Below are positions 1 through 64,000 of a DNA stretch of 64,000 nt, in pieces. The notes beneath the pieces are model-generated. The model was not told where the DNA came from. It ran no database searches and saw only the letters and a list, made by a program, of their open reading frames with translations. Numbering within the stretch: position 1 is the first letter of the stretch; every line of letters starts with the position of its first letter. This DNA comes from Rubrivivax sp. Lineage in GTDB: Bacteria > Pseudomonadota > Gammaproteobacteria > Burkholderiales > Burkholderiaceae_C. The translations under genes were made by a program, and so were the position numbers. Where the stretch lies: NCBI GenBank assembly GCA_022843905.1, contig JALHMT010000006.1, positions 1 through 64,000 of the forward strand, written 5' to 3'.

Positions 1-48
1 GGGCTCATAACCCAAAGGTCGCAAGTTCAAATCTTGCCCCCGCAACCA
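1..48 (+). tRNA. tRNA-fMet(CAT), 3' part; window edge cuts the 5' half
   Basis: The window opens in the anticodon arm: GGG stem, loop CTCATAA with anticodon CAT, CCC stem. The T-arm follows (GCAAG / TTCAAAT / CTTGC), then the acceptor 3' strand CCCCGCA and ACCA. Three consecutive G:C pairs in the anticodon stem, and an acceptor strand ending in A72, are hallmarks of initiator tRNA. The 3' end is a plausible attachment site for the tyrosine integrase at 8.45 kb (inference; no second copy of the 3' sequence was found in the window). Confidence 0.9.
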
Positions 49-85
49 AAATTCTCGAACAATAACAACAACTTATGAATTGGGA

Positions 86-118
86 AACGCCGGCCGCGAG
101 GTCGGCGTTTTGCTTTGT
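86..118 (+). terminator. Rho-independent terminator after tRNA-fMet
   Basis: A ten-base arm AACGCCGGCC at 86-95, loop GCGA, and matching arm GGTCGGCGTT at 100-109 (one G-T pair) are followed by a T-rich run TTTTGCTTT. Distance and orientation fit termination of the tRNA transcript. It may also stop leftward transcripts from hsdM. Confidence 0.65.
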
Positions 119-152
119 GACAGGTCCTGTGACAGGTTCTGTGACGTCACAG
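116..152. repeat. 12-bp tandem repeat (TGTGACAGGTYC) ending in a palindrome
   Basis: TGTGACAGGTCC (116-127) and TGTGACAGGTTC (128-139) are followed by TGTGACGTCACA (140-151), itself a perfect 12-bp palindrome. Copies in phase every 12 bp, less than 70 bp from the tRNA 3' end, resemble arm-type binding sites for a tyrosine integrase or excisionase. The assignment is inferred from position only. Confidence 0.5.
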
Positions 153-218
153 AAGAGCGGCATGCTCCTCGGTAGGTCCGTTTGACCTTTGGGTCTGTGT
201 CAGCGGCGCCCAGTGACG

Positions 219-1697
219 CTATTCGGTCTCGGTGGTTGCGGACTTCGGCAAGTTTGCTGCTACGTCCCTGAACGCTGCGAGCGCCGCCTCCAGGTGATCG
301 ATGATCTCCTGCTGCAGCACATCAGGCGGAGGCAGCCCCGCCAGGTTGTCCAGGCTGTCGTCCTTGAGCCAGAACACATCCAGGCTCGCCTTGTCGCGCG
401 CAATCAGCTCGTCGTAGCTGTAGAAGCGGAAGCGCTCGCCGGGCTCACGCTGGTGCCGGTTCTCCGGCCGGTAGCAGGCCACGAACTCCTCCAGGTCGTC
501 GTAGGTCAGCTGCCGCGTCTTCAGGGTGAAGTGCTTGTTCGTGCGCAGGTCGTAGAACCACACGCCCTGGGTCTGCACCGTGCCGTCCTTCGGCCGCGCA
601 TCGAAGAACACCACGTTGGCCTTCACGCCCTGGGCGTAGAAGATGCCGGTGGGCAGCCGCAGTATGGTGTGCACGTCGCAGGTCTCCAGCCACTTGCGCC
701 GGATCTTCTCGCCGGCCCCGCCTTCGAACAGCACGTTGTCGGGCAGCACCACGGCCGCCTTGCCGCGCGCACCGAGCATGGCCACGATGTGCTGCAGGAA
801 GTTCAGCTGCTTGTTCGACGTGGTCGTCCAGAAGTCTCGCCTCTCGTAGGTGAGCGACTCGCGGTCGTCCTCGCCTTCGGCGTTGGTGAAGGTCATGCTG
901 CTCTTCTTGCCGAAGGGCGGATTGGCCAGCACGTAGTCGAAGGTTCGCGGGGGCTCGGTCAGCAGCGCGTCGGCGCGTTCCACGGTCGGTTCGCCCACCA
1001 GGTCGCCGACGTTGTGCAGGAACAGGTTCATCAGGCACAGCCGCCGTGTCCCGGGCACGATCTCGTTGCCGTAGAAGGTTTCCTGCCGCAGGAAGGCCGC
1101 CTGCTTCTTGTTCAGCGTCTGCCCCGGCCGTGTGAGCCAGTTGTAGGCCCCCAGGAAGAAGCCGCCGGTGCCGCAGGCCGGGTCGGCGATGGTCTTCATC
1201 GGCTCGGGCTGCATGCACTCCACCATCGCGCGGATCACGGCCCGTGGCGTGAAGTACTGGCCGGCCCCGCTCTTGGTGTCCTCGGCGTTCTTTTGCAGCA
1301 GGCCTTCGTACAGGTCGCCCTTGGTGTCGGCGTCCATGCCCACCCAGCTTTCGGCGTCGATCATCTGCACCAGCCGCGCCAGCTTGGCCGGGTCCTGGAT
1401 CTTGTTCTGGGCCTTGAAGAAGATGGCACCCAGCATGCCGCCTTCCTGCCCCAGCTTGTGCAGCGTGGCCAGGTACTGCGTCTCCAGCGGCTCGCCGGTC
1501 TTCGTGCGCAGGTCTGGCCAGCCATAGCCCGCAGGTACCTGTGTGGCGCGGCCGTAGGGCGGCTGGGTGTACTCGTGCGCCATCTTGAGGAACAGCAGGT
1601 AGGTCAGCTGCTCCAGGTAGTCGCCGTAGCCGACGCCGTCGTCCTTCAGCGTGTGGCAGAAGTTCCAGACTTTCTGGATCAAGGCGGACGTGTTCAT
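219..1697 (-). CDS. hsdM: Type I restriction-modification DNA methyltransferase, HsdM
   Basis: N6-adenine methyltransferase subunit of a type I restriction system. With HsdS it methylates the recognition site, and with HsdR it forms the restriction complex. The 492-aa protein has the HsdM N-terminal helical domain (about residues 1-135), then the S-adenosylmethionine loop DPACGTGGFF (near residue 168) and the catalytic NPPF motif (near residue 260). It is the last gene of the leftward operon; its ATG overlaps the stop of the preceding ATPase-like gene by 4 bp (ATGA). Length and motifs are normal, with no sign of damage. Confidence 0.96.
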   Translation of the reverse strand: MNTSALIQKVWNFCHTLKDDGVGYGDYLEQLTYLLFLKMAHEYTQPPYGRATQVPAGYGWPDLRTKTGEPLETQYLATLHKLGQEGGMLGAIFFKAQNKIQDPAKLARLVQMIDAESWVGMDADTKGDLYEGLLQKNAEDTKSGAGQYFTPRAVIRAMVECMQPEPMKTIADPACGTGGFFLGAYNWLTRPGQTLNKKQAAFLRQETFYGNEIVPGTRRLCLMNLFLHNVGDLVGEPTVERADALLTEPPRTFDYVLANPPFGKKSSMTFTNAEGEDDRESLTYERRDFWTTTSNKQLNFLQHIVAMLGARGKAAVVLPDNVLFEGGAGEKIRRKWLETCDVHTILRLPTGIFYAQGVKANVVFFDARPKDGTVQTQGVWFYDLRTNKHFTLKTRQLTYDDLEEFVACYRPENRHQREPGERFRFYSYDELIARDKASLDVFWLKDDSLDNLAGLPPPDVLQQEIIDHLEAALAAFRDVAANLPKSATTETE

Positions 1698-3664
1698 TCG
1701 GTCTTTGGTGCCGTCATGTAGGCCTGTCTCGGGTCGTTGGGCCGGGGGTAGGCGCGCAGTAGCCGGCCCTCCTGCACCAGGGGATGGAGGATGCGCTTTC
1801 GGAGGTCAGAGCCGTCGGTGTCGCGCCGGCCCAGCAGTGTTGCCAAGGCGCGCAGGCCGATGAACCGGCTCTCGCAGAGTTGCAACACCACCTCGCGCAC
1901 CACTTCGGGCGGCGCGCGCTTCCGGGTGCTCACCGGCAGGGCCAGCCGCTGCAACTGGGCCAGTTCCTCGGGGCCGAAGGCGCCGATGGCCAGGGCGACC
2001 GGTTTGTCCCCGCCCAGCCGCTCCGTGTCCGGAGCTTGCGGGGCTAGCTCCGGCGTGAGCTCCGGTGTTTGTGGGATCAGCTCCGGTGGTAAGGCGCCTA
2101 GCTCCGGAGGCAAGCCGCTAGCGCCCTCGCCAAGGGCCACCAACTCCGGCTGGAAGCCTGCCTTCACCTGCCATGGCAGGAAGTAGACCATGCCGCGGCC
2201 TACCCCGTCGGGCACCAGGAAGCCATCGCGCACCAGGCGAGCCAGGCGCTTGGTGATATCCGCCGGGTGGTCCGAGGACAACTCGCGCAGCCGCGTGTGG
2301 TTCAGCACGCCGTCTGCCGCCGTCAGCACCAGTGCCAGCCGTTCCAGCTCAGGCAGCGCGGCGAAGCGTGTGCCGAAGTGCGTTTCCACCTCGGCCACCG
2401 CTGCCGGAGGCAGCAGGCTGGTCATGTGCAGTTCCATCAGCGTCTGTTCAGGCTGCGGAATCTGGTACAGCGAAGGGCGCCGCCAGTGCTGCCCGGCCCA
2501 GTTGCTGTAGATCTTGGGTACGCCCGAGCCTGCGTGATCGCCATAACCCACGAGCTGGAACATGGTCTGAAGCCGCCGGTTGCGGCAATCGCTGTTGCCG
2601 CCCACCACGGCCTGCTCGGGAGGCACCCGCATCAGGCCCGGGTTGCGAAAGCCGAACATGTCAGGGCGCTTCACCACCAGTACCGAAACCCTGCCGGAAA
2701 AGTCCGCATGAATCAGCGTGTTGACCAGCGCCTCGCGCAGCGACTCATGCAGCGGTGAGTCTTCGATGCGCTGCCCCTCCTGCAATTGGAACGGCATCTT
2801 CAGATCGGCCGTCAGCTTCTGGTACACACGACGGAAGAAGTCGTAGACGTTGCCGGACCAGCTGCCGTCCGGCACCAGCCGGTCTACCCAGCGCCGCTCG
2901 CGCCGCGCTTCGGGCCGCTCCTGGTAGTCCAGCATGTAGTGCGGCAGCTCATCGCGGATCACCTCGGCGCGCCCGAACATCAGCAGGCCCGCCAGGCGCA
3001 AACCGTTGGTGCCCTCTTCGCGATTCTTGCCCCACGCGCCCATGCGTTCCAGGAAGTCGGGCACGCCCAGATCAGCCCACACATGGCCGGGCCGCGCGGC
3101 GGCAAAGCGGTTGCGGTAGGCCGACACGGTGTCCATGTCCAGGTCGCCGAAATCAAAGCCTTTCAGGATGCGCTCGTCGCGAGAGTCCTCCACACGCTCG
3201 GCCAGCATGCGGCGCACGTCCTCGTCGTCTGCCGTGTAGTCACCCTCATGGCGCCGCACGTAGGTGCCGCCGAAGGGGTTGCTGCCCAGGTGCACGGGCT
3301 TGGCGCGCCGCGGCGCGCGCGGCACCTCCACGCGCAGAACGGTGCGGCCCTCCACATCGACGGGCTGCACATGGGCTTCGGTCAGCAGGTTGCTGCTGAC
3401 CTGCTTGCGGTTGTGCAGGTTGTCCCACAGCGCCTTGCGCACGCGCTCCACGTCGGCCAAGCCAACGGCGGTGAACTGGCCGCGCGGCTTTTCCTGAATA
3501 CCCAGCCACACCACGCCGCCCTCGCCGTTGGCCATGGCGCAGTAGGTCCTCCAGAAATCGTCGGGCAGCTCGCCGCGCCCTTCGCGGCCCAGCGCCGACT
3601 TGCACTCGACGTCCACGCGCTCGGCCAGTGCGGCCACGTCGTCGAGGGTCATCGATTCACTCAT
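1694..3664 (-). CDS. AlbA_2 / GHKL ATPase-like protein inside the hsd operon
   Basis: 656-aa protein between hsdS and hsdM. The N-terminal part (about 15-150) resembles the AlbA_2 (Schlafen-like, formerly AAA_4) domain, with the pattern E-C-K near residue 19 and a G-x-V-W-L-G-I segment. The middle (about 330-440) matches the C-terminal ATPase-like domain often paired with it: HESLREALVNTLIHADF and a later G-x-G-x-P-K-I run. A low-complexity proline/glutamate stretch (about 535-560) precedes a C-terminal winged-helix-like tail. The start at 3664 overlaps the hsdS stop as ATGA; a longer upstream frame would run into hsdS and is rejected. Such proteins accompany restriction loci, but their biochemical role is unsettled; a regulatory or defence accessory role is inference. 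Confidence 0.8.
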   Translation of the reverse strand: MSESMTLDDVAALAERVDVECKSALGREGRGELPDDFWRTYCAMANGEGGVVWLGIQEKPRGQFTAVGLADVERVRKALWDNLHNRKQVSSNLLTEAHVQPVDVEGRTVLRVEVPRAPRRAKPVHLGSNPFGGTYVRRHEGDYTADDEDVRRMLAERVEDSRDERILKGFDFGDLDMDTVSAYRNRFAAARPGHVWADLGVPDFLERMGAWGKNREEGTNGLRLAGLLMFGRAEVIRDELPHYMLDYQERPEARRERRWVDRLVPDGSWSGNVYDFFRRVYQKLTADLKMPFQLQEGQRIEDSPLHESLREALVNTLIHADFSGRVSVLVVKRPDMFGFRNPGLMRVPPEQAVVGGNSDCRNRRLQTMFQLVGYGDHAGSGVPKIYSNWAGQHWRRPSLYQIPQPEQTLMELHMTSLLPPAAVAEVETHFGTRFAALPELERLALVLTAADGVLNHTRLRELSSDHPADITKRLARLVRDGFLVPDGVGRGMVYFLPWQVKAGFQPELVALGEGASGLPPELGALPPELIPQTPELTPELAPQAPDTERLGGDKPVALAIGAFGPEELAQLQRLALPVSTRKRAPPEVVREVVLQLCESRFIGLRALATLLGRRDTDGSDLRKRILHPLVQEGRLLRAYPRPNDPRQAYMTAPKTE

Positions 3665-5034
3665 GCCGCAATCTTCGCCTTGCGTGGGCGGCGCGCTGTG
3701 GGTTTGTCGCCGGCGGCACTGCGTAGGGCGCGGATGCGTTCGAGCAGCACGCTGGCCGGCTCGTCGTTCGGGTCTTGCGGCACGAGTTGGCCGGAGAAGG
3801 CGGCGCGGAGGATGTTCTGGCGCTGGGCGAAGCACAGCTTATTGAGGCGCTCCAACTCGTAAGTCATGGTCTCGCACGCCTGTTCTGCGACGGTCCACCG
3901 CAACAGCGCAGCCTCCATCTCAGGATAGGACGGGAGCGGAATCATGATGCTTCGAAGTGCGGCTTGGCCGATGTTGCGCATGGAGTCTTGATTGCCTGTC
4001 GCAAGGGTCTCGATCTGGCGCCTTCCCATCGGGCTGCGCAAAGCCAGCAGCGTCCATCTCTTGACACGCTCGTCGGCGAATCTCAGCCTGAGCGATTTGT
4101 CGCTCAACATGATCTGACGTGTCGTGCGGTGAACGATCACGCACGCTCCGACGAGCTCCACTGTGTTGGCGCGAGATAACAAGAAATCTCCGCCGTGGAT
4201 GAAGTACCTCTCATTGACCATCGCGGGATCAACGCAGGTCTTGCTCTCTTCCTCGTTGTATTCGCCCCAGCTCAAGGCACTGACCTTTACAACGCCGACT
4301 TCATCGCATTGAGGAGGGCGCTCCTCGCACTTGAAACTCTTGCCAGCATCGATCCCTATCACTATGTCACTCAGGGGAACCTCCCTCCAGGGACGCTCGC
4401 CGTTTCCTCCTACGGCTAACATCAAGAGGGATCGACGGTAAAGCGTGAGCTTGCGTTGGGCTGCTGACAGTTCTTCCGATGCCGCATTGAGCTCCGAGAG
4501 CAACTCATCGAGCTTGAAGCCGATGAATTGCCGCTCACTGCTTGGAGGCAATGGAACCAGAATCTGCCGCAAGCGTTCCTGCCCGATGTTGCGCATCGAC
4601 TCCTGATTACCAGAAGCTAGGGCCTCGATCTGATCACGGCCTGCCTTGCTGCGCAGGTACTGAAGCACCCACGGCTTCAACTCCTCTATAGCAAAGTGAA
4701 GTCGAAGGATCTTGTCGCTGAGCATCAATCGCTTCGACACGCGTCCGACGATGACGCACGCACCCACCAGTTCGATGGTGTTGGCGCGTGAGAAGAGAAA
4801 GTCGCCCGGCCTGACGAAGTAGTCGGGATCGATGCGTTCTGCGTCCACGCAAGTCTTACTCTCGCTTTCCTGGTACTCGCCCCAGGACACCGCGCTGACC
4901 TTGATCACGCCTACCTCGTGCGCCTCGGGCGGACGTTCCTCGCACTTGAAGCTCTTGCCGCTGTCGATGGCCGTGAGAAGTTCGCCCAGCGGTACCAGTG
5001 ACCATCCTGCAGACAGGGCACAGGGATCGATCAA
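3661..5034 (-). CDS. hsdS: Type I restriction specificity subunit HsdS with two near-identical TRDs
   Basis: 457-aa specificity subunit that chooses the DNA target for HsdM/HsdR. It has the usual two target-recognition domains, each followed by a conserved helical spacer. Here TRD1 (about 10-165) and TRD2 (about 220-385) are clearly duplicates: both carry GKSFKCEERPP, a V-K-V-S-A-x-S-W-G-E-Y block, ESKTCVD, SRANT-x-ELVGACVIV and a GNQ-x-SMRNIGQ block. Since each TRD reads one half-site, two similar TRDs predict a near-palindromic bipartite target (established HsdS logic, inferred here). The start codon is TTG overlapping the hsdR stop (TTGA); the gene ends overlapping the next start. Confidence 0.93.
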   Translation of the reverse strand: MIDPCALSAGWSLVPLGELLTAIDSGKSFKCEERPPEAHEVGVIKVSAVSWGEYQESESKTCVDAERIDPDYFVRPGDFLFSRANTIELVGACVIVGRVSKRLMLSDKILRLHFAIEELKPWVLQYLRSKAGRDQIEALASGNQESMRNIGQERLRQILVPLPPSSERQFIGFKLDELLSELNAASEELSAAQRKLTLYRRSLLMLAVGGNGERPWREVPLSDIVIGIDAGKSFKCEERPPQCDEVGVVKVSALSWGEYNEEESKTCVDPAMVNERYFIHGGDFLLSRANTVELVGACVIVHRTTRQIMLSDKSLRLRFADERVKRWTLLALRSPMGRRQIETLATGNQDSMRNIGQAALRSIMIPLPSYPEMEAALLRWTVAEQACETMTYELERLNKLCFAQRQNILRAAFSGQLVPQDPNDEPASVLLERIRALRSAAGDKPTARRPRKAKIAA

Positions 5035-7811
5035 GCCACCAACTCCTCATTCATCTCCAGCATCACACCATCGAGCTCCGCGCCGAACAAGCCCCACGCC
5101 TTCTGCAACCCACCCCGGTTGGCAAACTCCGCGAAGTCGAAGTCCTCACGCGCCACGCTGCAACTGGCTGCGATGTGGTCCTTCATCAATCGCAGCCACT
5201 CGGTCTGCTCGGGCGTGAAGGCCGTGCCCCGCTGCGCGTTGTGGCGGAAGATCCAGGTCTGGAACCGACGGTCCACGGCGTCCTGGAAGGGCCGCAGCTC
5301 CGCATCCAGGCCGATGGCAAAGCGCACCAACTGCACCAGGTCGGTCAGCTGCCGCCGAACGTCCGCGCCCTGCACCTGACTGCCCTGCACACGCGCGTAG
5401 GCGGCCCACAGCCGCTCGGTGGTCAGCATCAGCGGCGGCCGGGCCAGGCGCTGGTGCAGGTCTTCAATCATCTCGAAGGTCAGCGCGCGGCGCTGGTAGG
5501 GCTGGGCGTAGAAGAAGGACAACGCCTCGATCTGATCCTTGTGCTGGGCGATGTACTCGGCAAAGCGCTGGATGTCGGCTTGGGCCTTCTCTGCTGCCTG
5601 CTGGCTGTAGCCGCTGAAGGTGACAGTGTCCAGGTTGATGTGGTCGATGATCTGCTCGGCATCGCGCCGGGCCGATTCGATCGCCTCTCTCAGCTCGGGC
5701 TCGTCGAAGGGCGCGCAGGCAGCCGCCACGCGGGCCGAGCGGGCCTCGGCCAGTTCCTCGGGCGTCAGCGTGTCCTCGCTGCGTGTGATGCCACCGCGTG
5801 CCGCAGCGTCCAGCGCATCGCGCACCACTGCATCCGCATCCAGCGCGTTCAGCAGCTCACGGCCGAACTGCTGCACCGGCACACCGCCGGTCACCTTGGC
5901 CAGGCGGGCTTGTGCATCGGCGTCCAACGTCTTGCCCAGGCGCAGCAGGCGGTTGGCCAGCGAGGTGACGGTGTCGTCGTCGCGGCTGCCCATGGCCACG
6001 CCCAGCAACAGGTCCTTCAACGGCACCGTCGGCTTCTTCTCCAGCGGGCGGCTGTCGGTTTTGCAGCTCTTCTCCACGCCCACGGCGTCGATCAGCACGA
6101 AGCGGCTCTTGGCACCCTCGGCGCTGCCGGACACGCGGCGCAGCGCGTCGGCGTCCAGGCTGCGCACGCCGCGGCCCTTCATCTGCTCGTAGTAGCCCCG
6201 GCTGCGTACGTCGCGCATGAACAGCAGCATCTCCAGCGGCTTCACGTCAGTGCCAGTGGCGATCATGTCCACGGTGACGGCAATGCGCGGGTGAAAGTCG
6301 TTGCGGAAGGCGGTGAGCACCCCTTCGGCGTCCTTCTCGCCATAGGTCACCTTGCGGCAGAAGGCATTGCCCTGGGCATAGACCTCGCGAACGGTCTGCA
6401 CGATGTCGTCAGCGTGGCTGTCGGTCTTGGCGAAGATCAGCGTTTTGGGCGTTTCCTTGCGGCGCGGAAAGATCTCTGTCTCCACCGCCAGCTTCATGGC
6501 CTCAATGACCTTGCGGATCTGGCTGGGGTTGACGACCGAGCGGTCCAGGTCCTTGCCCGTGTAGGCCTCATCGTCTTCGGTCTGGGTCCAGCGCTTCTTG
6601 CGTGTCTGGCGGTCGCGGCGGTCCACCCAGGACCGGGCCCGCACCACTTCGCCCTTGGAAGTGATCTCGGTGACGATCTCGTAGACGTCATAGCCCACGT
6701 TCACGCCATCGGCCACGGACTGCTCGTAGCCATACTCCGCCACGATGTTTTCGTTGAAGAAGCCGAAGGTGCGCTTGTCGGGTGTGGCCGTCAGCCCGAC
6801 GAGGAAGGCGTCGAAGTAGTCCAGCACCTGCTTCCACAGGTTGTAGATGCTGCGGTGGCACTCGTCGATGACGATGACATCGAAGGTCTCGACCGGTACG
6901 GCCGCGCTGTAGCGCACGAGCTTGGCCTGGGCCTGGCGCTGCTGCACCTCGTTGAGCGAGGTGTCTTCGGCGGATTCATCGATGGGCTCGCCAGACAGCA
7001 CCGAGTACATGCGCTGGATGGTGCTGATCACCACCTGCGCATGGGGGTCGATGGCGGGCCCCGCGAGCCGTTGCACGCCGTACAGCTCGGTGAACTTGCG
7101 GGCATCGTCGGCCGGCTGGTAGGCCATGAACTCCTGATGCGCCTGCTTGCCCAGGTTGCGTGTGTCCACCAGAAAAAGCACGCGCTTGGCGCCGCCGAAC
7201 TTCAGCAGCCGGTAGACCGATGTGATGGCCGTGAAGGTCTTGCCAGCGCCGGTGGCCATGTGCACCAGCGAGCGTGGACGGTTCTCGGCCAGCGACTTCT
7301 CCAGGCCCGTGACGGCACTGACCTGGCAGTCGCGCAGCCCGGCTTCGGGCAATGCTGGCATCGCATTGGCCAGCCGCCCGCGGAAGGTGCTGGGTGCGGC
7401 AAGCCACTCGGCCAGCTGCTGTGGCTGGAAGAAGTGGAACAGCTCTCTTGAGCGGGGCAGGGGATCCAGCCCGTCCGTGAACCGGATGATCTGGCCCGTG
7501 GCCTCGAACAGGAATCGCAGCGGCCGCCCGGCCTTGCGCCACTTCAATGTCGCATTGGCATAGCGCTCGGTCTGCGCCTCGTGCTCCGTGATGCGCTGGC
7601 CCTCTTCGTCACGCTTGGCCTCGATGACACCGACCGGCTCACGGTCCACCAGCAACATGTAGTCGGCGGGTCCGGAATCGGTAGGGAACTCTCGCACGGC
7701 CACGCCGCGGCTGGCGGCCGGATTGAACTGCACCATGTCCTGAACCACCCAGCCCGCCTGCTGAAGCCGCTGGTCGATCAGTTCACGCGCTTTGTCTTCC
7801 GGCTTGGTCAT
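5031..7811 (-). CDS. hsdR: Type I restriction endonuclease subunit HsdR
   Basis: 926-aa motor/nuclease subunit. The N-terminal nuclease region has the PD-(D/E)xK pattern (GPADYML ... GVIEAKR, about residues 47-67). The superfamily 2 translocase follows with Walker A MATGAGKT (near 185), DECH box IDECHRS (near 315) and LTATPDK (near 340). The C-terminal part is helical and resembles EcoEI-type R subunits. The ATG lies 30 bp after the small XRE gene. Downstream hsdS overlaps by 4 bp, so R and S are probably translationally coupled. Putting R before S and M differs from the common M-S-R order. Confidence 0.95.
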   Translation of the reverse strand: MTKPEDKARELIDQRLQQAGWVVQDMVQFNPAASRGVAVREFPTDSGPADYMLLVDREPVGVIEAKRDEEGQRITEHEAQTERYANATLKWRKAGRPLRFLFEATGQIIRFTDGLDPLPRSRELFHFFQPQQLAEWLAAPSTFRGRLANAMPALPEAGLRDCQVSAVTGLEKSLAENRPRSLVHMATGAGKTFTAITSVYRLLKFGGAKRVLFLVDTRNLGKQAHQEFMAYQPADDARKFTELYGVQRLAGPAIDPHAQVVISTIQRMYSVLSGEPIDESAEDTSLNEVQQRQAQAKLVRYSAAVPVETFDVIVIDECHRSIYNLWKQVLDYFDAFLVGLTATPDKRTFGFFNENIVAEYGYEQSVADGVNVGYDVYEIVTEITSKGEVVRARSWVDRRDRQTRKKRWTQTEDDEAYTGKDLDRSVVNPSQIRKVIEAMKLAVETEIFPRRKETPKTLIFAKTDSHADDIVQTVREVYAQGNAFCRKVTYGEKDAEGVLTAFRNDFHPRIAVTVDMIATGTDVKPLEMLLFMRDVRSRGYYEQMKGRGVRSLDADALRRVSGSAEGAKSRFVLIDAVGVEKSCKTDSRPLEKKPTVPLKDLLLGVAMGSRDDDTVTSLANRLLRLGKTLDADAQARLAKVTGGVPVQQFGRELLNALDADAVVRDALDAAARGGITRSEDTLTPEELAEARSARVAAACAPFDEPELREAIESARRDAEQIIDHINLDTVTFSGYSQQAAEKAQADIQRFAEYIAQHKDQIEALSFFYAQPYQRRALTFEMIEDLHQRLARPPLMLTTERLWAAYARVQGSQVQGADVRRQLTDLVQLVRFAIGLDAELRPFQDAVDRRFQTWIFRHNAQRGTAFTPEQTEWLRLMKDHIAASCSVAREDFDFAEFANRGGLQKAWGLFGAELDGVMLEMNEELVA

Positions 7812-7841
7812 CGTTCTGACTGAGCTTCCGCGGCCGTGAGG

Positions 7842-8078
7842 TCAAGGGTTCGAAGGGTCGGCTGGCAGGTGTTCGACGAGATCTTCGATCCGGCAACCGA
7901 AGTAGGTGCACAGCCGGTCGAGAGTGTCGGTACCCGTGCTGTGGCCCTTGTGGTTCAGGATCTTCGATAGCGTCATCCGATTGACGCCCGTGGCTTCAGC
8001 CACCTCCTGAATGGTGATGCGGCGTGACTCCTTGAACTGCTTCTTCTCGATCTGCTCTGCGAGCTTGAATCGGATCAC
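7842..8078 (-). CDS. XRE-family helix-turn-helix regulator, first gene of the hsd operon
   Basis: 78-aa protein, nearly all a Cro/C1-type helix-turn-helix: TIQEVAEATGVNRMTLSKILNHKG forms the two helices of the motif (about 22-45). A short acidic end (RIEDLVEHL) follows. The start is GTG with AGAGG just upstream. It is the promoter-proximal gene, 30 bp before hsdR, so it probably acts as the controller of the restriction operon. It may also control the divergent excisionase/integrase genes, since matching inverted repeats lie before both. Confidence 0.85.
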   Translation of the reverse strand: MIRFKLAEQIEKKQFKESRRITIQEVAEATGVNRMTLSKILNHKGHSTGTDTLDRLCTYFGCRIEDLVEHLPADPSNP

Positions 8079-8097
8079 ACGATGCCTCTAGAACACG

Positions 8098-8119
8098 TTT
8101 GATAAAAAAAAGTGTCAAA
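8098..8119. promoter_or_regulatory. Putative XRE operator A, overlapping the hsd -35 box
   Basis: Inverted repeat TTTGAT-N10-GTCAAA. Read leftward it contains a perfect TTGACA -35 hexamer (8113-8118), so a protein bound here would cover the hsd promoter. The leftward -10 is weak (TGTTCT, 17 bp further on). The same pattern and spacing recur at 8181-8202. Confidence 0.5.
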
Positions 8120-8124
8120 AGCTC

Positions 8125-8152
8125 TTGCAAAGCATCGAGCGATGACTAAGAT
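8125..8152 (+). promoter_or_regulatory. Predicted promoter for the excisionase-integrase operon
   Basis: TTGCAA (8125-8130), a 16-bp spacer and TAAGAT (8147-8152) form a sigma70-like promoter in an unusually AT-rich stretch. It reads toward the gene starting at 8219; operator B lies about 30 bp downstream of its -10. Confidence 0.4.
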
Positions 8153-8180
8153 ATGCATCAGACGCCAATCAATAGCGGCG

Positions 8181-8202
8181 TTTGATCACTCTGGTTATCA
8201 AC
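8181..8202. promoter_or_regulatory. Putative XRE operator B, before the excisionase-like gene
   Basis: Inverted repeat TTTGAT-N10-ATCAAC, with the same half-sites and spacing as operator A at 8098-8119. It sits between the predicted promoter and the start codon of the excisionase-like gene, where binding would block transcription. Confidence 0.5.
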
Positions 8203-8218
8203 TGCGATGGAGATTAGC

Positions 8219-8458
8219 ATGAGCCACACCTACCTGACGACAGACGAGCTGTCGTCAAAGATCAAGTACGACGCGCGCACCATCCGAGAGCGGCTGAAGG
8301 ACAGCGTGCTGATCGAAGGCAAGCACTACTTCCGGCCCTTTGGTGGTCGCAAGATCCTGTACCTGTGGGAGGTCATCGAGCGCGACATGATCGCAGTCGG
8401 TGTGGCCGAGTCCCGCACCGAGATTCCGATGGCCAACGGCGGGGTACTGCATGGCTAA
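8219..8458 (+). CDS. Excisionase-like small DNA-binding protein
   Basis: 79-aa protein with a compact winged-helix/MerR-like layout: TTDELSSKIKYDARTIRERLKD (about 4-26) looks like the recognition helix pair, followed by a wing-like HYFRPFGGRKILYLWE. The ATG at 8219 is preferred over an in-frame ATG at 8207 because GGAG lies 6 bp before it. The gene overlaps the integrase start by 8 bp, the usual tight coupling of recombination directionality factors to integrases. It could instead be an AlpA-like regulator of the integrase. Confidence 0.7.
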   Translation: MSHTYLTTDELSSKIKYDARTIRERLKDSVLIEGKHYFRPFGGRKILYLWEVIERDMIAVGVAESRTEIPMANGGVLHG

Positions 8459-9749
8459 GGTCACCGCTCGCAAGGAGACTGGTCGCCTGGTCATCGACTT
8501 CTTCTTCCGGGGCGTGCGATGCCGGGAGCAGACGGCGCTTGTCGACAACGCGGCCAACCGCAAGCTGCTGCAGACTGTCGTCAACCGAATCAAGAAGGCC
8601 AAGGCTGACGGCAGCTTCCGCTACCCGGACTTCTTCCCCCACAGCACCCTCTGCGCGCGATTCGACGGACCGCCTGCGTCCTCAAGGCGTGCGGACGAGC
8701 CCCCTCAAGTCGAAGTGGCACCGCCCGCCCCAACCCCCACCTTCCGCACCTTCGCCGACGACTGGCTCACCAACCACAGCGTCGAGTGGCGCCGCTCCCA
8801 CATCCGCGTGCTGCGCTCCACCATCGACGGCCACCTGGTGCCGTACTTCGGCGACAGGCCCGTGGGCCAGATCGGCAAGTCCGACATCCTGGCCCTTCGC
8901 AACAAGCTGGCCGAAGTGCCCGGCCGCGCAGGCAAGGGCCTGTCGGCCAAGCGCATCAACGGCATCCTGGCGCCGCTGCGGCAGATGCTGGCCGAGGCCG
9001 CCGAGATCCACGGCTTCACCTCGCCGGCCGTGAACATCAAGCCGCTGCGCGTGCGCAAGAGCGACGTCCAGCCCTTCACCCTGACGGAGGTCCAGACCGT
9101 CATCCAGCGTTGCCGGGCCGACTACCGCCACTACTTCGTCACCCGCTTCTTCACCGGCATGCGCACCGGCGAAGTCCACGGCCTCAAGTGGAAGTACGTC
9201 GACTTCGAGCGCCGCTTGATCCTGGTGCGCGAGACCTTCGTGCTCGGCGAAGACGAGTACACCAAGACCGACAGCTCCCAGCGCGACATCCAGATGAGCC
9301 AGGTCGTCTTCGACGCCCTGCGCCAGCAGCACGCAGCCACCGCCAAGCTCAGCGAGTACGTCTTCTGCAACCGCGCCGGCGAACCGCTGGACAACAAGAA
9401 CTTCAGCGACCGCGTCTGGTACCCGCTGTTGCGCCACCTGGGCCTGCCCCCGCGCCGGCCCTACCAGATGCGCCACACCGCCGCCACGCTGTGGCTGGCC
9501 TCGGGCGAGGCGCCCGAGTGGATCGCACGCCAGCTCGGCCACGCCAGCACCGAGATGCTGTTCCGCGTCTACAGCCGCTACGTGCCCAACCTCACCCGGC
9601 GCGACGGCTCGGCCATCGACCGGCTGCTGGCCTCGCGCTTTGCCGGCATCAGCGAAGTCGAGACGGTCGCCAGGCAGCTGCCTTCGCCCAAGGAACAGCC
9701 GCCGCCAGCGAACGACGGCGACGGGGCGAGATGGGCCCTCGCCGCCTGA
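8451..9749 (+). CDS. Tyrosine recombinase / phage-type integrase
   Basis: 432-aa site-specific recombinase. It has an N-terminal arm-binding segment, a core-binding domain (about 100-185, starting TFRTFADDWLTNH) and a catalytic domain. The catalytic set is visible: arginine in GMRTGEVHGL (near 225), the H-x-x-R-like box MRHTAATLWL (near 345), LGH (near 365) and the nucleophile in YSRY (near 380). It probably integrated this element at tRNA-fMet. A longer frame starting at 8400 is rejected because it lies inside the upstream gene; the ATG at 8451 begins MAKVTARKE as in related integrases. Confidence 0.93.
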   Translation: MAKVTARKETGRLVIDFFFRGVRCREQTALVDNAANRKLLQTVVNRIKKAKADGSFRYPDFFPHSTLCARFDGPPASSRRADEPPQVEVAPPAPTPTFRTFADDWLTNHSVEWRRSHIRVLRSTIDGHLVPYFGDRPVGQIGKSDILALRNKLAEVPGRAGKGLSAKRINGILAPLRQMLAEAAEIHGFTSPAVNIKPLRVRKSDVQPFTLTEVQTVIQRCRADYRHYFVTRFFTGMRTGEVHGLKWKYVDFERRLILVRETFVLGEDEYTKTDSSQRDIQMSQVVFDALRQQHAATAKLSEYVFCNRAGEPLDNKNFSDRVWYPLLRHLGLPPRRPYQMRHTAATLWLASGEAPEWIARQLGHASTEMLFRVYSRYVPNLTRRDGSAIDRLLASRFAGISEVETVARQLPSPKEQPPPANDGDGARWALAA

Positions 9750-9883
9750 TTCACCGCCTGATCCGCCACCCCTGATCCACCGCAGCTTCAGCGTCATGCC
9801 AGCCGGGACCCGCCAAGCGGGCCGCCGGCAGGGCAGGGCGGAGCTCACCGCGAACCACTTCGACGCTTCCTGAGGTCCCCGTC

Positions 9884-10345
9884 ATGAACCCCATCGCCAC
9901 CCACCGCCCTTCCGCGAACCCACCCTTTCCCTTCGTCAAGCCCCGCCGCCACCCGAACTGCCTGTTCCTCGTGGTCCACCTGCGCAACGCCCCCTGCAGG
10001 CGGCTTCGCCGTCAGTTCTTCGGCCGCATGCACGCCGAAGCCCGACGCCTGGGCATCGTGCTGAGCCACAAGCTCGGCGTGTGCCTGCTGTTCGGCGCCG
10101 AACGCATCTGCACCAACGCCCACCGGCACCAGATGCTCAACTGGCTGATCGACCAGCCCGAGGTGGCCTCGGTCGGCATCGGCGAGCTGGCACACCTCGC
10201 CGACGTCTTCCAGCGCCGCATCCGGGCCGTCCGCCATGACGCCTCGGCCCCGCTGGAGGCCGCCTTCGCCGACGCCCTGGCCGAACGCGTGGCCGGCGGC
10301 GCGTTGGCGCAGTGGACGCAATACGTCAAGGGGCGCATGCAATGA
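9884..10345 (+). CDS. Hypothetical protein with YggL/DUF469-like pattern
   Basis: 153-aa soluble protein. After a proline-rich start, the stretch RRLRRQFFGRM (about 38-48) and later ICTNAHRHQMLNWL ... VGIGEL (about 82-107) recall the C-T-x2-H-x6-W-L ... S-E-L pattern of YggL (DUF469), a small ribosome-associated protein. This is a by-eye match and could be coincidental. The stop overlaps the next start as ATGA, so the two genes form a unit. It lies just after the integrase and probably belongs to the element. Confidence 0.55.
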   Translation: MNPIATHRPSANPPFPFVKPRRHPNCLFLVVHLRNAPCRRLRRQFFGRMHAEARRLGIVLSHKLGVCLLFGAERICTNAHRHQMLNWLIDQPEVASVGIGELAHLADVFQRRIRAVRHDASAPLEAAFADALAERVAGGALAQWTQYVKGRMQ

Positions 10346-11223
10346 GCCGCCGCCCCTCCGCACAGTCGTCCGCACAGCCGTCCGCACAGTCACCCGCACA
10401 GTCGTCCGCGCGGGCGACCCTGTCGTTTCCGCTCGACCGGCCCGGCGCCGTCTACCTGCTACCGCACTTCAACCGCAAGCGCTTCAAGGTCGGCTGGAGC
10501 CACCGACCCTTGCAACGCATCCAGCAGTTGCCGGAGTTCGCTGCCAAGGCCCTGGATCTTCGTGCCACGCAGGTCGCCTGGTTCTCCCGGGCGCAGCGGG
10601 CGCACGAGGTCGAGCAGCTGCTGCACCGCGGGCTGGCGCCCTACAGCGTCGAGCTGGACCACCGGGGCGACGGCCACACCGAGTGGTTCGACACCCGGGG
10701 CTTCCTGCTGGCGCGCCGCATCATCGTCCTCATGCCGGCGGCCGGGAGCCGGGATCGCCCCAACCGGACCCCGATCCGTTTGCAGCTCCTGTCCGAGGCT
10801 GAGGAGGCCCCGGCGCCGGGCACCCAGGCGCTGCTGCCGCGCGAGCCCGGCGCGCTGGACGCCTGGTACCGCATCGAAGACCTCTGGCTGCGCCTGGGCG
10901 AGCAAGTGCCCCTGGCACTGGAACTCGACTCGGTCGACCGCAATCAGCGCTGCCTGCTCTGGTTGGGCCTGCGCCGCCTGGACGCGCCGCGCAGCTTTCT
11001 GTTGCGCAGCCGCACCGTGAACCTGGAGACCTACCAGTGGCATGAAGACGGTCAGCGGCGCAGCCTGGTCACCCTAATGGACTGGCACCAGGACGACCTC
11101 GCCCTGCACCTGGTCCCCGGCAGCCAGCTGCGTCGCTGGGGAGACGGCGACATCGTCGCAGACCTCTTGCGGCAACACTTGGCCCGCCACGCCATCCCAC
11201 TGCACCCGGAGCGCAGCCGATGA
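10342..11223 (+). CDS. GIY-YIG-like (Mug113/T5orf172-type) domain protein
   Basis: 293 aa. Residues about 1-25 are low complexity (SAQ repeats from a 12-bp DNA repeat). The domain at about 30-130 fits Mug113-type GIY-YIG proteins: AVYLL, then FKVGWSHRPLQRIQQL in the Y-x-G-x(n)-R position, then HEVEQLLHRGLAP and HTEWFD, matching the E-x2-L-H ... EWF signature. The C-terminal half is unrecognised. Nuclease activity is not certain because these relatives are poorly characterised. The start is the ATG overlapping the upstream stop. Confidence 0.6.
   Translation: MSRRPSAQSSAQPSAQSPAQSSARATLSFPLDRPGAVYLLPHFNRKRFKVGWSHRPLQRIQQLPEFAAKALDLRATQVAWFSRAQRAHEVEQLLHRGLAPYSVELDHRGDGHTEWFDTRGFLLARRIIVLMPAAGSRDRPNRTPIRLQLLSEAEEAPAPGTQALLPREPGALDAWYRIEDLWLRLGEQVPLALELDSVDRNQRCLLWLGLRRLDAPRSFLLRSRTVNLETYQWHEDGQRRSLVTLMDWHQDDLALHLVPGSQLRRWGDGDIVADLLRQHLARHAIPLHPERSR
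10357..10410 (+). repeat. 12-bp coding tandem repeat (about 4.5 copies)
   Basis: Four copies of YCCGCACAGYCR at 10357, 10369, 10381 and 10393, plus a partial fifth, encode the SAQS/SAQP/PAQS string at the N-terminus of the GIY-YIG-like protein. Being a multiple of three, copy-number change would lengthen or shorten the tail without breaking the frame. Confidence 0.8.
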
Positions 11224-11261
11224 GCGGGGAGCCCTATAGCCAGGCGCTTAAGGCCGGGCGT

Positions 11262-11507
11262 TCAAAGCCGGGCGTTGAGCACAAGCTCCGAGAGCGTGAC
11301 CCCGAGCGCCGCAGCCACGCGCGTCATCGACATCAGACCGACGTTCTGCTCACCGCGCTCGATGCTCGACATGTACGAGCGGTCGACTCCGGAGCGGTAA
11401 GCCAGCTCCTCCTGCGAGATCCCGCGCTCCTTGCGCGCTTCGCGGACGGACGCCCCGAAGGCCACCAGCACGGGGTGACCAGCGTGGGTGGGCGAAGCGC
11501 GGGGCAT
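11262..11507 (-). CDS. XRE-family transcriptional regulator
   Basis: 81-aa Cro/C1-type regulator. The helix-turn-helix is clear: SVREARKERGISQEELAYRS, then DRSYMSSIERGEQNVGLMSM (about 18-60). This subtype resembles single-domain regulators found on islands. The ATG at 11507 is chosen; an in-frame TTG at 11513 adds two residues. It is convergent with the GIY-YIG-like gene and divergent from the lipoprotein genes, and may mark the right side of the integrated element (inference). Confidence 0.85.
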   Translation of the reverse strand: MPRASPTHAGHPVLVAFGASVREARKERGISQEELAYRSGVDRSYMSSIERGEQNVGLMSMTRVAAALGVTLSELVLNARL

Positions 11508-11587
11508 GCCCAATGGTCATGATTTGACGACGGTCGCACCACGGACGATCATCTACAGAACTTCAGCTATTTCTCAGTGGAGACCTC

Positions 11588-12163
11588 ATGAATCCCCTCA
11601 ATCGCAGGTCCCTCGTCTCTCTGGCGCTGCGGACACTGTTCCTCCCGCTGGCCTTCGTGCTGCTGTCGGTGCCCGGCTGCGGGGGTGGCGAGACGGCAAG
11701 CCCTTCGGCCTCGGTCGCCAGCGCCGAGAACTGGGCGCGACTGCGCGAGTTCACGCTGGCGCCGGGTGTCCTGCGCAGGCCGGCCACCGCCATCGAGCAG
11801 CAGAACCTGCGGGTGGACTACCTGGTGGACTTCCAGTCCAACACGCACCTGCCGACCTTCCAGCTGGTCGGGCACCTGCTGCCGAAGGGCGAGGCCCTGT
11901 TGTCGCCGGACTCGGGGCTGAACCGGGTGGTGGTCCAGTTCTGCGGTCAGCAGGCCTACGCCTGTGGTGAGCCCTTCACGCGGCTGTGCACCTTGACGGT
12001 GGGGTGGCTCGACCAGGCCAAGCGGCGGCTGCAGTGCGGTGCCGGCGACCCGGCGGTGGAGGTGGCGCCGGGGCCGTACGTGTTCGTGGCCTCGGCTTGC
12101 TACACCGACAGCAAGGGGACGCGTGTCTGCAACAGCATCAGCCGGGACGTGGTCCTGCAGTAG
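11588..12163 (+). CDS. Predicted lipoprotein, function unknown
   Basis: 191 aa. The basic N-terminus and hydrophobic stretch (about 10-30) end in the lipobox VPGC, so the protein should be lipid-anchored in the envelope. The mature part has five further cysteines (such as QFCGQQAYACGE and ACYTDSKGTRVCN), which suggests disulfides. GGAGA lies 8 bp before the ATG. It is the first of four closely packed plus-strand genes, three of them lipoproteins. No family recognised. Confidence 0.75.
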   Translation: MNPLNRRSLVSLALRTLFLPLAFVLLSVPGCGGGETASPSASVASAENWARLREFTLAPGVLRRPATAIEQQNLRVDYLVDFQSNTHLPTFQLVGHLLPKGEALLSPDSGLNRVVVQFCGQQAYACGEPFTRLCTLTVGWLDQAKRRLQCGAGDPAVEVAPGPYVFVASACYTDSKGTRVCNSISRDVVLQ

Positions 12164-12168
12164 GCGGC

Positions 12169-12522
12169 ATGTTGGAAAAGCCACCCCTCGCACCGTCAAC
12201 GATTCACGTCGTCGAGTCCGGTGATCCTCGGGAAGCGCTGGAGCGGGAGCTGTTCCTGGCCATCGCGCTGGGTGGGGATCGGCGGCGGATCGAGGTATTG
12301 AACCGGATGCTGACGCCGGCGGCCAATGAGGTGCTGGCAGTGGCGACTGCCGACGTGGGGGTGGCCAGACGACGGGCGGGCAGGCGCGACCCGGGCTTTA
12401 AGGAAAGTCCACGGAAAGTCCAGTCATTCATGCCCACACCCCTTGGCACGTCTACAGGCACGGGAAGCCCCGTGAACGTGGGCGTGGGGGGTATGGGCCA
12501 CATCACGGGAGAACTCACTTGA
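12169..12522 (+). CDS. Small hypothetical protein
   Basis: 117 aa, starting 6 bp after the first lipoprotein gene and overlapping the next start (TTGA). The first 65 residues look like a helical soluble protein (VESGDPREALERELFLAIALGG ... EVLNRMLTPAANEVLAVA). The tail is glycine/threonine-rich and less protein-like, so the end may not be functional. No signal peptide. The call rests mainly on close spacing and plausible composition in the first half. Confidence 0.45.
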   Translation: MLEKPPLAPSTIHVVESGDPREALERELFLAIALGGDRRRIEVLNRMLTPAANEVLAVATADVGVARRRAGRRDPGFKESPRKVQSFMPTPLGTSTGTGSPVNVGVGGMGHITGELT

Positions 12523-13136
12523 AGCACATTGCACTTGGCGCGACCGCAGCGGCGGTCCTTTCGATCCTCGCCGGATGCGCCAGCATCACCCCCACCGTGG
12601 AGACAACCCCGGGGTATGCCATCTATGACATCAAGGCCGCCCCCGGCTTGACGCACTCGCAGGTGGCTGCCGCGGTGAAGACCTCGCTGCAGAAGAGCAT
12701 GAGCACGGTGCAAATCACCAATGCCATCCCGCCCTCGCCGCTGCCGGAGAAGGCCGGGCGGTTCCAGCTGGTCTCGCCGCTCAAGGGAACGGGTCTGGCG
12801 GCGCTCGCGGCGGCGTCTGGCCAGAGCCTGCAGGTGCCGAGCTGCGAGGGCGCGATCATGACCGCCCAGGCTGCCGACTCGTCGATGCGCATGTACGGAG
12901 AGGCGACGAGCTTCTTTGCCTGTGTGATGCCGTACCAGGGCGGCTGGGCTCTCAACGTCTACACGACGTTCCGCAAAGCCTCCGGCGCCTTCAACCCGCA
13001 GACGATGGCCGCCACGATCTTGAAGCCGCTGACCGGCGACTCCAGCCAGTTCATTCCGCGCACCATCAACGGCATGGTGGAGGCCGTGCGTGCGACCGGC
13101 GCGACGATCACGCTGGTGGAGGCTTTTCCGTCATGA
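12519..13136 (+). CDS. Predicted lipoprotein, function unknown
   Basis: 205 aa beginning at a TTG with GGGAGA upstream, overlapping the previous stop by 3 bp. The signal peptide ends in the lipobox LAGC at about residue 20. The mature domain contains a VETTPGYAIYDIKAAPG segment and two distant cysteines (PSCEGA and FFACVM). No recognised family. The stop overlaps the next ATG (ATGA), so translation of the two lipoproteins is coupled and they may act together in the envelope. Confidence 0.75.
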   Translation: MKHIALGATAAAVLSILAGCASITPTVETTPGYAIYDIKAAPGLTHSQVAAAVKTSLQKSMSTVQITNAIPPSPLPEKAGRFQLVSPLKGTGLAALAAASGQSLQVPSCEGAIMTAQAADSSMRMYGEATSFFACVMPYQGGWALNVYTTFRKASGAFNPQTMAATILKPLTGDSSQFIPRTINGMVEAVRATGATITLVEAFPS

Positions 13137-13534
13137 CCGGGCCTCGCGGATTGGTGGCACTGATCACTCTGGGTCTTGCGATCGCGGGCCTGCTCGGTTG
13201 CTCACCGGGGCGGCAAGCAGGGGTGGCTTCGCCGGCAGCGGTGGAAACCTCCCCCTTGGCCCAGGCAGAGCTCTGCGTGACCTCGGAGGTGCGGCTGGAG
13301 TCCGGCTGCAAGCCAGGGCAGCGCGTGGTCTTCATGCCCGAGCGCTTCGGCAACGAGCAACTGCCGGTGATGTTCGCGTCGATGAATTGCGACCTTCGCT
13401 ATGCGGTGGCCATGACCAACGGAGGGGTCACCTGCATCTTCATGAAGGCGCGTGCGCCACAGGCCCCGAGCGAGGCGGGTGAGTCTGGGGTGGCGGGGCC
13501 GGCGCAGGCGCCCAGTGCTCCGGCGGGCAAGTGA
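13133..13534 (+). CDS. Small predicted lipoprotein
   Basis: 133 aa. Signal peptide with lipobox LLGC at about residue 23. The mature domain has four cysteines (ELC, SGCKPG, MNCDLRY, VTCIFM), probably paired, and a proline/alanine-rich tail. It is the last gene of the lipoprotein run, overlapping the preceding stop by 4 bp. Function unknown. Confidence 0.7.
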   Translation: MTGPRGLVALITLGLAIAGLLGCSPGRQAGVASPAAVETSPLAQAELCVTSEVRLESGCKPGQRVVFMPERFGNEQLPVMFASMNCDLRYAVAMTNGGVTCIFMKARAPQAPSEAGESGVAGPAQAPSAPAGK

Positions 13535-13891
13535 AGGCGCGTCGCTGACCTGGGGTGGGCCCTGTCATGCGGGAGGGAAGCGTGGGATCGCTTCCCCGGG
13601 GCAGGCTGCCGATCGGCCGGCCACGCGAACACGGCGCAGGTCGGAGTGTCAGCCGCGGCAGCCTCGGTGGGACGGCGATGCTCGGAAATCCGGGGCCACG
13701 TGTTGCCCCGGGCCCTGATCCGCTCTGCAGCGTCGATCACGGTCGGGGACGCCCGCCCTTGGTCGGGAACCTTGAGCAGCATCGCGTCCGGCCGCGCCAT
13801 CTGTTGGATGGCGAAGCGCTCAACGTCTAACCGTCTGCCCGTGCCAAACGCCACCGTGTCGAACCCGAAGCGCCGGACACCCTGCAGGCAG
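13535..13891. other. Gene-free or decayed stretch between lipoproteins and the SDR remnant
   Basis: Open frames exist on both strands because of high GC, but none has a ribosome-binding site or recognisable domain. A minus-strand frame at about 13680-13850 looks mildly protein-like (RPDAMLLKVPDQGRA) and may be residue of a decayed gene upstream of the SDR remnant. I cannot name it. Confidence 0.4.
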
Positions 13892-14553
13892 TCATGCCGT
13901 CGCGGCCGCAGGTGCTGTCTGCAAGCCCAGGTCTGCGGCGCGGCGCTTGAGCAGGCCGATGCTGTCCGACAGCGGGCCGGGCTGAACTGCAGCAACAGTT
14001 AAGGCTTGTGTGACACCTGCCCTCACACGCAGGCGGTCGCGCTACTCCAGTGTGTCCGGGCATGTGTTGCATAAGCCTTAAAGGCAGATGTCGTGCGCCG
14101 CGTCAATGCGGTTTCGGCAGGCCGGCGCCCACCCCGTTGACGATGCTGCCGCGACCTCGGGCCCAGGCCGGCCAACACCGCCTGTGTGGCGTGGATGATG
14201 GTGAAGTACATGGCGTCCATCGCCGCGTGCCAGTCCGCTGCGGTCAGCTCGAAGGGCGGCGTGCGCTGCGCGGCGCCGGCGGTGCTGAGCAGCATGTCCA
14301 CCGGTCTCAGTGCGGCTTTGACGTTGCGCACAATCGCCTCGGCGTCTTTCGCGTGGAGCAGGTCGGCCGCGACGGTGCGCACCGCATGTCCCTGCTGCTG
14401 CAGCCAGCGGGCGCTGACCTGCAGGTTATCCGCCGATCGGGAGGCGATGGCGATCCGGGCCCCTTCGACTGCGAACGCATGTGCGCAGGCCAGGCCGATG
14501 CCCTTGCTACCCCCGGTGATCAGCACCACCTGTCCTGTCAGTCCCAGGTCCAT
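13892..14553 (-). pseudogene. Broken short-chain dehydrogenase/reductase (SDR)
   Basis: The first 130 codons encode a normal SDR start: the NAD-binding TGGSKGIG, a helix with A-x-x-x-A-F-A, and the LSTAGAA equivalent of NNAG. After HATQAVLAGLG the frame is lost: a +1 frame continues GRGSIVNGVGAG then stops, and the YxxxK active-site region cannot be found. About 250 bp further on a third frame encodes a typical SDR end (AAVQPGPLSDSIGLLKRRAADLG) and stops at 13892. The middle of the gene is therefore deleted or scrambled. Position and orientation suggest it was the last gene of the aromatic operon. Confidence 0.75.
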
Positions 14554-14587
14554 GCGATCACTCCGTGAACATCGACTGATGATCCGC

Positions 14588-16273
14588 CTATGGAGCGATC
14601 ACCCCCTGGGGCTGCCCGCCCGGCTGTCCCCTGCGCGCACCGCGAATCGTATCGACAAGGCCCAGGCAGTCTGCGGGGCAGCGATCGCTCCGCCAAGCCA
14701 CATGCTGGTCCGGACGTGACAGCACCAGCGCCCGGTCGTACACCTCGGCACCGGTATCGGCGTCTAGATCGAGCACCTGCATCGGAACCCCACGGCTGCG
14801 CGCCGCCGACAACAGGGGCTCCACATCCACCCATGCATCTCGTCGGATCAGGGTGTAGCCGCTGCCCAGCGCGTCGTACAGGGAACGGCCATCCTTCAGC
14901 CACACGTGCGGCGTGCGACATCCGGGTACGGTCGACGGCGTGAATGTCGACATCGTGTAGGTCGGCGCGGGCTCGTCGTCGTAGGCGATCAATGGGGAGT
15001 GATCGTAGAAGTAGCCGAAGTTCAAGCCGCCGCAACAGTACTGCTGCACGTTGAGGTCGTAGAGGGCACGACCTGCGGCAGTCCGCGCTGCCTCGCCTTC
15101 GTTTCCCTCCGCTTCAATGTTCGCAGGGACGCCCTCTCGCTGCGCCTGCAACGCGAGCGCGTGGTTCATCGCGAATCTGGAGACTTGCTCCGTGATCGGC
15201 AGGCGTTCCGCTTCATAGGCTTCCAGCATGCCCGGGCCACCCCAGCCTTGCAGATGGGCGGCCAGCGTCCAGGACAGTTCCATCGCGTCGGCGATGCCAG
15301 CGTTCATGCCGTAGCCTGCCATCGGGATCCACAAGTGCGCTGCATCGCCACAGATGAATGCCCGGCGGTCGCGGAACCTGTCGGCAACGAGTCGGCGTCC
15401 CACCCAATCCTCCTTGGACAGCAGTTCGTACCGGAAGTCAGGCCCGACACCGAGAATCTGCCGGACAGCCCAGTCACGGTCCACAGAGTCGAAAGTCTCG
15501 TCTGCACCGAGGTAGTTGTGCAGCAGCCAGGTTTCCTTGCCGTCGATGGCGTAAACATTGCCGCAGCGTCGAGGGTTCAGCGCGAAGGTTGCCCACGCCG
15601 GCACATGCTTGAGCAGACCGAGCAGCGCCGGAGCCCTGAAGTAGGTGGACTGCACGCGTCCCACCACATCGGTGCCGACCAGTCTGGCGCCGATGCCCTT
15701 TCTCACCATGGACCGGCCACCGTCGCAGCCGATCATGAAGTCGCAGCGCACGCGCAGCGTGACGTCGGTGTCCAGGTTGTTCGCCGTGGCCGTGATGCCG
15801 TTCTCGTCCTGCATGAAGTCCTGGATCTCAGTGCGATTCAGGATCGAGAGGTTCGGGCAGGCCTTGGCGTGCGCGAACAGGATCGGCTCCAGGAAAATCT
15901 GGTTAATGCGGTGAGGTGGTTCCGGCGTCGGCCACCAGGTGTCGGGGCCACCGGTGGCCGCGTATCGGTCCTTGCGGGCTGGAATCGGGATGCGCGACAA
16001 CTCGATGCCGGTGAACGTCGTGCGGTAGGCCACGTCGTTGGGGTAGTCGGCCGGCAGGCCGGCGTCGCGCAGTGACCGGGCAACACCGAGGCGCCGGAAG
16101 ACCTCCATCGAACGCGCCGACACGTGATTGCATTTGACGTTAGGAGGCTCGCCATGGTGCCGGATCTCGGCCACAAGGACCTCGATGCCCCGCTGCGCGA
16201 GGTCCATCGCCAGTGTCAGTCCGACCGGACCGGCGCCCACGACGAGAACCCGGGTTTGAAGATCTGCAGGCAT
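14588..16273 (-). CDS. FAD-dependent aromatic-ring monooxygenase (PheA/TfdB/MhpA type)
   Basis: 561-aa class A flavoprotein monooxygenase. It should hydroxylate a phenolic substrate using NAD(P)H and O2. The three fingerprints are present: GAGPVGLTLA with an acidic residue ending the second strand (about 12-35), the DG motif CDGGRSMVRKGIG (about 184-196), and the GD motif FICGDAAHLWIPMAGYGMNAG (about 300-320). The C-terminal thioredoxin-like domain typical of the phenol hydroxylase branch follows (about 430-550). It lies 40 bp after the aldolase-family gene in the dioxygenase operon, so it probably acts on a later phenolic intermediate. The exact substrate cannot be read from sequence. Confidence 0.88.
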   Translation of the reverse strand: MPADLQTRVLVVGAGPVGLTLAMDLAQRGIEVLVAEIRHHGEPPNVKCNHVSARSMEVFRRLGVARSLRDAGLPADYPNDVAYRTTFTGIELSRIPIPARKDRYAATGGPDTWWPTPEPPHRINQIFLEPILFAHAKACPNLSILNRTEIQDFMQDENGITATANNLDTDVTLRVRCDFMIGCDGGRSMVRKGIGARLVGTDVVGRVQSTYFRAPALLGLLKHVPAWATFALNPRRCGNVYAIDGKETWLLHNYLGADETFDSVDRDWAVRQILGVGPDFRYELLSKEDWVGRRLVADRFRDRRAFICGDAAHLWIPMAGYGMNAGIADAMELSWTLAAHLQGWGGPGMLEAYEAERLPITEQVSRFAMNHALALQAQREGVPANIEAEGNEGEAARTAAGRALYDLNVQQYCCGGLNFGYFYDHSPLIAYDDEPAPTYTMSTFTPSTVPGCRTPHVWLKDGRSLYDALGSGYTLIRRDAWVDVEPLLSAARSRGVPMQVLDLDADTGAEVYDRALVLSRPDQHVAWRSDRCPADCLGLVDTIRGARRGQPGGQPQGVIAP

Positions 16274-16312
16274 CGTTCTGTCCGTTGAGTGCCCCGCGCG
16301 CGGGGCAGAGTT

Positions 16313-17053
16313 TCAGGTGTCCCAGCGGATGCCTGCCCGCCGCAGCATGGCATCGAAGATCGTCTGGTGGGTCTTTCCCTGCCCGGCCACCCTGGTCGCC
16401 GGCACCTTGCGCAGGATGTCCGTGGAGATGGATCGGTTCGGCCCGACCCCGGCGTCGGCGGCCAGCTGGATTTCGCAGGCGCGCTGCATCACCCAGAGGC
16501 GGTTGAAAGCCGTAGGCAGGGTGGGCCCGAGCGCGAGCAGGCCGTGGTTGCGCAGCACCAGATGATGGTGATCCGCCAGCGACCGGACGAGCCGCGGCTG
16601 CTCGTCGAGTTGGGTCGTCACACCCTCGTAATCGTGGTATCCGACGTCGTCGTGCAGCATCGCGCTGTAGAAGTTGTCATGCCGAATGCCTTCCTCCTTG
16701 CATGCGACCGCGCAGCCGGCCGTCGTGTGCACGTGCATCACGCAGTGCGCGTCGGGGCGTGATGCATGGATCGCCGAGTGGATCACGAAGCCGGCCCGGT
16801 TCACTTCGTAGGCGCTGCCATCCAGAACCGCCCCGTTGATATCGAGCTTCACCAGGTTGTCCGGTGTCACTTCGGCGTAGTGCAGGCCGAAGGGGTTGAT
16901 CAGGTACTGTTCTGGCTCGCCGGGTCCGACTGGAATCCGCAGCGTGATGTGGTTGAAGATCAGCTCCGTCCAACCCAGCCAGTCGAACAATCGATAGCAG
17001 GACGCCAATTGCCGGCGGGCCGCGTGCTCGGCGGCGTCTGTTCCGCCTGTCAT
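16313..17053 (-). CDS. Class II aldolase/adducin family protein
   Basis: 246 aa, the normal size for L-fuculose-phosphate-aldolase-like enzymes. Metal-binding histidines are visible in HCVMHVHTTAG (H-x-H, about 115-120) and in VLRNHGLLALG (about 187). In aromatic pathways some relatives (for example CmtD of p-cumate breakdown) remove CO2 from a carboxylated ring product rather than doing aldol chemistry. A decarboxylase role on a carboxylated diol or ring-cleavage product is therefore a reasonable inference here. The ATG at 17053 overlaps the stop of the 62-aa gene; a longer frame into the beta-subunit gene is rejected. Confidence 0.87.
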   Translation of the reverse strand: MTGGTDAAEHAARRQLASCYRLFDWLGWTELIFNHITLRIPVGPGEPEQYLINPFGLHYAEVTPDNLVKLDINGAVLDGSAYEVNRAGFVIHSAIHASRPDAHCVMHVHTTAGCAVACKEEGIRHDNFYSAMLHDDVGYHDYEGVTTQLDEQPRLVRSLADHHHLVLRNHGLLALGPTLPTAFNRLWVMQRACEIQLAADAGVGPNRSISTDILRKVPATRVAGQGKTHQTIFDAMLRRAGIRWDT

Positions 17054-17238
17054 CGCTCCTCCACGGTCACGAGGATCTCCTCGCAATGGATCAGCTCTCC
17101 GTCTTCGGCGCCGTCCCGCCGCGCCTGGACCCAGATGCCGTCGCCGACGTTGTCCAGCACCAGGGCGAGGGTGCCGTCCTTTAGGCGCAGCTGTTGGCCC
17201 GGCTGCACCGTCATCAGATTGATCATGTGCGCCAACAC
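17050..17238 (-). CDS. 62-aa hypothetical protein in the dioxygenase operon
   Basis: A small protein squeezed between the beta-subunit gene and the aldolase gene. It begins GTG directly at the beta-subunit stop and overlaps the aldolase ATG by 4 bp; an internal ATG at 17226 is an alternative start. The sequence reads like a small beta-barrel: QPGQQLRLKDGTLALVLDNVGDGIWVQAR ... GELIHCEEILVTVEE. Tight overlaps on both sides argue it is real. Function not recognised; it could be an assembly or small regulatory subunit. Confidence 0.65.
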   Translation of the reverse strand: MLAHMINLMTVQPGQQLRLKDGTLALVLDNVGDGIWVQARRDGAEDGELIHCEEILVTVEER

Positions 17239-17847
17239 TCAGAAGAACACGCTCAGGTTCTTGGCCAGAAGCACGTTCTGATGGATATGGATCTCGCGCC
17301 GGGCCAGCCTCCAGCCGGCTGCCGTCCGGCGCACCACGTCGCGTCGGTCGCCGACAAAGAAGTACTGCTCGTATTCGCAGCGGTTCTGGTAGATCAGGAA
17401 TCGGCTCGACACGCCGAACTCCTCCTCGCCGTCCGCACTCCTGGACGACCCCGTCAACTGCACATTGGTGACCATGCGACAGACACGCGAAAGCGGTTCC
17501 TCGGCCCAGTGCACGCCCGTCAGGATCTGCTCGACGCGCTTCTTCAGCGTCCATTTGCCTTCGTTGAACCAGCTCATGTGCGCCTCGCGTGACGTGTGCT
17601 CGCGTGTCGCATGCTCGCCGAACTTGACGTTGAACGTCATCGGCATGAAGTACTCCAGATCTTCAGCCAGCGTCGTCAGCCACTCTTCGAAGCGACGCTC
17701 GTCCAGCAGCTGGGCCTCGTCGTAGAGGAACTCTTCCACTTCCCGCCTGGTCTCGTAGTACCGCGTGTCGCGCGGCAGCCGTGCTGGCGTCTGCGAAGCA
17801 ACTTCGGCGCTTTCGATCATGGTCTCTCCCGTGCTGTGGTGGGTCAT
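17239..17847 (-). CDS. Ring-hydroxylating dioxygenase beta subunit
   Basis: 202 aa, NTF2-like small subunit of a Rieske non-heme iron dioxygenase. Typical segments are EVEEFLYDEAQLLDERRFEEWL (about 37-58), the LEYFMPM strand, SRVCRMVTNVQ and the final RREIHIHQNVLLAKNLSVFF. Beta subunits have no catalytic metal; they build the alpha3beta3 hexamer. The N-terminus is about 20 residues longer than many relatives; a second ATG at residue 10 is possible. The start overlaps the SDR stop by 4 bp. It is separated from the alpha gene by the SDR gene, an uncommon alpha-SDR-beta order. Confidence 0.92.
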   Translation of the reverse strand: MTHHSTGETMIESAEVASQTPARLPRDTRYYETRREVEEFLYDEAQLLDERRFEEWLTTLAEDLEYFMPMTFNVKFGEHATREHTSREAHMSWFNEGKWTLKKRVEQILTGVHWAEEPLSRVCRMVTNVQLTGSSRSADGEEEFGVSSRFLIYQNRCEYEQYFFVGDRRDVVRRTAAGWRLARREIHIHQNVLLAKNLSVFF

Positions 17848-18632
17848 GTCTTTGGCGGAACCGGGCCGCCCTGGTGAGTGAAGCAGCCCACGTCCAGCAC
17901 CGTCCCGGACACCGTGGCGGCGTCGTCTGACAGCAAGAAGGCGACCGCGTTGGCGAGGTCACGGCCGGTTGCAGGACGTCCGGCTGCGGTGCCCGCGGCC
18001 GGGCGGCGCTTGAAGGCATCCACGTCGCCGCCGATGCGTCCGACGCTCATGCCCGACACGATGCCGCCGCCACCCGGAATGGCGACGTTCACCCGGATGT
18101 GGTCGTGGAAGTGGTCATAGGCCATTGCGCTGCTGAGGGCCAGGATGCCACCTTTGGTGGCTGCATAGACAGCCATGTTGGGCTTGCCGTACCCGGCTCC
18201 CGACCCGATGTTCACGATGGAACCGCCACCCTGCCGCTTCATATGGGGGATGACTGCACGGCACATGAGGTAAGTGCCTCGCAGGTTCACGTCGACGATC
18301 CGCGAGAAGAGGTCCTCCGATGTGTCCAGGACGGTGCCGAGAGGACCGATGGCGGCGTTGTTGACCAGGCCATGGATGCCGCCGTAGTGCTGCAAGGCGT
18401 GTTGAACGACCCGCTCGACATCGACCGTCCTGGAGACGTCGGCCTCGAGGATGTCGGCCTTGCAGCCGGCCTCTTCGAGCTCGCGCAGCAGGCTCTGCGT
18501 TCCCTGTGCCGTGCTGGACACCTGCGGCTGCGACAGGCCGAACGCAATGACCTGATGGCCGCGTCGCGACAGCTCGACCGTGATCGCCTGACCCAGGCCG
18601 AAGGTGCCCCCGGTGACGATGACGACGCTCAT
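17844..18632 (-). CDS. SDR dehydrogenase, probable cis-dihydrodiol dehydrogenase
   Basis: 262-aa short-chain dehydrogenase. It has the NAD-binding TGGTFGLG (about 7-14), NNAA (near 93), the catalytic serine region NIGSGAG and the active-site YAATK (about 155-159). Because it sits between the alpha and beta dioxygenase genes, it most likely re-aromatises the cis-dihydrodiol product to a catechol with NAD+ (inference from operon). The ATG is 7 bp after the alpha-subunit stop and its own stop overlaps the beta start. Confidence 0.88.
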   Translation of the reverse strand: MSVVIVTGGTFGLGQAITVELSRRGHQVIAFGLSQPQVSSTAQGTQSLLRELEEAGCKADILEADVSRTVDVERVVQHALQHYGGIHGLVNNAAIGPLGTVLDTSEDLFSRIVDVNLRGTYLMCRAVIPHMKRQGGGSIVNIGSGAGYGKPNMAVYAATKGGILALSSAMAYDHFHDHIRVNVAIPGGGGIVSGMSVGRIGGDVDAFKRRPAAGTAAGRPATGRDLANAVAFLLSDDAATVSGTVLDVGCFTHQGGPVPPKT

Positions 18633-18639
18633 CGCCGGC

Positions 18640-20007
18640 TCATTCGGCGAAGCTGGCCGGCTGGTGGTCGTGCCGGCCCAGCAGGGTGTCCCAATCGGCG
18701 CCGTTCATGTAGTCGCGCCAGCGACGATAGAACTGCCGCGGGTTCTCTTCGCTCACCTGGGTGCTGACGTTGCCTGGAACCAGCTTGTCGACCTCCACCT
18801 TGCCCAGCGACTGCTGGTAGTTGTAGGGATAACGCTTCGCGATGGCACCGCGGCTGCCGGCCGTCGCGTAGTTCCAGTTCTCCATGTCGTCCTGTTCGGT
18901 CATGCCGGCAGGGCCGGAGTACCGCATGTAGTAGCGGCGCAGGAAGTCCTTCACGGCCTGTGGCGCGTCGGCGTCCACCAGGAAGAAGCGCCATGCTTCG
19001 GTGGCCTCCGGCCCGTGTGGATGCCACACGCACAGGTTGCGGGGCTGCGTGCCATGGAAGGACACATTGGGAAAGATGGTGCCGACGAAGGGCACCAGGC
19101 GATGGCGCTCGGCGCCAAGTCGGCGCTTGCGTTCCTCGAAGCAATGGCGGAAGTACTGCGCGATGACGGGGTTGTCGCGGTAGGTGTCGACGAACTCCGA
19201 GTCTTCGGGCATCAGCGCGCTGTGCACACCATGGCCGCCCGGGAAGTTGACCCACAGGTGCTGCGCCTTTTCGAGCTCGTTGTCGCGCCGACCCTTCACG
19301 CCGGCTTCTGCGCTGGGGCCGATGCCGATGAGGTCGACCGAGCGGTGGCTCACGTTGTGGTAAGTGTCCCCAAGGAAGTTCTCGGCTGCGAACTTCCAGT
19401 TGCAGGGAATGATCCACTTGTGAACGCCGAACAGCACCTCCGAGCCGCCCTCGCGGCCGTCGCGAGAGTCCAGCGCCAGGTCGAGGTGGGTCCTGGCGTC
19501 GCCCAGGTAGGTCAGGAAGTCGGGGGCATTCTTGTCCCAACTGGCCCACACGGTGCCCTTGTAGGTCTCCAGCTTCGGGACCTCGATCAGGGACCACTCG
19601 TCCTTGTCGAGGCAGCCTTCGTAGAGATTCTTGAACTGCGGCACGCCGAACAGCTTGCCCTCGGTGGTGTAGCTCCAGCTGTGGTAAGGGCAGGTGAAGA
19701 GCTGGGTGTTGCCATGGTCGTACTGGCAGACCTTCATGCCCCGGTGGCGACACGAGTTCAGGAAGACATGGACCTTCTTCTTCTTGTCGCGGGCCAGGAT
19801 CACCGATTCGGCGCCCATCCGTGATGTGAAAAAGTCGCCGGGGTTCGGAACCTGCGACTCGTGACCGACGAACAGCCAGGCGCGGGTGAACATCTTTTCG
19901 AGCTCTTCTTCGAAAACCTCCTTGCTGGAGAAGATCTCTCGACTGATCAAGCCCTTGCGCAGGTTGACCATCGCGTTGTAGCGAGGTTCGGTGGTGATGG
20001 GGATCAT
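18640..20007 (-). CDS. Ring-hydroxylating dioxygenase alpha subunit (Rieske)
   Basis: 455-aa catalytic subunit. The Rieske [2Fe-2S] ligands are CRHRGMKVC ... CPYH (C-x-H ... C-x2-H, about 82-105). The mononuclear iron region is GDTYHNVSH (about 201-209): Asp, then His-x3-His, one residue shorter than the usual His-x4-His. The C-terminal substrate domain is full length. The ATG at 20007 matches the start of relatives; a longer frame extends into the reductase gene. With the beta subunit and the single reductase next door it forms a two-component (benzoate-dioxygenase-like) system. The substrate is probably an aromatic acid, judging from the Bug-type transport genes (inference). Confidence 0.93.
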   Translation of the reverse strand: MIPITTEPRYNAMVNLRKGLISREIFSSKEVFEEELEKMFTRAWLFVGHESQVPNPGDFFTSRMGAESVILARDKKKKVHVFLNSCRHRGMKVCQYDHGNTQLFTCPYHSWSYTTEGKLFGVPQFKNLYEGCLDKDEWSLIEVPKLETYKGTVWASWDKNAPDFLTYLGDARTHLDLALDSRDGREGGSEVLFGVHKWIIPCNWKFAAENFLGDTYHNVSHRSVDLIGIGPSAEAGVKGRRDNELEKAQHLWVNFPGGHGVHSALMPEDSEFVDTYRDNPVIAQYFRHCFEERKRRLGAERHRLVPFVGTIFPNVSFHGTQPRNLCVWHPHGPEATEAWRFFLVDADAPQAVKDFLRRYYMRYSGPAGMTEQDDMENWNYATAGSRGAIAKRYPYNYQQSLGKVEVDKLVPGNVSTQVSEENPRQFYRRWRDYMNGADWDTLLGRHDHQPASFAE

Positions 20008-20026
20008 CGGACTTTCTCGGTAAGGG

Positions 20027-21043
20027 TCAGGTGAATCGTTCGCAAAGCACGTCCTGGCGCGACAGGCCGGCGGTTTCGGCTGCACGTCGCCCGGCTTCGA
20101 CCATTGGCGGTGGACCGCACAGGTAGACGCGGGTGCCCGCATCGATCGGGATCCTGCCGATCAGGTCGGTCGGGAAGCCGTGATGCGCGGCGGGCGAGTC
20201 CCCTTGCTCTACGGTCACATGGACGCTCAGCTGCGGGAGCTTCGCCTTGAGCTGATCGAGCTCTTGCATTGCGATGAGGTGGCCCGGAGTGCGTGCGCCG
20301 ATCACCAGGGTCGTCGGCTGCCGGGCCGGCAGGGGTGCCTCGGCCAGCGCCCGCAGCATCGAGAGGAAGGGCGCCACGCCTGTGCCACCGGCGACGAACA
20401 GACGAGGCCGGTCTTCCCCGCGCAGGAAGAAGCTGCCGTGAGGGGCGCTGATCTCCACACTGTCGCCCGTCCCGGCACCTTGCAGCCACGTTGAGAAGCC
20501 TCCGCCGGGCACCAGCCGGATGAAGAACTCCAGCCGGTCGGTCCCGGGAACGTTCGCCATGGAATACGAGCGCGTGATGTCGGAGCCCAGGACATGAATG
20601 CGCACGTACTGGCCGGGTTCGAAGTGAACCTTCTCGGGCACCTGCAGTTCCAGGCGCACGGCGTCCTCTGCGACCTGCGCTATGTGGCTGATAGAGGCCG
20701 TCAACGGCGGCGGCTGCTCGCTCAGCGCCTCGCTGGAGTCGTAGGGAAACTCCAGGACGCAGGGAACGTCGACGCGGCACACGCAGGGGAGCACGCTTCC
20801 GCCGGCCCGGTCGTCGTCGGAAAGCACGCTCGGATCGTAGTCATCGAGCTCGACCTCACCGGACACGAGCTGTGCCGTGCAGGTGCCGCACTGGCCGTTG
20901 GCGCAGTCGGTCAGCAGATTCATGCCGGCATCCCGTGCAGTGGCCATCAGCGGCCCCCCACGAGGGACAAGCAGGCGACGGGAGACGCCATCGGAAAAGA
21001 TCAGCGTGACGGGAATCGTGGACTGGACTGGGCTTGCGAGCAT
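20027..21043 (-). CDS. Dioxygenase electron-transfer component: [2Fe-2S]-FAD-NAD reductase
   Basis: 338 aa, organised like BenC. The N-terminal plant-type ferredoxin domain (about 1-95) has DCANGQCGTC and a fourth cysteine in VLPCVC. The FAD domain (about 105-205) has RSYSMAN and the NAD domain (about 215-330) has GGTGVAPFLSML and YLCGPPPMV. It passes electrons from NADH to the Rieske centre of the dioxygenase, so no separate ferredoxin gene is needed. It is the first gene of the leftward operon, about 35 nt from the predicted transcription start, with IclR-type operators overlapping its promoter. Confidence 0.93.
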   Translation of the reverse strand: MLASPVQSTIPVTLIFSDGVSRRLLVPRGGPLMATARDAGMNLLTDCANGQCGTCTAQLVSGEVELDDYDPSVLSDDDRAGGSVLPCVCRVDVPCVLEFPYDSSEALSEQPPPLTASISHIAQVAEDAVRLELQVPEKVHFEPGQYVRIHVLGSDITRSYSMANVPGTDRLEFFIRLVPGGGFSTWLQGAGTGDSVEISAPHGSFFLRGEDRPRLFVAGGTGVAPFLSMLRALAEAPLPARQPTTLVIGARTPGHLIAMQELDQLKAKLPQLSVHVTVEQGDSPAAHHGFPTDLIGRIPIDAGTRVYLCGPPPMVEAGRRAAETAGLSRQDVLCERFT

Positions 21044-21059
21044 CGCCGTCTGGCTTGTG

Positions 21060-21076
21060 TGTCCACAAGGCGGACA
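21060..21076. promoter_or_regulatory. Putative IclR operator O1 (TGTCC-N7-GGACA)
   Basis: A perfect inverted repeat with a 7-bp spacer, just downstream of the dioxygenase promoter and 20 bp (centre to centre) from O2. A regulator bound here would lie in the initially transcribed region. Confidence 0.65.
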
Positions 21077-21079
21077 ATG

Positions 21080-21096
21080 AATCCATTATGCGGACA
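21080..21096. promoter_or_regulatory. Putative IclR operator O2 over the dioxygenase -10
   Basis: AATCC-N7-GGACA: one arm is degenerate but the spacing equals O1. It covers the leftward -10 box (21085-21090), fitting direct repression. Confidence 0.55.
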
Positions 21097-21112
21097 TACT
21101 GATCTGCGTCAA
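21085..21112 (-). promoter_or_regulatory. Predicted sigma70 promoter of the dioxygenase operon
   Basis: Read leftward: TTGACG (21112-21107), a 16-bp spacer, then CATAAT (21090-21085). It would give a 5' leader of about 35 nt before the reductase ATG at 21043. Confidence 0.55.
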
Positions 21113-21117
21113 GCCGC

Positions 21118-21134
21118 TGTCCGCGTGGTGGACA
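21118..21134. promoter_or_regulatory. Putative IclR operator O3 near the regulator gene
   Basis: A perfect TGTCC-N7-GGACA repeat 28 bp before the IclR-family start codon and upstream of the dioxygenase -35, suited to autoregulation or co-regulation of the divergent pair. Confidence 0.65.
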
Positions 21135-21162
21135 ATTCGCCGTACACCACAGAGATCGGAAC

Positions 21163-21933
21163 ATGGCCCAGGAAAAGAACGAGAACGTGCGGTCGGTTGC
21201 GCGCGCGCTGCAGATCCTGCTGGCCTTCACGCCCCAGGACTTCGAACTGACCGCCGCCGACTTGCTCAAGCGCGTCGACCTGTCGCGACCAACGCTGTAC
21301 CGCTTCCTCTACACCCTGCAGGAACTGGGCTTGCTCGTCACGGTCGGCGAACCCCAGCGTTTCCGGCTCGGACCGGCCGTGGCCAGGCTGGCGCACACCT
21401 GGACTGCGAGCCTGGATCTCGCCGTCGTTGCCGAGCCGGTGCTGCGGCGGCTCTGGGAGGCCACGGGCGAGACCGTCAGCCTGTTCGTGCCGCAAAGGGA
21501 ACTCCGCCTGTGCGTCGCCGAGTTGCCCAGTCCGCACCCACTGAGCTTCAAGCGTGGCGTTGGCTACACCGAGCGCATCGTGCGAGGCGCGACTGGCCGC
21601 GCCATCCTCGCTTTCGCAGAGCACACGCCGCAGGACATCCGAAAGTTCCTGCCCGGGACGGGTGTGGCGTACAAGGATCTCGAGGCGGAACTGGCGCAGA
21701 CGCGCCAGCGCGGATACGCCATCAGTCGCAGCGAACTGATCGACGGGGCCGTCGCTGTCGCCGTTCCCTTTTTCGACCGCACCCAGCGCGTCGCGGGATC
21801 CATGGGCATCTTCGGACCCGAGGTTCGTCTGCATGCCACGCGGCAGGTGGAACTGGCCCGGTTGCTGATGAAGGAAGCGCTTGAACTGTCGCACGCGCTC
21901 GGCTTCGAAGGCGCTGGGCGCACCCGCGGCTGA
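21163..21933 (+). CDS. IclR-family transcriptional regulator
   Basis: 256 aa. The N-terminal winged helix-turn-helix (about 8-70) shows SVARALQILLAF, LTAADLLKRVDLSRPTLYRFLYTLQELGLL. The C-terminal effector domain (about 85-250) has RGATGRAILAF and the later ISRSELIDGAVAVAVPFF and GSMGIFGPE segments. It is divergent from the dioxygenase operon and upstream of the Bug-type genes. Repeats of one operator motif before both transcripts make it the likely pathway-specific regulator, responding to the aromatic substrate or a metabolite (inference). Confidence 0.93.
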   Translation: MAQEKNENVRSVARALQILLAFTPQDFELTAADLLKRVDLSRPTLYRFLYTLQELGLLVTVGEPQRFRLGPAVARLAHTWTASLDLAVVAEPVLRRLWEATGETVSLFVPQRELRLCVAELPSPHPLSFKRGVGYTERIVRGATGRAILAFAEHTPQDIRKFLPGTGVAYKDLEAELAQTRQRGYAISRSELIDGAVAVAVPFFDRTQRVAGSMGIFGPEVRLHATRQVELARLLMKEALELSHALGFEGAGRTRG

Positions 21934-22068
21934 ACCCCGGAACTTCCCGTTCTTGACGACCTTTGCCTGCGCTGAGCGCGGGCAAGGGTTGGCCACGCCT
22001 GCATCGAGGCGATGTGCGGCCCCGGCCGCTGTCGCCGCCGGGAATTCGGCGTGCGCCGCACCGCCCCA

Positions 22069-22088
22069 AGTTTGACCCGGGTCAAACT
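22069..22088. promoter_or_regulatory. 20-bp perfect palindrome in the binding-protein promoter
   Basis: AGTTTGACCC followed by its exact reverse complement, with no loop. It overlaps the predicted -35 (TTGACC, 22072-22077) and differs from the TGTCC-N7-GGACA operators, so it may bind a second regulator. No T-run follows, so it does not look like a terminator. Confidence 0.5.
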
Positions 22089-22101
22089 ATGTCCGTATAC
22101 T
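22072..22101 (+). promoter_or_regulatory. Predicted sigma70 promoter of the Bug-type gene pair
   Basis: TTGACC (22072-22077), 18-bp spacer, TATACT (22096-22101). The -10 lies inside operator O4, mirroring the dioxygenase promoter. Confidence 0.55.
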
Positions 22102-22106
22102 GGACC
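22090..22106. promoter_or_regulatory. Putative IclR operator O4 over the -10 box
   Basis: TGTCC-N7-GGACC, one mismatch from the perfect repeat. It covers TATACT of the promoter before the solute-binding protein genes. Confidence 0.6.
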
Positions 22107-22109
22107 GTC

Positions 22110-22126
22110 AGTCCGACAAGTGGACA
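22110..22126. promoter_or_regulatory. Putative IclR operator O5
   Basis: AGTCC-N7-GGACA, one mismatch from the perfect repeat, exactly 20 bp downstream of O4. The same 20-bp step separates O1 and O2. Confidence 0.6.
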
Positions 22127-22169
22127 AGCCGAACGTCCAAGAATTCCATCCCCGCTCTGGAGACACGAC

Positions 22170-23168
22170 ATGTCAGATCACCGCCCCTTCAGGACCCCGC
22201 GCAGGCAGCTATTGGCCGGATTGGCGGTTGCGCTGCTGGCGCCGCATGCGCCCGCGGTCCTGGCCCAGGCCACCTGGCCGGACCGGCCCGTGCGCATCGT
22301 CGTGGGCTTTGCGCCGGGCGGCACCAACGACATCCTGGCGCGTCTGATGGCCGCCAAGTTGCAGGACAAGTTCAAGCAGAACTTCATCGTCGAGAACAAG
22401 CCTGGCGCCAACTCCTCCATCGGCAACGACTTCGTTGCCAAGTCAAAGCCCGACGGCTACACGCTGCTGGTGTCCTCCAGCGGCGGACTGACCACCAACC
22501 CGGTGCTGATGAAGAACCTGCCGTACGACCCGGTGAAGGACTTCGAGCCGGTCGCGCTGCTGGGTTCGTTCCCGCTGGTGGTTACCGTGTCCGCATCGCT
22601 GCCCGTGAAGAACCTGGCCGAGTTGGCGCAGTTCTCGAAGACATCCAAGGACGGCAGGCTCGACCACGGCACGCCGACAACGTCCTTCGTGCTGGTGGCC
22701 GAGACGATCACCGCCGCTGCGGACGTGAAGTTCAATCACATCATGTACAAGGGCTCAGGACCCGTCGTGACTGGTCTCATCGGGGGTGAAATCCAGGTCG
22801 GCGTCCTGGACAGTCCGGCGGTGATGCAGCTGGTCAAGAGCGGCAAACTCAAGGCGCTGGCGGTCACCACGGCCCAGCGATCCGCGGCCTTGCCCGACGT
22901 GCCCACCGTCGCGGAGTCGGGTTACCCCGGCTACGACGCGCCGATCTGGACGGCATTGATGGCCCCGAAGGACACGCCCGCACCCGTGCTGGCCAGGCTT
23001 CGCACCGCCGTCGCCGAGATCCTCCAGGAGAAGGACACGGTAGACAAGATGCAGGCCCTGGGCCTTGACCCGGGCAACACCGATTCGGCCGCACTCTCGC
23101 GGCGGATATCTGCCGACATCGAACGCTGGAGCAAGGTCGCCAAGGCCGCCAACATCAAGGCCGAATAG
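22170..23168 (+). CDS. Bug-family (tripartite tricarboxylate transporter) substrate-binding protein
   Basis: 332-aa periplasmic binding protein. The signal peptide has a twin-arginine-like PRRQLLAGLAVALLAP and ends at VLAQA (about residue 33). The family hallmarks follow: WPDRPVRIVVGFAPGGTNDILAR, VENKPGANSSIGNDFVAKSKPDGYTLL and later GEIQVGVLDSP. It should capture a small carboxylate, perhaps the aromatic acid metabolised by the neighbouring dioxygenase. GGAG lies 7 bp before the ATG. No transporter membrane genes are present nearby, as is common for Bug proteins in Burkholderiales. Confidence 0.92.
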   Translation: MSDHRPFRTPRRQLLAGLAVALLAPHAPAVLAQATWPDRPVRIVVGFAPGGTNDILARLMAAKLQDKFKQNFIVENKPGANSSIGNDFVAKSKPDGYTLLVSSSGGLTTNPVLMKNLPYDPVKDFEPVALLGSFPLVVTVSASLPVKNLAELAQFSKTSKDGRLDHGTPTTSFVLVAETITAAADVKFNHIMYKGSGPVVTGLIGGEIQVGVLDSPAVMQLVKSGKLKALAVTTAQRSAALPDVPTVAESGYPGYDAPIWTALMAPKDTPAPVLARLRTAVAEILQEKDTVDKMQALGLDPGNTDSAALSRRISADIERWSKVAKAANIKAE

Positions 23169-23185
23169 GCGGACGGGAGACGTAC

Positions 23186-24160
23186 ATGTTTCGATGCTTC
23201 ACACAGGCGGCCGGCGCACTTGCGATCGCCCTGATGGCACACGGCGCCGCGCTGGCCCAGGGCTTTCCCTCCAGGCAGCTCACGTTGATCGTGCCCTTTG
23301 CGCCCGGCGCCTCGGCCGATGGGATCGCGCGCATCGTCGCGCGGGAGCTGTCAGTCACGCTCGGTCAGACGATCGTGGTCGAGAACAAGCCCGGAGGAGG
23401 CGGTGCCCTCGGTCTGATCGCGGTGTCCAAGTCCGTGGCGGACGGGTACACGATCGGTCTGGGTGCGACCGGCGCCATCGCCGTGAATCCGCACCTGCCG
23501 GATGCGCCTCCGCTGCGTCCCGACCAGGACCTCGTCCCTCTCGGCAAGCTGGCGGACATCCCGTTGGTGTTCGTGGCGTCGATGTCCAGGGAGTACGGCA
23601 ACCTGATGTCCTTCGTGCGGGGTGCCCGGAGGACGCCTGGCGGTCTGTCGTACGCAACGGCCGGACAGTACACGGCACAGCACCTGTCGGGAGAACTGCT
23701 CGCCAAGATGGCCGACGTGCCTCTGGTTCCCGTGCCGTACCGTGGCAGCGGCCCGGCCGTCAGCGACCTGCTCGGCGGGCAGATACCGGCCGCGATGGTC
23801 GACCTCACCTCGGCCTATCCCCACATCAAGGCAGGCAAGCTGGTGGCGCTGGGCGTGACCAGCGCCAAGCGCAGCAGCGTGGCGCCAGAAATTCCGACGA
23901 TCGCAGAGGAGGGAGTGCCCGGATACTCCGCCCCGGCATGGATGGGTCTGTTCCTTCCCGCGAAGACTCCCTCCGAGGTCGTATCTCGGTTGTCAGACTC
24001 CCTCCAGAAGGTGATGGCCAACCCCACCGTGCGGGCGCAGATCACGGCCCTCGCCGCCGAACCCGCCTATCTCGATGGACCGGCGTTCGCGCAGTTCATC
24101 AAGGGAGAGTCGACGAAGTGGGCCGAGGTCGTGGCCCGCATCCCGGCGCCCAAGAAGTGA
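23186..24160 (+). CDS. Second Bug-family substrate-binding protein
   Basis: 324 aa with a Sec signal peptide ending near ALAQG (about residue 25). Then QLTLIVPFAPGASADGIARIVARELS and VENKPGGGGALGLIAVSKSVADGYTIG give the family pattern. It starts 17 bp after the first gene, so both are on one transcript. The two proteins are clearly diverged and may bind different ligands. No membrane permease genes follow. Confidence 0.92.
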   Translation: MFRCFTQAAGALAIALMAHGAALAQGFPSRQLTLIVPFAPGASADGIARIVARELSVTLGQTIVVENKPGGGGALGLIAVSKSVADGYTIGLGATGAIAVNPHLPDAPPLRPDQDLVPLGKLADIPLVFVASMSREYGNLMSFVRGARRTPGGLSYATAGQYTAQHLSGELLAKMADVPLVPVPYRGSGPAVSDLLGGQIPAAMVDLTSAYPHIKAGKLVALGVTSAKRSSVAPEIPTIAEEGVPGYSAPAWMGLFLPAKTPSEVVSRLSDSLQKVMANPTVRAQITALAAEPAYLDGPAFAQFIKGESTKWAEVVARIPAPKK

Positions 24161-24837
24161 ACCGTGCATGACAGGGTGCCAGCCCCGGCCGTGCATCGGC
24201 ACGGGGACTGAGCCTGCGCAGACGCGGCGGCAGAAGTTGTGGCGCCAGTGCGCCCCGTACCGGATCAACGCAAGGCTGCACGGCTCGCCGTTTCGCTGTG
24301 CCGAATGTCGCCGGCCCTACGCGGGTTGGACTGCCCGGCTGACGCCCCCGGGCTGCACCGCTGGAACTCCTGTCAGGCGACACGACAAACTGACCCCCTG
24401 GCCGACCTGGATGTCGAGCCCGCCCTCGATCGCGATCGCACATGGCGCTGCGCCGGGGTCCTGTGCGAGCGGGCGCAGGCCGTGGCGACTGGTGTGCAGC
24501 GCCTGGAGATCGCCGCTGTACAGTGCGGCATGGGCTTGTCGAGCAAGAGCGAGTGTGCGTTCCCCCCAATGCACTCCTGCTGGCGGCTGGGAACAGTCGT
24601 TGTGCCTTCGCTGATCGGCTTGCATGCCGCAGCCCGGCCGGTGGCCGTTCTCGCTGACCCAGGCGCTTTGCCACCATGCTCAGACACCGGGCAGGGCAAC
24701 GGCCGAGCCCGGGTGTTGGCCTCGAGCACTGGCATCAAGCACATGCTGCGATTGCCATGGCCGATGGCACGTGAAGGGAAGTGAGCCATGGTTCGAGCCA
24801 TGCCGAGTAGCGGCTTGATCGGCACACAAACGAGCTG
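24161..24837. other. 677-bp stretch with no supported gene
   Basis: A short GC-rich hairpin (CCGTGC / GCACGG, around 24190-24205) without a T-run follows the second binding-protein gene. The open frames seen on both strands lack start signals, hydrophobic or domain patterns, so I regard them as chance frames. It could be the scar of a lost gene. Confidence 0.5.
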
Positions 24838-26520
24838 TCAGCCCGCGACCACCAGGTTCCGCCCCGAGCACTTGGCTTCGTAAAGCCGTTGGTCGGCCAG
24901 CGCCAGGGCTCGCGCGAAGTCGACCTGGCCACTCCACGATGCCGCACCCAGACTGATGGTGACATGGCGGTCCGGCAGCAGGCTGGACCAGTTGAACTCG
25001 GCCACCGCACGCCGGATGGCATCGAGGCGCGGCACGCCCACCTGGTGGCGCAACAACAGCACGAACTCCTCGCCGCCCCACCGAGCGGCTACGTCCTCCT
25101 CACGGACGGAGGCGCCCAGGATGCGGCCTACTTCGGCCAGCACCTGGTCGCCGACGGCGTGTGAATGCTGGTCGTTGACCGACTTGAAATGGTCGATGTC
25201 GACCATCGCGACGGTCCAGTCACCGGCCAGGCCTGCCGCCCGCACGCCGGCGACCACCTGCTCAAGGTAGCGGCGGTTGCGCAGCCCCGTCAGCGTGTCG
25301 GTCAGGGCGCTTTCGCTCCAGCGCTGCGTCTCGGCGGCAAGAGATGCATTGTCGACTGCCAGGTTTTCGGCGCGGTCCAGGGCGGCTCGTTCGCGCTCCT
25401 CGATCTCATCGGCCTGGGCCGCACGCTCTGCCATCTCCAGCATCAGCGCCGTTTCCCGGTCGCGGTTGAGGCGGTCTTCGATGATGCTCTGGCGAAGCGC
25501 CTGCACGGCACCGGGGGCATCGCCCTGCGCTGCCCGCACGTCGCCGAGTGCACGGAACCACATCGGCTTCAGGTTCGGCCAGGGCAAGTGCAATCGTTGC
25601 GGGTCGGTCTTGGCCAGGGCGGCATGGGCGAAGGCCACATCGCCCGCAGCGGCTTCGACAGACACCCAATCGAAAACGCAGGCCTGGGTCGCAGGCAGAA
25701 AGTTGTGCAATTCGGCGTCGGACAGGCCGATGAGCCGCGCCTTCAGTGTCGCGTCGGGCCGCCCCTGCAGGGACAGGCCATACCCGCGAGCCACGACGAG
25801 CGACGCGGCCATGACCGGCGCGTGCGCGATCATCGGTTCGGCTTCGTCCAGTCGCCGCAACGCCTCGTCCAGCGAGACGGCCAGGACCGGCGAGCCGGCC
25901 GTGCGCTCGGCCGTGGCGGTGAGCAGAAGTGCCGTGACGAACAGCAAGCGCGCGAAGGCTATGCGGTGCGGTGTGCGCTGGGCTGCGGTGCAGGCATCGA
26001 GGTTGTCGATCGCCTGCCGAAGATGAACGATCGCTTCGGCCCATCGCCCCTGATGGAGGTTGAACTCCCCCAGCGTCACCTCGAGCAGATAGCTCGCCTC
26101 GGTGGACGATCTCGCGTGCTGTGCACCCACACGCCGCAGCAGCCCGAAGGCGCGGTCGAACTGATGACGCGACGCGTATGCCAGGGCCAACATGCCGGCC
26201 AGGCGCACACAGGCCAATGGATCCTGCGCCCGCGGCAGCCACTCCAGGCCGGGTGTGATCATGTCGGCAATGCCGGGCCAGTCGTCGTCACAGGCCAACC
26301 GTCGGGCCAGCGCCGCGTAGAACTCGACGACGTGGTTGGCCGCGTCAGAAGCAATGGCCAGGGCCAGCCCTTCTCGGGCCAGGTCGGTCATCTCGTCCAG
26401 GCGGCCCAGGTCTTCGGCAGCATCGACAGCGGCGAGAAGCTCGGACAAGCGCTCATGGCTCACGGAGTTGAGGGCTGCTGGTGCTTCGGGGTGCGGCGCG
26501 TAATGAGATGCGGATGTCAC
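24838..26520 (-). CDS. TPR-GGDEF diguanylate cyclase
   Basis: 560 aa. The first 350 residues are helical repeats of TPR type (for example VARGYGLSLQGRPD and LGDVRAAQGDAPGAVQALRQS). A coiled-coil linker (about 350-385) leads to a GGDEF domain: DTLTGLRNRRYLE, DIDHFKSVND and active-site RWGGEEF. The inhibitory-site motif RxxD (REED) sits five residues before GGEEF, so product feedback is expected. No membrane segment, so the enzyme is cytoplasmic and probably responds to a protein partner through the repeats. The start is GTG. It is divergent from a winged-helix protein built on a similar TPR plus GGDEF plan. Confidence 0.92.
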   Translation of the reverse strand: MTSASHYAPHPEAPAALNSVSHERLSELLAAVDAAEDLGRLDEMTDLAREGLALAIASDAANHVVEFYAALARRLACDDDWPGIADMITPGLEWLPRAQDPLACVRLAGMLALAYASRHQFDRAFGLLRRVGAQHARSSTEASYLLEVTLGEFNLHQGRWAEAIVHLRQAIDNLDACTAAQRTPHRIAFARLLFVTALLLTATAERTAGSPVLAVSLDEALRRLDEAEPMIAHAPVMAASLVVARGYGLSLQGRPDATLKARLIGLSDAELHNFLPATQACVFDWVSVEAAAGDVAFAHAALAKTDPQRLHLPWPNLKPMWFRALGDVRAAQGDAPGAVQALRQSIIEDRLNRDRETALMLEMAERAAQADEIEERERAALDRAENLAVDNASLAAETQRWSESALTDTLTGLRNRRYLEQVVAGVRAAGLAGDWTVAMVDIDHFKSVNDQHSHAVGDQVLAEVGRILGASVREEDVAARWGGEEFVLLLRHQVGVPRLDAIRRAVAEFNWSSLLPDRHVTISLGAASWSGQVDFARALALADQRLYEAKCSGRNLVVAG

Positions 26521-26691
26521 GGTGGATCAGCCAGGTTGCGAACAATGAACGATTCGCGGAGTGAAGCGTTCACCAGACGGGGCACCCCTGTTGTCGGCGC
26601 CTTTGCCCCGGCTCGTAAGGGCGCGCACAGCAGGCGACTCGATACTTGGAGAATACGTCCGAGCATCTCGCCCTACCTGGCACACCGCCCG

Positions 26692-28722
26692 ATGTCGAAA
26701 GCAGAAGCGTTCCCCACACCGATCTATCTCTTCGGTCCGTTCGAGTTGAACCCTGCCGCACGAGAGCTTCGAGGAGCAGCCGGCTTGTTGCCGGCCCCTC
26801 CGAAGATCTTCAACCTCTTGCTGATCCTGCTGGAGAACCGCCATCGGGTGGTCCCTCGACAGGAACTCCTGACGCTCGTATGGACCCGCCTGGAGGTGTC
26901 CCGGGGTGCCTTGCCCCAGAGCATGCTGAAGCTGCGAAAGCTGCTCGGCGGCGACAAGGACTCCGAGCGCTGGATTGCGACCGTGCGCGGCGTGGGCTAT
27001 CGCTTCGTGGGTGAAGTGCGCATCGTGTCCGCGGCTCATGACGGTAGGCCCTCGACTGCCGCTGGAACGGCGAAGCCGGAGCGTCGGACCCTGGGGGATG
27101 TCGAAGTGACACACCGCGTCGACGTGCTGAACCAGCGGGCGCAAGAGCAGGCCATCCAACTTGATCACGACGGCCTGAGGCAGACCGTGGCCACGCTGCT
27201 CGACCGCGAGGCTTGCGGTGCAGACCCGCGAGCGCGGGTGTTCGGCCTGTGCCATCAGAGCGTGCTCGATCGTCGCGCGGGTGATCTGGACAGGTGCTGG
27301 CAAACCCTGCAAAGCGCGGAACGGCTGTCCGATCAACTCGCGGTGCCGCTTTGCCAGGTGTCGGTGCTGCGCGCCATGGGGCAGTTCTTTCTTCAGTTTG
27401 TCTCCTATGCCGAGGCGATTCCCTGGTTCCACAGGGCCTTCGAGGTGGCGGATCGTGCGCGCGCGGGTTTCGAGACAGCCGATTGCGCGTTCTTTCTCGC
27501 CGGATCCATGGGGCGTGCAGGTGACGAGGCGGGCTGCGAAGAGTGGACACAACGCGCTTGTGATCTGGCACGACAGGTCAAGCCCGACTGGCTCTGGACC
27601 TACGTCTGCGCCTCCCTGGCCGGCACGCACGTCCATCTGGGGGAACGTGCCTTGGATGCGGAGGACATGCCTCGCGCACGTCGGCACTGGGTGCAGGCCC
27701 TGCAGATGCTGGACGACGCCGACGCTGCCGGCAACATCTCGGAACTGGGCCACTTCGCCACGGTGCTGCCGATCAATCGCGCCTGGGTCCGTGGCTACCT
27801 CCATCCGGAACAGCGCGTGGCGTCGATCGAGATGTTTCGGGGCATGCTTGCGACGGAGACAGTCCCTCAGATACAGCTGTCCCACCTGCTTGGTCTGACG
27901 ACCTTTCTGATCGAAGAGGGGCGACTGGAAGAAGCGCGCGGCTTCTGCGATCAGGGCCTGGCCTTGGGCGACAGCACGCGGATCTTCCGGCATCGCGTGG
28001 GCTTCCTGAGTCATGCGGCCGACATCTCCACGCGGCAAGGTCGCCATGCCGATGCCGGGCGGCAACTGCGGGCTCAACTGCGCTGGCAGGATGAAACCGC
28101 CCGGTCTGATGCCGTCCGCATCGCCAAGGTCACGGCCCTGCGCCTGCAGACCGAACGAGCCCTGGCTGTGGCGGAACTGGAGCGAAATCTGTCCTTGCAG
28201 CTGGAGTCCGAGAACCAGGCTTTGCGGCGGGAGGTGCAATTGCGTGGCACCGAAGATCGCTTCGAGCAGACCGCCGGCGTGCTGGGGGTGTCGGCCTTCA
28301 AGGTCTGGCTGATGCTGGAGCTTGCAAGAGCCCGAATGGCTCGTGAGTCGCTGGCCTTGATTCTCATCGACCTGGATGTCGGCCGTGGGGCAGGATCGGA
28401 GCCGAGGCGCAACGGTCTCGTGGCACTGGACGCCCGGCTGATCGAATGCCTCCATCCGCACCTTCGGGCCTCGGACCGCTGCACCCAACTGGATTCCGGC
28501 AGGCTGGTGGTGGCGCTCAGCCGTGCCGATGTCGACCGGGCCCGACTGGTGGCCGCACGTTTGCGTCGAGACTTGACCGCTTCCATGCCGACCCGAAGGG
28601 GCGAGCTGCCCGGGCTGTCGATCAGTGTGGTCGACGCCGCCCCGGAGCCGGACGCGGAATCGGCCTGGCGGCTTGCCAGCGGCCCGGTCCCGCTGGCACC
28701 GGAGCTGAAACCGGACCCATGA
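26692..28722 (+). CDS. Winged-helix (OmpR-type) - TPR - degenerate GGDEF regulator
   Basis: 676 aa. Residues about 8-105 form an OmpR/PhoB-type DNA-binding domain: FGPFELNPAARELRG, HRVVPRQELLTLVW, ALPQSMLKLRKLLGG and IATVRGVGYRFV. Helical TPR-like repeats follow (about 135-470), then a coiled coil and a C-terminal GGDEF fold (about 510-670). The catalytic GGDEF is replaced by DSGRL, but the inhibitory-site RxxD (RASD) is kept at the right spacing and LIDLDVG keeps the metal-region strand. The protein is thus unlikely to make c-di-GMP but could bind it, as degenerate GGDEF receptors such as PopA do. A c-di-GMP-responsive transcription factor is an inference. A very long frame reaching upstream into the cyclase gene is rejected; the ATG at 26692 is used. 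Confidence 0.87.
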   Translation: MSKAEAFPTPIYLFGPFELNPAARELRGAAGLLPAPPKIFNLLLILLENRHRVVPRQELLTLVWTRLEVSRGALPQSMLKLRKLLGGDKDSERWIATVRGVGYRFVGEVRIVSAAHDGRPSTAAGTAKPERRTLGDVEVTHRVDVLNQRAQEQAIQLDHDGLRQTVATLLDREACGADPRARVFGLCHQSVLDRRAGDLDRCWQTLQSAERLSDQLAVPLCQVSVLRAMGQFFLQFVSYAEAIPWFHRAFEVADRARAGFETADCAFFLAGSMGRAGDEAGCEEWTQRACDLARQVKPDWLWTYVCASLAGTHVHLGERALDAEDMPRARRHWVQALQMLDDADAAGNISELGHFATVLPINRAWVRGYLHPEQRVASIEMFRGMLATETVPQIQLSHLLGLTTFLIEEGRLEEARGFCDQGLALGDSTRIFRHRVGFLSHAADISTRQGRHADAGRQLRAQLRWQDETARSDAVRIAKVTALRLQTERALAVAELERNLSLQLESENQALRREVQLRGTEDRFEQTAGVLGVSAFKVWLMLELARARMARESLALILIDLDVGRGAGSEPRRNGLVALDARLIECLHPHLRASDRCTQLDSGRLVVALSRADVDRARLVAARLRRDLTASMPTRRGELPGLSISVVDAAPEPDAESAWRLASGPVPLAPELKPDP

Positions 28723-28729
28723 GTCGACT

Positions 28730-31700
28730 TCATTCAGCAGCTTGCCCGAGCTCGTTGTCGACCAGCTGATGCAGTGGCTCCGGCCGGTGCAGGAGATAGC
28801 CCTGGCCGAAGTCGACACCGATGCGCTTCAGTTCATCAAGCACATCTTCGCGTTCCACGAACTCGGCCACGGTGCGCAGGCCGGTGACCCTGGCGACCTC
28901 GACGAAGCACTTGATGGCCGCACTGTCCAGCGGATCGTCGAGCAGGTCCTGGACGTACTGGCCATCGATCTTGAGGAAGTCGACCTTCAGTTGACGCAGG
29001 TATCCGAACGACGAGGCTCCGGCGCCGAAGTCGTCGAGTGCGACGCTGACGCCCAGGTGTCTGACCTGGTCGACCAGGGCCTTGGCGTTGTCCATGTGGG
29101 TGACAGCCGAGGTTTCGGTGATCTCGAAGCAGAGCCGCTGGCGGATCTCGGCGGTGTGCAGATGCAGCAGATCGATCAGGGCCTCTCGAAACAGGGGGTC
29201 ACCAACGGACAGGCCCGACAGGTTGACGGAGACCATGCTGACGCGATCCAGATCATCGATCGACTGCAGCCACTGCAGAACATTGCGAACGACCCAGGCA
29301 TCCACGCGCGTGCTCAGGTTGAATCGTTCGGCGGCCGGGATGAAGGCGCCTGGCGAAACAAGTTGTCCGTCGTGTTCGCGAAGTCGCAGCAGCGCCTCGA
29401 CGTGCAGCCGCGAGTCGCCGGCCCGGAGAGGAACGATGCGCTGTCCATGCAGTTCGAACCGATCCTCGTCCATGGCCTGCTCGATCCGGGCGACCCATTG
29501 CATGTCGCCGTTCCGCTCGAGGATGGTGGCGTCGTCCGCCATCCAGGTGTACACGCGGTTGCGGCCGGAGTCCTTGGCCGCGAAACATGCCGCGTCCGCG
29601 GCTTTCAGGATCGATCCTGCATCGGCGAAGGCCTTGCTCTGGATCGTGACCAGACCGATGCTGGCGCTGACCCTGAAGCGTCTGCCCCCGTGGTGGAACC
29701 GATAGTGGTCCAGGCGGTCGCAGACGGCCTCGGCTGCGCGCTTGGCCTGTTCCGCGTCGCAGCTGGCCATGATGATGGCGAATTCATCGCCGCCAAGCCG
29801 TGCCACCGTGTCGCCGGCTCGTACCGACTCGGAGATCATGGCCGCCACCTGTCGCAGCAGGCTGTCGCCGACCAGGTGGCCGCAAGCGTCATTGACGAGC
29901 TTGAACTGGTCGAGGTCCAGGTAGAGCAGGGCGTGCGGCACGCTCAGGTCGGACGCAGCGGTCAGTGCGGCTTCGAGCCGCATCTCGAACTCGGACCGAT
30001 TGACGAGGTTCGTCAGCGAGTCATGCGAAGCGCGCCATGCCATCGCCTCCGCCGTGCGCTGCTGCTGCGTGACATCGCGCATGACGACGACAGCCCCGTA
30101 CGGCTCTTCAGCGGCAAGGTGGATGGGAGAGGTCGAATAGTCGATCGCCAGACCTTCGCCCTCGTGCGTGTCGATCCGTATCGGCCTCACTGACCAAACG
30201 GCGTCACCCTGTGTCATGCAGATGCGAGCGGCTTCCTCGATTTCCGGTGGCAGTGCGCCCGGCCGTTCGCAGGTCGTCGACAGCAGTTGCTCCGCAGCAC
30301 TGTTCATCCACTCCGGGATTCCCGTGGGACCGGTGGTGATCACCGCGTCGGCGATCGAGTCGAGGGTCACCTGCAGCAGGCGCTGCTGGTAGCTGAGTCG
30401 ACGTTCCAGATCCCGGGATGCTGTGGTGTCCCAGACGGCCCCGATGATGGAGACGGCCTTGCCGGATGGATCCCGCTCGATGATGGCCGAGCACCTCACG
30501 TTGCGCACCAGCCCGCCGGTCGCGGCGACACGTACCTCGTCCTGGTAGGTGACTTGCTGTTCGACGGCCTCGCGCAGTCCCTTGAGCAGACGGGAGCGAT
30601 CGTCGCGATGCAGCCATCGCAGCACGCGTCGCGGCGTCAACTCCCCGGGCTGGCCACGCAGGCCCAGCATCCTGAGGCAGGGTGGATCCCCATGCAGCGT
30701 GCGGGTGGGCAGGTCGACCGACCAGACACCCATGCCGCTGGCCATCGAAGCCGCGCTCAGACGCTTCAGTGCCACATCCAGGCGTGCACGGTCGGCGTAC
30801 CGTGAGCTCACGTCCTGCACCGATCCGAGAGTCCGCGCACCATGGTCTGCATCGACCTCGTGGCGACCGGTGACATGCAGCATCCGCCTTGGGCCCGAGC
30901 GTGTCGGCGCAGCGATGTCGAGCTGCCAGGATGTCCCTGATCGCCTGCCGCGGAGTGCGGCCCGAATCAGGCGACCCCTGTCCCCGGACTCGAGTCGACT
31001 CAGGAGCACGGAGACAGGCAAGGACCCACAGGGTTTCAGATCGAGCAGCCTGCACGTCTGCAAAGCGGGCAGGAACGTGTCCCCTTCGAGGTCGACTTCG
31101 TACGCGCCGATGGCGGCCGTTTCGCAGATGCGGTGGAGCATGCGCTGCGTCTCGTGCAGTCGTGCCTGCTGGGTCTTGGCCGAGGAGATGTCGAGGTGTG
31201 TCCCCATCATCCACTCGACCTGCGCGTCATGGGTTCGGCTGGACACCTTCCCACGTGCCAGGATCCACACCCAGTGCCCCTCCCGGTGGCGCATGCGAAA
31301 GCTGCATTCGTAGAGCAGCGATCGGCCGTCGAAGTGCTGTCGAAGGGCTTGCTGGCAACGGGCCATGTCGTCCGGATGCGTCAGGCGCATCCAGGTGTTG
31401 TGGACGTTCAGGTCTCCTAGGGAGTCCAGCGTCTGTCCCAGCATGGAAGCCCAGCGTTCGTTGAACTTCACGGCACCCGTCGAGACGTTCCACTCCCAGA
31501 TGCCGGCATTGGTGATCCGGAGAATGTCGTCCAGGCGCTGCCGCTCGGCTTCGAGTTGCTCGGCGCGCCGGCTCTGCCCGGTGGCATCGTCGCCCAGCAG
31601 CACGTTTCCGCGAGACTGGCTGTCCGACCCTGCAGAGGACTTTTGGCTGCACAGACTGTCGACTCGCCGGCGGACGCGGTGAATGCGGTCAACACCACGC

Positions 31701-31783
31701 GCAATGCGGGGCAGGCGTGCGCAGACCTGGAATCGCCGTGCAGCACCTGATCCCCGCATGACCGAGATGGGATGTGGTTTCAT
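28730..31783 (-). CDS. Multi-PAS GGDEF-EAL protein
   Basis: 1017 aa with several PAS domains (about 85-215, 330-460, 470-590), then GGDEF (about 600-760) and EAL (about 770-1010). The cyclase site ARLGGDEF and its RxxD (RAGD) are intact. The EAL site also looks complete: VEALLRL, VNLSG, FEITET, LDDFGAG, FLKIDG and AEFVERE. Either or both activities may operate. No membrane helix, so sensing is cytoplasmic, probably redox or ligand via PAS. The first 80 residues are arginine-rich and poorly structured, so the true start may be internal. It is convergent with the winged-helix gene, with only 7 bp between the stops. Confidence 0.92.
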   Translation of the reverse strand: MKPHPISVMRGSGAARRFQVCARLPRIARGVDRIHRVRRRVDSLCSQKSSAGSDSQSRGNVLLGDDATGQSRRAEQLEAERQRLDDILRITNAGIWEWNVSTGAVKFNERWASMLGQTLDSLGDLNVHNTWMRLTHPDDMARCQQALRQHFDGRSLLYECSFRMRHREGHWVWILARGKVSSRTHDAQVEWMMGTHLDISSAKTQQARLHETQRMLHRICETAAIGAYEVDLEGDTFLPALQTCRLLDLKPCGSLPVSVLLSRLESGDRGRLIRAALRGRRSGTSWQLDIAAPTRSGPRRMLHVTGRHEVDADHGARTLGSVQDVSSRYADRARLDVALKRLSAASMASGMGVWSVDLPTRTLHGDPPCLRMLGLRGQPGELTPRRVLRWLHRDDRSRLLKGLREAVEQQVTYQDEVRVAATGGLVRNVRCSAIIERDPSGKAVSIIGAVWDTTASRDLERRLSYQQRLLQVTLDSIADAVITTGPTGIPEWMNSAAEQLLSTTCERPGALPPEIEEAARICMTQGDAVWSVRPIRIDTHEGEGLAIDYSTSPIHLAAEEPYGAVVVMRDVTQQQRTAEAMAWRASHDSLTNLVNRSEFEMRLEAALTAASDLSVPHALLYLDLDQFKLVNDACGHLVGDSLLRQVAAMISESVRAGDTVARLGGDEFAIIMASCDAEQAKRAAEAVCDRLDHYRFHHGGRRFRVSASIGLVTIQSKAFADAGSILKAADAACFAAKDSGRNRVYTWMADDATILERNGDMQWVARIEQAMDEDRFELHGQRIVPLRAGDSRLHVEALLRLREHDGQLVSPGAFIPAAERFNLSTRVDAWVVRNVLQWLQSIDDLDRVSMVSVNLSGLSVGDPLFREALIDLLHLHTAEIRQRLCFEITETSAVTHMDNAKALVDQVRHLGVSVALDDFGAGASSFGYLRQLKVDFLKIDGQYVQDLLDDPLDSAAIKCFVEVARVTGLRTVAEFVEREDVLDELKRIGVDFGQGYLLHRPEPLHQLVDNELGQAAE

Positions 31784-32242
31784 GAGCGCGCGCTCGCGCC
31801 TGGGACGACGCCTGCCGCACCGCCACAGCCCTTCGGCGGCCTTCTGAAGTTCATGCCTGATGTCCCTCCTGAGGTGTTCGAGACCCCAAAAACTTCATCT
31901 TGCGAGGCAAGTTCCGTTGCAGAGTGACGATTCACCTGCACCTGTCTTGCATCGTATGGGGGAAGGCCGTGCCGAGCTCCTGGATTCGCCCTGCGTGCCA
32001 AGGCCACAGATTGAGCCATCGCGAATCCCATTGCCGAATTGCGACTGAGGCGCGCCTGCGCGCGGCGATCTACAGGCGCATGCCGACTTGCAGCTGTCGC
32101 GACATGCCTTCGGAGACCTGGTTCAAGGCCACCATCGTCGCTGCAAACGCCACCAGCACAAGAGCCGGTGGCGCGAGCGACACGCGGCAGTGCTGACGCA
32201 GGTTCAGGTGGGTCGCCGCGGGCAGGTTCGACTCTGATCGCT
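31784..32242. other. 459-bp intergenic stretch with a possible minus-strand micro-ORF
   Basis: No full gene is supported. On the minus strand a frame ending at 32070 encodes about 37 residues from a GTG: a hydrophobic segment (VSLAPPALVLVAFAATMVAL) followed by a short polar tail ending VGMRL. It could be a single-pass micro-protein, but there is no clear ribosome-binding site. The promoter of the multi-PAS gene should lie near 31790-31900. Confidence 0.3.
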
Positions 32243-32809
32243 TCAAGCGCCACAGGGGACACCCAGCCCGCCCGGTGTTGGCGACTGGATCTCCTGGGCC
32301 AGCAGGCCGCCGATGTCCAACAGAATGAGCAGCCGGTCCAGCTCGCCGTTCTTGAGCCGCGCAATGCCAGCGATGCATTCGCCTTGAGAGGCCCTGCTCA
32401 GTTCCGGCGGAGGCGCCACCGACTGCGCGTCGATGGCCACCACGTCGGAGACTGCATCCACCACCGCTCCCACGATCCGGGTGCCCAGGTTGAGCACGAT
32501 CACCGCGGTGGTGTCGATGTACTCTACGTGGGCACAACCGAGCTTCAGCCGCAGGTCCACGATGGGGACGATGGCGCCGCGCAGGTTGACCACGCCCTTC
32601 ACGCAGGGTGACGCGTCCGCGATGCGCGTGGGCGCTTCGTACGAGCGGATCTCCTGCACCTTCAGGATGTCGATGCCGTATTCCTCGGCCCCCAGCGTGA
32701 ACACCAGGTGCTCGCCATAGGGCGTTTGCCGGGCCTCGGCGGAGCGCGCCGCTTCGCTGTGCAGGGCGATCGTGCTCACTGTGTGGGTCGATTCCAGGAC
32801 TGCGTTCAT
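32243..32809 (-). CDS. cheW: CheW chemotaxis coupling protein
   Basis: 188 aa. A non-conserved N-terminus of about 30 residues is followed by the CheW fold: LVFTLGAEEYGIDILKVQEI, VKGVVNLRGAIVPIVDLR and TAVIVLNLGTRIVGAVVDAVSDVV. It links MCPs to the CheA kinase; no cheA is present in the window, so it must serve one encoded elsewhere. AGGAG lies about 6 bp before the ATG at 32809; the longer upstream frame is rejected. It starts 16 bp after the first MCP gene stop, so the two are co-transcribed. Confidence 0.95.
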   Translation of the reverse strand: MNAVLESTHTVSTIALHSEAARSAEARQTPYGEHLVFTLGAEEYGIDILKVQEIRSYEAPTRIADASPCVKGVVNLRGAIVPIVDLRLKLGCAHVEYIDTTAVIVLNLGTRIVGAVVDAVSDVVAIDAQSVAPPPELSRASQGECIAGIARLKNGELDRLLILLDIGGLLAQEIQSPTPGGLGVPCGA

Positions 32810-32825
32810 GTGCTTCTCCTGGGTC

Positions 32826-34559
32826 TCAGAACGATGCCCAGGCCTCGTCGGGCTCCGCATGCTTCGCGGTCTCCTGACGGGCGGGGCTTGACTGGCCGCC
32901 AGGCGTGGCCGGCGCCTTCGCTTTGGTCGCAGTCTTTCGAACCGCCGCCGGGGCCACCGGGGCAGCCACCGCCGCGGGGCGCATGGCGCCGTGGTGCTGG
33001 CCGCTGCCGAGCTTGAACACCGATACCGCGGCCAGCAGCTGCTGCGCCTGGTGGCGAAGGCTCTCGGCCGCCGCGGCGCTTTCCTCCACCAGCGCGGCGT
33101 TCTGCTGCGTGGTGCGGTCGATCTGCGTCACCGCTTCGCCCACCTGTTGCACGCCGCTGCGCTGCTGCTCGCTGGCCGAGCTGATCTCGCCCATGATGTC
33201 GGTCACGCGCTGCACGGCGCTCACGATCTCGGCCATGGTGGCGCCGGCCTGGTTGACCAGCGTGCTGCCGCGTTCGACCTGGGCCACGCTGGTGCCGATG
33301 AGGGCCTTGATTTCCCGGGCGGCCTCGGCGCTGCGCTGGGCGAGTGTGCGAACCTCGCCGGCCACGACCGCGAAGCCTCGACCCTGCTCCCCCGCCCGGG
33401 CCGCCTCCACGGCCGCGTTCAGGGCCAGGATGTTGGTCTGGAAGGCGATGCCGTCGATGACGCCGATGATGTCGGCGATCTTGCGCGAGCTGGCGTCGAT
33501 GCCGTTCATGGTGTCGACCACGTCGCGCACCACCTCGCCGCCCTTGGTGGCCACGGCGCTGGCGCTCTTGGCCAGCTGGTCGGCCTGGCGCGCGCTGTCG
33601 GCGTTCTGGCTGACCGTGGTGCCCAGTTGCTCCATCGAGGCAGCGGTCTGCTGCAGCGCACTGGCCTGCTGTTCGGTGCGCGAGGACAGGTCCTGGTTGC
33701 CCTGGGCGATCTGCGCGCTGGCCGTGGCCACGCCGTCGCTGCCGCTGCGCACCTGAGCCACGACGCGATCCAGGTTCTCGCGCATGGCCGACATCGAAGC
33801 AAGCACGCTTCCCGCAACAGCTTCTTCAGCGCCTGCGACCGGTCCGAGATCACCGGCGCGGATGCGTTCGGCCGCCTTTGCAAGGTCCGACGGATCAGCG
33901 CCCAGCGCACGCATCACGCTGCGTGGAATCAAGAGACCAAGTGTCCCCGCTGCCAGAACGGATGCCGTCAGCATGCTCAGCAGAAGCCAGAAAGCGACGG
34001 AAGCCTCGTGCTCGGCTCGGACCAGGGCGGCTTCGGTCAGCGTTTCGGTGTGGTGAAGGTACTTGCCAGCGGCCTCAAGCAGTTGAGTCAGCAGAGGCCT
34101 GCATTCGCGGTTCATCCTGTCGACGGCTGCGACGTGGTCACCCTTCACGGCGCTGTCAACGATGGCCAGCGCCACCGGTCCGTAGCGCTTCTCGACCAGG
34201 TCGATGGCAGCTACCAGGTCCTTCGCCTTCGGATCATCAGCAGATTCTTCGGCCGCCTTCCGCAGATCTTCCAACGACTTCAGGACGCTGGCATGGGCAG
34301 CCTGCACCGCGTCTTTTTCGGCAGCCCGGTCGGCGGCCGACGTCACCAGCACAAGGTTTCGGGCCGCCACCGCTCTGGCATTGACGGCATCGATCACATG
34401 GTTGGTGAGGACGGCGCGTTGATTCAAGCCTCTCGCGACCGAGTCGAACTGGTCCTGTGTGCGGTGCTGCGCCACCAGGCCGATGGAGGCGGTCACGGAG
34501 ACAAGGGCGGCCAGCCCTGCGAACGTGGTGATCAGCTTCTTCTTCAGTGTCAGGGGCAT
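32826..34559 (-). CDS. Methyl-accepting chemotaxis protein (4-helix-bundle sensor)
   Basis: 577 aa. A transmembrane helix (about 8-30), a periplasmic helical sensor (about 31-185) and a second helix (about 187-212) are followed by the cytoplasmic coiled coil. The hairpin tip is [35 protein letters not shown]. The C-terminus ends AWASF, fitting the x-W-x-x-F tether recognised by CheR-type methyltransferases. The segment 32979-33763 is identical to one in the next MCP gene. The gene heads directly into cheW. Confidence 0.95.
32979..33763. repeat. 785-bp repeat, copy A (inside first MCP gene)
   Basis: Appears identical to 34862-35646 (offset 1883 bp); first mismatches are at both outer edges. 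It encodes the whole conserved signalling domain. Its length and lack of synonymous differences suggest recent gene conversion or duplication. Confidence 0.9.
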
Positions 34560-34702
34560 GGAAGCCCTCCTTGGGTAGGTTGTGCCTGCAGTCGCGGACT
34601 TCCTGTGGCCACGTGTTGCAGTGGCGACGCAAGGCAGGCATTGCCCTGCATCGATGGGCTGGATGTGAGGCGACTTCTAGAGATCGGGTGGCGGTCGTGT
34701 TG

Positions 34703-36439
34703 TCAGAACGACTCCCATGCCTCGTCTGGCTCGGCCTGCTTCGTGGTCTGCTGTGGTGCCGGCTTGGCCTGGCGACCCGGCTTGACGGGTGGCTCGGCCT
34801 TGGCCGTGGCCTCAGGCCGGCGAGGGGCAGCCGCAGCCGGCACCGGGGCCACTGCCGAGGAGCGCATGGCGCCGTGGTGCTGGCCGCTGCCGAGCTTGAA
34901 CACCGATACCGCGGCCAGCAGCTGCTGCGCCTGGTGGCGAAGGCTCTCGGCCGCCGCGGCGCTTTCCTCCACCAGCGCGGCGTTCTGCTGCGTGGTGCGG
35001 TCGATCTGCGTCACCGCTTCGCCCACCTGTTGCACGCCGCTGCGCTGCTGCTCGCTGGCCGAGCTGATCTCGCCCATGATGTCGGTCACGCGCTGCACGG
35101 CGCTCACGATCTCGGCCATGGTGGCGCCGGCCTGGTTGACCAGCGTGCTGCCGCGTTCGACCTGGGCCACGCTGGTGCCGATGAGGGCCTTGATTTCCCG
35201 GGCGGCCTCGGCGCTGCGCTGGGCGAGTGTGCGAACCTCGCCGGCCACGACCGCGAAGCCTCGACCCTGCTCCCCCGCCCGGGCCGCCTCCACGGCCGCG
35301 TTCAGGGCCAGGATGTTGGTCTGGAAGGCGATGCCGTCGATGACGCCGATGATGTCGGCGATCTTGCGCGAGCTGGCGTCGATGCCGTTCATGGTGTCGA
35401 CCACGTCGCGCACCACCTCGCCGCCCTTGGTGGCCACGGCGCTGGCGCTCTTGGCCAGCTGGTCGGCCTGGCGCGCGCTGTCGGCGTTCTGGCTGACCGT
35501 GGTGCCCAGTTGCTCCATCGAGGCAGCGGTCTGCTGCAGCGCACTGGCCTGCTGTTCGGTGCGCGAGGACAGGTCCTGGTTGCCCTGGGCGATCTGCGCG
35601 CTGGCCGTGGCCACGCCGTCGCTGCCGCTGCGCACCTGAGCCACGATGCCGCGCAGCTTGGCGTTCATGTTCGACAGATGGTTCAACAGCTCGCTCGCTT
35701 CGTCCCGGCCCGTGGTCGCGGCGGACTGCGAGAGGTCTCCCGAGGCTACGGCCTGGGCCATGCCGGCGGCCTGCAGGATGGGGTGCGTCACCGAACGGGT
35801 GATGAAGACGGCAGCCGCCATGCCGGCAGCCATTGCTGCGGCGGCCACGCTCAGGAGAATGGCGATGGCCGACCGGTACGTGGCATCGGCGTCCTGCGCC
35901 CGTGCCTCGCCCAATTTCTCGTTGTAGGCCCACCAGGCCTCGACCTTCTCGGATGCGGCCCGAAAGGTCTGGAAGCTTGCGCCTGCCATGAGCGCCGATG
36001 CCTTCTGCGCTGCGGCAGCGTCTGTCGTCGCTCGCCGCGAAAGGGGCTCGATCTCGGGCCAGCTGGCAAAGTACGCGTCGGCGGCCTTGCGGAGTTCGCT
36101 CATCAACCGGCGGTCCTCATCGTCGACCGCGTAGCCCTGGTAGACCTTCAATGCGTCATTGAACCTGGCCTGGTGTGCCCGGATGTTCCTTTCGGCTTCG
36201 TCCTTGCCACTTGGATCCTGGGTCATCACGTGGCGGAACTCCCACCGTCGTGCGGTGTCTATCTCCGAGCTGGCCTGTCGGATCGTGCGCAGACTGGGCA
36301 CGGTGCTGTGGGACAGAAACTCTGTGTCGTTGTGCAGGCCCCGGGCCTGCCAGAGTGCAGTGGCGACGGCCATGCACATCAATGCCAGCACCGTTGCAAA
36401 GCCGACCATGAGCCGGGTGCCGATCTTGATCTTGTTCAT
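34703..36439 (-). CDS. Methyl-accepting chemotaxis protein
   Basis: 578 aa with the same plan as its downstream neighbour. A first transmembrane helix (about 9-30), a four-helix-bundle-like periplasmic domain (about 31-190), a second helix (about 192-212), HAMP (about 213-265) and the signalling hairpin. Sensor sequences are unrelated between the two MCPs, while the signalling part (from [15 protein letters not shown] to HHGAMR) is identical. The C-terminus ends AWESF, a good CheR tether. The sensed ligand cannot be inferred. Confidence 0.95.
34862..35646. repeat. 785-bp repeat, copy B (inside second MCP gene)
   Basis: Partner of 32979-33763 in direct orientation. Recombination between the copies would delete 1883 bp and fuse the two receptors in frame. 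Confidence 0.9.
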
Positions 36440-36478
36440 TGCAGATTCCTTGGGTGAAGGGGCGGGTCCGAGCTGCGG

Positions 36479-38026
36479 TCAGGTCTTGAAGACGTCGACC
36501 GATTCGGCCAGCCGTGTGGCCTGTCCCTTCAGCGACTCGGCCGCTGCGGCCGACTCCTCCACCAGCGACGCGTTCTGCTGTGTCATCTGGTCGAGCTGCG
36601 CCACCGCGGTGTTGACCTGTCCGATGCCGCTGGTCTGCTCGAGCGTGGCGCTGCTGATCTCCGCGATGAGGTCGTTGACGCGCTGAACCTTGCCGACGAT
36701 CTCGTCCATCGCCTGTCCCGCATGGGCGACAAGCTGTGCGCCACTCTCGACCTTCTCGACGCTGGCGCCGATCAGCGCCTTGATCTCGCGCGCCGCTTCG
36801 GAGCTGCGCTGTGCCAGGCTGCGCACCTCGGCCGCCACCACGGCGAAGCCGCGACCTTGTTCGCCGGCGCGTGCGGCCTCGACAGCCGCGTTGAGCGCCA
36901 GGATGTTGGTCTGGAAGGCAATGCCGTCGATGACGGCGATGATGTCGCCGATGCGTTTGCTGGACGTGGTGATGTCGCCCATGGTGGTGATCACCTGCCC
37001 TACCACCTGGCTGCCGCCCGTGGCGGCCTGGCTGGCGTCGCTGGCCAGCTGGGCGGCCTGGCGTGCGGTGTCGGCGTTGTTCTTCACGGTGGAGTTCATC
37101 TGCTCCATGGACGCTGCGGTCTGCTCCAGGTTGGCCGCCGTCTGTTCGGTGCGCGAGCTGAGATCGCCGTTGCCTTGAGCGATTTCGGTGCTGGCCGACT
37201 GAACGCCCACCACCTGTTCGCTGACGTCGTCGACCAGTGAACGCAGGTTCAGCCCCGACTGGTTGACGGCGCGCAGGATCAAGCCGATCTCGTCCACGCG
37301 GTCGAGGTGCACGTTCTCCCCCGGCTGGCCTGCGGCCACGCTCAGCGCCTGCTTCAGAACCAGTTGAAGCGGGCGGGCGATCTGGGCTTCAAGAAAGAGG
37401 CTGCCCAGCCCACCGAACACCACCGCGCCGCCAGCGAACATCGCCAGCGCCGCGCCGCCCACGCCAGCCGCTGCGGCGCCGCCCACGGCCAGTCCGGCCA
37501 GCCCGATGACCCCGAGGCGCATCCGCCAACGCACGGGCATCAGCTGCGGTGCGGCGGTCCAGGCCAGCCACCCCGTTCTGACGACCAGCCCGCGGTGGAA
37601 GCGGCGGTTGCCTGTGTTGCCCTCGCGAAAGTCACGATACAAGGCCTCGGCCGCCTGCACCTCGGCGTGTCCGGGCTTGGTGCGAACGGACATGTAGCCC
37701 TTCACCTGCCCACCGCGCATCACCGGCGTTGCGTTCGCGCGCACCCAGTAGTGGTCGCCATCCTTGCGGCGGTTCTTCACCAGCGCCGTCCACGACTGGC
37801 CGGCCTTCAACGTGGCCCACATGTCGGCAAACGCTTCGCGAGGCATGTCGGGGTGCCGCACCATGTTGTGCGGCTGGCCCATGATCTCGTGGCGCTCATA
37901 GCCGCTGACAGCGATGAAGGCCGCGTTGGCGTAGCTGATGTGGCTCTGCGTGTCGGTGGTGGACATCAGCGTGGCGTTGGCCGGGAAGTCGTACTCGCGC
38001 TGGGTGACGGGCTGGTTGTGTCTCAT
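36479..38026 (-). CDS. Aer-like PAS chemoreceptor (aerotaxis/energy taxis)
   Basis: 515 aa. The N-terminal PAS domain (about 10-120) has the Aer-type [27 protein letters not shown] and [15 protein letters not shown] segments used for FAD binding. It is followed by a hydrophobic region (about 165-210), HAMP-like linker and MCP signalling domain. Aer proteins report redox or oxygen status. Unlike the two MCPs it lacks a C-terminal x-W-x-x-F tether and ends VDVFKT. The ATG at 38026 is chosen because [15 protein letters not shown] is the usual Aer start; the preceding 30 codons are arginine-rich and unlikely. Confidence 0.93.
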
Positions 38027-38266
38027 GGTTCGGTTTCGCTGGGTCTCGGTTGCAGGATCGCGTCGGCGGTTCGTCTGAGCGATGGACGCTTCGTAGCGCC
38101 ACGTCCACCGGTGCACTGGGGTGCTTGATCAGACCGGCGTGAGGCCAGTGTTCACCCCCGGGGCCGTTTCGATGCAGTGACTAGACTGGTATCGGCAGTG
38201 CTGGCTGTGCGCGCACTTGCATGTGTTGAGTGCTTGCGAACGCAGTTGCCGTCTGGCGAACACCCG

Positions 38267-38296
38267 CCGTGGCCGTGGCCGTGGCCGTGGCCGCGG
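38267..38296. repeat. Hexanucleotide repeat (CCGTGG)4-CCGCGG upstream of the Aer-like gene
   Basis: Four perfect CCGTGG units and one variant lie about 240 bp before the Aer-like start codon and just after the cyclase stop. A 61-codon minus-strand frame crossing it (starting at 38314) is low-complexity and not called. Confidence 0.7.
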
Positions 38297-38310
38297 CGTC
38301 TGCGGCGGAG

Positions 38311-39969
38311 TCATGCCGGCGATTCAGCGGGTTCGACGCGATCAGCGGCAGCGCTCAGTTCGATGCGGTCCCTTCCGCCGGCCTTGGCGCCGTACAAGGA
38401 CCCGTCAGCCATGGCCAGAAGCGTACCGAGACCCGGCTGCATGGGGTCCCACTGGGCCACGCCGCCTGAGAAAGTGACCTTCACCGTGGCTCCCGATCCA
38501 GTCTGTACGGACCGGAAACCCCGACGCAGGTGGTCGGCGCGGGCCAGGGCCTGTTCGCCATCGGCTGCCGGCAACAGGATGACAAACTCTTCTCCACCGA
38601 TGCGAAAGACCGTATCGGTTGAACGCACACCGTGCACGAGGTGTCCTGAGAGGGCCTTCAGGACGTCGTCACCGGCCGCATGCCCGAAGGTGTCATTGAC
38701 CTTCTTGAAGCAGTCCAGGTCGATCATGACCAGCGACAGCGGTTTCCCCGTCTTGTGGGCGTGTGCCGCCTCTTCTGCGAAGCGCTGCTCCAGGGCGCGG
38801 CGGTTGTGCAGGCCCGTCAAGGGATCCTGCAGGCTGGCTTCGATGAGTTCAGCCTGGCGCGACCGGATCGATTCCAGCTCGCGCTCGCGACGGCACAGGG
38901 CATCCGCCAGTGCCGCCCGGGTGCGTACCAGGTCTGACACGTCGTGCAGGTGTACCAGTTGCCCCGCGACTTCGGTGCCGATGCATACCCATCGCACCTG
39001 CAGTTCGTAATGCTGCCGGCCATCGTCCGCCGACAACAGGATCGGACCGGCGCGCGAGGCCGTGTGCCCAAGGATGGTCAGCCCCCAGGGTTCCCAGCGG
39101 GAGAGCGGCTGCCCGGCCGCGAGACCCGGCACGCCAAGTCGGCAGCAGGCCCGGTTCACCTCGATGATGTACCCCGCATGGTCGACCACCAACATGGGAT
39201 CCTCGTTCTCCGAGAACAGCAGGTTCCTGGCGTGCGGCGCCAGGTCGAAGGCGCGGCGCGTCCAGCTGAGGGACCCCAGGGCGAGGCAGTAGCTCAGCAT
39301 GGCCAGCGGGGTGGGGTCATGGCCTTCGACATGCCACCCCGCCACCTGGTGACCGATCGTCACCGACCACGGCAACAGGCAGGCGACCAGGAAGCCACCC
39401 CAGCGCCATCGGTCGTTCGCGGTGGAATGCCAGAGCCGCCAGGCCAACGCGGCCACGGCCACCCCCAGGACCAGGTAGACCCAGGCTCTCGCGATGGGCG
39501 TCAGCAGCGCTGGCGCGAAACGCCACAGGCCATGTTCCTTCTCGAGGCTGCCGAAGAAGAGGCCATGCCACCCGTTGGTCAGTGCGCAGGCCGACAGCAG
39601 CAACCACGGTGCGACCGAGATGGACAGACACCATCGTGGCAGTGAGGCAAGATTGCTCGAGCCGTACTGGACAACGAACGCCAGCCAGAGCGCAGGCACG
39701 CCCATCATCAGGGGGCGTTGCAGCTGCATCAGGGTGGATTGGCAGAGGGTGTGCCCGGTGCTGGACTCCAGCGCCGAGAGCACCAGCCAGATCGCTGCAC
39801 AGACCTGCACGCCCAGCAGCCATGGGCGGCCGGGAAAGTTCCGGGCGGCTCCCAGGACAGTCGTCAGTGTCAGCATGACGCCTGACAGTCCCATGGCGGA
39901 CCAGGTGAAGAGATCGGGCGCCCAGGACGCGGGGGCCAGGCAACTGCCGAGGTCGATGGAGGGCTGCAT
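38311..39969 (-). CDS. 7TM-PAS-GGDEF membrane diguanylate cyclase
   Basis: 552 aa. The N-terminal 240 residues hold seven hydrophobic helices resembling the 7TM module found in front of some histidine kinases. A PAS domain (about 255-365) with NLLFSENEDPMLVVDHAGYIIEVN leads through a coiled coil to GGDEF (about 390-535). The motif FRIGGEEF and the upstream RxxD (RSTD) are intact. It is the third gene of an operon behind the FIST and GGDEF-EAL genes; its ATG shares one base with the preceding stop (TGATG). It probably makes c-di-GMP in response to a membrane or extracellular signal. Confidence 0.92.
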   Translation of the reverse strand: MQPSIDLGSCLAPASWAPDLFTWSAMGLSGVMLTLTTVLGAARNFPGRPWLLGVQVCAAIWLVLSALESSTGHTLCQSTLMQLQRPLMMGVPALWLAFVVQYGSSNLASLPRWCLSISVAPWLLLSACALTNGWHGLFFGSLEKEHGLWRFAPALLTPIARAWVYLVLGVAVAALAWRLWHSTANDRWRWGGFLVACLLPWSVTIGHQVAGWHVEGHDPTPLAMLSYCLALGSLSWTRRAFDLAPHARNLLFSENEDPMLVVDHAGYIIEVNRACCRLGVPGLAAGQPLSRWEPWGLTILGHTASRAGPILLSADDGRQHYELQVRWVCIGTEVAGQLVHLHDVSDLVRTRAALADALCRRERELESIRSRQAELIEASLQDPLTGLHNRRALEQRFAEEAAHAHKTGKPLSLVMIDLDCFKKVNDTFGHAAGDDVLKALSGHLVHGVRSTDTVFRIGGEEFVILLPAADGEQALARADHLRRGFRSVQTGSGATVKVTFSGGVAQWDPMQPGLGTLLAMADGSLYGAKAGGRDRIELSAAADRVEPAESPA

Positions 39970-41879
39970 CAGCTTGCCGAATCCAGTGCCATGGTCTCAG
40001 CGGGTGCGGGCCGGCCGAACAGGTAGCCCTGAAGCACATGGCAACCCATCGCAGCCAGCATGGAGCGTTGGGCCTCGGTCTCCACCCCTTCGCCGACCAC
40101 TTCCAGCCCCAGGCTGTGGGCCAGACCCACGATGGCCTTGGTGATGCGGTAGTCGTCGTCGTCGTCCGGCAGTCCGTTGATGAACGAGCGGTCGACCTTC
40201 AACACCTGGGGGCGGATGTTCTTCAGGTATGCAAGGGATGAGTAGCCGGTGCCGAAGTCGTCGATTGCCACTCGCACACCGACCTCACGCAACTGCGCGA
40301 GCACGCGCAGCGTGTGATCGGGCGTCTCGAGCAGAACGCGCTCCGTCAGTTCGAGCTCCAGCAGCTGTGGCGGCAGGCGCAGCCCTTCACACAGCGACCG
40401 CAGGCGCTGCGGCAAGTGCGTGTCGGTGAACGTCCGCGGCGACACGTTCACGGCCATGCGGGGCAGCCTGAGTCCCTGGTCACGCCACCGTGCGAGCTGC
40501 TGGCAAGCGCTGCGCAGCACCCACTCGTCCATGCTTGCCGTGAGACCTCGCGCCTCGGCCACCGGGATGAACCTGCTCGGTGGCATCAACCCTTCCACAG
40601 GGTGCTTCCACCGAACCAGTGCCTCGACGCCGACCATCGCTCCCGTCCGAGCGTCGACCTGAGGCTGGTAGTGAAGAACCAGCTCGTTGGTCTCGATGGC
40701 CCGGACGAGTTCGACCTCGATGCGGGCCTCGTCGCTGCCGGTCTTCACAATGTCCGGGCTGCAGACGCGAATGTCGTTCCGCCCGGACTGCTTTGCCGAC
40801 TGGAGTGCCCGGGTGGCTGCCGACAACAGCTCAGTACCGGTCGATCCGTCTGCCGGAAAGCTGGAGATGCCGATGCTGGACGTCACCCGGACGAGTTGCC
40901 CTTGCAGGTCGAGCGGCTGTCCCAGGCAGGCCAGCAGCTTCTCGGCGACCGTCATCGCAGCTGGCACGCCGAAGGCCGTGCCGACAACGACCACGAATTC
41001 GTCAGAACCGATTCGCCCGACCGTGTCGCCGTCGCGAAGTGCCGCCTTGATGCGACGAGCCATTGTGGCCAGCAGTCGATCTCCAGCACCGTGGCCGAGC
41101 GCGTCGTTGATCGAGCGGAAGCGATCCAGGCCGATCAGCAGGACCGAGACCTCCTGCCTGATGGTGGCGGCCTCCAGGACCCGTCGCTCCAGGCGCGATA
41201 GAAGGCCATGGCGGTTCAGCAGTCCGGTCAGCGCATCGTGTTCTGCGAGCAGTTGCAGACGGCGACCCAGCTGGGTCGATTCCGTCACGTCCCGGCCGAC
41301 GCCGCGATAGCCGGCGAAGTTGCCCGCCGCATCGACGTGTGCGGTGCCGCTCATGATGAGGAAGCGCTGGGCACCGGTGTCGTCGATGCAGTGCAGGCGC
41401 AGGTCGCGAAAGGGCTCGTGTTGAGCCAGTCGCGCGCGGAGCAGGCGCTCGTCGCCGCTGTCGCGCTCGAAACCCAGGCACTCGTCGATGCGACGTCCCA
41501 GCATGCGCGAGGCGGAGAGACGCTGCACGCCTTCGAACGCGTCGGACAGGAAGCTGAACCGTTGCTCGGTGTCCAGTTCCCAGACCCAGTCGGCCGACAG
41601 GGCCAGCAGACTGCTCAAGCGCGACTCACTGAGGCGGAGAGCCTGCGTCTTCTCCTCCAGTGCGGCAATGGCCAGATCGGCTTCCTCTGCAGCAAGTGCC
41701 TGAGATCTCTCGAGGATGTAGACCGAGCGGTTGAGTTCCTGGATCCTGGTCTCGAGGCTGGCGCTCAGCGCCTGCCACTCCATGGCATCTGCCGGTCCTC
41801 GCGCAAGATGAACACCCATCCGGGTACACGCCCGCTCCAGGTCGTTCCACTTCCCCTTTGCCACGTCGATGGAGCTCAT
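39969..41879 (-). CDS. PAS-GSDEF-EAL protein, probable c-di-GMP phosphodiesterase
   Basis: 636 aa. An N-terminal coiled coil (about 50-90), PAS (about 90-205), GGDEF-like (about 215-370) and EAL (about 385-630). The cyclase motif reads GRIGSDEF: the second glycine is serine, which usually weakens cyclase activity, though RxxD (RDGD) is kept. The EAL site is complete: VEALVRW, VNVSP, LELTE, IDDFGTG, VLKVD and GEGVE. It is therefore likely a phosphodiesterase, possibly activated by GTP at the GSDEF site (known from similar proteins). It overlaps the FIST stop by 4 bp, so its input may be the FIST protein. Confidence 0.92.
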   Translation of the reverse strand: MSSIDVAKGKWNDLERACTRMGVHLARGPADAMEWQALSASLETRIQELNRSVYILERSQALAAEEADLAIAALEEKTQALRLSESRLSSLLALSADWVWELDTEQRFSFLSDAFEGVQRLSASRMLGRRIDECLGFERDSGDERLLRARLAQHEPFRDLRLHCIDDTGAQRFLIMSGTAHVDAAGNFAGYRGVGRDVTESTQLGRRLQLLAEHDALTGLLNRHGLLSRLERRVLEAATIRQEVSVLLIGLDRFRSINDALGHGAGDRLLATMARRIKAALRDGDTVGRIGSDEFVVVVGTAFGVPAAMTVAEKLLACLGQPLDLQGQLVRVTSSIGISSFPADGSTGTELLSAATRALQSAKQSGRNDIRVCSPDIVKTGSDEARIEVELVRAIETNELVLHYQPQVDARTGAMVGVEALVRWKHPVEGLMPPSRFIPVAEARGLTASMDEWVLRSACQQLARWRDQGLRLPRMAVNVSPRTFTDTHLPQRLRSLCEGLRLPPQLLELELTERVLLETPDHTLRVLAQLREVGVRVAIDDFGTGYSSLAYLKNIRPQVLKVDRSFINGLPDDDDDYRITKAIVGLAHSLGLEVVGEGVETEAQRSMLAAMGCHVLQGYLFGRPAPAETMALDSAS

Positions 41880-43030
41880 GACTCACCCCAGGCGGTCAAC
41901 GCGATCGACTGGTTGTGAAGCAGTGACGGCAGCGTCGGCGCCACCGGAGCCATCTCGCCGTACGAGCAGAACCCCAGTTGGCTGGAGCCAGCCGGTGCGG
42001 CTGCCTGAAGTGCGAGCAGTTCTTCCTCCACAGCCGTGCCCAGCACCAGCCTGCGCCCTACGCAGGAGACCACGGTCGTGAACGCTGGCACTTCGACTGG
42101 CCAGGTCGCGAACAACTCGCTTGCAGCCCGGGCCGCGCTCTCGATCAGATCGCTGCGGCTGGCTCTCATCAGGCGGGCCTGGCCCGCGTGGGGCAGGGTG
42201 CCCGCAAACGTCATGCTGCCTGCATCCCGGTTGATCGAGAGCACAGTTCGAACGAGCGGTTCGCTGGACGTGGCCGTGCCGCGCACCTCGAGAGGAAATC
42301 GAAGGGCGCTGCCCGGGAGTTCCTCCGCCAGTTCGCCCAGGTAGCGTTGATAGAGCTCCAGCGCTGACTGACCATCCAGCTCGAACAGGGTGTTGCCGAC
42401 ACAGCGCGTGATGCGCCTTGTGGGCCCGAAGGGTATCCAGCCACGGGCACAGCTCGTGGCCACTCTGAGCCGGCTGCCCACCAGACCCACCACCCGCACC
42501 TGGTCCTCACGAGGTCCGTCGTCCGTGAGAGCCCATGGCCGCTCGAAGTGCGTGCCGTCGCCCGCGAGACCGCCGGTGATGACCACGCCGCCCGGCAGCG
42601 ATTGCTGCAGCCCGTCGAGCAGTGCCTGACCATCCAGTGCTGACCCGGCACCAACGACGAGAACCGACCGCAAGGCTTCGCCTTCGCTCTTTCGCTCGAG
42701 GTCCTTGCCCAGTGAAGTCCCCGCCATGTGGGGATCGGGCAGGTCCTTCAAGGACAGATCGGCCGAGATCAAGCGGGTGTGTTCGAACCCCACCAGCGCC
42801 AACACCACCGAGTTGTCGGTCAGGCGACCGCCCGCCAACTCCCCTGCCGTGGAGCCGCCGATCCAGTGAGCCGCGGGCAACTGCCGCTGCAGTCGCTGCA
42901 GAGTCTCGCTTGCCATGTGAGACCGGGACGACGCGAAGGCGATCGCCAAGGTCCCGGGGTGGTTGAAGTCCCGAACAAGCGCCGGGCGAAAGTTTCGAGG
43001 GGTGCTGTGGTCGAAGGACTCGATGAGCAT
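41876..43030 (-). CDS. FIST-domain sensor protein
   Basis: 384 aa with FIST_N (about 25-225: IAFASSRSHMASETLQRLQRQLP, WIGGSTAGELAGG, GGLAGDGTHFERPW) and FIST_C (about 240-375: LELYQRYLGELAEELP, CVGRRLVLGTAVEEEL, SQLGFCSYGEMAP). FIST proteins are cytoplasmic sensors; one branch (NosP) binds heme and senses nitric oxide to control a kinase or a c-di-GMP enzyme encoded beside it. Here the next gene, overlapping by 4 bp, is a GGDEF-EAL protein, so a NosP-like role is plausible but heme ligands are not proven. It is the first gene of the leftward operon. Confidence 0.92.
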   Translation of the reverse strand: MLIESFDHSTPRNFRPALVRDFNHPGTLAIAFASSRSHMASETLQRLQRQLPAAHWIGGSTAGELAGGRLTDNSVVLALVGFEHTRLISADLSLKDLPDPHMAGTSLGKDLERKSEGEALRSVLVVGAGSALDGQALLDGLQQSLPGGVVITGGLAGDGTHFERPWALTDDGPREDQVRVVGLVGSRLRVATSCARGWIPFGPTRRITRCVGNTLFELDGQSALELYQRYLGELAEELPGSALRFPLEVRGTATSSEPLVRTVLSINRDAGSMTFAGTLPHAGQARLMRASRSDLIESAARAASELFATWPVEVPAFTTVVSCVGRRLVLGTAVEEELLALQAAAPAGSSQLGFCSYGEMAPVAPTLPSLLHNQSIALTAWGES

Positions 43031-43343
43031 GGCCTGTGAGTTCGTCTGTGGTCAGGCTCTGTACTTCGACCACTGTCCGCTCAACCGAAGCGCGCTGTCT
43101 CGCTTTGCGCTTCTGCTCAATCGAGTGCGTGATGAGTCAGTTTTTTTTGGCACGGGACACGCGGTTCACGGCCGAGCAGGCCATGGCGCGCCGGGCTTCG
43201 TCCTGTGGCAACTGTTGCGGCGTTGTTCAATCACCAGGCGTGCTCGGTTCAACTGGCAGCCTCTGGAGCTTGTGATCTCTGGTGTTCGTGCCGGCCCCGC
43301 GTGGAACGATGGCTTACCGAACAAGAGAGAGGGCCAGCACCCA
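43031..43343. other. 313-bp divergent control region between the FIST and B12 operons
   Basis: No gene is supported. It must hold promoters for two divergent c-di-GMP operons. A run of nine T residues lies at about 43141-43149. I found no confident -35/-10 pair and no strong inverted repeat. Confidence 0.5.
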
Positions 43344-43904
43344 ATGAAAGACGACACAGCGCACGCACACCCTGCATCACATGCCGAGCCCGCCGTTGGC
43401 GGGGCGGCAGCGGCCGGCGACTCGACAGCGGATGCGAACGATCCCTTCGAAACGCTTTCGGTGGCGGCCGACATCCTGCAACAGGCGGCCTCCCAGGCCG
43501 TGACCGTCCTCGGTGAAGTGGTGCCGGTCGCGATGCTCTGCATCGCAGTTCAGCGGCACTCGGTCGAGCTCTCACTGCTGCCGGAGACCGTCCTGCAGGA
43601 CGCCCATGTCGCGGACGCGATGGCCGAGCCGCTGAATCGGACCGCGCAGCAGGGGCTGTCCGCCATGCGTACGATGTGCGACCGTCAGCGCGTGCTGATG
43701 GGGCACATCGAGCAGGCGGGTGTGCTGCTCATGACGCTGGCGGAACAGCTGCAGCGTCGCGAAGCCGCGATCGGGCTGGAGCGCGCCCGCCATGCGCAGC
43801 AACTTCAGGCCAATGCCGAAGTCGCTCGCGACATGGCCAAGCATGCCATGAACATCGATCGAATCATGAGCAGCGTGTGGTCGCAGACCCAGGAGGTTTC
43901 CTGA
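43344..43904 (+). CDS. Hypothetical helical protein, first gene of the B12/GGDEF operon
   Basis: 186 aa. After an alanine/histidine-rich N-terminus (about 1-35) it is almost wholly alpha-helical: DILQQAASQAVTVLGE, LSAMRTMCDRQRVLMGHIEQ and a long final coiled-coil helix rich in E, R and Q. No signal peptide or membrane helix. I do not recognise a family. Its stop shares one base with the start of the B12-binding gene (TGATG), implying coupled production and perhaps a complex. Confidence 0.7.
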   Translation: MKDDTAHAHPASHAEPAVGGAAAAGDSTADANDPFETLSVAADILQQAASQAVTVLGEVVPVAMLCIAVQRHSVELSLLPETVLQDAHVADAMAEPLNRTAQQGLSAMRTMCDRQRVLMGHIEQAGVLLMTLAEQLQRREAAIGLERARHAQQLQANAEVARDMAKHAMNIDRIMSSVWSQTQEVS

Positions 43905-44674
43905 TGGAGCCACTTCTGCCGACGATGCGACCGACAGTACAGCGATGGGGTCGCGGCGGTACCACGGCTGCCAGTGGTGTCGACCTGATGGCCGATGAGT
44001 TCCTGGACGCCCTGCTGTCGGCGGATCGGGTGGCCGCGTTTCGCATCGCGTCCAGCGCCGTCGATCGTGGGATGCGGTTGCCGGATGTGCATCTGCATGT
44101 CATCCAATGGGCCATGTCCAGAATCGGACATCTGTGGGAGACCGGAAAGATCTCGGTCGCGGCCGAGCACACGGCCACCGCCATCGTTCAGTTCGTGGTC
44201 ACCTCGCTCTACCCGCTGATGCAGCGCAGCGAGACGATGCGCGGCCATGCGGTGGTGGCCGGTGTCGCGGGCGAGGCGCACCAGCTCGGCGCTCATCTGG
44301 TGTCGGATGCCCTGGAGTCCGATGGCTGGCAGGTTCGTTTCCTGGGGGTCGACTGTTCACAGTCAGTGATCCTTGACGCCTGTGCCGACCCACAACTTCA
44401 CCTGCTGGCCTTGTCGTGCACCATGATCGACAACCTGGACGAACTGCGCCAGGTGATTGCCGCCGTTCGCGCCAAATGCACTGGCTGGTCCCTGCCTTGG
44501 ATCCTGGTGGGCGGCCAGGCGTTCGGGTCGGGACTTCCGGCGCACGAACAGGCGCTGCGGCTGGGCGCCGATGCGCTCGCGCTCGACCTCAACGGAGCGG
44601 TGGCCGTGGCAAGGGCCTGGGCGGATCCCCATAACCAGATCCGCCAGCGGACCGGGGGCGACCATGCGGGCTGA
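43904..44674 (+). CDS. B12-binding protein with the W-x9-EH signature of cobalamin photoreceptors
   Basis: 256 aa with a helical cap (about 28-105) and a B12-binding Rossmann domain (about 110-245). The cap contains HLWETGKISVAAEHTA: Trp, nine residues, Glu-His, the signature that encloses the adenosyl group in CarH-type light sensors. The Rossmann domain has GEAHQLG (E-x-H-x2-G), the form in which His is the lower cobalt ligand, and later LVGGQAFG. There is no MerR domain, so like AerR it should act by protein contact. In Thermus CarH a His follows the Trp and ligates cobalt after illumination; here that residue is Glu, so the lit state may differ. The gene overlaps the downstream GGDEF gene by 11 bp. 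Confidence 0.88.
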   Translation: MEPLLPTMRPTVQRWGRGGTTAASGVDLMADEFLDALLSADRVAAFRIASSAVDRGMRLPDVHLHVIQWAMSRIGHLWETGKISVAAEHTATAIVQFVVTSLYPLMQRSETMRGHAVVAGVAGEAHQLGAHLVSDALESDGWQVRFLGVDCSQSVILDACADPQLHLLALSCTMIDNLDELRQVIAAVRAKCTGWSLPWILVGGQAFGSGLPAHEQALRLGADALALDLNGAVAVARAWADPHNQIRQRTGGDHAG

Positions 44675-45755
44675 GGAAGTCCTGGAGGACGGCGCCTCGA
44701 ACCGGGCCGCTGGACGATTGGGAGCATCGATTCCCGTCGCGGTGGATGCCAGCGAGCTTCGCTCCCGCTGCATCGAGCGCCTGTGCGAAAGCTCCGAAGA
44801 GTTCATCGAACTGGTCGTCAGCTGCACGGGCGACATCACTCATGTCAGTCCGTCCCTGGCCCGAAGGCTGGGACGCCAAGGCGCTTCCCTCACGGACGTC
44901 GGGCTCTCGGAGGTCCTGAGTGCGGAAGCACGCGCCTGGCTGCTCGGCGGACATGCTGCCACGCCCGGTCCTCGGGTGCTGCACTTCATCGATTCGCTGG
45001 GGCATCCGTTCTCTGCCAGAGTCCTGGTCCTGGTCGAGCCTGGACGTTTTCGTGCGCTCGGTCTGCTCACCGCTGCCTGCGACGTCAACGAGCAAAGGCA
45101 GCTGTACTCGCTGAACAACGAGCTGGCAGTCTCTTCGCGCGAGTTGTCGAGGCAGCGGCGACAACTCGAGACCTTGGTGGCGCAGACCCGTGCCCGGGAA
45201 CTGGAGCTGCTGGAGGCCTACCAGACCATCGAGCGGATTGCGCGTACCGACCCACTGACCGGCCTGTTCAACAGGCGGGTCCTGGACGAAGAACTACCCA
45301 AGGTGCTGGAGCGGGCCAGCTTGGCTCGGAGGCCCGTGTCGGTGCTGGTGATCGATCTGGACCACTTCAAGCAGATCAACGACCGCTTCGGGCACGATGC
45401 CGGCGATCAGGTGCTGGCCGAAGTGGCAGCCGTCATGCGTCGCAACACCCGAGAAAACGATCTGGCGGTGCGACTAGGGGGCGAAGAGCTCATGCTCGTC
45501 CTGTCTGGTGTCGGTTGTGACCGTGCACTCGCGCTCGCCAACGACCTGCGACGCGGTATCGGGAACGTGAGCGTGAGCGTGAGCGCCGTTGACAGCAGGG
45601 TGACAGCCAGCATCGGCGTTGCGACCTGGACGGGCACGGAAGAGCCGCTGCCGGTGCTGCTGGCGCGTGCGGATGCGGCGATGTACCGCGCGAAGGTCGA
45701 GGGACGAGACCGGTGTGTCGTGGCCGAGCCACCGCGCCCGGCACCTTGCAGTTGA
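44664..45755 (+). CDS. GGDEF protein (GGEEL variant) of the B12 operon
   Basis: 363 aa. The first 145 residues look like a PAS-type fold (FIELVVSCTGDITHVSPSLARRL ... RALGLLTAACDVNE). A coiled coil (about 145-190) leads to GGDEF: DPLTGLFNRRVLDEE, DLDHFKQIND and the active-site loop VRLGGEEL, with Leu in place of the final Phe. The RxxD inhibitory site (REND) is present. Since the acidic pair is kept, the enzyme is probably active, but this needs testing. Its start lies inside the B12-gene end, so cobalamin sensing may regulate c-di-GMP production (inference). The long frame starting at 44457 is rejected. Confidence 0.9.
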   Translation: MRAEEVLEDGASNRAAGRLGASIPVAVDASELRSRCIERLCESSEEFIELVVSCTGDITHVSPSLARRLGRQGASLTDVGLSEVLSAEARAWLLGGHAATPGPRVLHFIDSLGHPFSARVLVLVEPGRFRALGLLTAACDVNEQRQLYSLNNELAVSSRELSRQRRQLETLVAQTRARELELLEAYQTIERIARTDPLTGLFNRRVLDEELPKVLERASLARRPVSVLVIDLDHFKQINDRFGHDAGDQVLAEVAAVMRRNTRENDLAVRLGGEELMLVLSGVGCDRALALANDLRRGIGNVSVSVSAVDSRVTASIGVATWTGTEEPLPVLLARADAAMYRAKVEGRDRCVVAEPPRPAPCS

Positions 45756-45941
45756 AGGGAGTTCCAGGTCTGGCGGCGTGGAGCCGGACGCCGCGACCGT
45801 CGGGCAACGCAGCGCTCGATTCGCACGGTCCGGTCGAGGCGGTGCGACCATCGGTTGACTCTGTGCGCACCAATGTCGCGATTGCGAATCGGAGCCGCGA
45901 TCGGCAATCGATGTACGCGCGAGTCCGCGTAGTCTCGCGCC

Positions 45942-48344
45942 ATGTCGCCGCCCCAGCGCCTCGTCGTAGTTTGCGCATCAGCAGGCGGTCTGCAGGCAAT
46001 GCAGGACTTCCTTGCAGAACTGATCGTCGATGACGTCACGGCTGTGCTGGCGGCCATGCACCAGGCGGCTGACGCGCGCAGCGAACTGGCGGACCTGCTT
46101 CGATCGTCCGTCAGTGTCCCGGTCGATTGGCTGACCGATGGTGTCCAGATTGCCTATGGTCGCGTCCAGGTGGTTCCCATTGGACAGTCCATCGATCTGA
46201 CGGCCGACGGCTTCAGGTCCAGCGAAGGCCGCAAGCGCACGAGCAAGCCCTTCGATGAACTGCTGATCCAGGCGGCCCAGCGGTTCGGGGACCGCGTGTC
46301 TGCCGTCGTGTTGTCCGGCGCCGGCAGCGACGGCACGGAGGGCTGCATGGCGGTGGTTGCCGCTGGAGGCCGCGTCTATGCGCAGTTGCCGGTGGGCGCC
46401 GAGTTTCCGGGGATGCCGCAATCGGTCGTCTCAAGAGGAGTCGTCCAGCTGATGGGCAGTCCGCGGACTCTCGCAGAGTATCTGAACGGCAGCCGTTGGC
46501 CCCGCTCCACCGACGAAATCGGACGCGCGGCAGTCGAAGCGGCGCTGGTGCTCCTTGCGAAACGGGGCGGGCCGGACTTCCGCCTGTACAAGCCCGGCCT
46601 GATCGCAAGGCGGATGAGCCATCGCAGGCAGAAGCTGGGCTATCCGAGCAGCGAGGCCTATGTGGCGGCGCTGCACGGCGACGCTGCAGAGATCGATGCC
46701 CTGCGGCAGGACCTGATGATTTCGGTGACCAGTACGTTCCGCGACCCGGGCATGTGGGAGGCGCTGGCCCAGGAGGTCGTGAAGCCCATGGTGGACGGGC
46801 TGGACGCCCTGGGTGCGCAGGGTGCCCCAGGCGGACGCTCGCGGACCTTGAGGGTGTGGGTTGCTGCCTGTGCCACGGGGGAAGAGGCGTACTCGGTGGC
46901 CATGATCCTGGCCCAGGAGTGCCACAACCGGGGCAAAGGCCTGGACTTCCAGGTCATCGGAACCGACGTCGATGAACTGGCCATCGCTTCGGCCCGGTCG
47001 GGTCGTCTCACCGACGCGGCCGTGGCAGGGACACCGGTTGCGCTTCGGGAGCGATGGCTCGCGCCTGAGGTCGATGGGGTCCGCATCGTCGCAGGCCTGC
47101 GCGAGCATGTGCTGTTCGGTGTTCACGACGTGCTCGGCGACCCGCCGTTCGGAAGCATCGACATCCTGTTCTGTCGGAACCTGCTGATCTACCTGGCCGA
47201 TGCAGGACAGAGGACAGCACTCGCCAGCTTCGGACGCGCGTTGTCGCCGGGCGGCTTTCTGGTGCTCGGCCGAGACGAGATCCTGCCCGAGGGGCTGGCG
47301 GGCTGGCGGGCCCTGGATGGTGACCATCGGATCTTCCGCAAGACAGGAACTGGGCTCTCTGGCCCCGGCGAGAGCCGTTCCGTGGGCCATCTCGGGCGAG
47401 GCGGCGGACCTTCGCCATCACGGCGCGACGGTCTGGATGCCGGCGTCGCTGACGTCCTGAGCGCCCGGGAATTCAATCAGTCTGGAATGGACCTGCGCTC
47501 GGCATACGAGTCCCTTCAGTGCGTGAACGAAGAGCTGCACACCGTCAACGAGGAACTGCGCCTCGTCAACTCGCAACTCGACCAATCCCTGTTCCGCGAG
47601 AGACAGGCCTCATCCAAGCTGCACGCCGTCATCGCCTCGGCCGTGCACCCGCTCCTGGTGGTGGATTCGGATGGCCAGCTGGAACACTTCTCACGCAGTT
47701 CCGGCCAGCTGTTCCGCTTGCGAGCCGGTGACGAGGGTCGGCCGCTGCCTGACTTCGCGAACGACCTGCTCTGGCCGGAATTCGCGTCGGTGGTGCAGCG
47801 TTGCGCGACGCAAGGGGGTGAGTCCGTCACGAAAGAGGTGATGGACATCCGGGGCAGCCACTGGTTGGTGATTGCCGCGCCTGTCGGCGGCACGGGCCGG
47901 CACGAGCGAAAGGTGCTCATCACAGCCACCGACATTTCGCGGCTGCGTGATGCGACCCGGCTTCAGGCCATGCTGGACGCCTTGCCGCAACAGGTGGCGG
48001 TGCTCGATGCCGGTGGCTGCATCGAGTACGTCAACCGCGCGTGGCAGGACTTTGGCAGCGCCAACGGCGCAGATCCGGCGCGCATCGACGTCGGCGTCAA
48101 CTACCTGCAAGCAAGCGCACCCTCGGGCACGACGTCCGATCCGTTTGGCGAGCGTGCGTCGCGAGGTGTCGGTGACGTGCTGGCGGGTCGCGCAGCAAGG
48201 TTCCGCATGAAGTATCCATGCGCAGGTGCTGCCGGGATGCTCTGGTTCCTGCTGGAGGCGACCTCGCTGGCGCGGCCGGAAGGCGGGTGTCTGGTCTCGC
48301 ACACCGACATCACCGATTGGTTCAACGATGCAGGTTCGACGTGA
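45942..48344 (+). CDS. CheB-CheR-PAS fusion protein
   Basis: 800 aa. The CheB-like methylesterase domain (about 1-180) has Ser in CASAGGLQ, His in MHQAAD and Asp in LSGAGSDGTEG, so the triad is there. The CheR-like domain (about 200-475) has TSTFRDPGMW, the SAM loop VAACATGEEAYS and ILFCRNLLIYL. A coiled coil (about 505-555, NEELHTVNEELRLVN) and two PAS domains (about 560-660 and 665-795) follow. Such fusions are found in signalling kinase networks and often act outside classical chemotaxis. It precedes a histidine kinase by 9 bp and may adjust it or the neighbouring MCPs. Confidence 0.93.
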   Translation: MSPPQRLVVVCASAGGLQAMQDFLAELIVDDVTAVLAAMHQAADARSELADLLRSSVSVPVDWLTDGVQIAYGRVQVVPIGQSIDLTADGFRSSEGRKRTSKPFDELLIQAAQRFGDRVSAVVLSGAGSDGTEGCMAVVAAGGRVYAQLPVGAEFPGMPQSVVSRGVVQLMGSPRTLAEYLNGSRWPRSTDEIGRAAVEAALVLLAKRGGPDFRLYKPGLIARRMSHRRQKLGYPSSEAYVAALHGDAAEIDALRQDLMISVTSTFRDPGMWEALAQEVVKPMVDGLDALGAQGAPGGRSRTLRVWVAACATGEEAYSVAMILAQECHNRGKGLDFQVIGTDVDELAIASARSGRLTDAAVAGTPVALRERWLAPEVDGVRIVAGLREHVLFGVHDVLGDPPFGSIDILFCRNLLIYLADAGQRTALASFGRALSPGGFLVLGRDEILPEGLAGWRALDGDHRIFRKTGTGLSGPGESRSVGHLGRGGGPSPSRRDGLDAGVADVLSAREFNQSGMDLRSAYESLQCVNEELHTVNEELRLVNSQLDQSLFRERQASSKLHAVIASAVHPLLVVDSDGQLEHFSRSSGQLFRLRAGDEGRPLPDFANDLLWPEFASVVQRCATQGGESVTKEVMDIRGSHWLVIAAPVGGTGRHERKVLITATDISRLRDATRLQAMLDALPQQVAVLDAGGCIEYVNRAWQDFGSANGADPARIDVGVNYLQASAPSGTTSDPFGERASRGVGDVLAGRAARFRMKYPCAGAAGMLWFLLEATSLARPEGGCLVSHTDITDWFNDAGST

Positions 48345-48353
48345 GGGATCCAG

Positions 48354-49691
48354 ATGGTCGATGATCGCTTTCCGCCTCAAGAAGCAGCGAAACTGTTCGG
48401 GCCGTGGGATACCTTGATGGGTCAACTGCGGGACACGAGCGATGCAGCGCCGGAACTGATCGAGGCATTGCGGACGGCACACGTCGAGCTCGAGTTGCAG
48501 GCGGATGAGCTGCGTCGCTCGCAGGAAGTCATCAGCTCGGCGCTGGCCACCTCCGACGCCATGTTCGAAGTATTGCCGCTGCCCTTGTGGGTGGTTGCAG
48601 GCGGTGGACGCATCGTTCGCGCCAACGCGGGTGCCATGGCAATGTTCGCGGCGCTTCGAGTAGGAGACGACCTGAGCGACCTGCTCTCCACGGCGCGCGA
48701 CCGAACGCGCCTGTCGCGGGCCTTGGAGTCGATCGCCAGCGCTGGGTCGGCATCGGTTCCAGCGGTCGAGATTCGCGCGGACTTGAAGGAGGGCGCTGGC
48801 TACAGGGGCGATCTGCGCATGCGGCGCGTCGTGGGCGATGGGGGTCGTGTCCTGGCCGTTGCCGCCTTCGTTGATCTCACCCGCGAGATGAACCGGGAGG
48901 CCGCACTCGACATGGCCCTGGCCCAGGCCAACGACGCTGCACTCGCCAAGTCCGACTTCTTGAGGGCTGTCAGCCATGAACTGCGAACGCCGCTCAATGC
49001 GGTCGTGGGGTTTTCGCAGCTCCTTCAGCGGCACTTCGATGGTTCCTCACCGGTGGAAGCTTCCACTGGCCTGGACTGGATCAAGACCTTGGGCACGGCC
49101 GCACGGCACCTGACGACATTGGTCTCCGACTTGATCGACCTGCAGGTGCTCGAGGCGGGAAGGATGCGGATTCAGTGCGTGGATGTGCAGCTGCAGCCCC
49201 TGATCAACGAGGCCGTTGAACTGACGCGCTATCGGTTCGAGCAGCATGGCGTGAAGCTCATCATCCTGGCCGAACATGAGGCGGCCGTGGTGCACACAGA
49301 CCCGGCCCGCTGCAAGCAGGTGATCCTGAACCTGCTTGACAACGCTGCCAAGTACACGCCGCGCAGCCGTTCGGTGTACCTGGAGGTGGAGGCACAGGCA
49401 GTCGGCTACCGGGTGATCGTCAGAGACGAAGGTCCGGGCTTGACAAGGTCCCAGCAGGCCAACCTGTTCGAGGCGTTCAACAGGCTCGGGGCGGAGCGGT
49501 CCGGCGTGCAGGGACTGGGCTTGGGTCTCGCGATCAGCCGGCAGCTGGCGGTGCGCATGGGCGGACAGGTCGGCTGCGACAGTGCCCCGGGGAGGGGGTC
49601 GCAGTTCTGGTGCTGGTTGCCGGCCACGTCCCAGGCCATGCGACGGGCTGACAAGGTGGCAGCAGGCGGCAAGCCAGAGATTGACGATTGA
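48354..49691 (+). CDS. PAS histidine kinase
   Basis: 445 aa. An N-terminal coiled coil (about 30-60) and PAS domain (about 65-185) are followed by the dimerisation/phosphoacceptor motif AVSHELRTPLNAV (about 203-215). The ATPase domain shows N-box NLLDNAAKYT, G1 DEGPGL and G2 GLGLGLA. No transmembrane segment and no receiver domain, so it senses inside the cell and must phosphorelay to a regulator not encoded beside it. It starts 9 bp after the CheB-CheR fusion and shares its transcript. Confidence 0.94.
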   Translation: MVDDRFPPQEAAKLFGPWDTLMGQLRDTSDAAPELIEALRTAHVELELQADELRRSQEVISSALATSDAMFEVLPLPLWVVAGGGRIVRANAGAMAMFAALRVGDDLSDLLSTARDRTRLSRALESIASAGSASVPAVEIRADLKEGAGYRGDLRMRRVVGDGGRVLAVAAFVDLTREMNREAALDMALAQANDAALAKSDFLRAVSHELRTPLNAVVGFSQLLQRHFDGSSPVEASTGLDWIKTLGTAARHLTTLVSDLIDLQVLEAGRMRIQCVDVQLQPLINEAVELTRYRFEQHGVKLIILAEHEAAVVHTDPARCKQVILNLLDNAAKYTPRSRSVYLEVEAQAVGYRVIVRDEGPGLTRSQQANLFEAFNRLGAERSGVQGLGLGLAISRQLAVRMGGQVGCDSAPGRGSQFWCWLPATSQAMRRADKVAAGGKPEIDD

Positions 49692-50042
49692 TCACCACGC
49701 AGCCGCATCTCGGACGATGCGCCGGTACATGGCTCGGAACTCCATCCTGGAGGTCGCCGATCGACGAGGCGACTCGATCAGACCTCGGGCTGCCTTGTGG
49801 CAGGCGCCGATTCAGTGGGGTTGGCTGCGTGCCGCGGCAACCCTGCATCTCGCTTCACGCCCACATGGTCGGATCACCGCTCGGATTGAGATTTCGCGCC
49901 GGCGGTGACTCGAAAGTGATCTTCCGGACATGTTCTGGTGATCTGGTGATATTGAGCTCAGAGCCATTCGATCTGAGACTTCCTCGCTGAGGGTCGCCAA
50001 TCATTGCGAGCCCGAATCGGAAAGCGTTGCCGTGGTACTCGA
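49692..50042. other. 351-bp gap before the AraC-type regulator
   Basis: No gene, tRNA or strong hairpin seen. The segment 49905-50000 is less GC-rich than its surroundings (for example TGATCTGGTGATATTGAG), fitting a promoter region for the regulator downstream. Confidence 0.5.
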
Positions 50043-51548
50043 ATGACCAAGGTAGGTGGATTCTCGGCTGACCTCAGTTCAGCCGCCGGCCTGCCGGATC
50101 TGATCAAGGGCGTGGTGCGGAAGCGCACTCGAAACGCAACACTGTCGGAGGACCTGCTGGCTGTCTGGCAGTCCCTTCAGGTCATTGAGCCGACTTCGGG
50201 GGAGTGGGTGTTGCCGGCCCCCGAGCGGGGAGGCGACCGGCATCACAAGGCCATGTGGCATCTCGTTGCCGGAGGCGCTCTGCAGCCGGACCTGTCTCCC
50301 CGGGCCGGTCTGGCTCATCTTCGCCAGGCCGAGGTCCACTTCCGATCCCTGTCCATGCGCGACATGTGCCAGGCGGTGCGAGTGGAAGCAGCGCTGCACA
50401 TGCGCGAGGCGGGTTTCTCGGCGCTTGCACTCAGCTCCCTTGACTCCCCGGCGGCGCTGGAGGTCGATCACTTCGCTGCAAGCGTTCACGCGGCCCGGGC
50501 CCTGTGCCTGCTCGACCTGGGCCGGATCGAGCCTGCGGCGACGGCGGCACATGCAGCACGTCGAGCTATCGCTGAATCAAGACGAGGGGTCAGCCTGCGG
50601 GCGCAGTGGTACCTTGAGCTGGCCTCGGTCCAGCTGCGGGTGGTGGCTGCCGCTGCTGGGCGGCGATTCGAATGTCACCTGACCGAACCCCTGCTGGCAA
50701 GGGACAGACTGAACGCGGCCGAGTTCGCCCGGCTGCTGGACAGTCTGGGAGCGACCTCGCCCCACCGGCCAGGGTTCAGTGGCACGAGCGCGGGCCGCGA
50801 GAGCACAGCACTTGAGGGTCTGTTGCAGGCTGCGGAATGGTCAGGCGGAGTCGATCGGGGATCGGCGCTGGCGCGGCTGGCGGCTGACTTCGCCTTGCGG
50901 CCACGAGGGGTTGGCGCACAGGCCTGGCTGTGGCTGGGAACGACACAGCTTCTTGCGGGCCACCCGAAGTCCGCTCTGGCCTGTCTCCAGCAAGCCATCT
51001 CTGCTGCCACGGCCGTCGGGGCAGCTCGGGTTCAGCGGGGAGCGCAGATCGAGCTGGTGCACGCCTATGAGCAAGCGGGCCAATCGGCCGAAGCGCTCGC
51101 CGCACACAAGGAACTGCGCCGTCTGGAGGCTGTGTTGAGGGAGCGCTCAGCGCCAACGGATTGGTCACAACCGGATCCAGCAGCGTGGTCCGGCCCAGAC
51201 CCGGCAAGCATTCAGAACATGCATCTTCGTCGTGCGATCGCGCTCATGAACCAGGAGCCTGGACGGCTCACCGTCGAGTTGCTGGCGCAGGGCTGCGGCG
51301 TTTCCCGTCGCACCTTGGAGAAGGCCTTCCGGTCTGAACTTGGTCAGTCGGTGGCGGAGTGCCTGCGCGGACGGCGGCTCGCGATGGTGCGAGCCAAGCT
51401 TCTTCGCGGGTCCGACTCGATCAAGCGCATCGCCCTCGAGACGGGCTATCCGTCGGCCAGTGCGCTCTGCCACGACTTCAAGCGGGCGACCGGCGTCACG
51501 CCAGCCCGCTACCGTGCCGACGCGACGATGGGCGGTGAGACGGATTGA
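50043..51548 (+). CDS. AraC-family regulator with a helical-repeat sensor
   Basis: 501 aa. The C-terminal 100 residues form the double helix-turn-helix of AraC/XylS: LTVELLAQGCGVSRRTLEKAFRSELG, AKLLRGSDSIKRIALETGYPSASALCHDFKRATGVTPARYR. The rest (about 60-390) is alpha-helical with TPR-like stretches such as ALACLQQAISAATAVG and ELVHAYEQAGQSAEALAAHKEL, not the usual cupin sensor. A protein-partner or peptide signal is therefore more likely than a sugar. The start is uncertain: ATG at 50043 with a weak ribosome-binding site, or TTG at 50004. Confidence 0.87.
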   Translation: MTKVGGFSADLSSAAGLPDLIKGVVRKRTRNATLSEDLLAVWQSLQVIEPTSGEWVLPAPERGGDRHHKAMWHLVAGGALQPDLSPRAGLAHLRQAEVHFRSLSMRDMCQAVRVEAALHMREAGFSALALSSLDSPAALEVDHFAASVHAARALCLLDLGRIEPAATAAHAARRAIAESRRGVSLRAQWYLELASVQLRVVAAAAGRRFECHLTEPLLARDRLNAAEFARLLDSLGATSPHRPGFSGTSAGRESTALEGLLQAAEWSGGVDRGSALARLAADFALRPRGVGAQAWLWLGTTQLLAGHPKSALACLQQAISAATAVGAARVQRGAQIELVHAYEQAGQSAEALAAHKELRRLEAVLRERSAPTDWSQPDPAAWSGPDPASIQNMHLRRAIALMNQEPGRLTVELLAQGCGVSRRTLEKAFRSELGQSVAECLRGRRLAMVRAKLLRGSDSIKRIALETGYPSASALCHDFKRATGVTPARYRADATMGGETD

Positions 51549-51781
51549 CACGCGTTCACGGCGACAGCCGTGCATCGGACAGGGTTGACTCGGACGGACT
51601 GCAGGTGGCCCGAGCGCGAGGCGGCGTCGGCACCGCTGCATCGCGGAGAGAGCACCTAGGGCGCGTACCGAGGTCTTGGACCTTTCCCATCAGGCCGCTC
51701 CCGGTGCTTCGCAGTCATGCAGAGCGTGTCTGCGATAGGAGCGCCGCGGGCGGCTGCGAGCCGGTCGTTGTGCCCAACGAG

Positions 51782-54700
51782 TCACCAGATTTCTCGCCGG
51801 AGGACCACGTCTCGATGGGGCACGCCCCACGTGGCCAGGGCCGGGGGACCGCTGCTGCCCAGGCCGCCCAGGAGCCAGGGCAGTCCCATGGGCACGATGG
51901 ATGAAGGGCTTCCCATGCCGGCGCAGCGGGTGCCGGTGGCCGCCTCACCTGCCAACCGCAGCGTCAGCCGGCCCGGGGCTGCGCCGGGCGTGGCTGGCAG
52001 AGCGATCCATGCCCGGCCGCCGGCGGTGGTTACGGCTGCTGTCATCGGCGCGGCGCACAGGTCGGCCGTAAAGACCCCGCTCGGCGCCTCCACGCCGAGG
52101 TGCTGCGGTTGCACGGTGATGCAACCACGGTCCTCGGTCATCGTCACCCAGCCTGCGCTGGTCCAGCGCTGTAGCTGCAGCAGCGAACGCACGCCCGCAC
52201 GGGCATCGCCATGCGCTGCGGCCAACGCCAGGCGGCCGCTGTGAAAAGCCGCACCGAGGTCGAATGCCACGCCCGGCTGCGTTGCGCTGGCGGACAGCGT
52301 TGGGTTGCCCGGCACCGCGGCCTCGCTGGCGTCGCTGATGTCCAAGGCCCAGGTCCAGCCCGGCGTGATCGACGGCTGCATCTGACCGGGCGGCAGTTCA
52401 AGCACGAATCGGTCGAGGCCATTGGCTGCCACGCGTACGCTGCCGCCGCCGAGGTCACTGATGGCGACTGGGCCGAACGAACGGGCCAGCGTCGCGCTGC
52501 CAGCCGCTGAAACCCCGAGGCCGGGCGCCATCGCGGCCGCGCCGAGCTTCATCAGTGGACCGGTCCAGAGCGCGGTGGTGTTGCCGGCGGCGTTCTTCGC
52601 CGTCACCGTCACCTGCGGCGCGATGTTCCAGCCAAAACCCTGGCCAATGAAGGTGGCGCCGTGGCCGCTGGCCAGGCAGGCGCCGTTGGCGGTGGCGAAG
52701 CGTCCTGCGGTGGAGACCGCCACGCTCAGGCTGTCAGGCACGAAGCGGCCGACGTCGACCATGCCCGAGCGGATGGTGCGCGTGGCCACATCCGTGTCGC
52801 CGCTGTCGACACTGGCGTAGCTGGCGTCGGTCAGCTGAACCTGGATGGCGCCGACTTCGGCGTAGCGCACTGTGGCGTTGGTGTAGACGCCGGCCTGCGC
52901 CGCGGTGGCGGTGCTGCTCAGGCTGCTGGCATTGCAGCTTGCGGGCAGCACGCAGCCGGCGACCGCGAGCAGCGGTGTGCCGTCATAGCCCGGCATCAGG
53001 GCGCCGGTGGCGTCGCGCGCCTGACTGCTGACCGTGAACGGCCGGCCGGCGCGATGCACCACACCGCCGCTGGCGCCGGCGTTGTTCAGCGGTCGGGTGT
53101 TGCCGGCGGTGGCCGAGTCGCTGTCGCTGGCTGCCAGCGTCAACGTGGCCGGCAAGGCTGCGAAGGCGTCGGTGCTGCAGGCCGTGACCACTGCAGCACC
53201 ATGGCTGTGGGTCATCTTCAGCCGCATCGAGCGCGTGCCGTTGGCTGGTGGGACCAGGATGACATTGACGCGTGCGTTGTTGTCGAAGGTTGCCGTGCCG
53301 GCTGCCCCCACGTCGACCCAGCTGGCGCGGCAGTTGCCGTTGACGGCGCCGGTGTCGTCGCGAGCGTCCAGCCACCGCAGGGCCACGCTGCCCGTGAACC
53401 CGGCGTGCAGCGCGGTTCCGTTGGCGTCCAGTGCCACCACCGCCAACGACGTTGCGGCGCCGGCGACCTTGCTGCGGATCGTGCCGGCAATGGCGGCGGC
53501 CTCAGTGTCGGTCTCGAAGGCGTTGAAGCCGGCGGGCGCCAGCCCGGCGAGCGTGGTGGTGGTCCAGTTGGGGCCGAACTCGCTGGTGTTGCCGTTGCCG
53601 TCGGTGGCCGTGGCGGTGACGGCGTCGCTGACGGCCACCAGGCCGGCCGGGAAGATGATCGTTCCGTTGAAGCGGCCGTTGCCATCGGCGGTGAGCGTAC
53701 CCAGGTAGACCTCGCCTTCGCCGTGGCCGCTGGGGTCGGGTGCCGCCTTGAAGAACTCGATCCGAGCCCCGGCGAACGAGGCACTTCCGACACCGGCGCC
53801 TACGAAGCCGGCAACGGTCAGCTGGGTCGTTGTGTTGTCGATGCCGGCGCCGGTGATCACCGGGTGGTCCATGCCGTTGTTGGGCGCGCTGGCGCTGGTG
53901 GTGCCGTCGTTGGAGGTGACGCCGTCGGCATTCAGGTCGATGCCCAAGCCGGAGTTGTCGCGGATGATGTTGGCCGAGATCCGTGCCTGCGTCGCCGAGA
54001 CGCGCACGCCGGCGCCCAGGTTGCCGGCGATCAGGTTCGCCTCGCCCGCGCCGCTGCCGCCGAGCCGGTGGCCGCTGCCAGAGCGGAGATCGATGCCGGA
54101 GGCGAAGGTCGACCAAGCGGCGCCGTTCGGAAGCGCGGCGGTGCCTGCGGCGTTCAGCCCGACGACGTTGCCCTGCAGCACCACGCCGTGGCCGCGCACG
54201 ACAACCCCGCCGGTATGGCCGCCGGTGTTCCCGGAGATCAGATTGCCTTCGCCGGCCGCCGCTCCGCCGATACGGTGATTGCTGCCGCTTTCCAGGCTGA
54301 TGCCCCAGCGGCCGTTGCCGACGGCCGCCGTGCCTGCGGCGTTGGTGCCGACGTGGTTGCCGATCACGGTGACGCTGCCACCAGCTGCCCAGACGCCTGC
54401 GCCACCGTTGCCGGACAGAACGTTGCGCTGCGCGGTCGAGGTGCCGCCGATCACGATGCCGCTGCCACTGGTCACGAACACGCCGCCCGTGGTGCTGCCC
54501 GAAGGGCCATTTGGGTTGGCGATGTTGCCGTCCGGCGCCAGGCCGATCCAGTTACCCGCAACGGTCACGCTGGATGCCGCAATGTTCAGGCCGGCCTGTC
54601 CGAACCCGCCGATCACGAGACCCCTCACGGCACTGCCTGCTGCCGAGACCATCAGGCCGCTGGTGAAGCTCGGTGCCGCATTGCCGCGGAGTTCGACGAT

Positions 54701-57700
54701 GGGCCCGAGGGTCCAGCCCGGCTGGGTCTGCGCGTCGACCACCATCGCGCGTCCGATCGCCGGCAACGCGGTGGACGGCATGATGCTGCAGGCCGTCTGG
54801 CCGGCGGCGCTGCAGTTCGGCAACGCGAATGCGATGGTCGGCGTTGCGGACAGTGAAGCCCAGGCGTTGAGCTCGGCGATGGCGGCGCGCAGCGTGCAGA
54901 CGCCGCTGGCGGTGAGGCATTGGCCGTCGCCGATGGCAAGGTCCGCTTCGTCGACGTTGCTGTTGACGATGAAGTCGACCTGCAGGCTGACTTGCGGGCC
55001 GAACTCAGAGGTGTTGCTGCTGCCATCCGTCGCGGTGGCGGTGAGCCGCGTGCCGATGGCCAGTGAGACCACGGGCGCCGTCAGCGTACCGCTGAAGTTG
55101 CCGCTGCCATCCGCGGTCAGCGTACCAAGCCAGGTCTTGCCTTCACCGTGGCCGGAGCTGTCGTTGTCACTGACGAACATGTCGACCTGCGCGCCTCCGA
55201 AGGTGGCCTGGCCGGCAGCGCTGCCGACGTGGCCGGTGACGGTGAGCTGGTTGCCGCGCGATCGGGCTGATGTGAACACGGGGTGGTCGACCTTCAGGTT
55301 GGCCGCGCCGGCGGTCTTGACGCCGTCGTTGACGTCGACGCCGTCTTGACCGAGGTCGATGCCCAGGGTGCCATTGCCGTGGATCGAGTTGCCCAGGATG
55401 GCATTGCCGATCGAACCTGCCGCCACCATCACGCCAGCCCGCGTGTTTCCGCTGACGACGTTGCCGGCACCGGCGCCCATGCCGCCGATCGCGCATCCCG
55501 CGGTGCAAGCCGCATGTACACCGTCCCCGTTGGCTACGGCCATCATGTGGTCGGCACTCAAGCCGATGGTGTTGCCCTGGACCTGGGTGCCCGAGGCGAT
55601 GTCGGACAGAGAGATGCCGTAGCGGGTGTTGCCGGAAATCAGGTTGCGCGATCCGGCGCCAGTCCCGCCGATCACGTTGCCGCTGGCCTTGCTGTAGACC
55701 CCGTCGAGGTTGGGCACCGCGGCGTTGCCCAGGGCATTGGTGCCGACATAGTTCCCTAGAACGAGGTTGCCGGCGGTGTTGAGCCATATGCCTCGACCGG
55801 TGTTCCCCGAAACGACGTTTCTGGCACCCGGGCTGGTGCCGCCGATCGTGTGCCCGGCGGTCAGCGTGAAGATGCCGGTGTCGTTGGGTATCGCGGCGGT
55901 CCCCGCTGCGTTCAGCCCGATGAGGTTGCCTTGCACGGTGTGTGCGGTGCCGTTCAGCCACAGCCCATGACTCCCGTTGCCGGAGACCACGTTGCCCGAG
56001 CCCGGCAGCGTTCCGCCCACCGTCACGCCCACCGGTACGTGCAGAAAGACGCCGGCGCCCTGGTTGCCGACGGCGGTACTGCCCGAAGCGCTCATCCCGA
56101 TGTAGTTCCCCTCGACGCGATGTCCCGTTCCACCGTGGATGTAGATGCCGTGGCTGACGTTGCCGCTCACGACATTGCGAGAGGCGGCGGTCGCGCCGCC
56201 GATCTGGAGGTTGTTGATTCCAGTACCCGCCCAAAGTCCCTCGGCCTGGTTGGCGGCGGCACTGGTGCCTCCGCTGGCGAGGCCCAACCAGCATCCTTGG
56301 ATCGAGTAGCCGCTGCCGCTGGTGAGGGCGATGCCGCTCTGAGGAAACCGATTGATGATCAGTCCGCGCAGCGCAATGCCGCCACCGCTGGCCTCCAACC
56401 CGTTGCCCGAGAGCAATGCGTCTCCGCGAAGCTCAATGACCGGGCCTGCTGTCCATCCGGGCTGAACCTGTGCATCGATCACCATCGGAGTCGCGATGAC
56501 CGGCAGCGCACTGTCAAGAGCGATCGTCGCCACACCCCCACTGAACCGGTTGAGCGTGCTGCGCATGCCCGGCGCCGCGGTGCCGTTGGGAATCATGAAG
56601 ATCAGGTGCTCGATCCCTGCGACGCGCCCGGTCTGGGACAGGCTGCTGTCCCCACCCAGGGAGTTGGCGTTGGCGATCGCCTGTCGCAGGCTGCCGGCTC
56701 CGCTGCTGGCCGTATTGACCACGGTATCGAAGTTGAACCCGAAGTCGACACCGACGACATCGCTCGACGAGAGGAGGACCGGTGACACCGCTTGCGATGT
56801 TCCCGACAGGCCCGCGGTGAAGACGAAGCTGGCGGGGCTGAAGGACGCGGGCCCGCTGGCCGCCCCAGCGTCACTGCTGGCAGGATTCGTGCCTCCGACA
56901 TGATTGGTGACCGCGACGGGGGTGCCGGTGTTCGCGTCCGTCCGGTAGGTCAGGATCCCGACCGGTGCCGCGCCCGTGACGGGACGGCTCGAACTGACCG
57001 TGCCGCTGACCACCCGCACGAAGTACGAGCCCGTCGGCAATGCACTGAAGACGTAGACGCCGCTCGCGTTGGTGGTCGTGCTCGAGACCCAGTTTCCGCT
57101 GCCGTCGTAGAGCTCGACCGTGGCATTGCCTAGCGTGACGGTCCCTGGAGTGGAAATGGCGCGCCCGGCTCCTCCACCATATTGCAGGTCCTCGAACACG
57201 GTGCCGCTGATGCTGGCAGTTGTGACGATGGACGCCGGCTGCAGACGGCTCGGGTAGCTGATGGTGTCGTAGGCCAGCATCATGTTGGCCTCGGCCGCAA
57301 TGTCGGCGACGACCTTCAGCTCCAGCTTGCTGCCTGTCGGCACGGTATGCACTACGTTGCCGAAGTCGATGACTCTCTCGACCCATGTCGCTGTCGGCGC
57401 CCACGGCCCCAAGGTCGTCGTGGCCGTTGCGATGCTCGTGCAGCTGTTGCCGCTGCCATCGCACTGGCGCAACCAGGCCGTCAAGGAACCTCGCTGGGTG
57501 GTGTTGAAGTCTTTCATTGCGCTCCACAACCGCACTTGCAGGCCGCCCTCGAGGTTGTATCCCGCCGTGTCGCTGAGCCAGCGCTGGTACTTGGCGGTGT
57601 CGCCCTCGTTCGGGCCGCTGCCGCCCCTGGCCAGCAGCAGGCCAGGGGCCGTATCGCGTCCGGCGTCGAAGTTGGCCAGCGTGGTGGTGGTGGGTGGGGA

Positions 57701-58492
57701 GACTCTGAGGCCGGCACTCGGTACGCCAGAGGAAGTCAGGTACAACGGCTGCGACAGTGGTTGAGCCCTTTTCAGGGCCAGCATCACGGCGGTGCCGAGC
57801 GCCGCTGCGCTGGAGGTGGCCACCTTGTTGCCGCTGTTGCCTGCAGTGGTCTGCACGGCACTGGCCACCTCCACGGTCACGCCCACGCTCCCGTCGGCAG
57901 TGCCGGCTTCGAGGGCCTCCACCATGGTGGCCGGTGGCGAGATCGATGCGCTGCCGTTTGCCTGTGCGAACCCGGCGATCAGCATCGTGTCGGACACCGT
58001 CGTGGTCAGTCCGTCGACGCCGATGCCGGTGCCGGCGGCACTCGAGGTGGCGCTGACCGCATCGATCGGCGTGATGCGGTCGATGCCACGCCACGCCGTC
58101 GATACTGCGCTGGCTCGTGTCGCGCCGCTGAATTGGAAGTTGAAGCTCGAGGGGTCGCCGCTGGTAAGGACCTTGTAGTAGGCCGCGAGCTTGACCTGCG
58201 CTGCGCCTGAACCGCTGGAGCTCGAGCCCGCAAGCAGGAAGCCGGACGGCACGCCATTGACCGTGACAGCGCCGCGATGACTCACCATGACCAGGAGTAG
58301 GTCTCCGGCGCTCGCTCCGGCTCGACCGACCGAAACCGAGGATCCCCCTGCGGTGAGCGCGCTGGACGACCCCGACAGCGTGATGGCTGCCTGTGCAGCA
58401 CTCCAGATGATGATGCCGAAGAGTGCGGCGCACAGCCCCATCGCGACGCGTCGCAAGAGGGAAGTCGGGATCATGGCGTCGCTGCAATGCAT
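51782..58492 (-). CDS. Giant secreted beta-helix / SdrD_B-like / DUF6701 surface protein
   Basis: 2236 aa. The signal peptide (MGLCAALFGIIIWSAAQA) ends near residue 36; the internal ATG at 58474 may be the true start. A jelly-roll-like domain (about 37-400) is followed by an SdrD_B-like carboxypeptidase-fold module (ISGTVFEDLQYGG ... SGVYVFSALPTGSYFVRVV, about 425-500). Two right-handed beta-helix blocks follow: about 595-1140, and about 1160-1660 with a CSLREA-type entry (GQCLTASGVCTLRAAIAELN). Both are packed with VIGNHVGTNAAGTAAVGN / NVVSGN repeats. The C-terminal 500 residues look like DUF6701 (MshQ-like), ending WGVPHRDVVLRREIW. No autotransporter barrel or LPXTG motif is present. A role in adhesion or polysaccharide binding is inference. 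Confidence 0.85.
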   Translation of the reverse strand: MHCSDAMIPTSLLRRVAMGLCAALFGIIIWSAAQAAITLSGSSSALTAGGSSVSVGRAGASAGDLLLVMVSHRGAVTVNGVPSGFLLAGSSSSGSGAAQVKLAAYYKVLTSGDPSSFNFQFSGATRASAVSTAWRGIDRITPIDAVSATSSAAGTGIGVDGLTTTVSDTMLIAGFAQANGSASISPPATMVEALEAGTADGSVGVTVEVASAVQTTAGNSGNKVATSSAAALGTAVMLALKRAQPLSQPLYLTSSGVPSAGLRVSPPTTTTLANFDAGRDTAPGLLLARGGSGPNEGDTAKYQRWLSDTAGYNLEGGLQVRLWSAMKDFNTTQRGSLTAWLRQCDGSGNSCTSIATATTTLGPWAPTATWVERVIDFGNVVHTVPTGSKLELKVVADIAAEANMMLAYDTISYPSRLQPASIVTTASISGTVFEDLQYGGGAGRAISTPGTVTLGNATVELYDGSGNWVSSTTTNASGVYVFSALPTGSYFVRVVSGTVSSSRPVTGAAPVGILTYRTDANTGTPVAVTNHVGGTNPASSDAGAASGPASFSPASFVFTAGLSGTSQAVSPVLLSSSDVVGVDFGFNFDTVVNTASSGAGSLRQAIANANSLGGDSSLSQTGRVAGIEHLIFMIPNGTAAPGMRSTLNRFSGGVATIALDSALPVIATPMVIDAQVQPGWTAGPVIELRGDALLSGNGLEASGGGIALRGLIINRFPQSGIALTSGSGYSIQGCWLGLASGGTSAAANQAEGLWAGTGINNLQIGGATAASRNVVSGNVSHGIYIHGGTGHRVEGNYIGMSASGSTAVGNQGAGVFLHVPVGVTVGGTLPGSGNVVSGNGSHGLWLNGTAHTVQGNLIGLNAAGTAAIPNDTGIFTLTAGHTIGGTSPGARNVVSGNTGRGIWLNTAGNLVLGNYVGTNALGNAAVPNLDGVYSKASGNVIGGTGAGSRNLISGNTRYGISLSDIASGTQVQGNTIGLSADHMMAVANGDGVHAACTAGCAIGGMGAGAGNVVSGNTRAGVMVAAGSIGNAILGNSIHGNGTLGIDLGQDGVDVNDGVKTAGAANLKVDHPVFTSARSRGNQLTVTGHVGSAAGQATFGGAQVDMFVSDNDSSGHGEGKTWLGTLTADGSGNFSGTLTAPVVSLAIGTRLTATATDGSSNTSEFGPQVSLQVDFIVNSNVDEADLAIGDGQCLTASGVCTLRAAIAELNAWASLSATPTIAFALPNCSAAGQTACSIMPSTALPAIGRAMVVDAQTQPGWTLGPIVELRGNAAPSFTSGLMVSAAGSAVRGLVIGGFGQAGLNIAASSVTVAGNWIGLAPDGNIANPNGPSGSTTGGVFVTSGSGIVIGGTSTAQRNVLSGNGGAGVWAAGGSVTVIGNHVGTNAAGTAAVGNGRWGISLESGSNHRIGGAAAGEGNLISGNTGGHTGGVVVRGHGVVLQGNVVGLNAAGTAALPNGAAWSTFASGIDLRSGSGHRLGGSGAGEANLIAGNLGAGVRVSATQARISANIIRDNSGLGIDLNADGVTSNDGTTSASAPNNGMDHPVITGAGIDNTTTQLTVAGFVGAGVGSASFAGARIEFFKAAPDPSGHGEGEVYLGTLTADGNGRFNGTIIFPAGLVAVSDAVTATATDGNGNTSEFGPNWTTTTLAGLAPAGFNAFETDTEAAAIAGTIRSKVAGAATSLAVVALDANGTALHAGFTGSVALRWLDARDDTGAVNGNCRASWVDVGAAGTATFDNNARVNVILVPPANGTRSMRLKMTHSHGAAVVTACSTDAFAALPATLTLAASDSDSATAGNTRPLNNAGASGGVVHRAGRPFTVSSQARDATGALMPGYDGTPLLAVAGCVLPASCNASSLSSTATAAQAGVYTNATVRYAEVGAIQVQLTDASYASVDSGDTDVATRTIRSGMVDVGRFVPDSLSVAVSTAGRFATANGACLASGHGATFIGQGFGWNIAPQVTVTAKNAAGNTTALWTGPLMKLGAAAMAPGLGVSAAGSATLARSFGPVAISDLGGGSVRVAANGLDRFVLELPPGQMQPSITPGWTWALDISDASEAAVPGNPTLSASATQPGVAFDLGAAFHSGRLALAAAHGDARAGVRSLLQLQRWTSAGWVTMTEDRGCITVQPQHLGVEAPSGVFTADLCAAPMTAAVTTAGGRAWIALPATPGAAPGRLTLRLAGEAATGTRCAGMGSPSSIVPMGLPWLLGGLGSSGPPALATWGVPHRDVVLRREIW

Positions 58493-59072
58493 AGGCTCAC
58501 TTGGGTGTCTGCCGGGTCGGATGCGTTGTCACCATTGGGCAGGCTTGACCGCAACTCGTGGCACCTGCAGGGAGTGCGAAGACTCCATGCGCATCCCTCG
58601 TGGCGACTCTGTCGAAGCGAGATGAAGTGGGTTGGGCTTGCCATCGAAGGAGTCGCCGCTGCTGCCCCTGGACTCAAGAGGGCAGCGCGGACCGCCGTGC
58701 ATCAGATGCGCATCCTCACCCTGGGCTTGGTGTCTCCATCCAGTCAACAGCCGCTGAGAATCTCGAGAGCTCCCTGCTCGGGGCCAGGATTGGCTTGATC
58801 TGCGAAGCGAATTGCCTATTTGCGAAGTACGTGTCGACCCAATCGGTAATGCAAACGTCGACGAGACCTGAAGGCCTGACGCGCTTTCCGGACCTATTCC
58901 GCACCTGATGCCGAATCCCCGCCTGGAGTCGATCCGACTCCCGGAATGGTGGGTTGTTGGGGTAGCGAATTGCCGCTAGTGTTCCCCCTGGAACCTGCCA
59001 TCGGCAACTGGCCTTGAATCCACGTGAGCCTCTTTCTCGGCAGACTTTGCATTAGATCCAAAAAGGGCCATC
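58493..59072. other. 580-bp divergent region between the giant protein and the lyase gene
   Basis: No supported gene. Chance frames on both strands lack start signals. It should contain promoters for the two divergent envelope/exopolysaccharide genes; no clear -35/-10 pair or repeat was found. Confidence 0.45.
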
Positions 59073-61496
59073 ATGACTTTCAAAGAATTGCTGCCGGGAC
59101 TCGCGGCTGCCGTCTATCCCCCGGGCAAGGGGGGCAAGGGAAAGGGGCGTTTGAGCTTGATGCTCTCTGCTGCGCTGGTCGCTTGTGGCGTCGGCGATGT
59201 GGCTGGCGCTGCTGCGACCGTACCGCCTGCTTCGGCCCCGGCGCCTGCCGCTGCAGCACCCAGCAAGGAAGCGCTACGCGACGTCGCCCTGGCGCGCATG
59301 CGCGCGACGGATCTCACGCCGATTTGGGGACACTCGCGTGATTGGCAAAGCATCAGGTGGAAGAACGTCGGCGACTACCTCACCGGGCAGATCACCCCCC
59401 AGGTCTACGCCCAGCGCAAGGTCGACGGCTACCACCTCGACGACCCCTATGGCTTGAACCTGTTGCCCCTGGTTCCCGCCAACTACACCAGGACCGGCGG
59501 CAACTGCTACTTCACCACCAGTCGAATCCACATGCTGTCGGGGCGCTACTCGCGAACCAAGGATGTGCGCTACCTGAATCAGTGGATGGCCATCAATCGC
59601 GACATGGCGCTGAACCAGCAAGCCCAGCTCTCTGCGCTGCCCGCTGCCGAACGCGCGGCGTGGAGGTCCTGCGCAGGCATCGACGTGGGTGACCCGCTGG
59701 CCCTGTTGATGAACGGCATCCACGTGATGGGCGCCATGCAGGCGCTGGGCGTGATGGCCAAGACCGTGGACCAGCCGACCAGCACCACGGCCAGCTGGTC
59801 TGACTGGGAGAGTCTTTCGCGGCTGCCGACGACGAGACTTCTGCTGCCGTCGCAACGCGACGCGTTTCCAGCGGACGCCCTGTACGACATCGCCGGCGGT
59901 ATCGCCCGCAGTTGGGCGCCCCATCTCACGCGGCACTATGCGACGAACCTGCGGATGCCGAACCAGCGGTTCACCGGGCTGTCGGCGCTGGCCTTGACGA
60001 ACCACTTCTTCGAGGACCACCCCGACGTCAAGGCCATTTCGGGGCGCGTGGACGATGGCATGGCGGCCTTCTTCAAGGACACCGTCAACAAGGACGGCGG
60101 CTTCATCGAGCAGTCCTTCAACTACAACCTGGCCCAGGAGAAGGAGATTCGGGTCGTTGCCCGCTTGCCGCAGCGCAGTTGGTCGAGCGCCGCGAACGAA
60201 GCGCTGTCCAAGTGGGATCTGCTGGAGGCCGGCCTCGCCACGCCCCAGGGTGGCTTGCCGCAAGTCGGCAATTCGCTCTGGCAGGCCGGGAGTGCGCAGC
60301 CTTCGACGCGATTCGCCCAGACCTCGCTCGCCTTCCCGTACAGCGGCTACTACGCCATGCGTTCGTCCTGGGAACCCGACGCGTCGTATCTTTTCTTCTT
60401 CAATCGCCGAGCCGGCCGGGGCCACACCATGGCCGGCGGCAATTCGGTTCAGGTCGGTGCCATGGGACGCCGGCTCATCGTCGCCGGCGGCATCCCGAAC
60501 TACGCTGGCGGAGACCTCAACCACCCAGCGGCCGATGCTTATCGCAGCGAAACGTCCACATGGAAGACGAACACCATCGTCGTGGACGACAAGTCGCAGT
60601 TGGCCAGTACCGACGGCTTGAATCTCCGAGCCGACGGCAAGCCCGATCCGAACGTCGCACCCGACAAGCCCATCAACGCACGTTGGCACAGCTCCGCGAA
60701 CTTCGACTTCGTCGAAGGTCTGCACACGGGGGGTTATGCCGGACTGGCGAAGCAGGACGTGACGCATTGGCGTGGCGTGACCTTCCTTCGCGAGCTGCAG
60801 ACCTGGGTGATCGTGGACATCATGCGCAGCCCGAGCTTCCGCAGGTACAAGCAGATCTGGAAGTTTGCGGCGCCGGTGGTGGGCAGCAACGGTGTGCAGT
60901 CGGAAGGCTTCACGGCGAACCAGGTGTTGAGCTCTGCGGCCAGCCGCATCATCGCGACGCAGGACGCTACCCCCGGTGCCGTCAATCTCACGTTGCGTCA
61001 GTTCGGATTGCCCGTCTCGTACGACCACTACTTTGGCAGCGACAAGGGCCCCTACGGCTACGTGGGCACGGGCTTCGGGCCGGGCCCGGGCTTTTCGCCC
61101 GACGTGCACGCGAGCTTCTCCGGTGCCGGCGACCAGGTGCTGATCACCGTGCTGCGCCCGTCGGCCGGCCTGGCCGGAGACGGTTTCACCTTGGCCACCG
61201 ATGTGACGGCCAACGGCATCACGGGAGCTGACCTGAGAATCGGATGGAACAGGCTGCAGATCCGTGCTTCAGCCTCCGCTGCGAACCTCACGGCGATGGG
61301 CGAGGTGGCCAACCAGGCCAACCTGCTGATCGTTCAATCGGTCAACGGTGCCAAGAAGCGCCTGGTCATCGGCGATATCGCCGTTCCCGCGGCAAGCTAC
61401 GAAGCAACCGGCGGCGTCCGGCAGCCCGTCAAGGTGCCCTCCGCCTTCAAGTGGACGACCGATTCTCAAGGACGGTTCGTGGTCAACCTCGAATGA
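59073..61496 (+). CDS. Heparinase II/III-like polysaccharide lyase, probable lipoprotein
   Basis: 807 aa. The signal-like segment (SLMLSAALVACG, lipobox LVAC, about residues 27-38) follows an unusual glycine/lysine-rich start. An alpha-alpha toroid domain (about 75-430) is followed by the beta-sheet domain of heparinase II/III lyases (about 440-800), with the family region RGHTMAGGNSVQVGAMGRRLIVAGG (about 449-473). Such enzymes cleave uronic-acid polysaccharides (alginate, heparin-like or bacterial exopolysaccharide) by beta-elimination. The substrate is not evident. A basic residue set (NYNLAQEK, GHTM) may hold the catalytic Asn/Tyr/His, but I cannot assign them. Confidence 0.78.
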   Translation: MTFKELLPGLAAAVYPPGKGGKGKGRLSLMLSAALVACGVGDVAGAAATVPPASAPAPAAAAPSKEALRDVALARMRATDLTPIWGHSRDWQSIRWKNVGDYLTGQITPQVYAQRKVDGYHLDDPYGLNLLPLVPANYTRTGGNCYFTTSRIHMLSGRYSRTKDVRYLNQWMAINRDMALNQQAQLSALPAAERAAWRSCAGIDVGDPLALLMNGIHVMGAMQALGVMAKTVDQPTSTTASWSDWESLSRLPTTRLLLPSQRDAFPADALYDIAGGIARSWAPHLTRHYATNLRMPNQRFTGLSALALTNHFFEDHPDVKAISGRVDDGMAAFFKDTVNKDGGFIEQSFNYNLAQEKEIRVVARLPQRSWSSAANEALSKWDLLEAGLATPQGGLPQVGNSLWQAGSAQPSTRFAQTSLAFPYSGYYAMRSSWEPDASYLFFFNRRAGRGHTMAGGNSVQVGAMGRRLIVAGGIPNYAGGDLNHPAADAYRSETSTWKTNTIVVDDKSQLASTDGLNLRADGKPDPNVAPDKPINARWHSSANFDFVEGLHTGGYAGLAKQDVTHWRGVTFLRELQTWVIVDIMRSPSFRRYKQIWKFAAPVVGSNGVQSEGFTANQVLSSAASRIIATQDATPGAVNLTLRQFGLPVSYDHYFGSDKGPYGYVGTGFGPGPGFSPDVHASFSGAGDQVLITVLRPSAGLAGDGFTLATDVTANGITGADLRIGWNRLQIRASASAANLTAMGEVANQANLLIVQSVNGAKKRLVIGDIAVPAASYEATGGVRQPVKVPSAFKWTTDSQGRFVVNLE

Positions 61497-61772
61497 AGGC
61501 ATTGATTCAATCTGCCGCGCAATGCTGTCGGCAGGTCCATCATGGTCCTGCAGGTCGAGTTGGGCATGGGCACGGCCGAACGTCTCAGGCGTCGTTTCGC
61601 GATGCATTGCACTGGCTCGCTGCCTTTCCCAACATTTCAGCTGGAGGCGACTTGTCGGCGTGCGGCAAGCAGGTCAGGGGATGCGACAGCTGAAATCGCA
61701 ATGCGGACATCGTTCACCGGGCGCGGCCGCAACGCATGGTTGCGCGACGACTCGTACTCGGCCCGGACGGAT

Positions 61773-62678
61773 TCAACGCACCAGCCCGCTGGCCAGCGGC
61801 GGCACGACACGGTGCAAGTAGGCCAGGAACCGCGCCGCGTGCTCGGCCGCAGCGAACTGAGACTTCCACACGGCCTCCAGCGCCAGACTCAACACAGTGC
61901 CGTCGGCATCGGTCAAGGCGCGGGACAGCGCCCTGTTTCGCACGTGGTACTGCGGAATCACGGCGCTGCCCAGGCCGAGCTCGACCCAGTCCTCCAGCGC
62001 GCCATAGCTCATGGCGCGGCCGGGGTAGGCGTCGACCGCCAGCCCGGCTGCATCGAACAGCGCGCTGGTGGCCGTGGCCAGTCCGCACAGGTCTTGCGTG
62101 AGCAGCAGGCGGGCCTGGCTGGTGGCCTCCAGGCTGGTGCCCGCCCCCGTGCTCGGCAAAGCTGTCTTCGAACACACGACCAACGGATCCTGCAGCAGTC
62201 TGATCCGCTTGCGCGACCTGCCTTTGCCGAATCCGAAGCCGATGATGACGTCCAGCTGCCGCGCGTCGAGCCGTTGCTCCAGATCGGCCACGCCGGACTC
62301 GAAGAACAGGATGCGGGTCTCGGCATGCTGACGGCGGTAAGGGTCGAGCAGCAGCGCCACGCGTCCAGCGCCCGCCAGCGGCGTGAAGCCGATCCGCAAC
62401 TCGGATCGCGCGTTGGACGCGAGTTCAAGGGTCTCGGACTGCAGGGCTTCGACAGCCCCCAGGATCTCGGCAATCTTGGGCAGCAGGCGGGCGCCGGCCG
62501 TCGACACTTCAAGCTGCCGGCCGCCGCGCAGGAACAGCGCTGTGCCCAGCGCCGTCTCCAGGTCCGACACCGCTGAAGACACGGTCGGCTGCGAGACCCC
62601 GCACTCGCGCGCTGCGGCGCTGAAGGACTTGAGGCGTGCGGCGGCTGCCGCGTAGCGCAGGGCGGGCAGGCTATACAT
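61773..62678 (-). CDS. LysR-family transcriptional regulator
   Basis: 301 aa. The winged helix-turn-helix (about 1-62) reads LPALRYAAAAARLKSFSAAARECGVSQPTVSSAVSDLETALGTALFLRG. The effector domain (about 90-295) has LRIGFTPLAGAGR, LDVIIGFG and VELGLGSAVIPQYHV. The ATG at 62678 (MYSLPALR) sits inside a CTATA-CA-TATAG palindrome; a longer frame to 62801 is rejected because it adds no conserved sequence. It is divergent from the YdhR- and AhpD-like genes and probably controls them, perhaps in response to a redox-active or aromatic compound (inference). Confidence 0.93.
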   Translation of the reverse strand: MYSLPALRYAAAAARLKSFSAAARECGVSQPTVSSAVSDLETALGTALFLRGGRQLEVSTAGARLLPKIAEILGAVEALQSETLELASNARSELRIGFTPLAGAGRVALLLDPYRRQHAETRILFFESGVADLEQRLDARQLDVIIGFGFGKGRSRKRIRLLQDPLVVCSKTALPSTGAGTSLEATSQARLLLTQDLCGLATATSALFDAAGLAVDAYPGRAMSYGALEDWVELGLGSAVIPQYHVRNRALSRALTDADGTVLSLALEAVWKSQFAAAEHAARFLAYLHRVVPPLASGLVR

Positions 62679-62716
62679 ATAGGATAGACCTATGGATCTA
62701 TAGAGAGTATAGGTCT
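62671..62716. promoter_or_regulatory. Cluster of CTATA/TATAG boxes: likely LysR operator
   Basis: Overlapping inverted repeats: CTATA-CA-TATAG (62671-62682), AGACCTAT-N15-ATAGGTCT (62686-62716) and CTATA-GAGAG-TATAG (62698-62712). The last two have the T-N11-A-like geometry of LysR sites. They cover the LysR start codon and the region upstream of the YdhR-like gene, so autoregulation is expected. Confidence 0.65.
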
Positions 62717-62788
62717 TGTCTGTGTGTGGATCGAGTTGCATCTTCGGCCCATCAGCATGTGCTGATGCCATTGCAGAAAGACTCGACC

Positions 62789-63091
62789 ATGCGATACGCA
62801 CAGATCTTCCGCTACGTCCTGACCTTGGACGAAGCCGAGTACCAGGAGCGCTGGGTGAAGCCGTATGCGGACGCCATCGCGCAGGTGCCCGGGCTCGTCC
62901 GCAAGACCTGGATGGCCGACTTCGAGACCGGCACCTTCGCCAGTGTGTACGTCTGGGAGGACAAAGCCTCGATGGATGCCTTCATGGCCTCGCCGGCCAT
63001 CGCCAAGGTTGCAGCCGAACCGTTCCTTAAGGACCTGAGCATCACTGCCATCCCGGTGTACGAAGCGGCGTCGCTGATCACGCGGGGCTGA
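62789..63091 (+). CDS. YdhR-like putative monooxygenase
   Basis: 100-aa single-domain ferredoxin-like (dimeric alpha+beta barrel) protein. The segment YAQIFRYVLTLDEAEYQERW, then VPGLVRKTWMADFETGTFASVYVWEDKASMDAFMAS, matches the YdhR/EthD-type layout. Such proteins are thought to be cofactor-free monooxygenases acting on aromatic or quinone-like compounds. It is the first gene of the run divergent from LysR. Confidence 0.82.
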   Translation: MRYAQIFRYVLTLDEAEYQERWVKPYADAIAQVPGLVRKTWMADFETGTFASVYVWEDKASMDAFMASPAIAKVAAEPFLKDLSITAIPVYEAASLITRG

Positions 63092-63199
63092 GAGCGGGGC
63101 GGCCCGGCGGAGTACCGGGCTTCACTGCCGCAGTCCGTCTTGCCGGCGTCGCTTCAGGCGCCGTCTGCATCCCCTACCGCCATCATTCACAGGACATCC

Positions 63200-63778
63200 A
63201 TGTCGACTGTCGCCTCTTTCCCGATCAGCCGCTTCCCGGTCCCCGAGATCAAGGACCTGCCCGAAGACATCCGCACACGCATCCTGGCCGTGCAGGAGAA
63301 GTCGGGGTTCGTGCCCAACGTCTTCCTCGTTCTTGCCCATCGCCCCGACGAGTTCCGCGCCTTCTTCGCGTACCACGATGCCTTGATGGACACGCCGGGT
63401 GCGCTGAGCAAGGCCGAACGCGAGATGATCGTGGTGGCCACCAGCAATGCCAACCAGTGCCAGTACTGCGTGGTGGCGCACGGCGCCATCCTGCGTATCC
63501 GTGCGAAGAACCCGCTGGTGGCCGATCAGGTGGCGGTGAACTTCCACAAGGCCGACATCACACCGCGCCAGATGGCCATGCTCGACTTTGCGATGAAGGT
63601 CTCGGCGCAGGCCTGGGCCGTGGGTGACGCGGACTTCGACGTGCTGCGGCAGCATGGCTTCGACATGGAAGGCATCTGGGACATTGCCGGCATTGCTGCC
63701 TTCTTCGGTCTGTCCAACCGAATGGCCAATGTCACGAGCATGCGGCCGAACGATGAGTTCTACGCACTGGGCCGCTGA
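63200..63778 (+). CDS. AhpD-like peroxidase-related protein
   Basis: 192 aa, carboxymuconolactone decarboxylase fold. The AhpD signature CQYCVVAHGA (C-x2-C-x3-H, about 90-98) is intact, preceded by LSKAEREMIVVATSNANQ. The N-terminal extension (about 1-75) with FVPNVFLVLAHRPDEFRAFF is typical of the longer peroxidase-related group. It is probably an alkylhydroperoxide or disulfide reductant protecting against oxidation by substrates of the neighbouring genes. It lies 108 bp after the YdhR-like gene. Confidence 0.9.
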   Translation: MSTVASFPISRFPVPEIKDLPEDIRTRILAVQEKSGFVPNVFLVLAHRPDEFRAFFAYHDALMDTPGALSKAEREMIVVATSNANQCQYCVVAHGAILRIRAKNPLVADQVAVNFHKADITPRQMAMLDFAMKVSAQAWAVGDADFDVLRQHGFDMEGIWDIAGIAAFFGLSNRMANVTSMRPNDEFYALGR

Positions 63779-63807
63779 TCGGCCAGCACGAGTTGAAGGA
63801 TCCCGTC

Positions 63808-64000
63808 ATGCTGTCTTGCCACGATGAGCTCGGCCTTTCTCTCACTTGCGGCTCAGCTGCAGCCGCCAGCGCGTACTGTCGCGGCGTCGACGCCTACCTG
63901 CACGCATGGCCCGGCCTGCGCGCTGCCACCGACGACGCGCTGCAGCACGACCCGGCGTTTGCGCTGGCGCACTGCCTTCGCGCGATGGAAGCGGCCACCC
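63808..64000 (+). CDS. Start of a TPR-like protein, cut by window end
   Basis: The ATG at 63808 has GAAGGA about 7 bp upstream and opens at least 64 codons to the window edge. The peptide LHAWPGLRAATDDALQHDPAFALAHCLRAMEAAT resembles a TPR-type repeat, as in longer cytoplasmic tetratricopeptide proteins. It follows the AhpD-like gene by 29 bp and is probably on the same transcript. Confidence 0.55.
   Translation, partial: MLSCHDELGLSLTCGSAAAASAYCRGVDAYLHAWPGLRAATDDALQHDPAFALAHCLRAMEAAT

Follow-up and report, generated by a model that had tools for sequence, protein, structure and literature searches.

CarH is a MerR-type B12 photoreceptor that acts as a repressor. What, then, is the role of a protein that shares its two-part B12 domain, with the W, EH and ExHxxG residues, but that has no DNA-binding domain and is encoded in one operon with a GGDEF protein? 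The window in which this question arises, the whole 64,000-nucleotide stretch analysed here, corresponds to C6:1-64000 of a 7.43 Mb Rubrivivax sp. assembly (97.7% complete, 5.1% contamination). The first gene of the operon, gene 1 (43344..43904, plus strand), encodes an orphan Ala/Gln-rich protein of 186 aa. It is followed on the same strand by the B12 gene (43904..44674), encoding a stand-alone B12-binding protein of 256 aa (PF02607 and PF02310), and by the GGDEF gene (44664..45755), encoding a 363-aa diguanylate cyclase in which a PAS-like domain and a helical stalk precede the GGDEF domain. A previous sequence-only reading had proposed these frames and their coupling by overlap, and both hold: gene 1 and the B12 gene share 1 nt (TGATG), while the B12 and GGDEF genes share 11 nt. 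An RBS-like AGGAGG (43891..43896, plus strand), read in the sequence within the end of gene 1, lies 7 nt ahead of the ATG of the B12 gene. All three genes have a coding-type GC content by codon position that resembles that of the neighbouring CheB/CheR and kinase genes; the values for gene 1 are 0.75/0.45/0.79, and judged by this pattern it is a real gene. By Pfam, the left-hand neighbours of the operon, in divergent orientation, encode a FIST and a PAS-GGDEF-EAL protein, and those on the right a CheB-CheR-PAS protein and a histidine kinase with PAS. A scan for promoters and terminators found none.

The B12 protein consists in Pfam of a helical B12-binding_2 domain (E 3.9e-12) and a Rossmann B12-binding domain (E 2.2e-12). 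Nothing else passes: there is no globin domain and, in agreement with the earlier reading, no DNA-binding domain of MerR or other type. The cap motif W-x9-EH (W78, E88, H89) and the lower axial His motif E/DxHxxG (E124, H126, G129), both reported earlier, are also present, as are GxxW (G75, W78), S171 of an SxT motif and the GG pair G203 and G204. The protein thus carries three elements of a published four-part light signature (PMC11796333; this and the other papers are cited for the sections consulted). The fourth element, GxxxP, reads G148-V-D-C-S152, with Ser152 in place of the Pro. This Pro contacts the adenosyl group of the neighbouring subunit in CtMerR, and because of Ser152 the published filter would not list the B12 protein as light-responsive (PMC11796333). 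The best match among PDB sequences (phmmer) is the photocobilin SasPcob (8j2x, E 6.6e-21), followed by CtMerR (8jbs, 1e-12), AbPcob (8j2y, 1.1e-12) and CarH (about 1e-5), and the NCBIfam CarH model gives 52.7 bits against a cut-off of 400. On these matches, the B12 protein is closer to the crystallised photocobilins than to CarH. No relatives were found in viral contigs.

Together with 19 relatives the window forms a clade of 20 loci. Four relatives came from a search of genome contigs, in which the fifth locus, L035, is the contig of L037; seven came from 100 relative genomes (the seven ranked next to the window itself, none weaker than E 1.4e-23), at least five from 398 phylum genomes (E 5.2e-52 or better, among the best seven or fewer candidates in each) and at least three more from 399 order genomes (the best seven or fewer candidates being scored in each). 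Phylum matches left out of the clade had E values of 9e-31 or weaker and lacked the W-x9-EH motif. The L035 contig belongs to Rubrivivax sp. A210. Residues G75, W78, E88, H89, H126, G129, G148, S171, G203 and G204 are kept in all 20 members. W-x9-EH occurs in 20/20 clade members and in 0/43 other B12-domain genes, even with the whole reading frame included, and on this distribution the motif is not a product of chance; the 43 are, by context and length, of PpaA type, MetH and others, with no CarH among them, so the comparison is silent on CarH itself. Among 79 B12-domain loci scored, the 34 rows with the motif (19 distinct genes) reached at least 177 bits and the remaining 45 (43 distinct genes, one present three times), all without it, at most 113 bits. 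This gap depends in part on the scoring model, which was made from sequences that have the motif; whether a gene has the motif or lacks it is independent of that model.

The clade also bears on which departures from the known light sensors matter. The sequence-only reading had proposed that the Glu at the position of His132 of Thermus CarH may point to a different photochemistry. This idea loses most of its force, as the position is occupied by Gln in ten clade members, Glu in seven, and Ala, His and Met in one each; Glu is common here and, on these counts, not diagnostic. Arg, Gln and Tyr at this position are already in print, with different photochemical mechanisms suggested (PMC11796333). 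The change of Pro to Ser in GxxxP, which the earlier reading did not mention, is the more telling departure: the Pro is present in 17/20 clade members and replaced by Ser in the other three, the window, L043 and L118.

Genes for GGDEF proteins or histidine kinases (HK) recur beside the B12 genes of the clade. With equal flanks of 1.5 kb, available for 14 of the 19 relatives (all but the four loci from the genome contig search and G021:C225), a GGDEF or HK match lay beside the B12 gene at 9/14 clade loci (GGDEF 7, HK 2) versus 0/43 others, contig ends having shortened the flanks at 3/14 and 1/43 loci, respectively; the loci are related, so the Fisher p of 2.2e-7 is too favourable. In wider neighbourhoods, where directly adjacent partners and those one or two genes off were counted, the gene run of the B12 gene includes a GGDEF-type gene in 8/19 relatives (L034, L037, L039 with EAL, L042, L043, L120, L121 and L122) and a kinase in 6/19 (L032, L033, L036, L038, L116 and L119). 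One gene intervenes between the B12 gene and its partner in L032, L034 and L119; the kinases of L033 and L036 are encoded upstream and are likewise separated from the B12 gene by another gene. Neither partner was seen in the wider neighbourhoods of L040, L041 and L118, and those of L115 and L117 end at a contig edge. This recurrence, like the restriction of W-x9-EH to the clade, speaks against the B12 protein being an ordinary metabolic corrinoid protein, such as a methyltransferase subunit, whose cyclase neighbour is there by chance. MtgC and MtbC models do match it weakly, but all far below their cut-offs, and of seven proteins from the operon and its surroundings that were tested, none is a corrinoid methyltransferase, so that we regard a metabolic role as highly improbable.

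In the GGDEF protein, the GGDEF domain (PF00990) is matched at E 5.4e-44 in Pfam, and the protein carries both the GG[D/E]E active site, as GGEEL, and the I-site RxxD motif (RENDLAVRLGGEEL), motifs by which it is predicted to be an active diguanylate cyclase; the fifth active-site residue is Leu, likewise in L037. Residues 158-351, comprising the stalk and the GGDEF domain, align with positions 59-252 of the NCBIfam SiaD model, with 170 bits against a cut-off of 290. A PAS-like domain that ends in an LNNEL-x4-REL-like helix and leads into the output is common to the clade partners. PAS models match the partner proteins of L033 (2.2e-6, over the cut-off) and L122 (2.5e-4, under it), and no PAS match was found in Pfam for the GGDEF protein of the window. 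A model of this PAS/LNNEL region was searched in 15 genomes. For G282 and G761 the best match adjoined the B12 gene, and weak matches, not the best of their genomes, lay beside it in G014 (3.4e-4) and G416 (0.0016), all four being genomes outside model building. In 5/15 genomes (G021, G058, G311, G386 and G524) no match lay beside the B12 gene at E 0.01, and strong matches were located away from B12 genes at G080:C314, G282:C4 and G761:C24 (E 6e-18 to 9e-16). Given these paralogues and absences, the receiver is neither exclusive nor universal, and the idea of an exclusive partner of the B12 protein was ruled out.

Most clade relatives carry a globin domain upstream of the B12 part, at the place where gene 1 sits here. 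Gene 1 might therefore be a helical chromophore-binding or coupling subunit that replaces the photoglobin, the operon encoding a split photocobilin of three proteins that uses B12 and a second pigment. The host encodes a heme oxygenase (PF01126, C6:188662, E 2.4e-51), adjoined by a frame that we take, by eye, to be bacteriophytochrome-like. Moreover, L032 and L034 each encode a heme oxygenase (PF01126, over the cut-off with 5.8e-8 in L032 and 1.7e-7 in L034). Its C-terminal part resembles the photoglobin profile, with 24.5 bits in L032 and 18.9 in L034, where 200 shuffles reached no more than 5.1, and these proteins are, on these scores, heme-oxygenase/globin fusions encoded between the B12 gene and the PAS-output gene; no fusion of this type was found in the consulted sections of PMC10151467 or PMC10979010. 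Gene 1 itself fits such a role poorly. Against the photoglobin profile it ranked 179/295 among itself and its shuffles, and with a wider profile it scored -0.1 bits, so that a detached photoglobin was rejected; it has no Pfam match even at E 10, and hence none to Phycobilisome; its long heptad pattern is unlike a globin; and tblastn detected no counterpart of gene 1 in L037 and L042, and no globin either. We consider a second-pigment subunit quite unlikely for these reasons. The operon itself has neither a globin nor a heme oxygenase gene, and profile A3 found no photoglobin in the host genome (best E 0.99). In the tree, L042, which lacks the globin, branches among relatives that have it (fork 92/88). 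The window is placed with L032-L034, L036 and L037 on weakly supported forks (82/62, 83/78). These positions make it probable that loss or detachment of the globin occurred on more than one occasion in the clade. An ABM-fold gene adjoins the B12 gene in 12/19 relatives, and the four that were tested matched HmuQ/IsdG-type heme-degrading models with E values from 4e-8 to 8e-14, none of them reaching the cut-off. A small protein of L119 (5093-5530) was considered as a free globin and rejected (7.4 bits, with one shuffle at 14.2).

Gene 1 shows no match in NCBIfam or among PDB sequences. In 298 relative genomes (the best 11 or fewer candidates being scored in each) its sole strong match was itself, the next best having E 0.0015, and plasmids gave nothing useful, with one match at E 0.9. 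Residues 95-180 have a hydrophobic periodicity of 3.5 residues (14/5000 shuffles as high; at a period of 3.6, 530/5000), and the C-terminal half is thus probably helical or coiled-coil, which makes the earlier label of an unknown helical protein a fair one. Our best guess is that gene 1 would be a coiled-coil scaffold or accessory of a complex. The by-eye idea of a RebB/R-body protein was discarded, as the RebB profile gave -3.2 bits with 89/200 shuffles as high; PF11747 was above its cut-off nowhere in the host genome.

The host genome offers a setting for light sensing. It encodes two Photo_RC genes (pufL/M type, Pfam search), both on the window's own contig, and a cobalamin adenosyltransferase, CobA/BtuR (PF02572, E 9.3e-61). 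At C6:224000-242000 lie what we take, from translations named by eye, to be bchB-, bchN-, bchG- and bchP-like genes together with ppaA- and ppsR-like genes. With the heme oxygenase, these genes make adenosylcobalamin (AdoCbl), biliverdin and a need to sense light all plausible in this host. Synthesis of c-di-GMP gated by light or by AdoCbl, as proposed before, is the best reading of the operon; it has gained from the photocobilin homology, the recurrent GGDEF/kinase adjacency and the photosynthesis genes of the host, and light and AdoCbl are inseparable by sequence. By analogy with the photocobilins, light probably switches the co-encoded cyclase. In its specific form, a naturally split, globin-free switch of photocobilin type that acts on the cyclase in trans, this seems to us a reasonably likely explanation, and it is the one we prefer. 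It is supported by the proximity of the B12 domain to photocobilins of known structure, by pocket residues that are invariant with 19 relatives, by the recurrent GGDEF/HK adjacency with a common PAS-like/LNNEL receiver in the partners, and by the Photo_RC, bch/ppaA/ppsR-like and CobA/BtuR genes of the host.

How such a split switch could work may be inferred from its relatives. The B12 protein would bind AdoCbl base-off/His-on via H126, with the adenosyl group capped by W78, E88 and H89, and in the dark it would be a dimer. Light, green in the relatives, would be taken up by the cobalamin, the Co-C bond would break and adenosine would leave, changing the oligomeric state of the protein. The B12 protein could then act in trans on the PAS-like domain and stalk of the GGDEF protein, altering its dimerisation and its c-di-GMP output. 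Precedents for this last step, besides the alignment to the SiaD model over the stalk, are the alteration of AbDGC activity in trans, in vitro, by separate photocobilins (PMC10979010) and the activation of the SiaD cyclase by SiaC, which holds the stalk dimer (PMC8457831). The sign of the response is uncertain; by analogy with the AbDPcob fusion, which gains more than 10-fold in c-di-GMP turnover in light and whose activity AdoCbl lowers in the dark relative to the apo form (PMC10979010), light would activate and dark AdoCbl inhibit. Counting against the split switch are Ser152, the lack of a bilin-binding globin, the PAS/LNNEL regions away from B12 loci, the opposite sign in trans of SasPcob without biliverdin (PMC10979010), and gene 1, which is unexplained and not found in relatives.

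Some of these points would suit a sensor of AdoCbl level, which reports AdoCbl supply rather than light to the cyclase and in which loss of the Pro has left the protein light-insensitive or slow. Ser152, the missing globin partner, the adenosyltransferase gene of the host and the effect of AdoCbl alone on AbDPcob (PMC10979010) are all consistent with it. The retention of GxxW and of W78, E88 and H89 and the photosynthesis genes of the host argue the other way, and Ser is also found in L043, which has a globin-like N-terminal domain and adjoins a PAS-GGDEF gene, and in L118. A pure AdoCbl sensor is thus possible but rather unlikely. An extension of the light switch that we put forward only tentatively is that the globin-free B12 photoreceptor, the orphan coiled-coil protein and the PAS-stalk cyclase assemble into a three-component switch, the PAS/LNNEL stalk being a general receiver for interchangeable outputs (GGDEF, GGDEF-EAL or histidine kinase).

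The principle of such a switch is already known from a light-activated photocobilin-DGC fusion and from activation of a DGC in trans in vitro (PMC10979010), and PMC11796333 lists light-responsive B12 domains fused to DGCs. The photocobilins AbDPcob, a B12-globin-DGC fusion, and the stand-alone SasPcob (PDB 8J2W/8J2X/8J2Y; PMC10979010) have a B12 domain of the same type as the window's, with W...EH and E/DxH in common, and a DGC as output. Unlike them, the window protein has no globin/biliverdin domain, has Ser for Pro and is encoded separately from its cyclase, which has a PAS-like receiver, and a third, orphan gene is present. In BBAG-2/photoglobin clusters (PMC10151467) the globin, the heme oxygenase and the B12 protein each have a gene of their own, and there too the B12 protein and its helpers are thus encoded apart. 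The heme oxygenases of L032 and L034 recall these clusters, but the window operon has neither globin nor heme oxygenase and its output is a GGDEF protein. SiaC/SiaD (PMC8457831) is similar in that a small partner activates the cyclase through a helical stalk, and differs in that SiaC is no B12 protein and the window cyclase falls short of the SiaD cut-off. The novelty of the operon lies in its natural split, in the absence of a bilin-binding globin, in a PAS/LNNEL receiver that partners of both kinds, GGDEF and kinase, have in common, and in its third protein, an orphan. Titles and abstract starts of the papers listed by literature searches mentioned no split, globin-free B12-GGDEF operon, and the original photoglobin survey (Schneider 2022) may contain such neighbourhoods. 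The role of stand-alone photocobilins has been called 'less clear', with trans-activation described there only for proteins mixed in vitro (PMC10979010). Here a B12 sensor and a cyclase occur as a natural pair, in a host that also has photosynthesis genes, which makes control of c-di-GMP in trans by a B12 photoreceptor testable with cognate partners. If the split switch is true, the bilin domain would be dispensable and several outputs could be served by one PAS-stalk receiver.

The B12 protein also resembles PpaA/AerR, the B12 antirepressors of purple bacteria, in sharing its genome with genes for photosynthesis. The host has a ppaA-like gene of its own, presumably so by its translation, and this gene and its kin, unlike the B12 gene of the window, lack W-x9-EH. 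It adjoins the ppsR-like gene and not a GGDEF gene.

Genes with an ABM fold adjoin the photocobilin-type B12 genes of twelve relatives (loci L033, L036, L038, L040, L041, L115, L116, L117 and L119-L122), and all four of those tested are HmuQ/IsdG-like. Two other relatives encode a fusion of heme oxygenase with a photoglobin-like domain (L032:6720-7994 and L034:6672-7979); its gene is flanked on one side by that of a stand-alone B12 protein and on the other by a PAS-kinase or PAS-GGDEF gene. It is possible that the ABM-fold gene product is a heme-degrading, bilin-supplying enzyme encoded together with the B12 sensor. At L117 a stop separates the frame of the photoglobin (PF00502, 1.4e-5; 880-1281, minus strand) from that of the B12 domain (239-835, minus strand), which may represent either a real split or a broken gene.

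The window contig also carries photosynthesis genes at G000:C6:186000-242000 (stretches L129, L044, L045 and L046). Besides a heme oxygenase, the region includes ppaA- and ppsR-like genes and a bacteriophytochrome-like frame; all names here were given by eye, apart from Photo_RC and Heme_oxygenase.

Upstream of the B12/GGDEF operon, a divergent run (39972-43030, minus strand) encodes a FIST-domain protein, scoring 32 bits with the NosP model, far under the cut-off of 450, and a PAS-GGDEF-EAL protein. This run and the operon, both of them c-di-GMP gene runs, point away from each other and are 313 nt apart. Immediately 3' of the operon lie a CheB-CheR-PAS fusion and then a PAS histidine kinase (together 45942-49691, plus strand).
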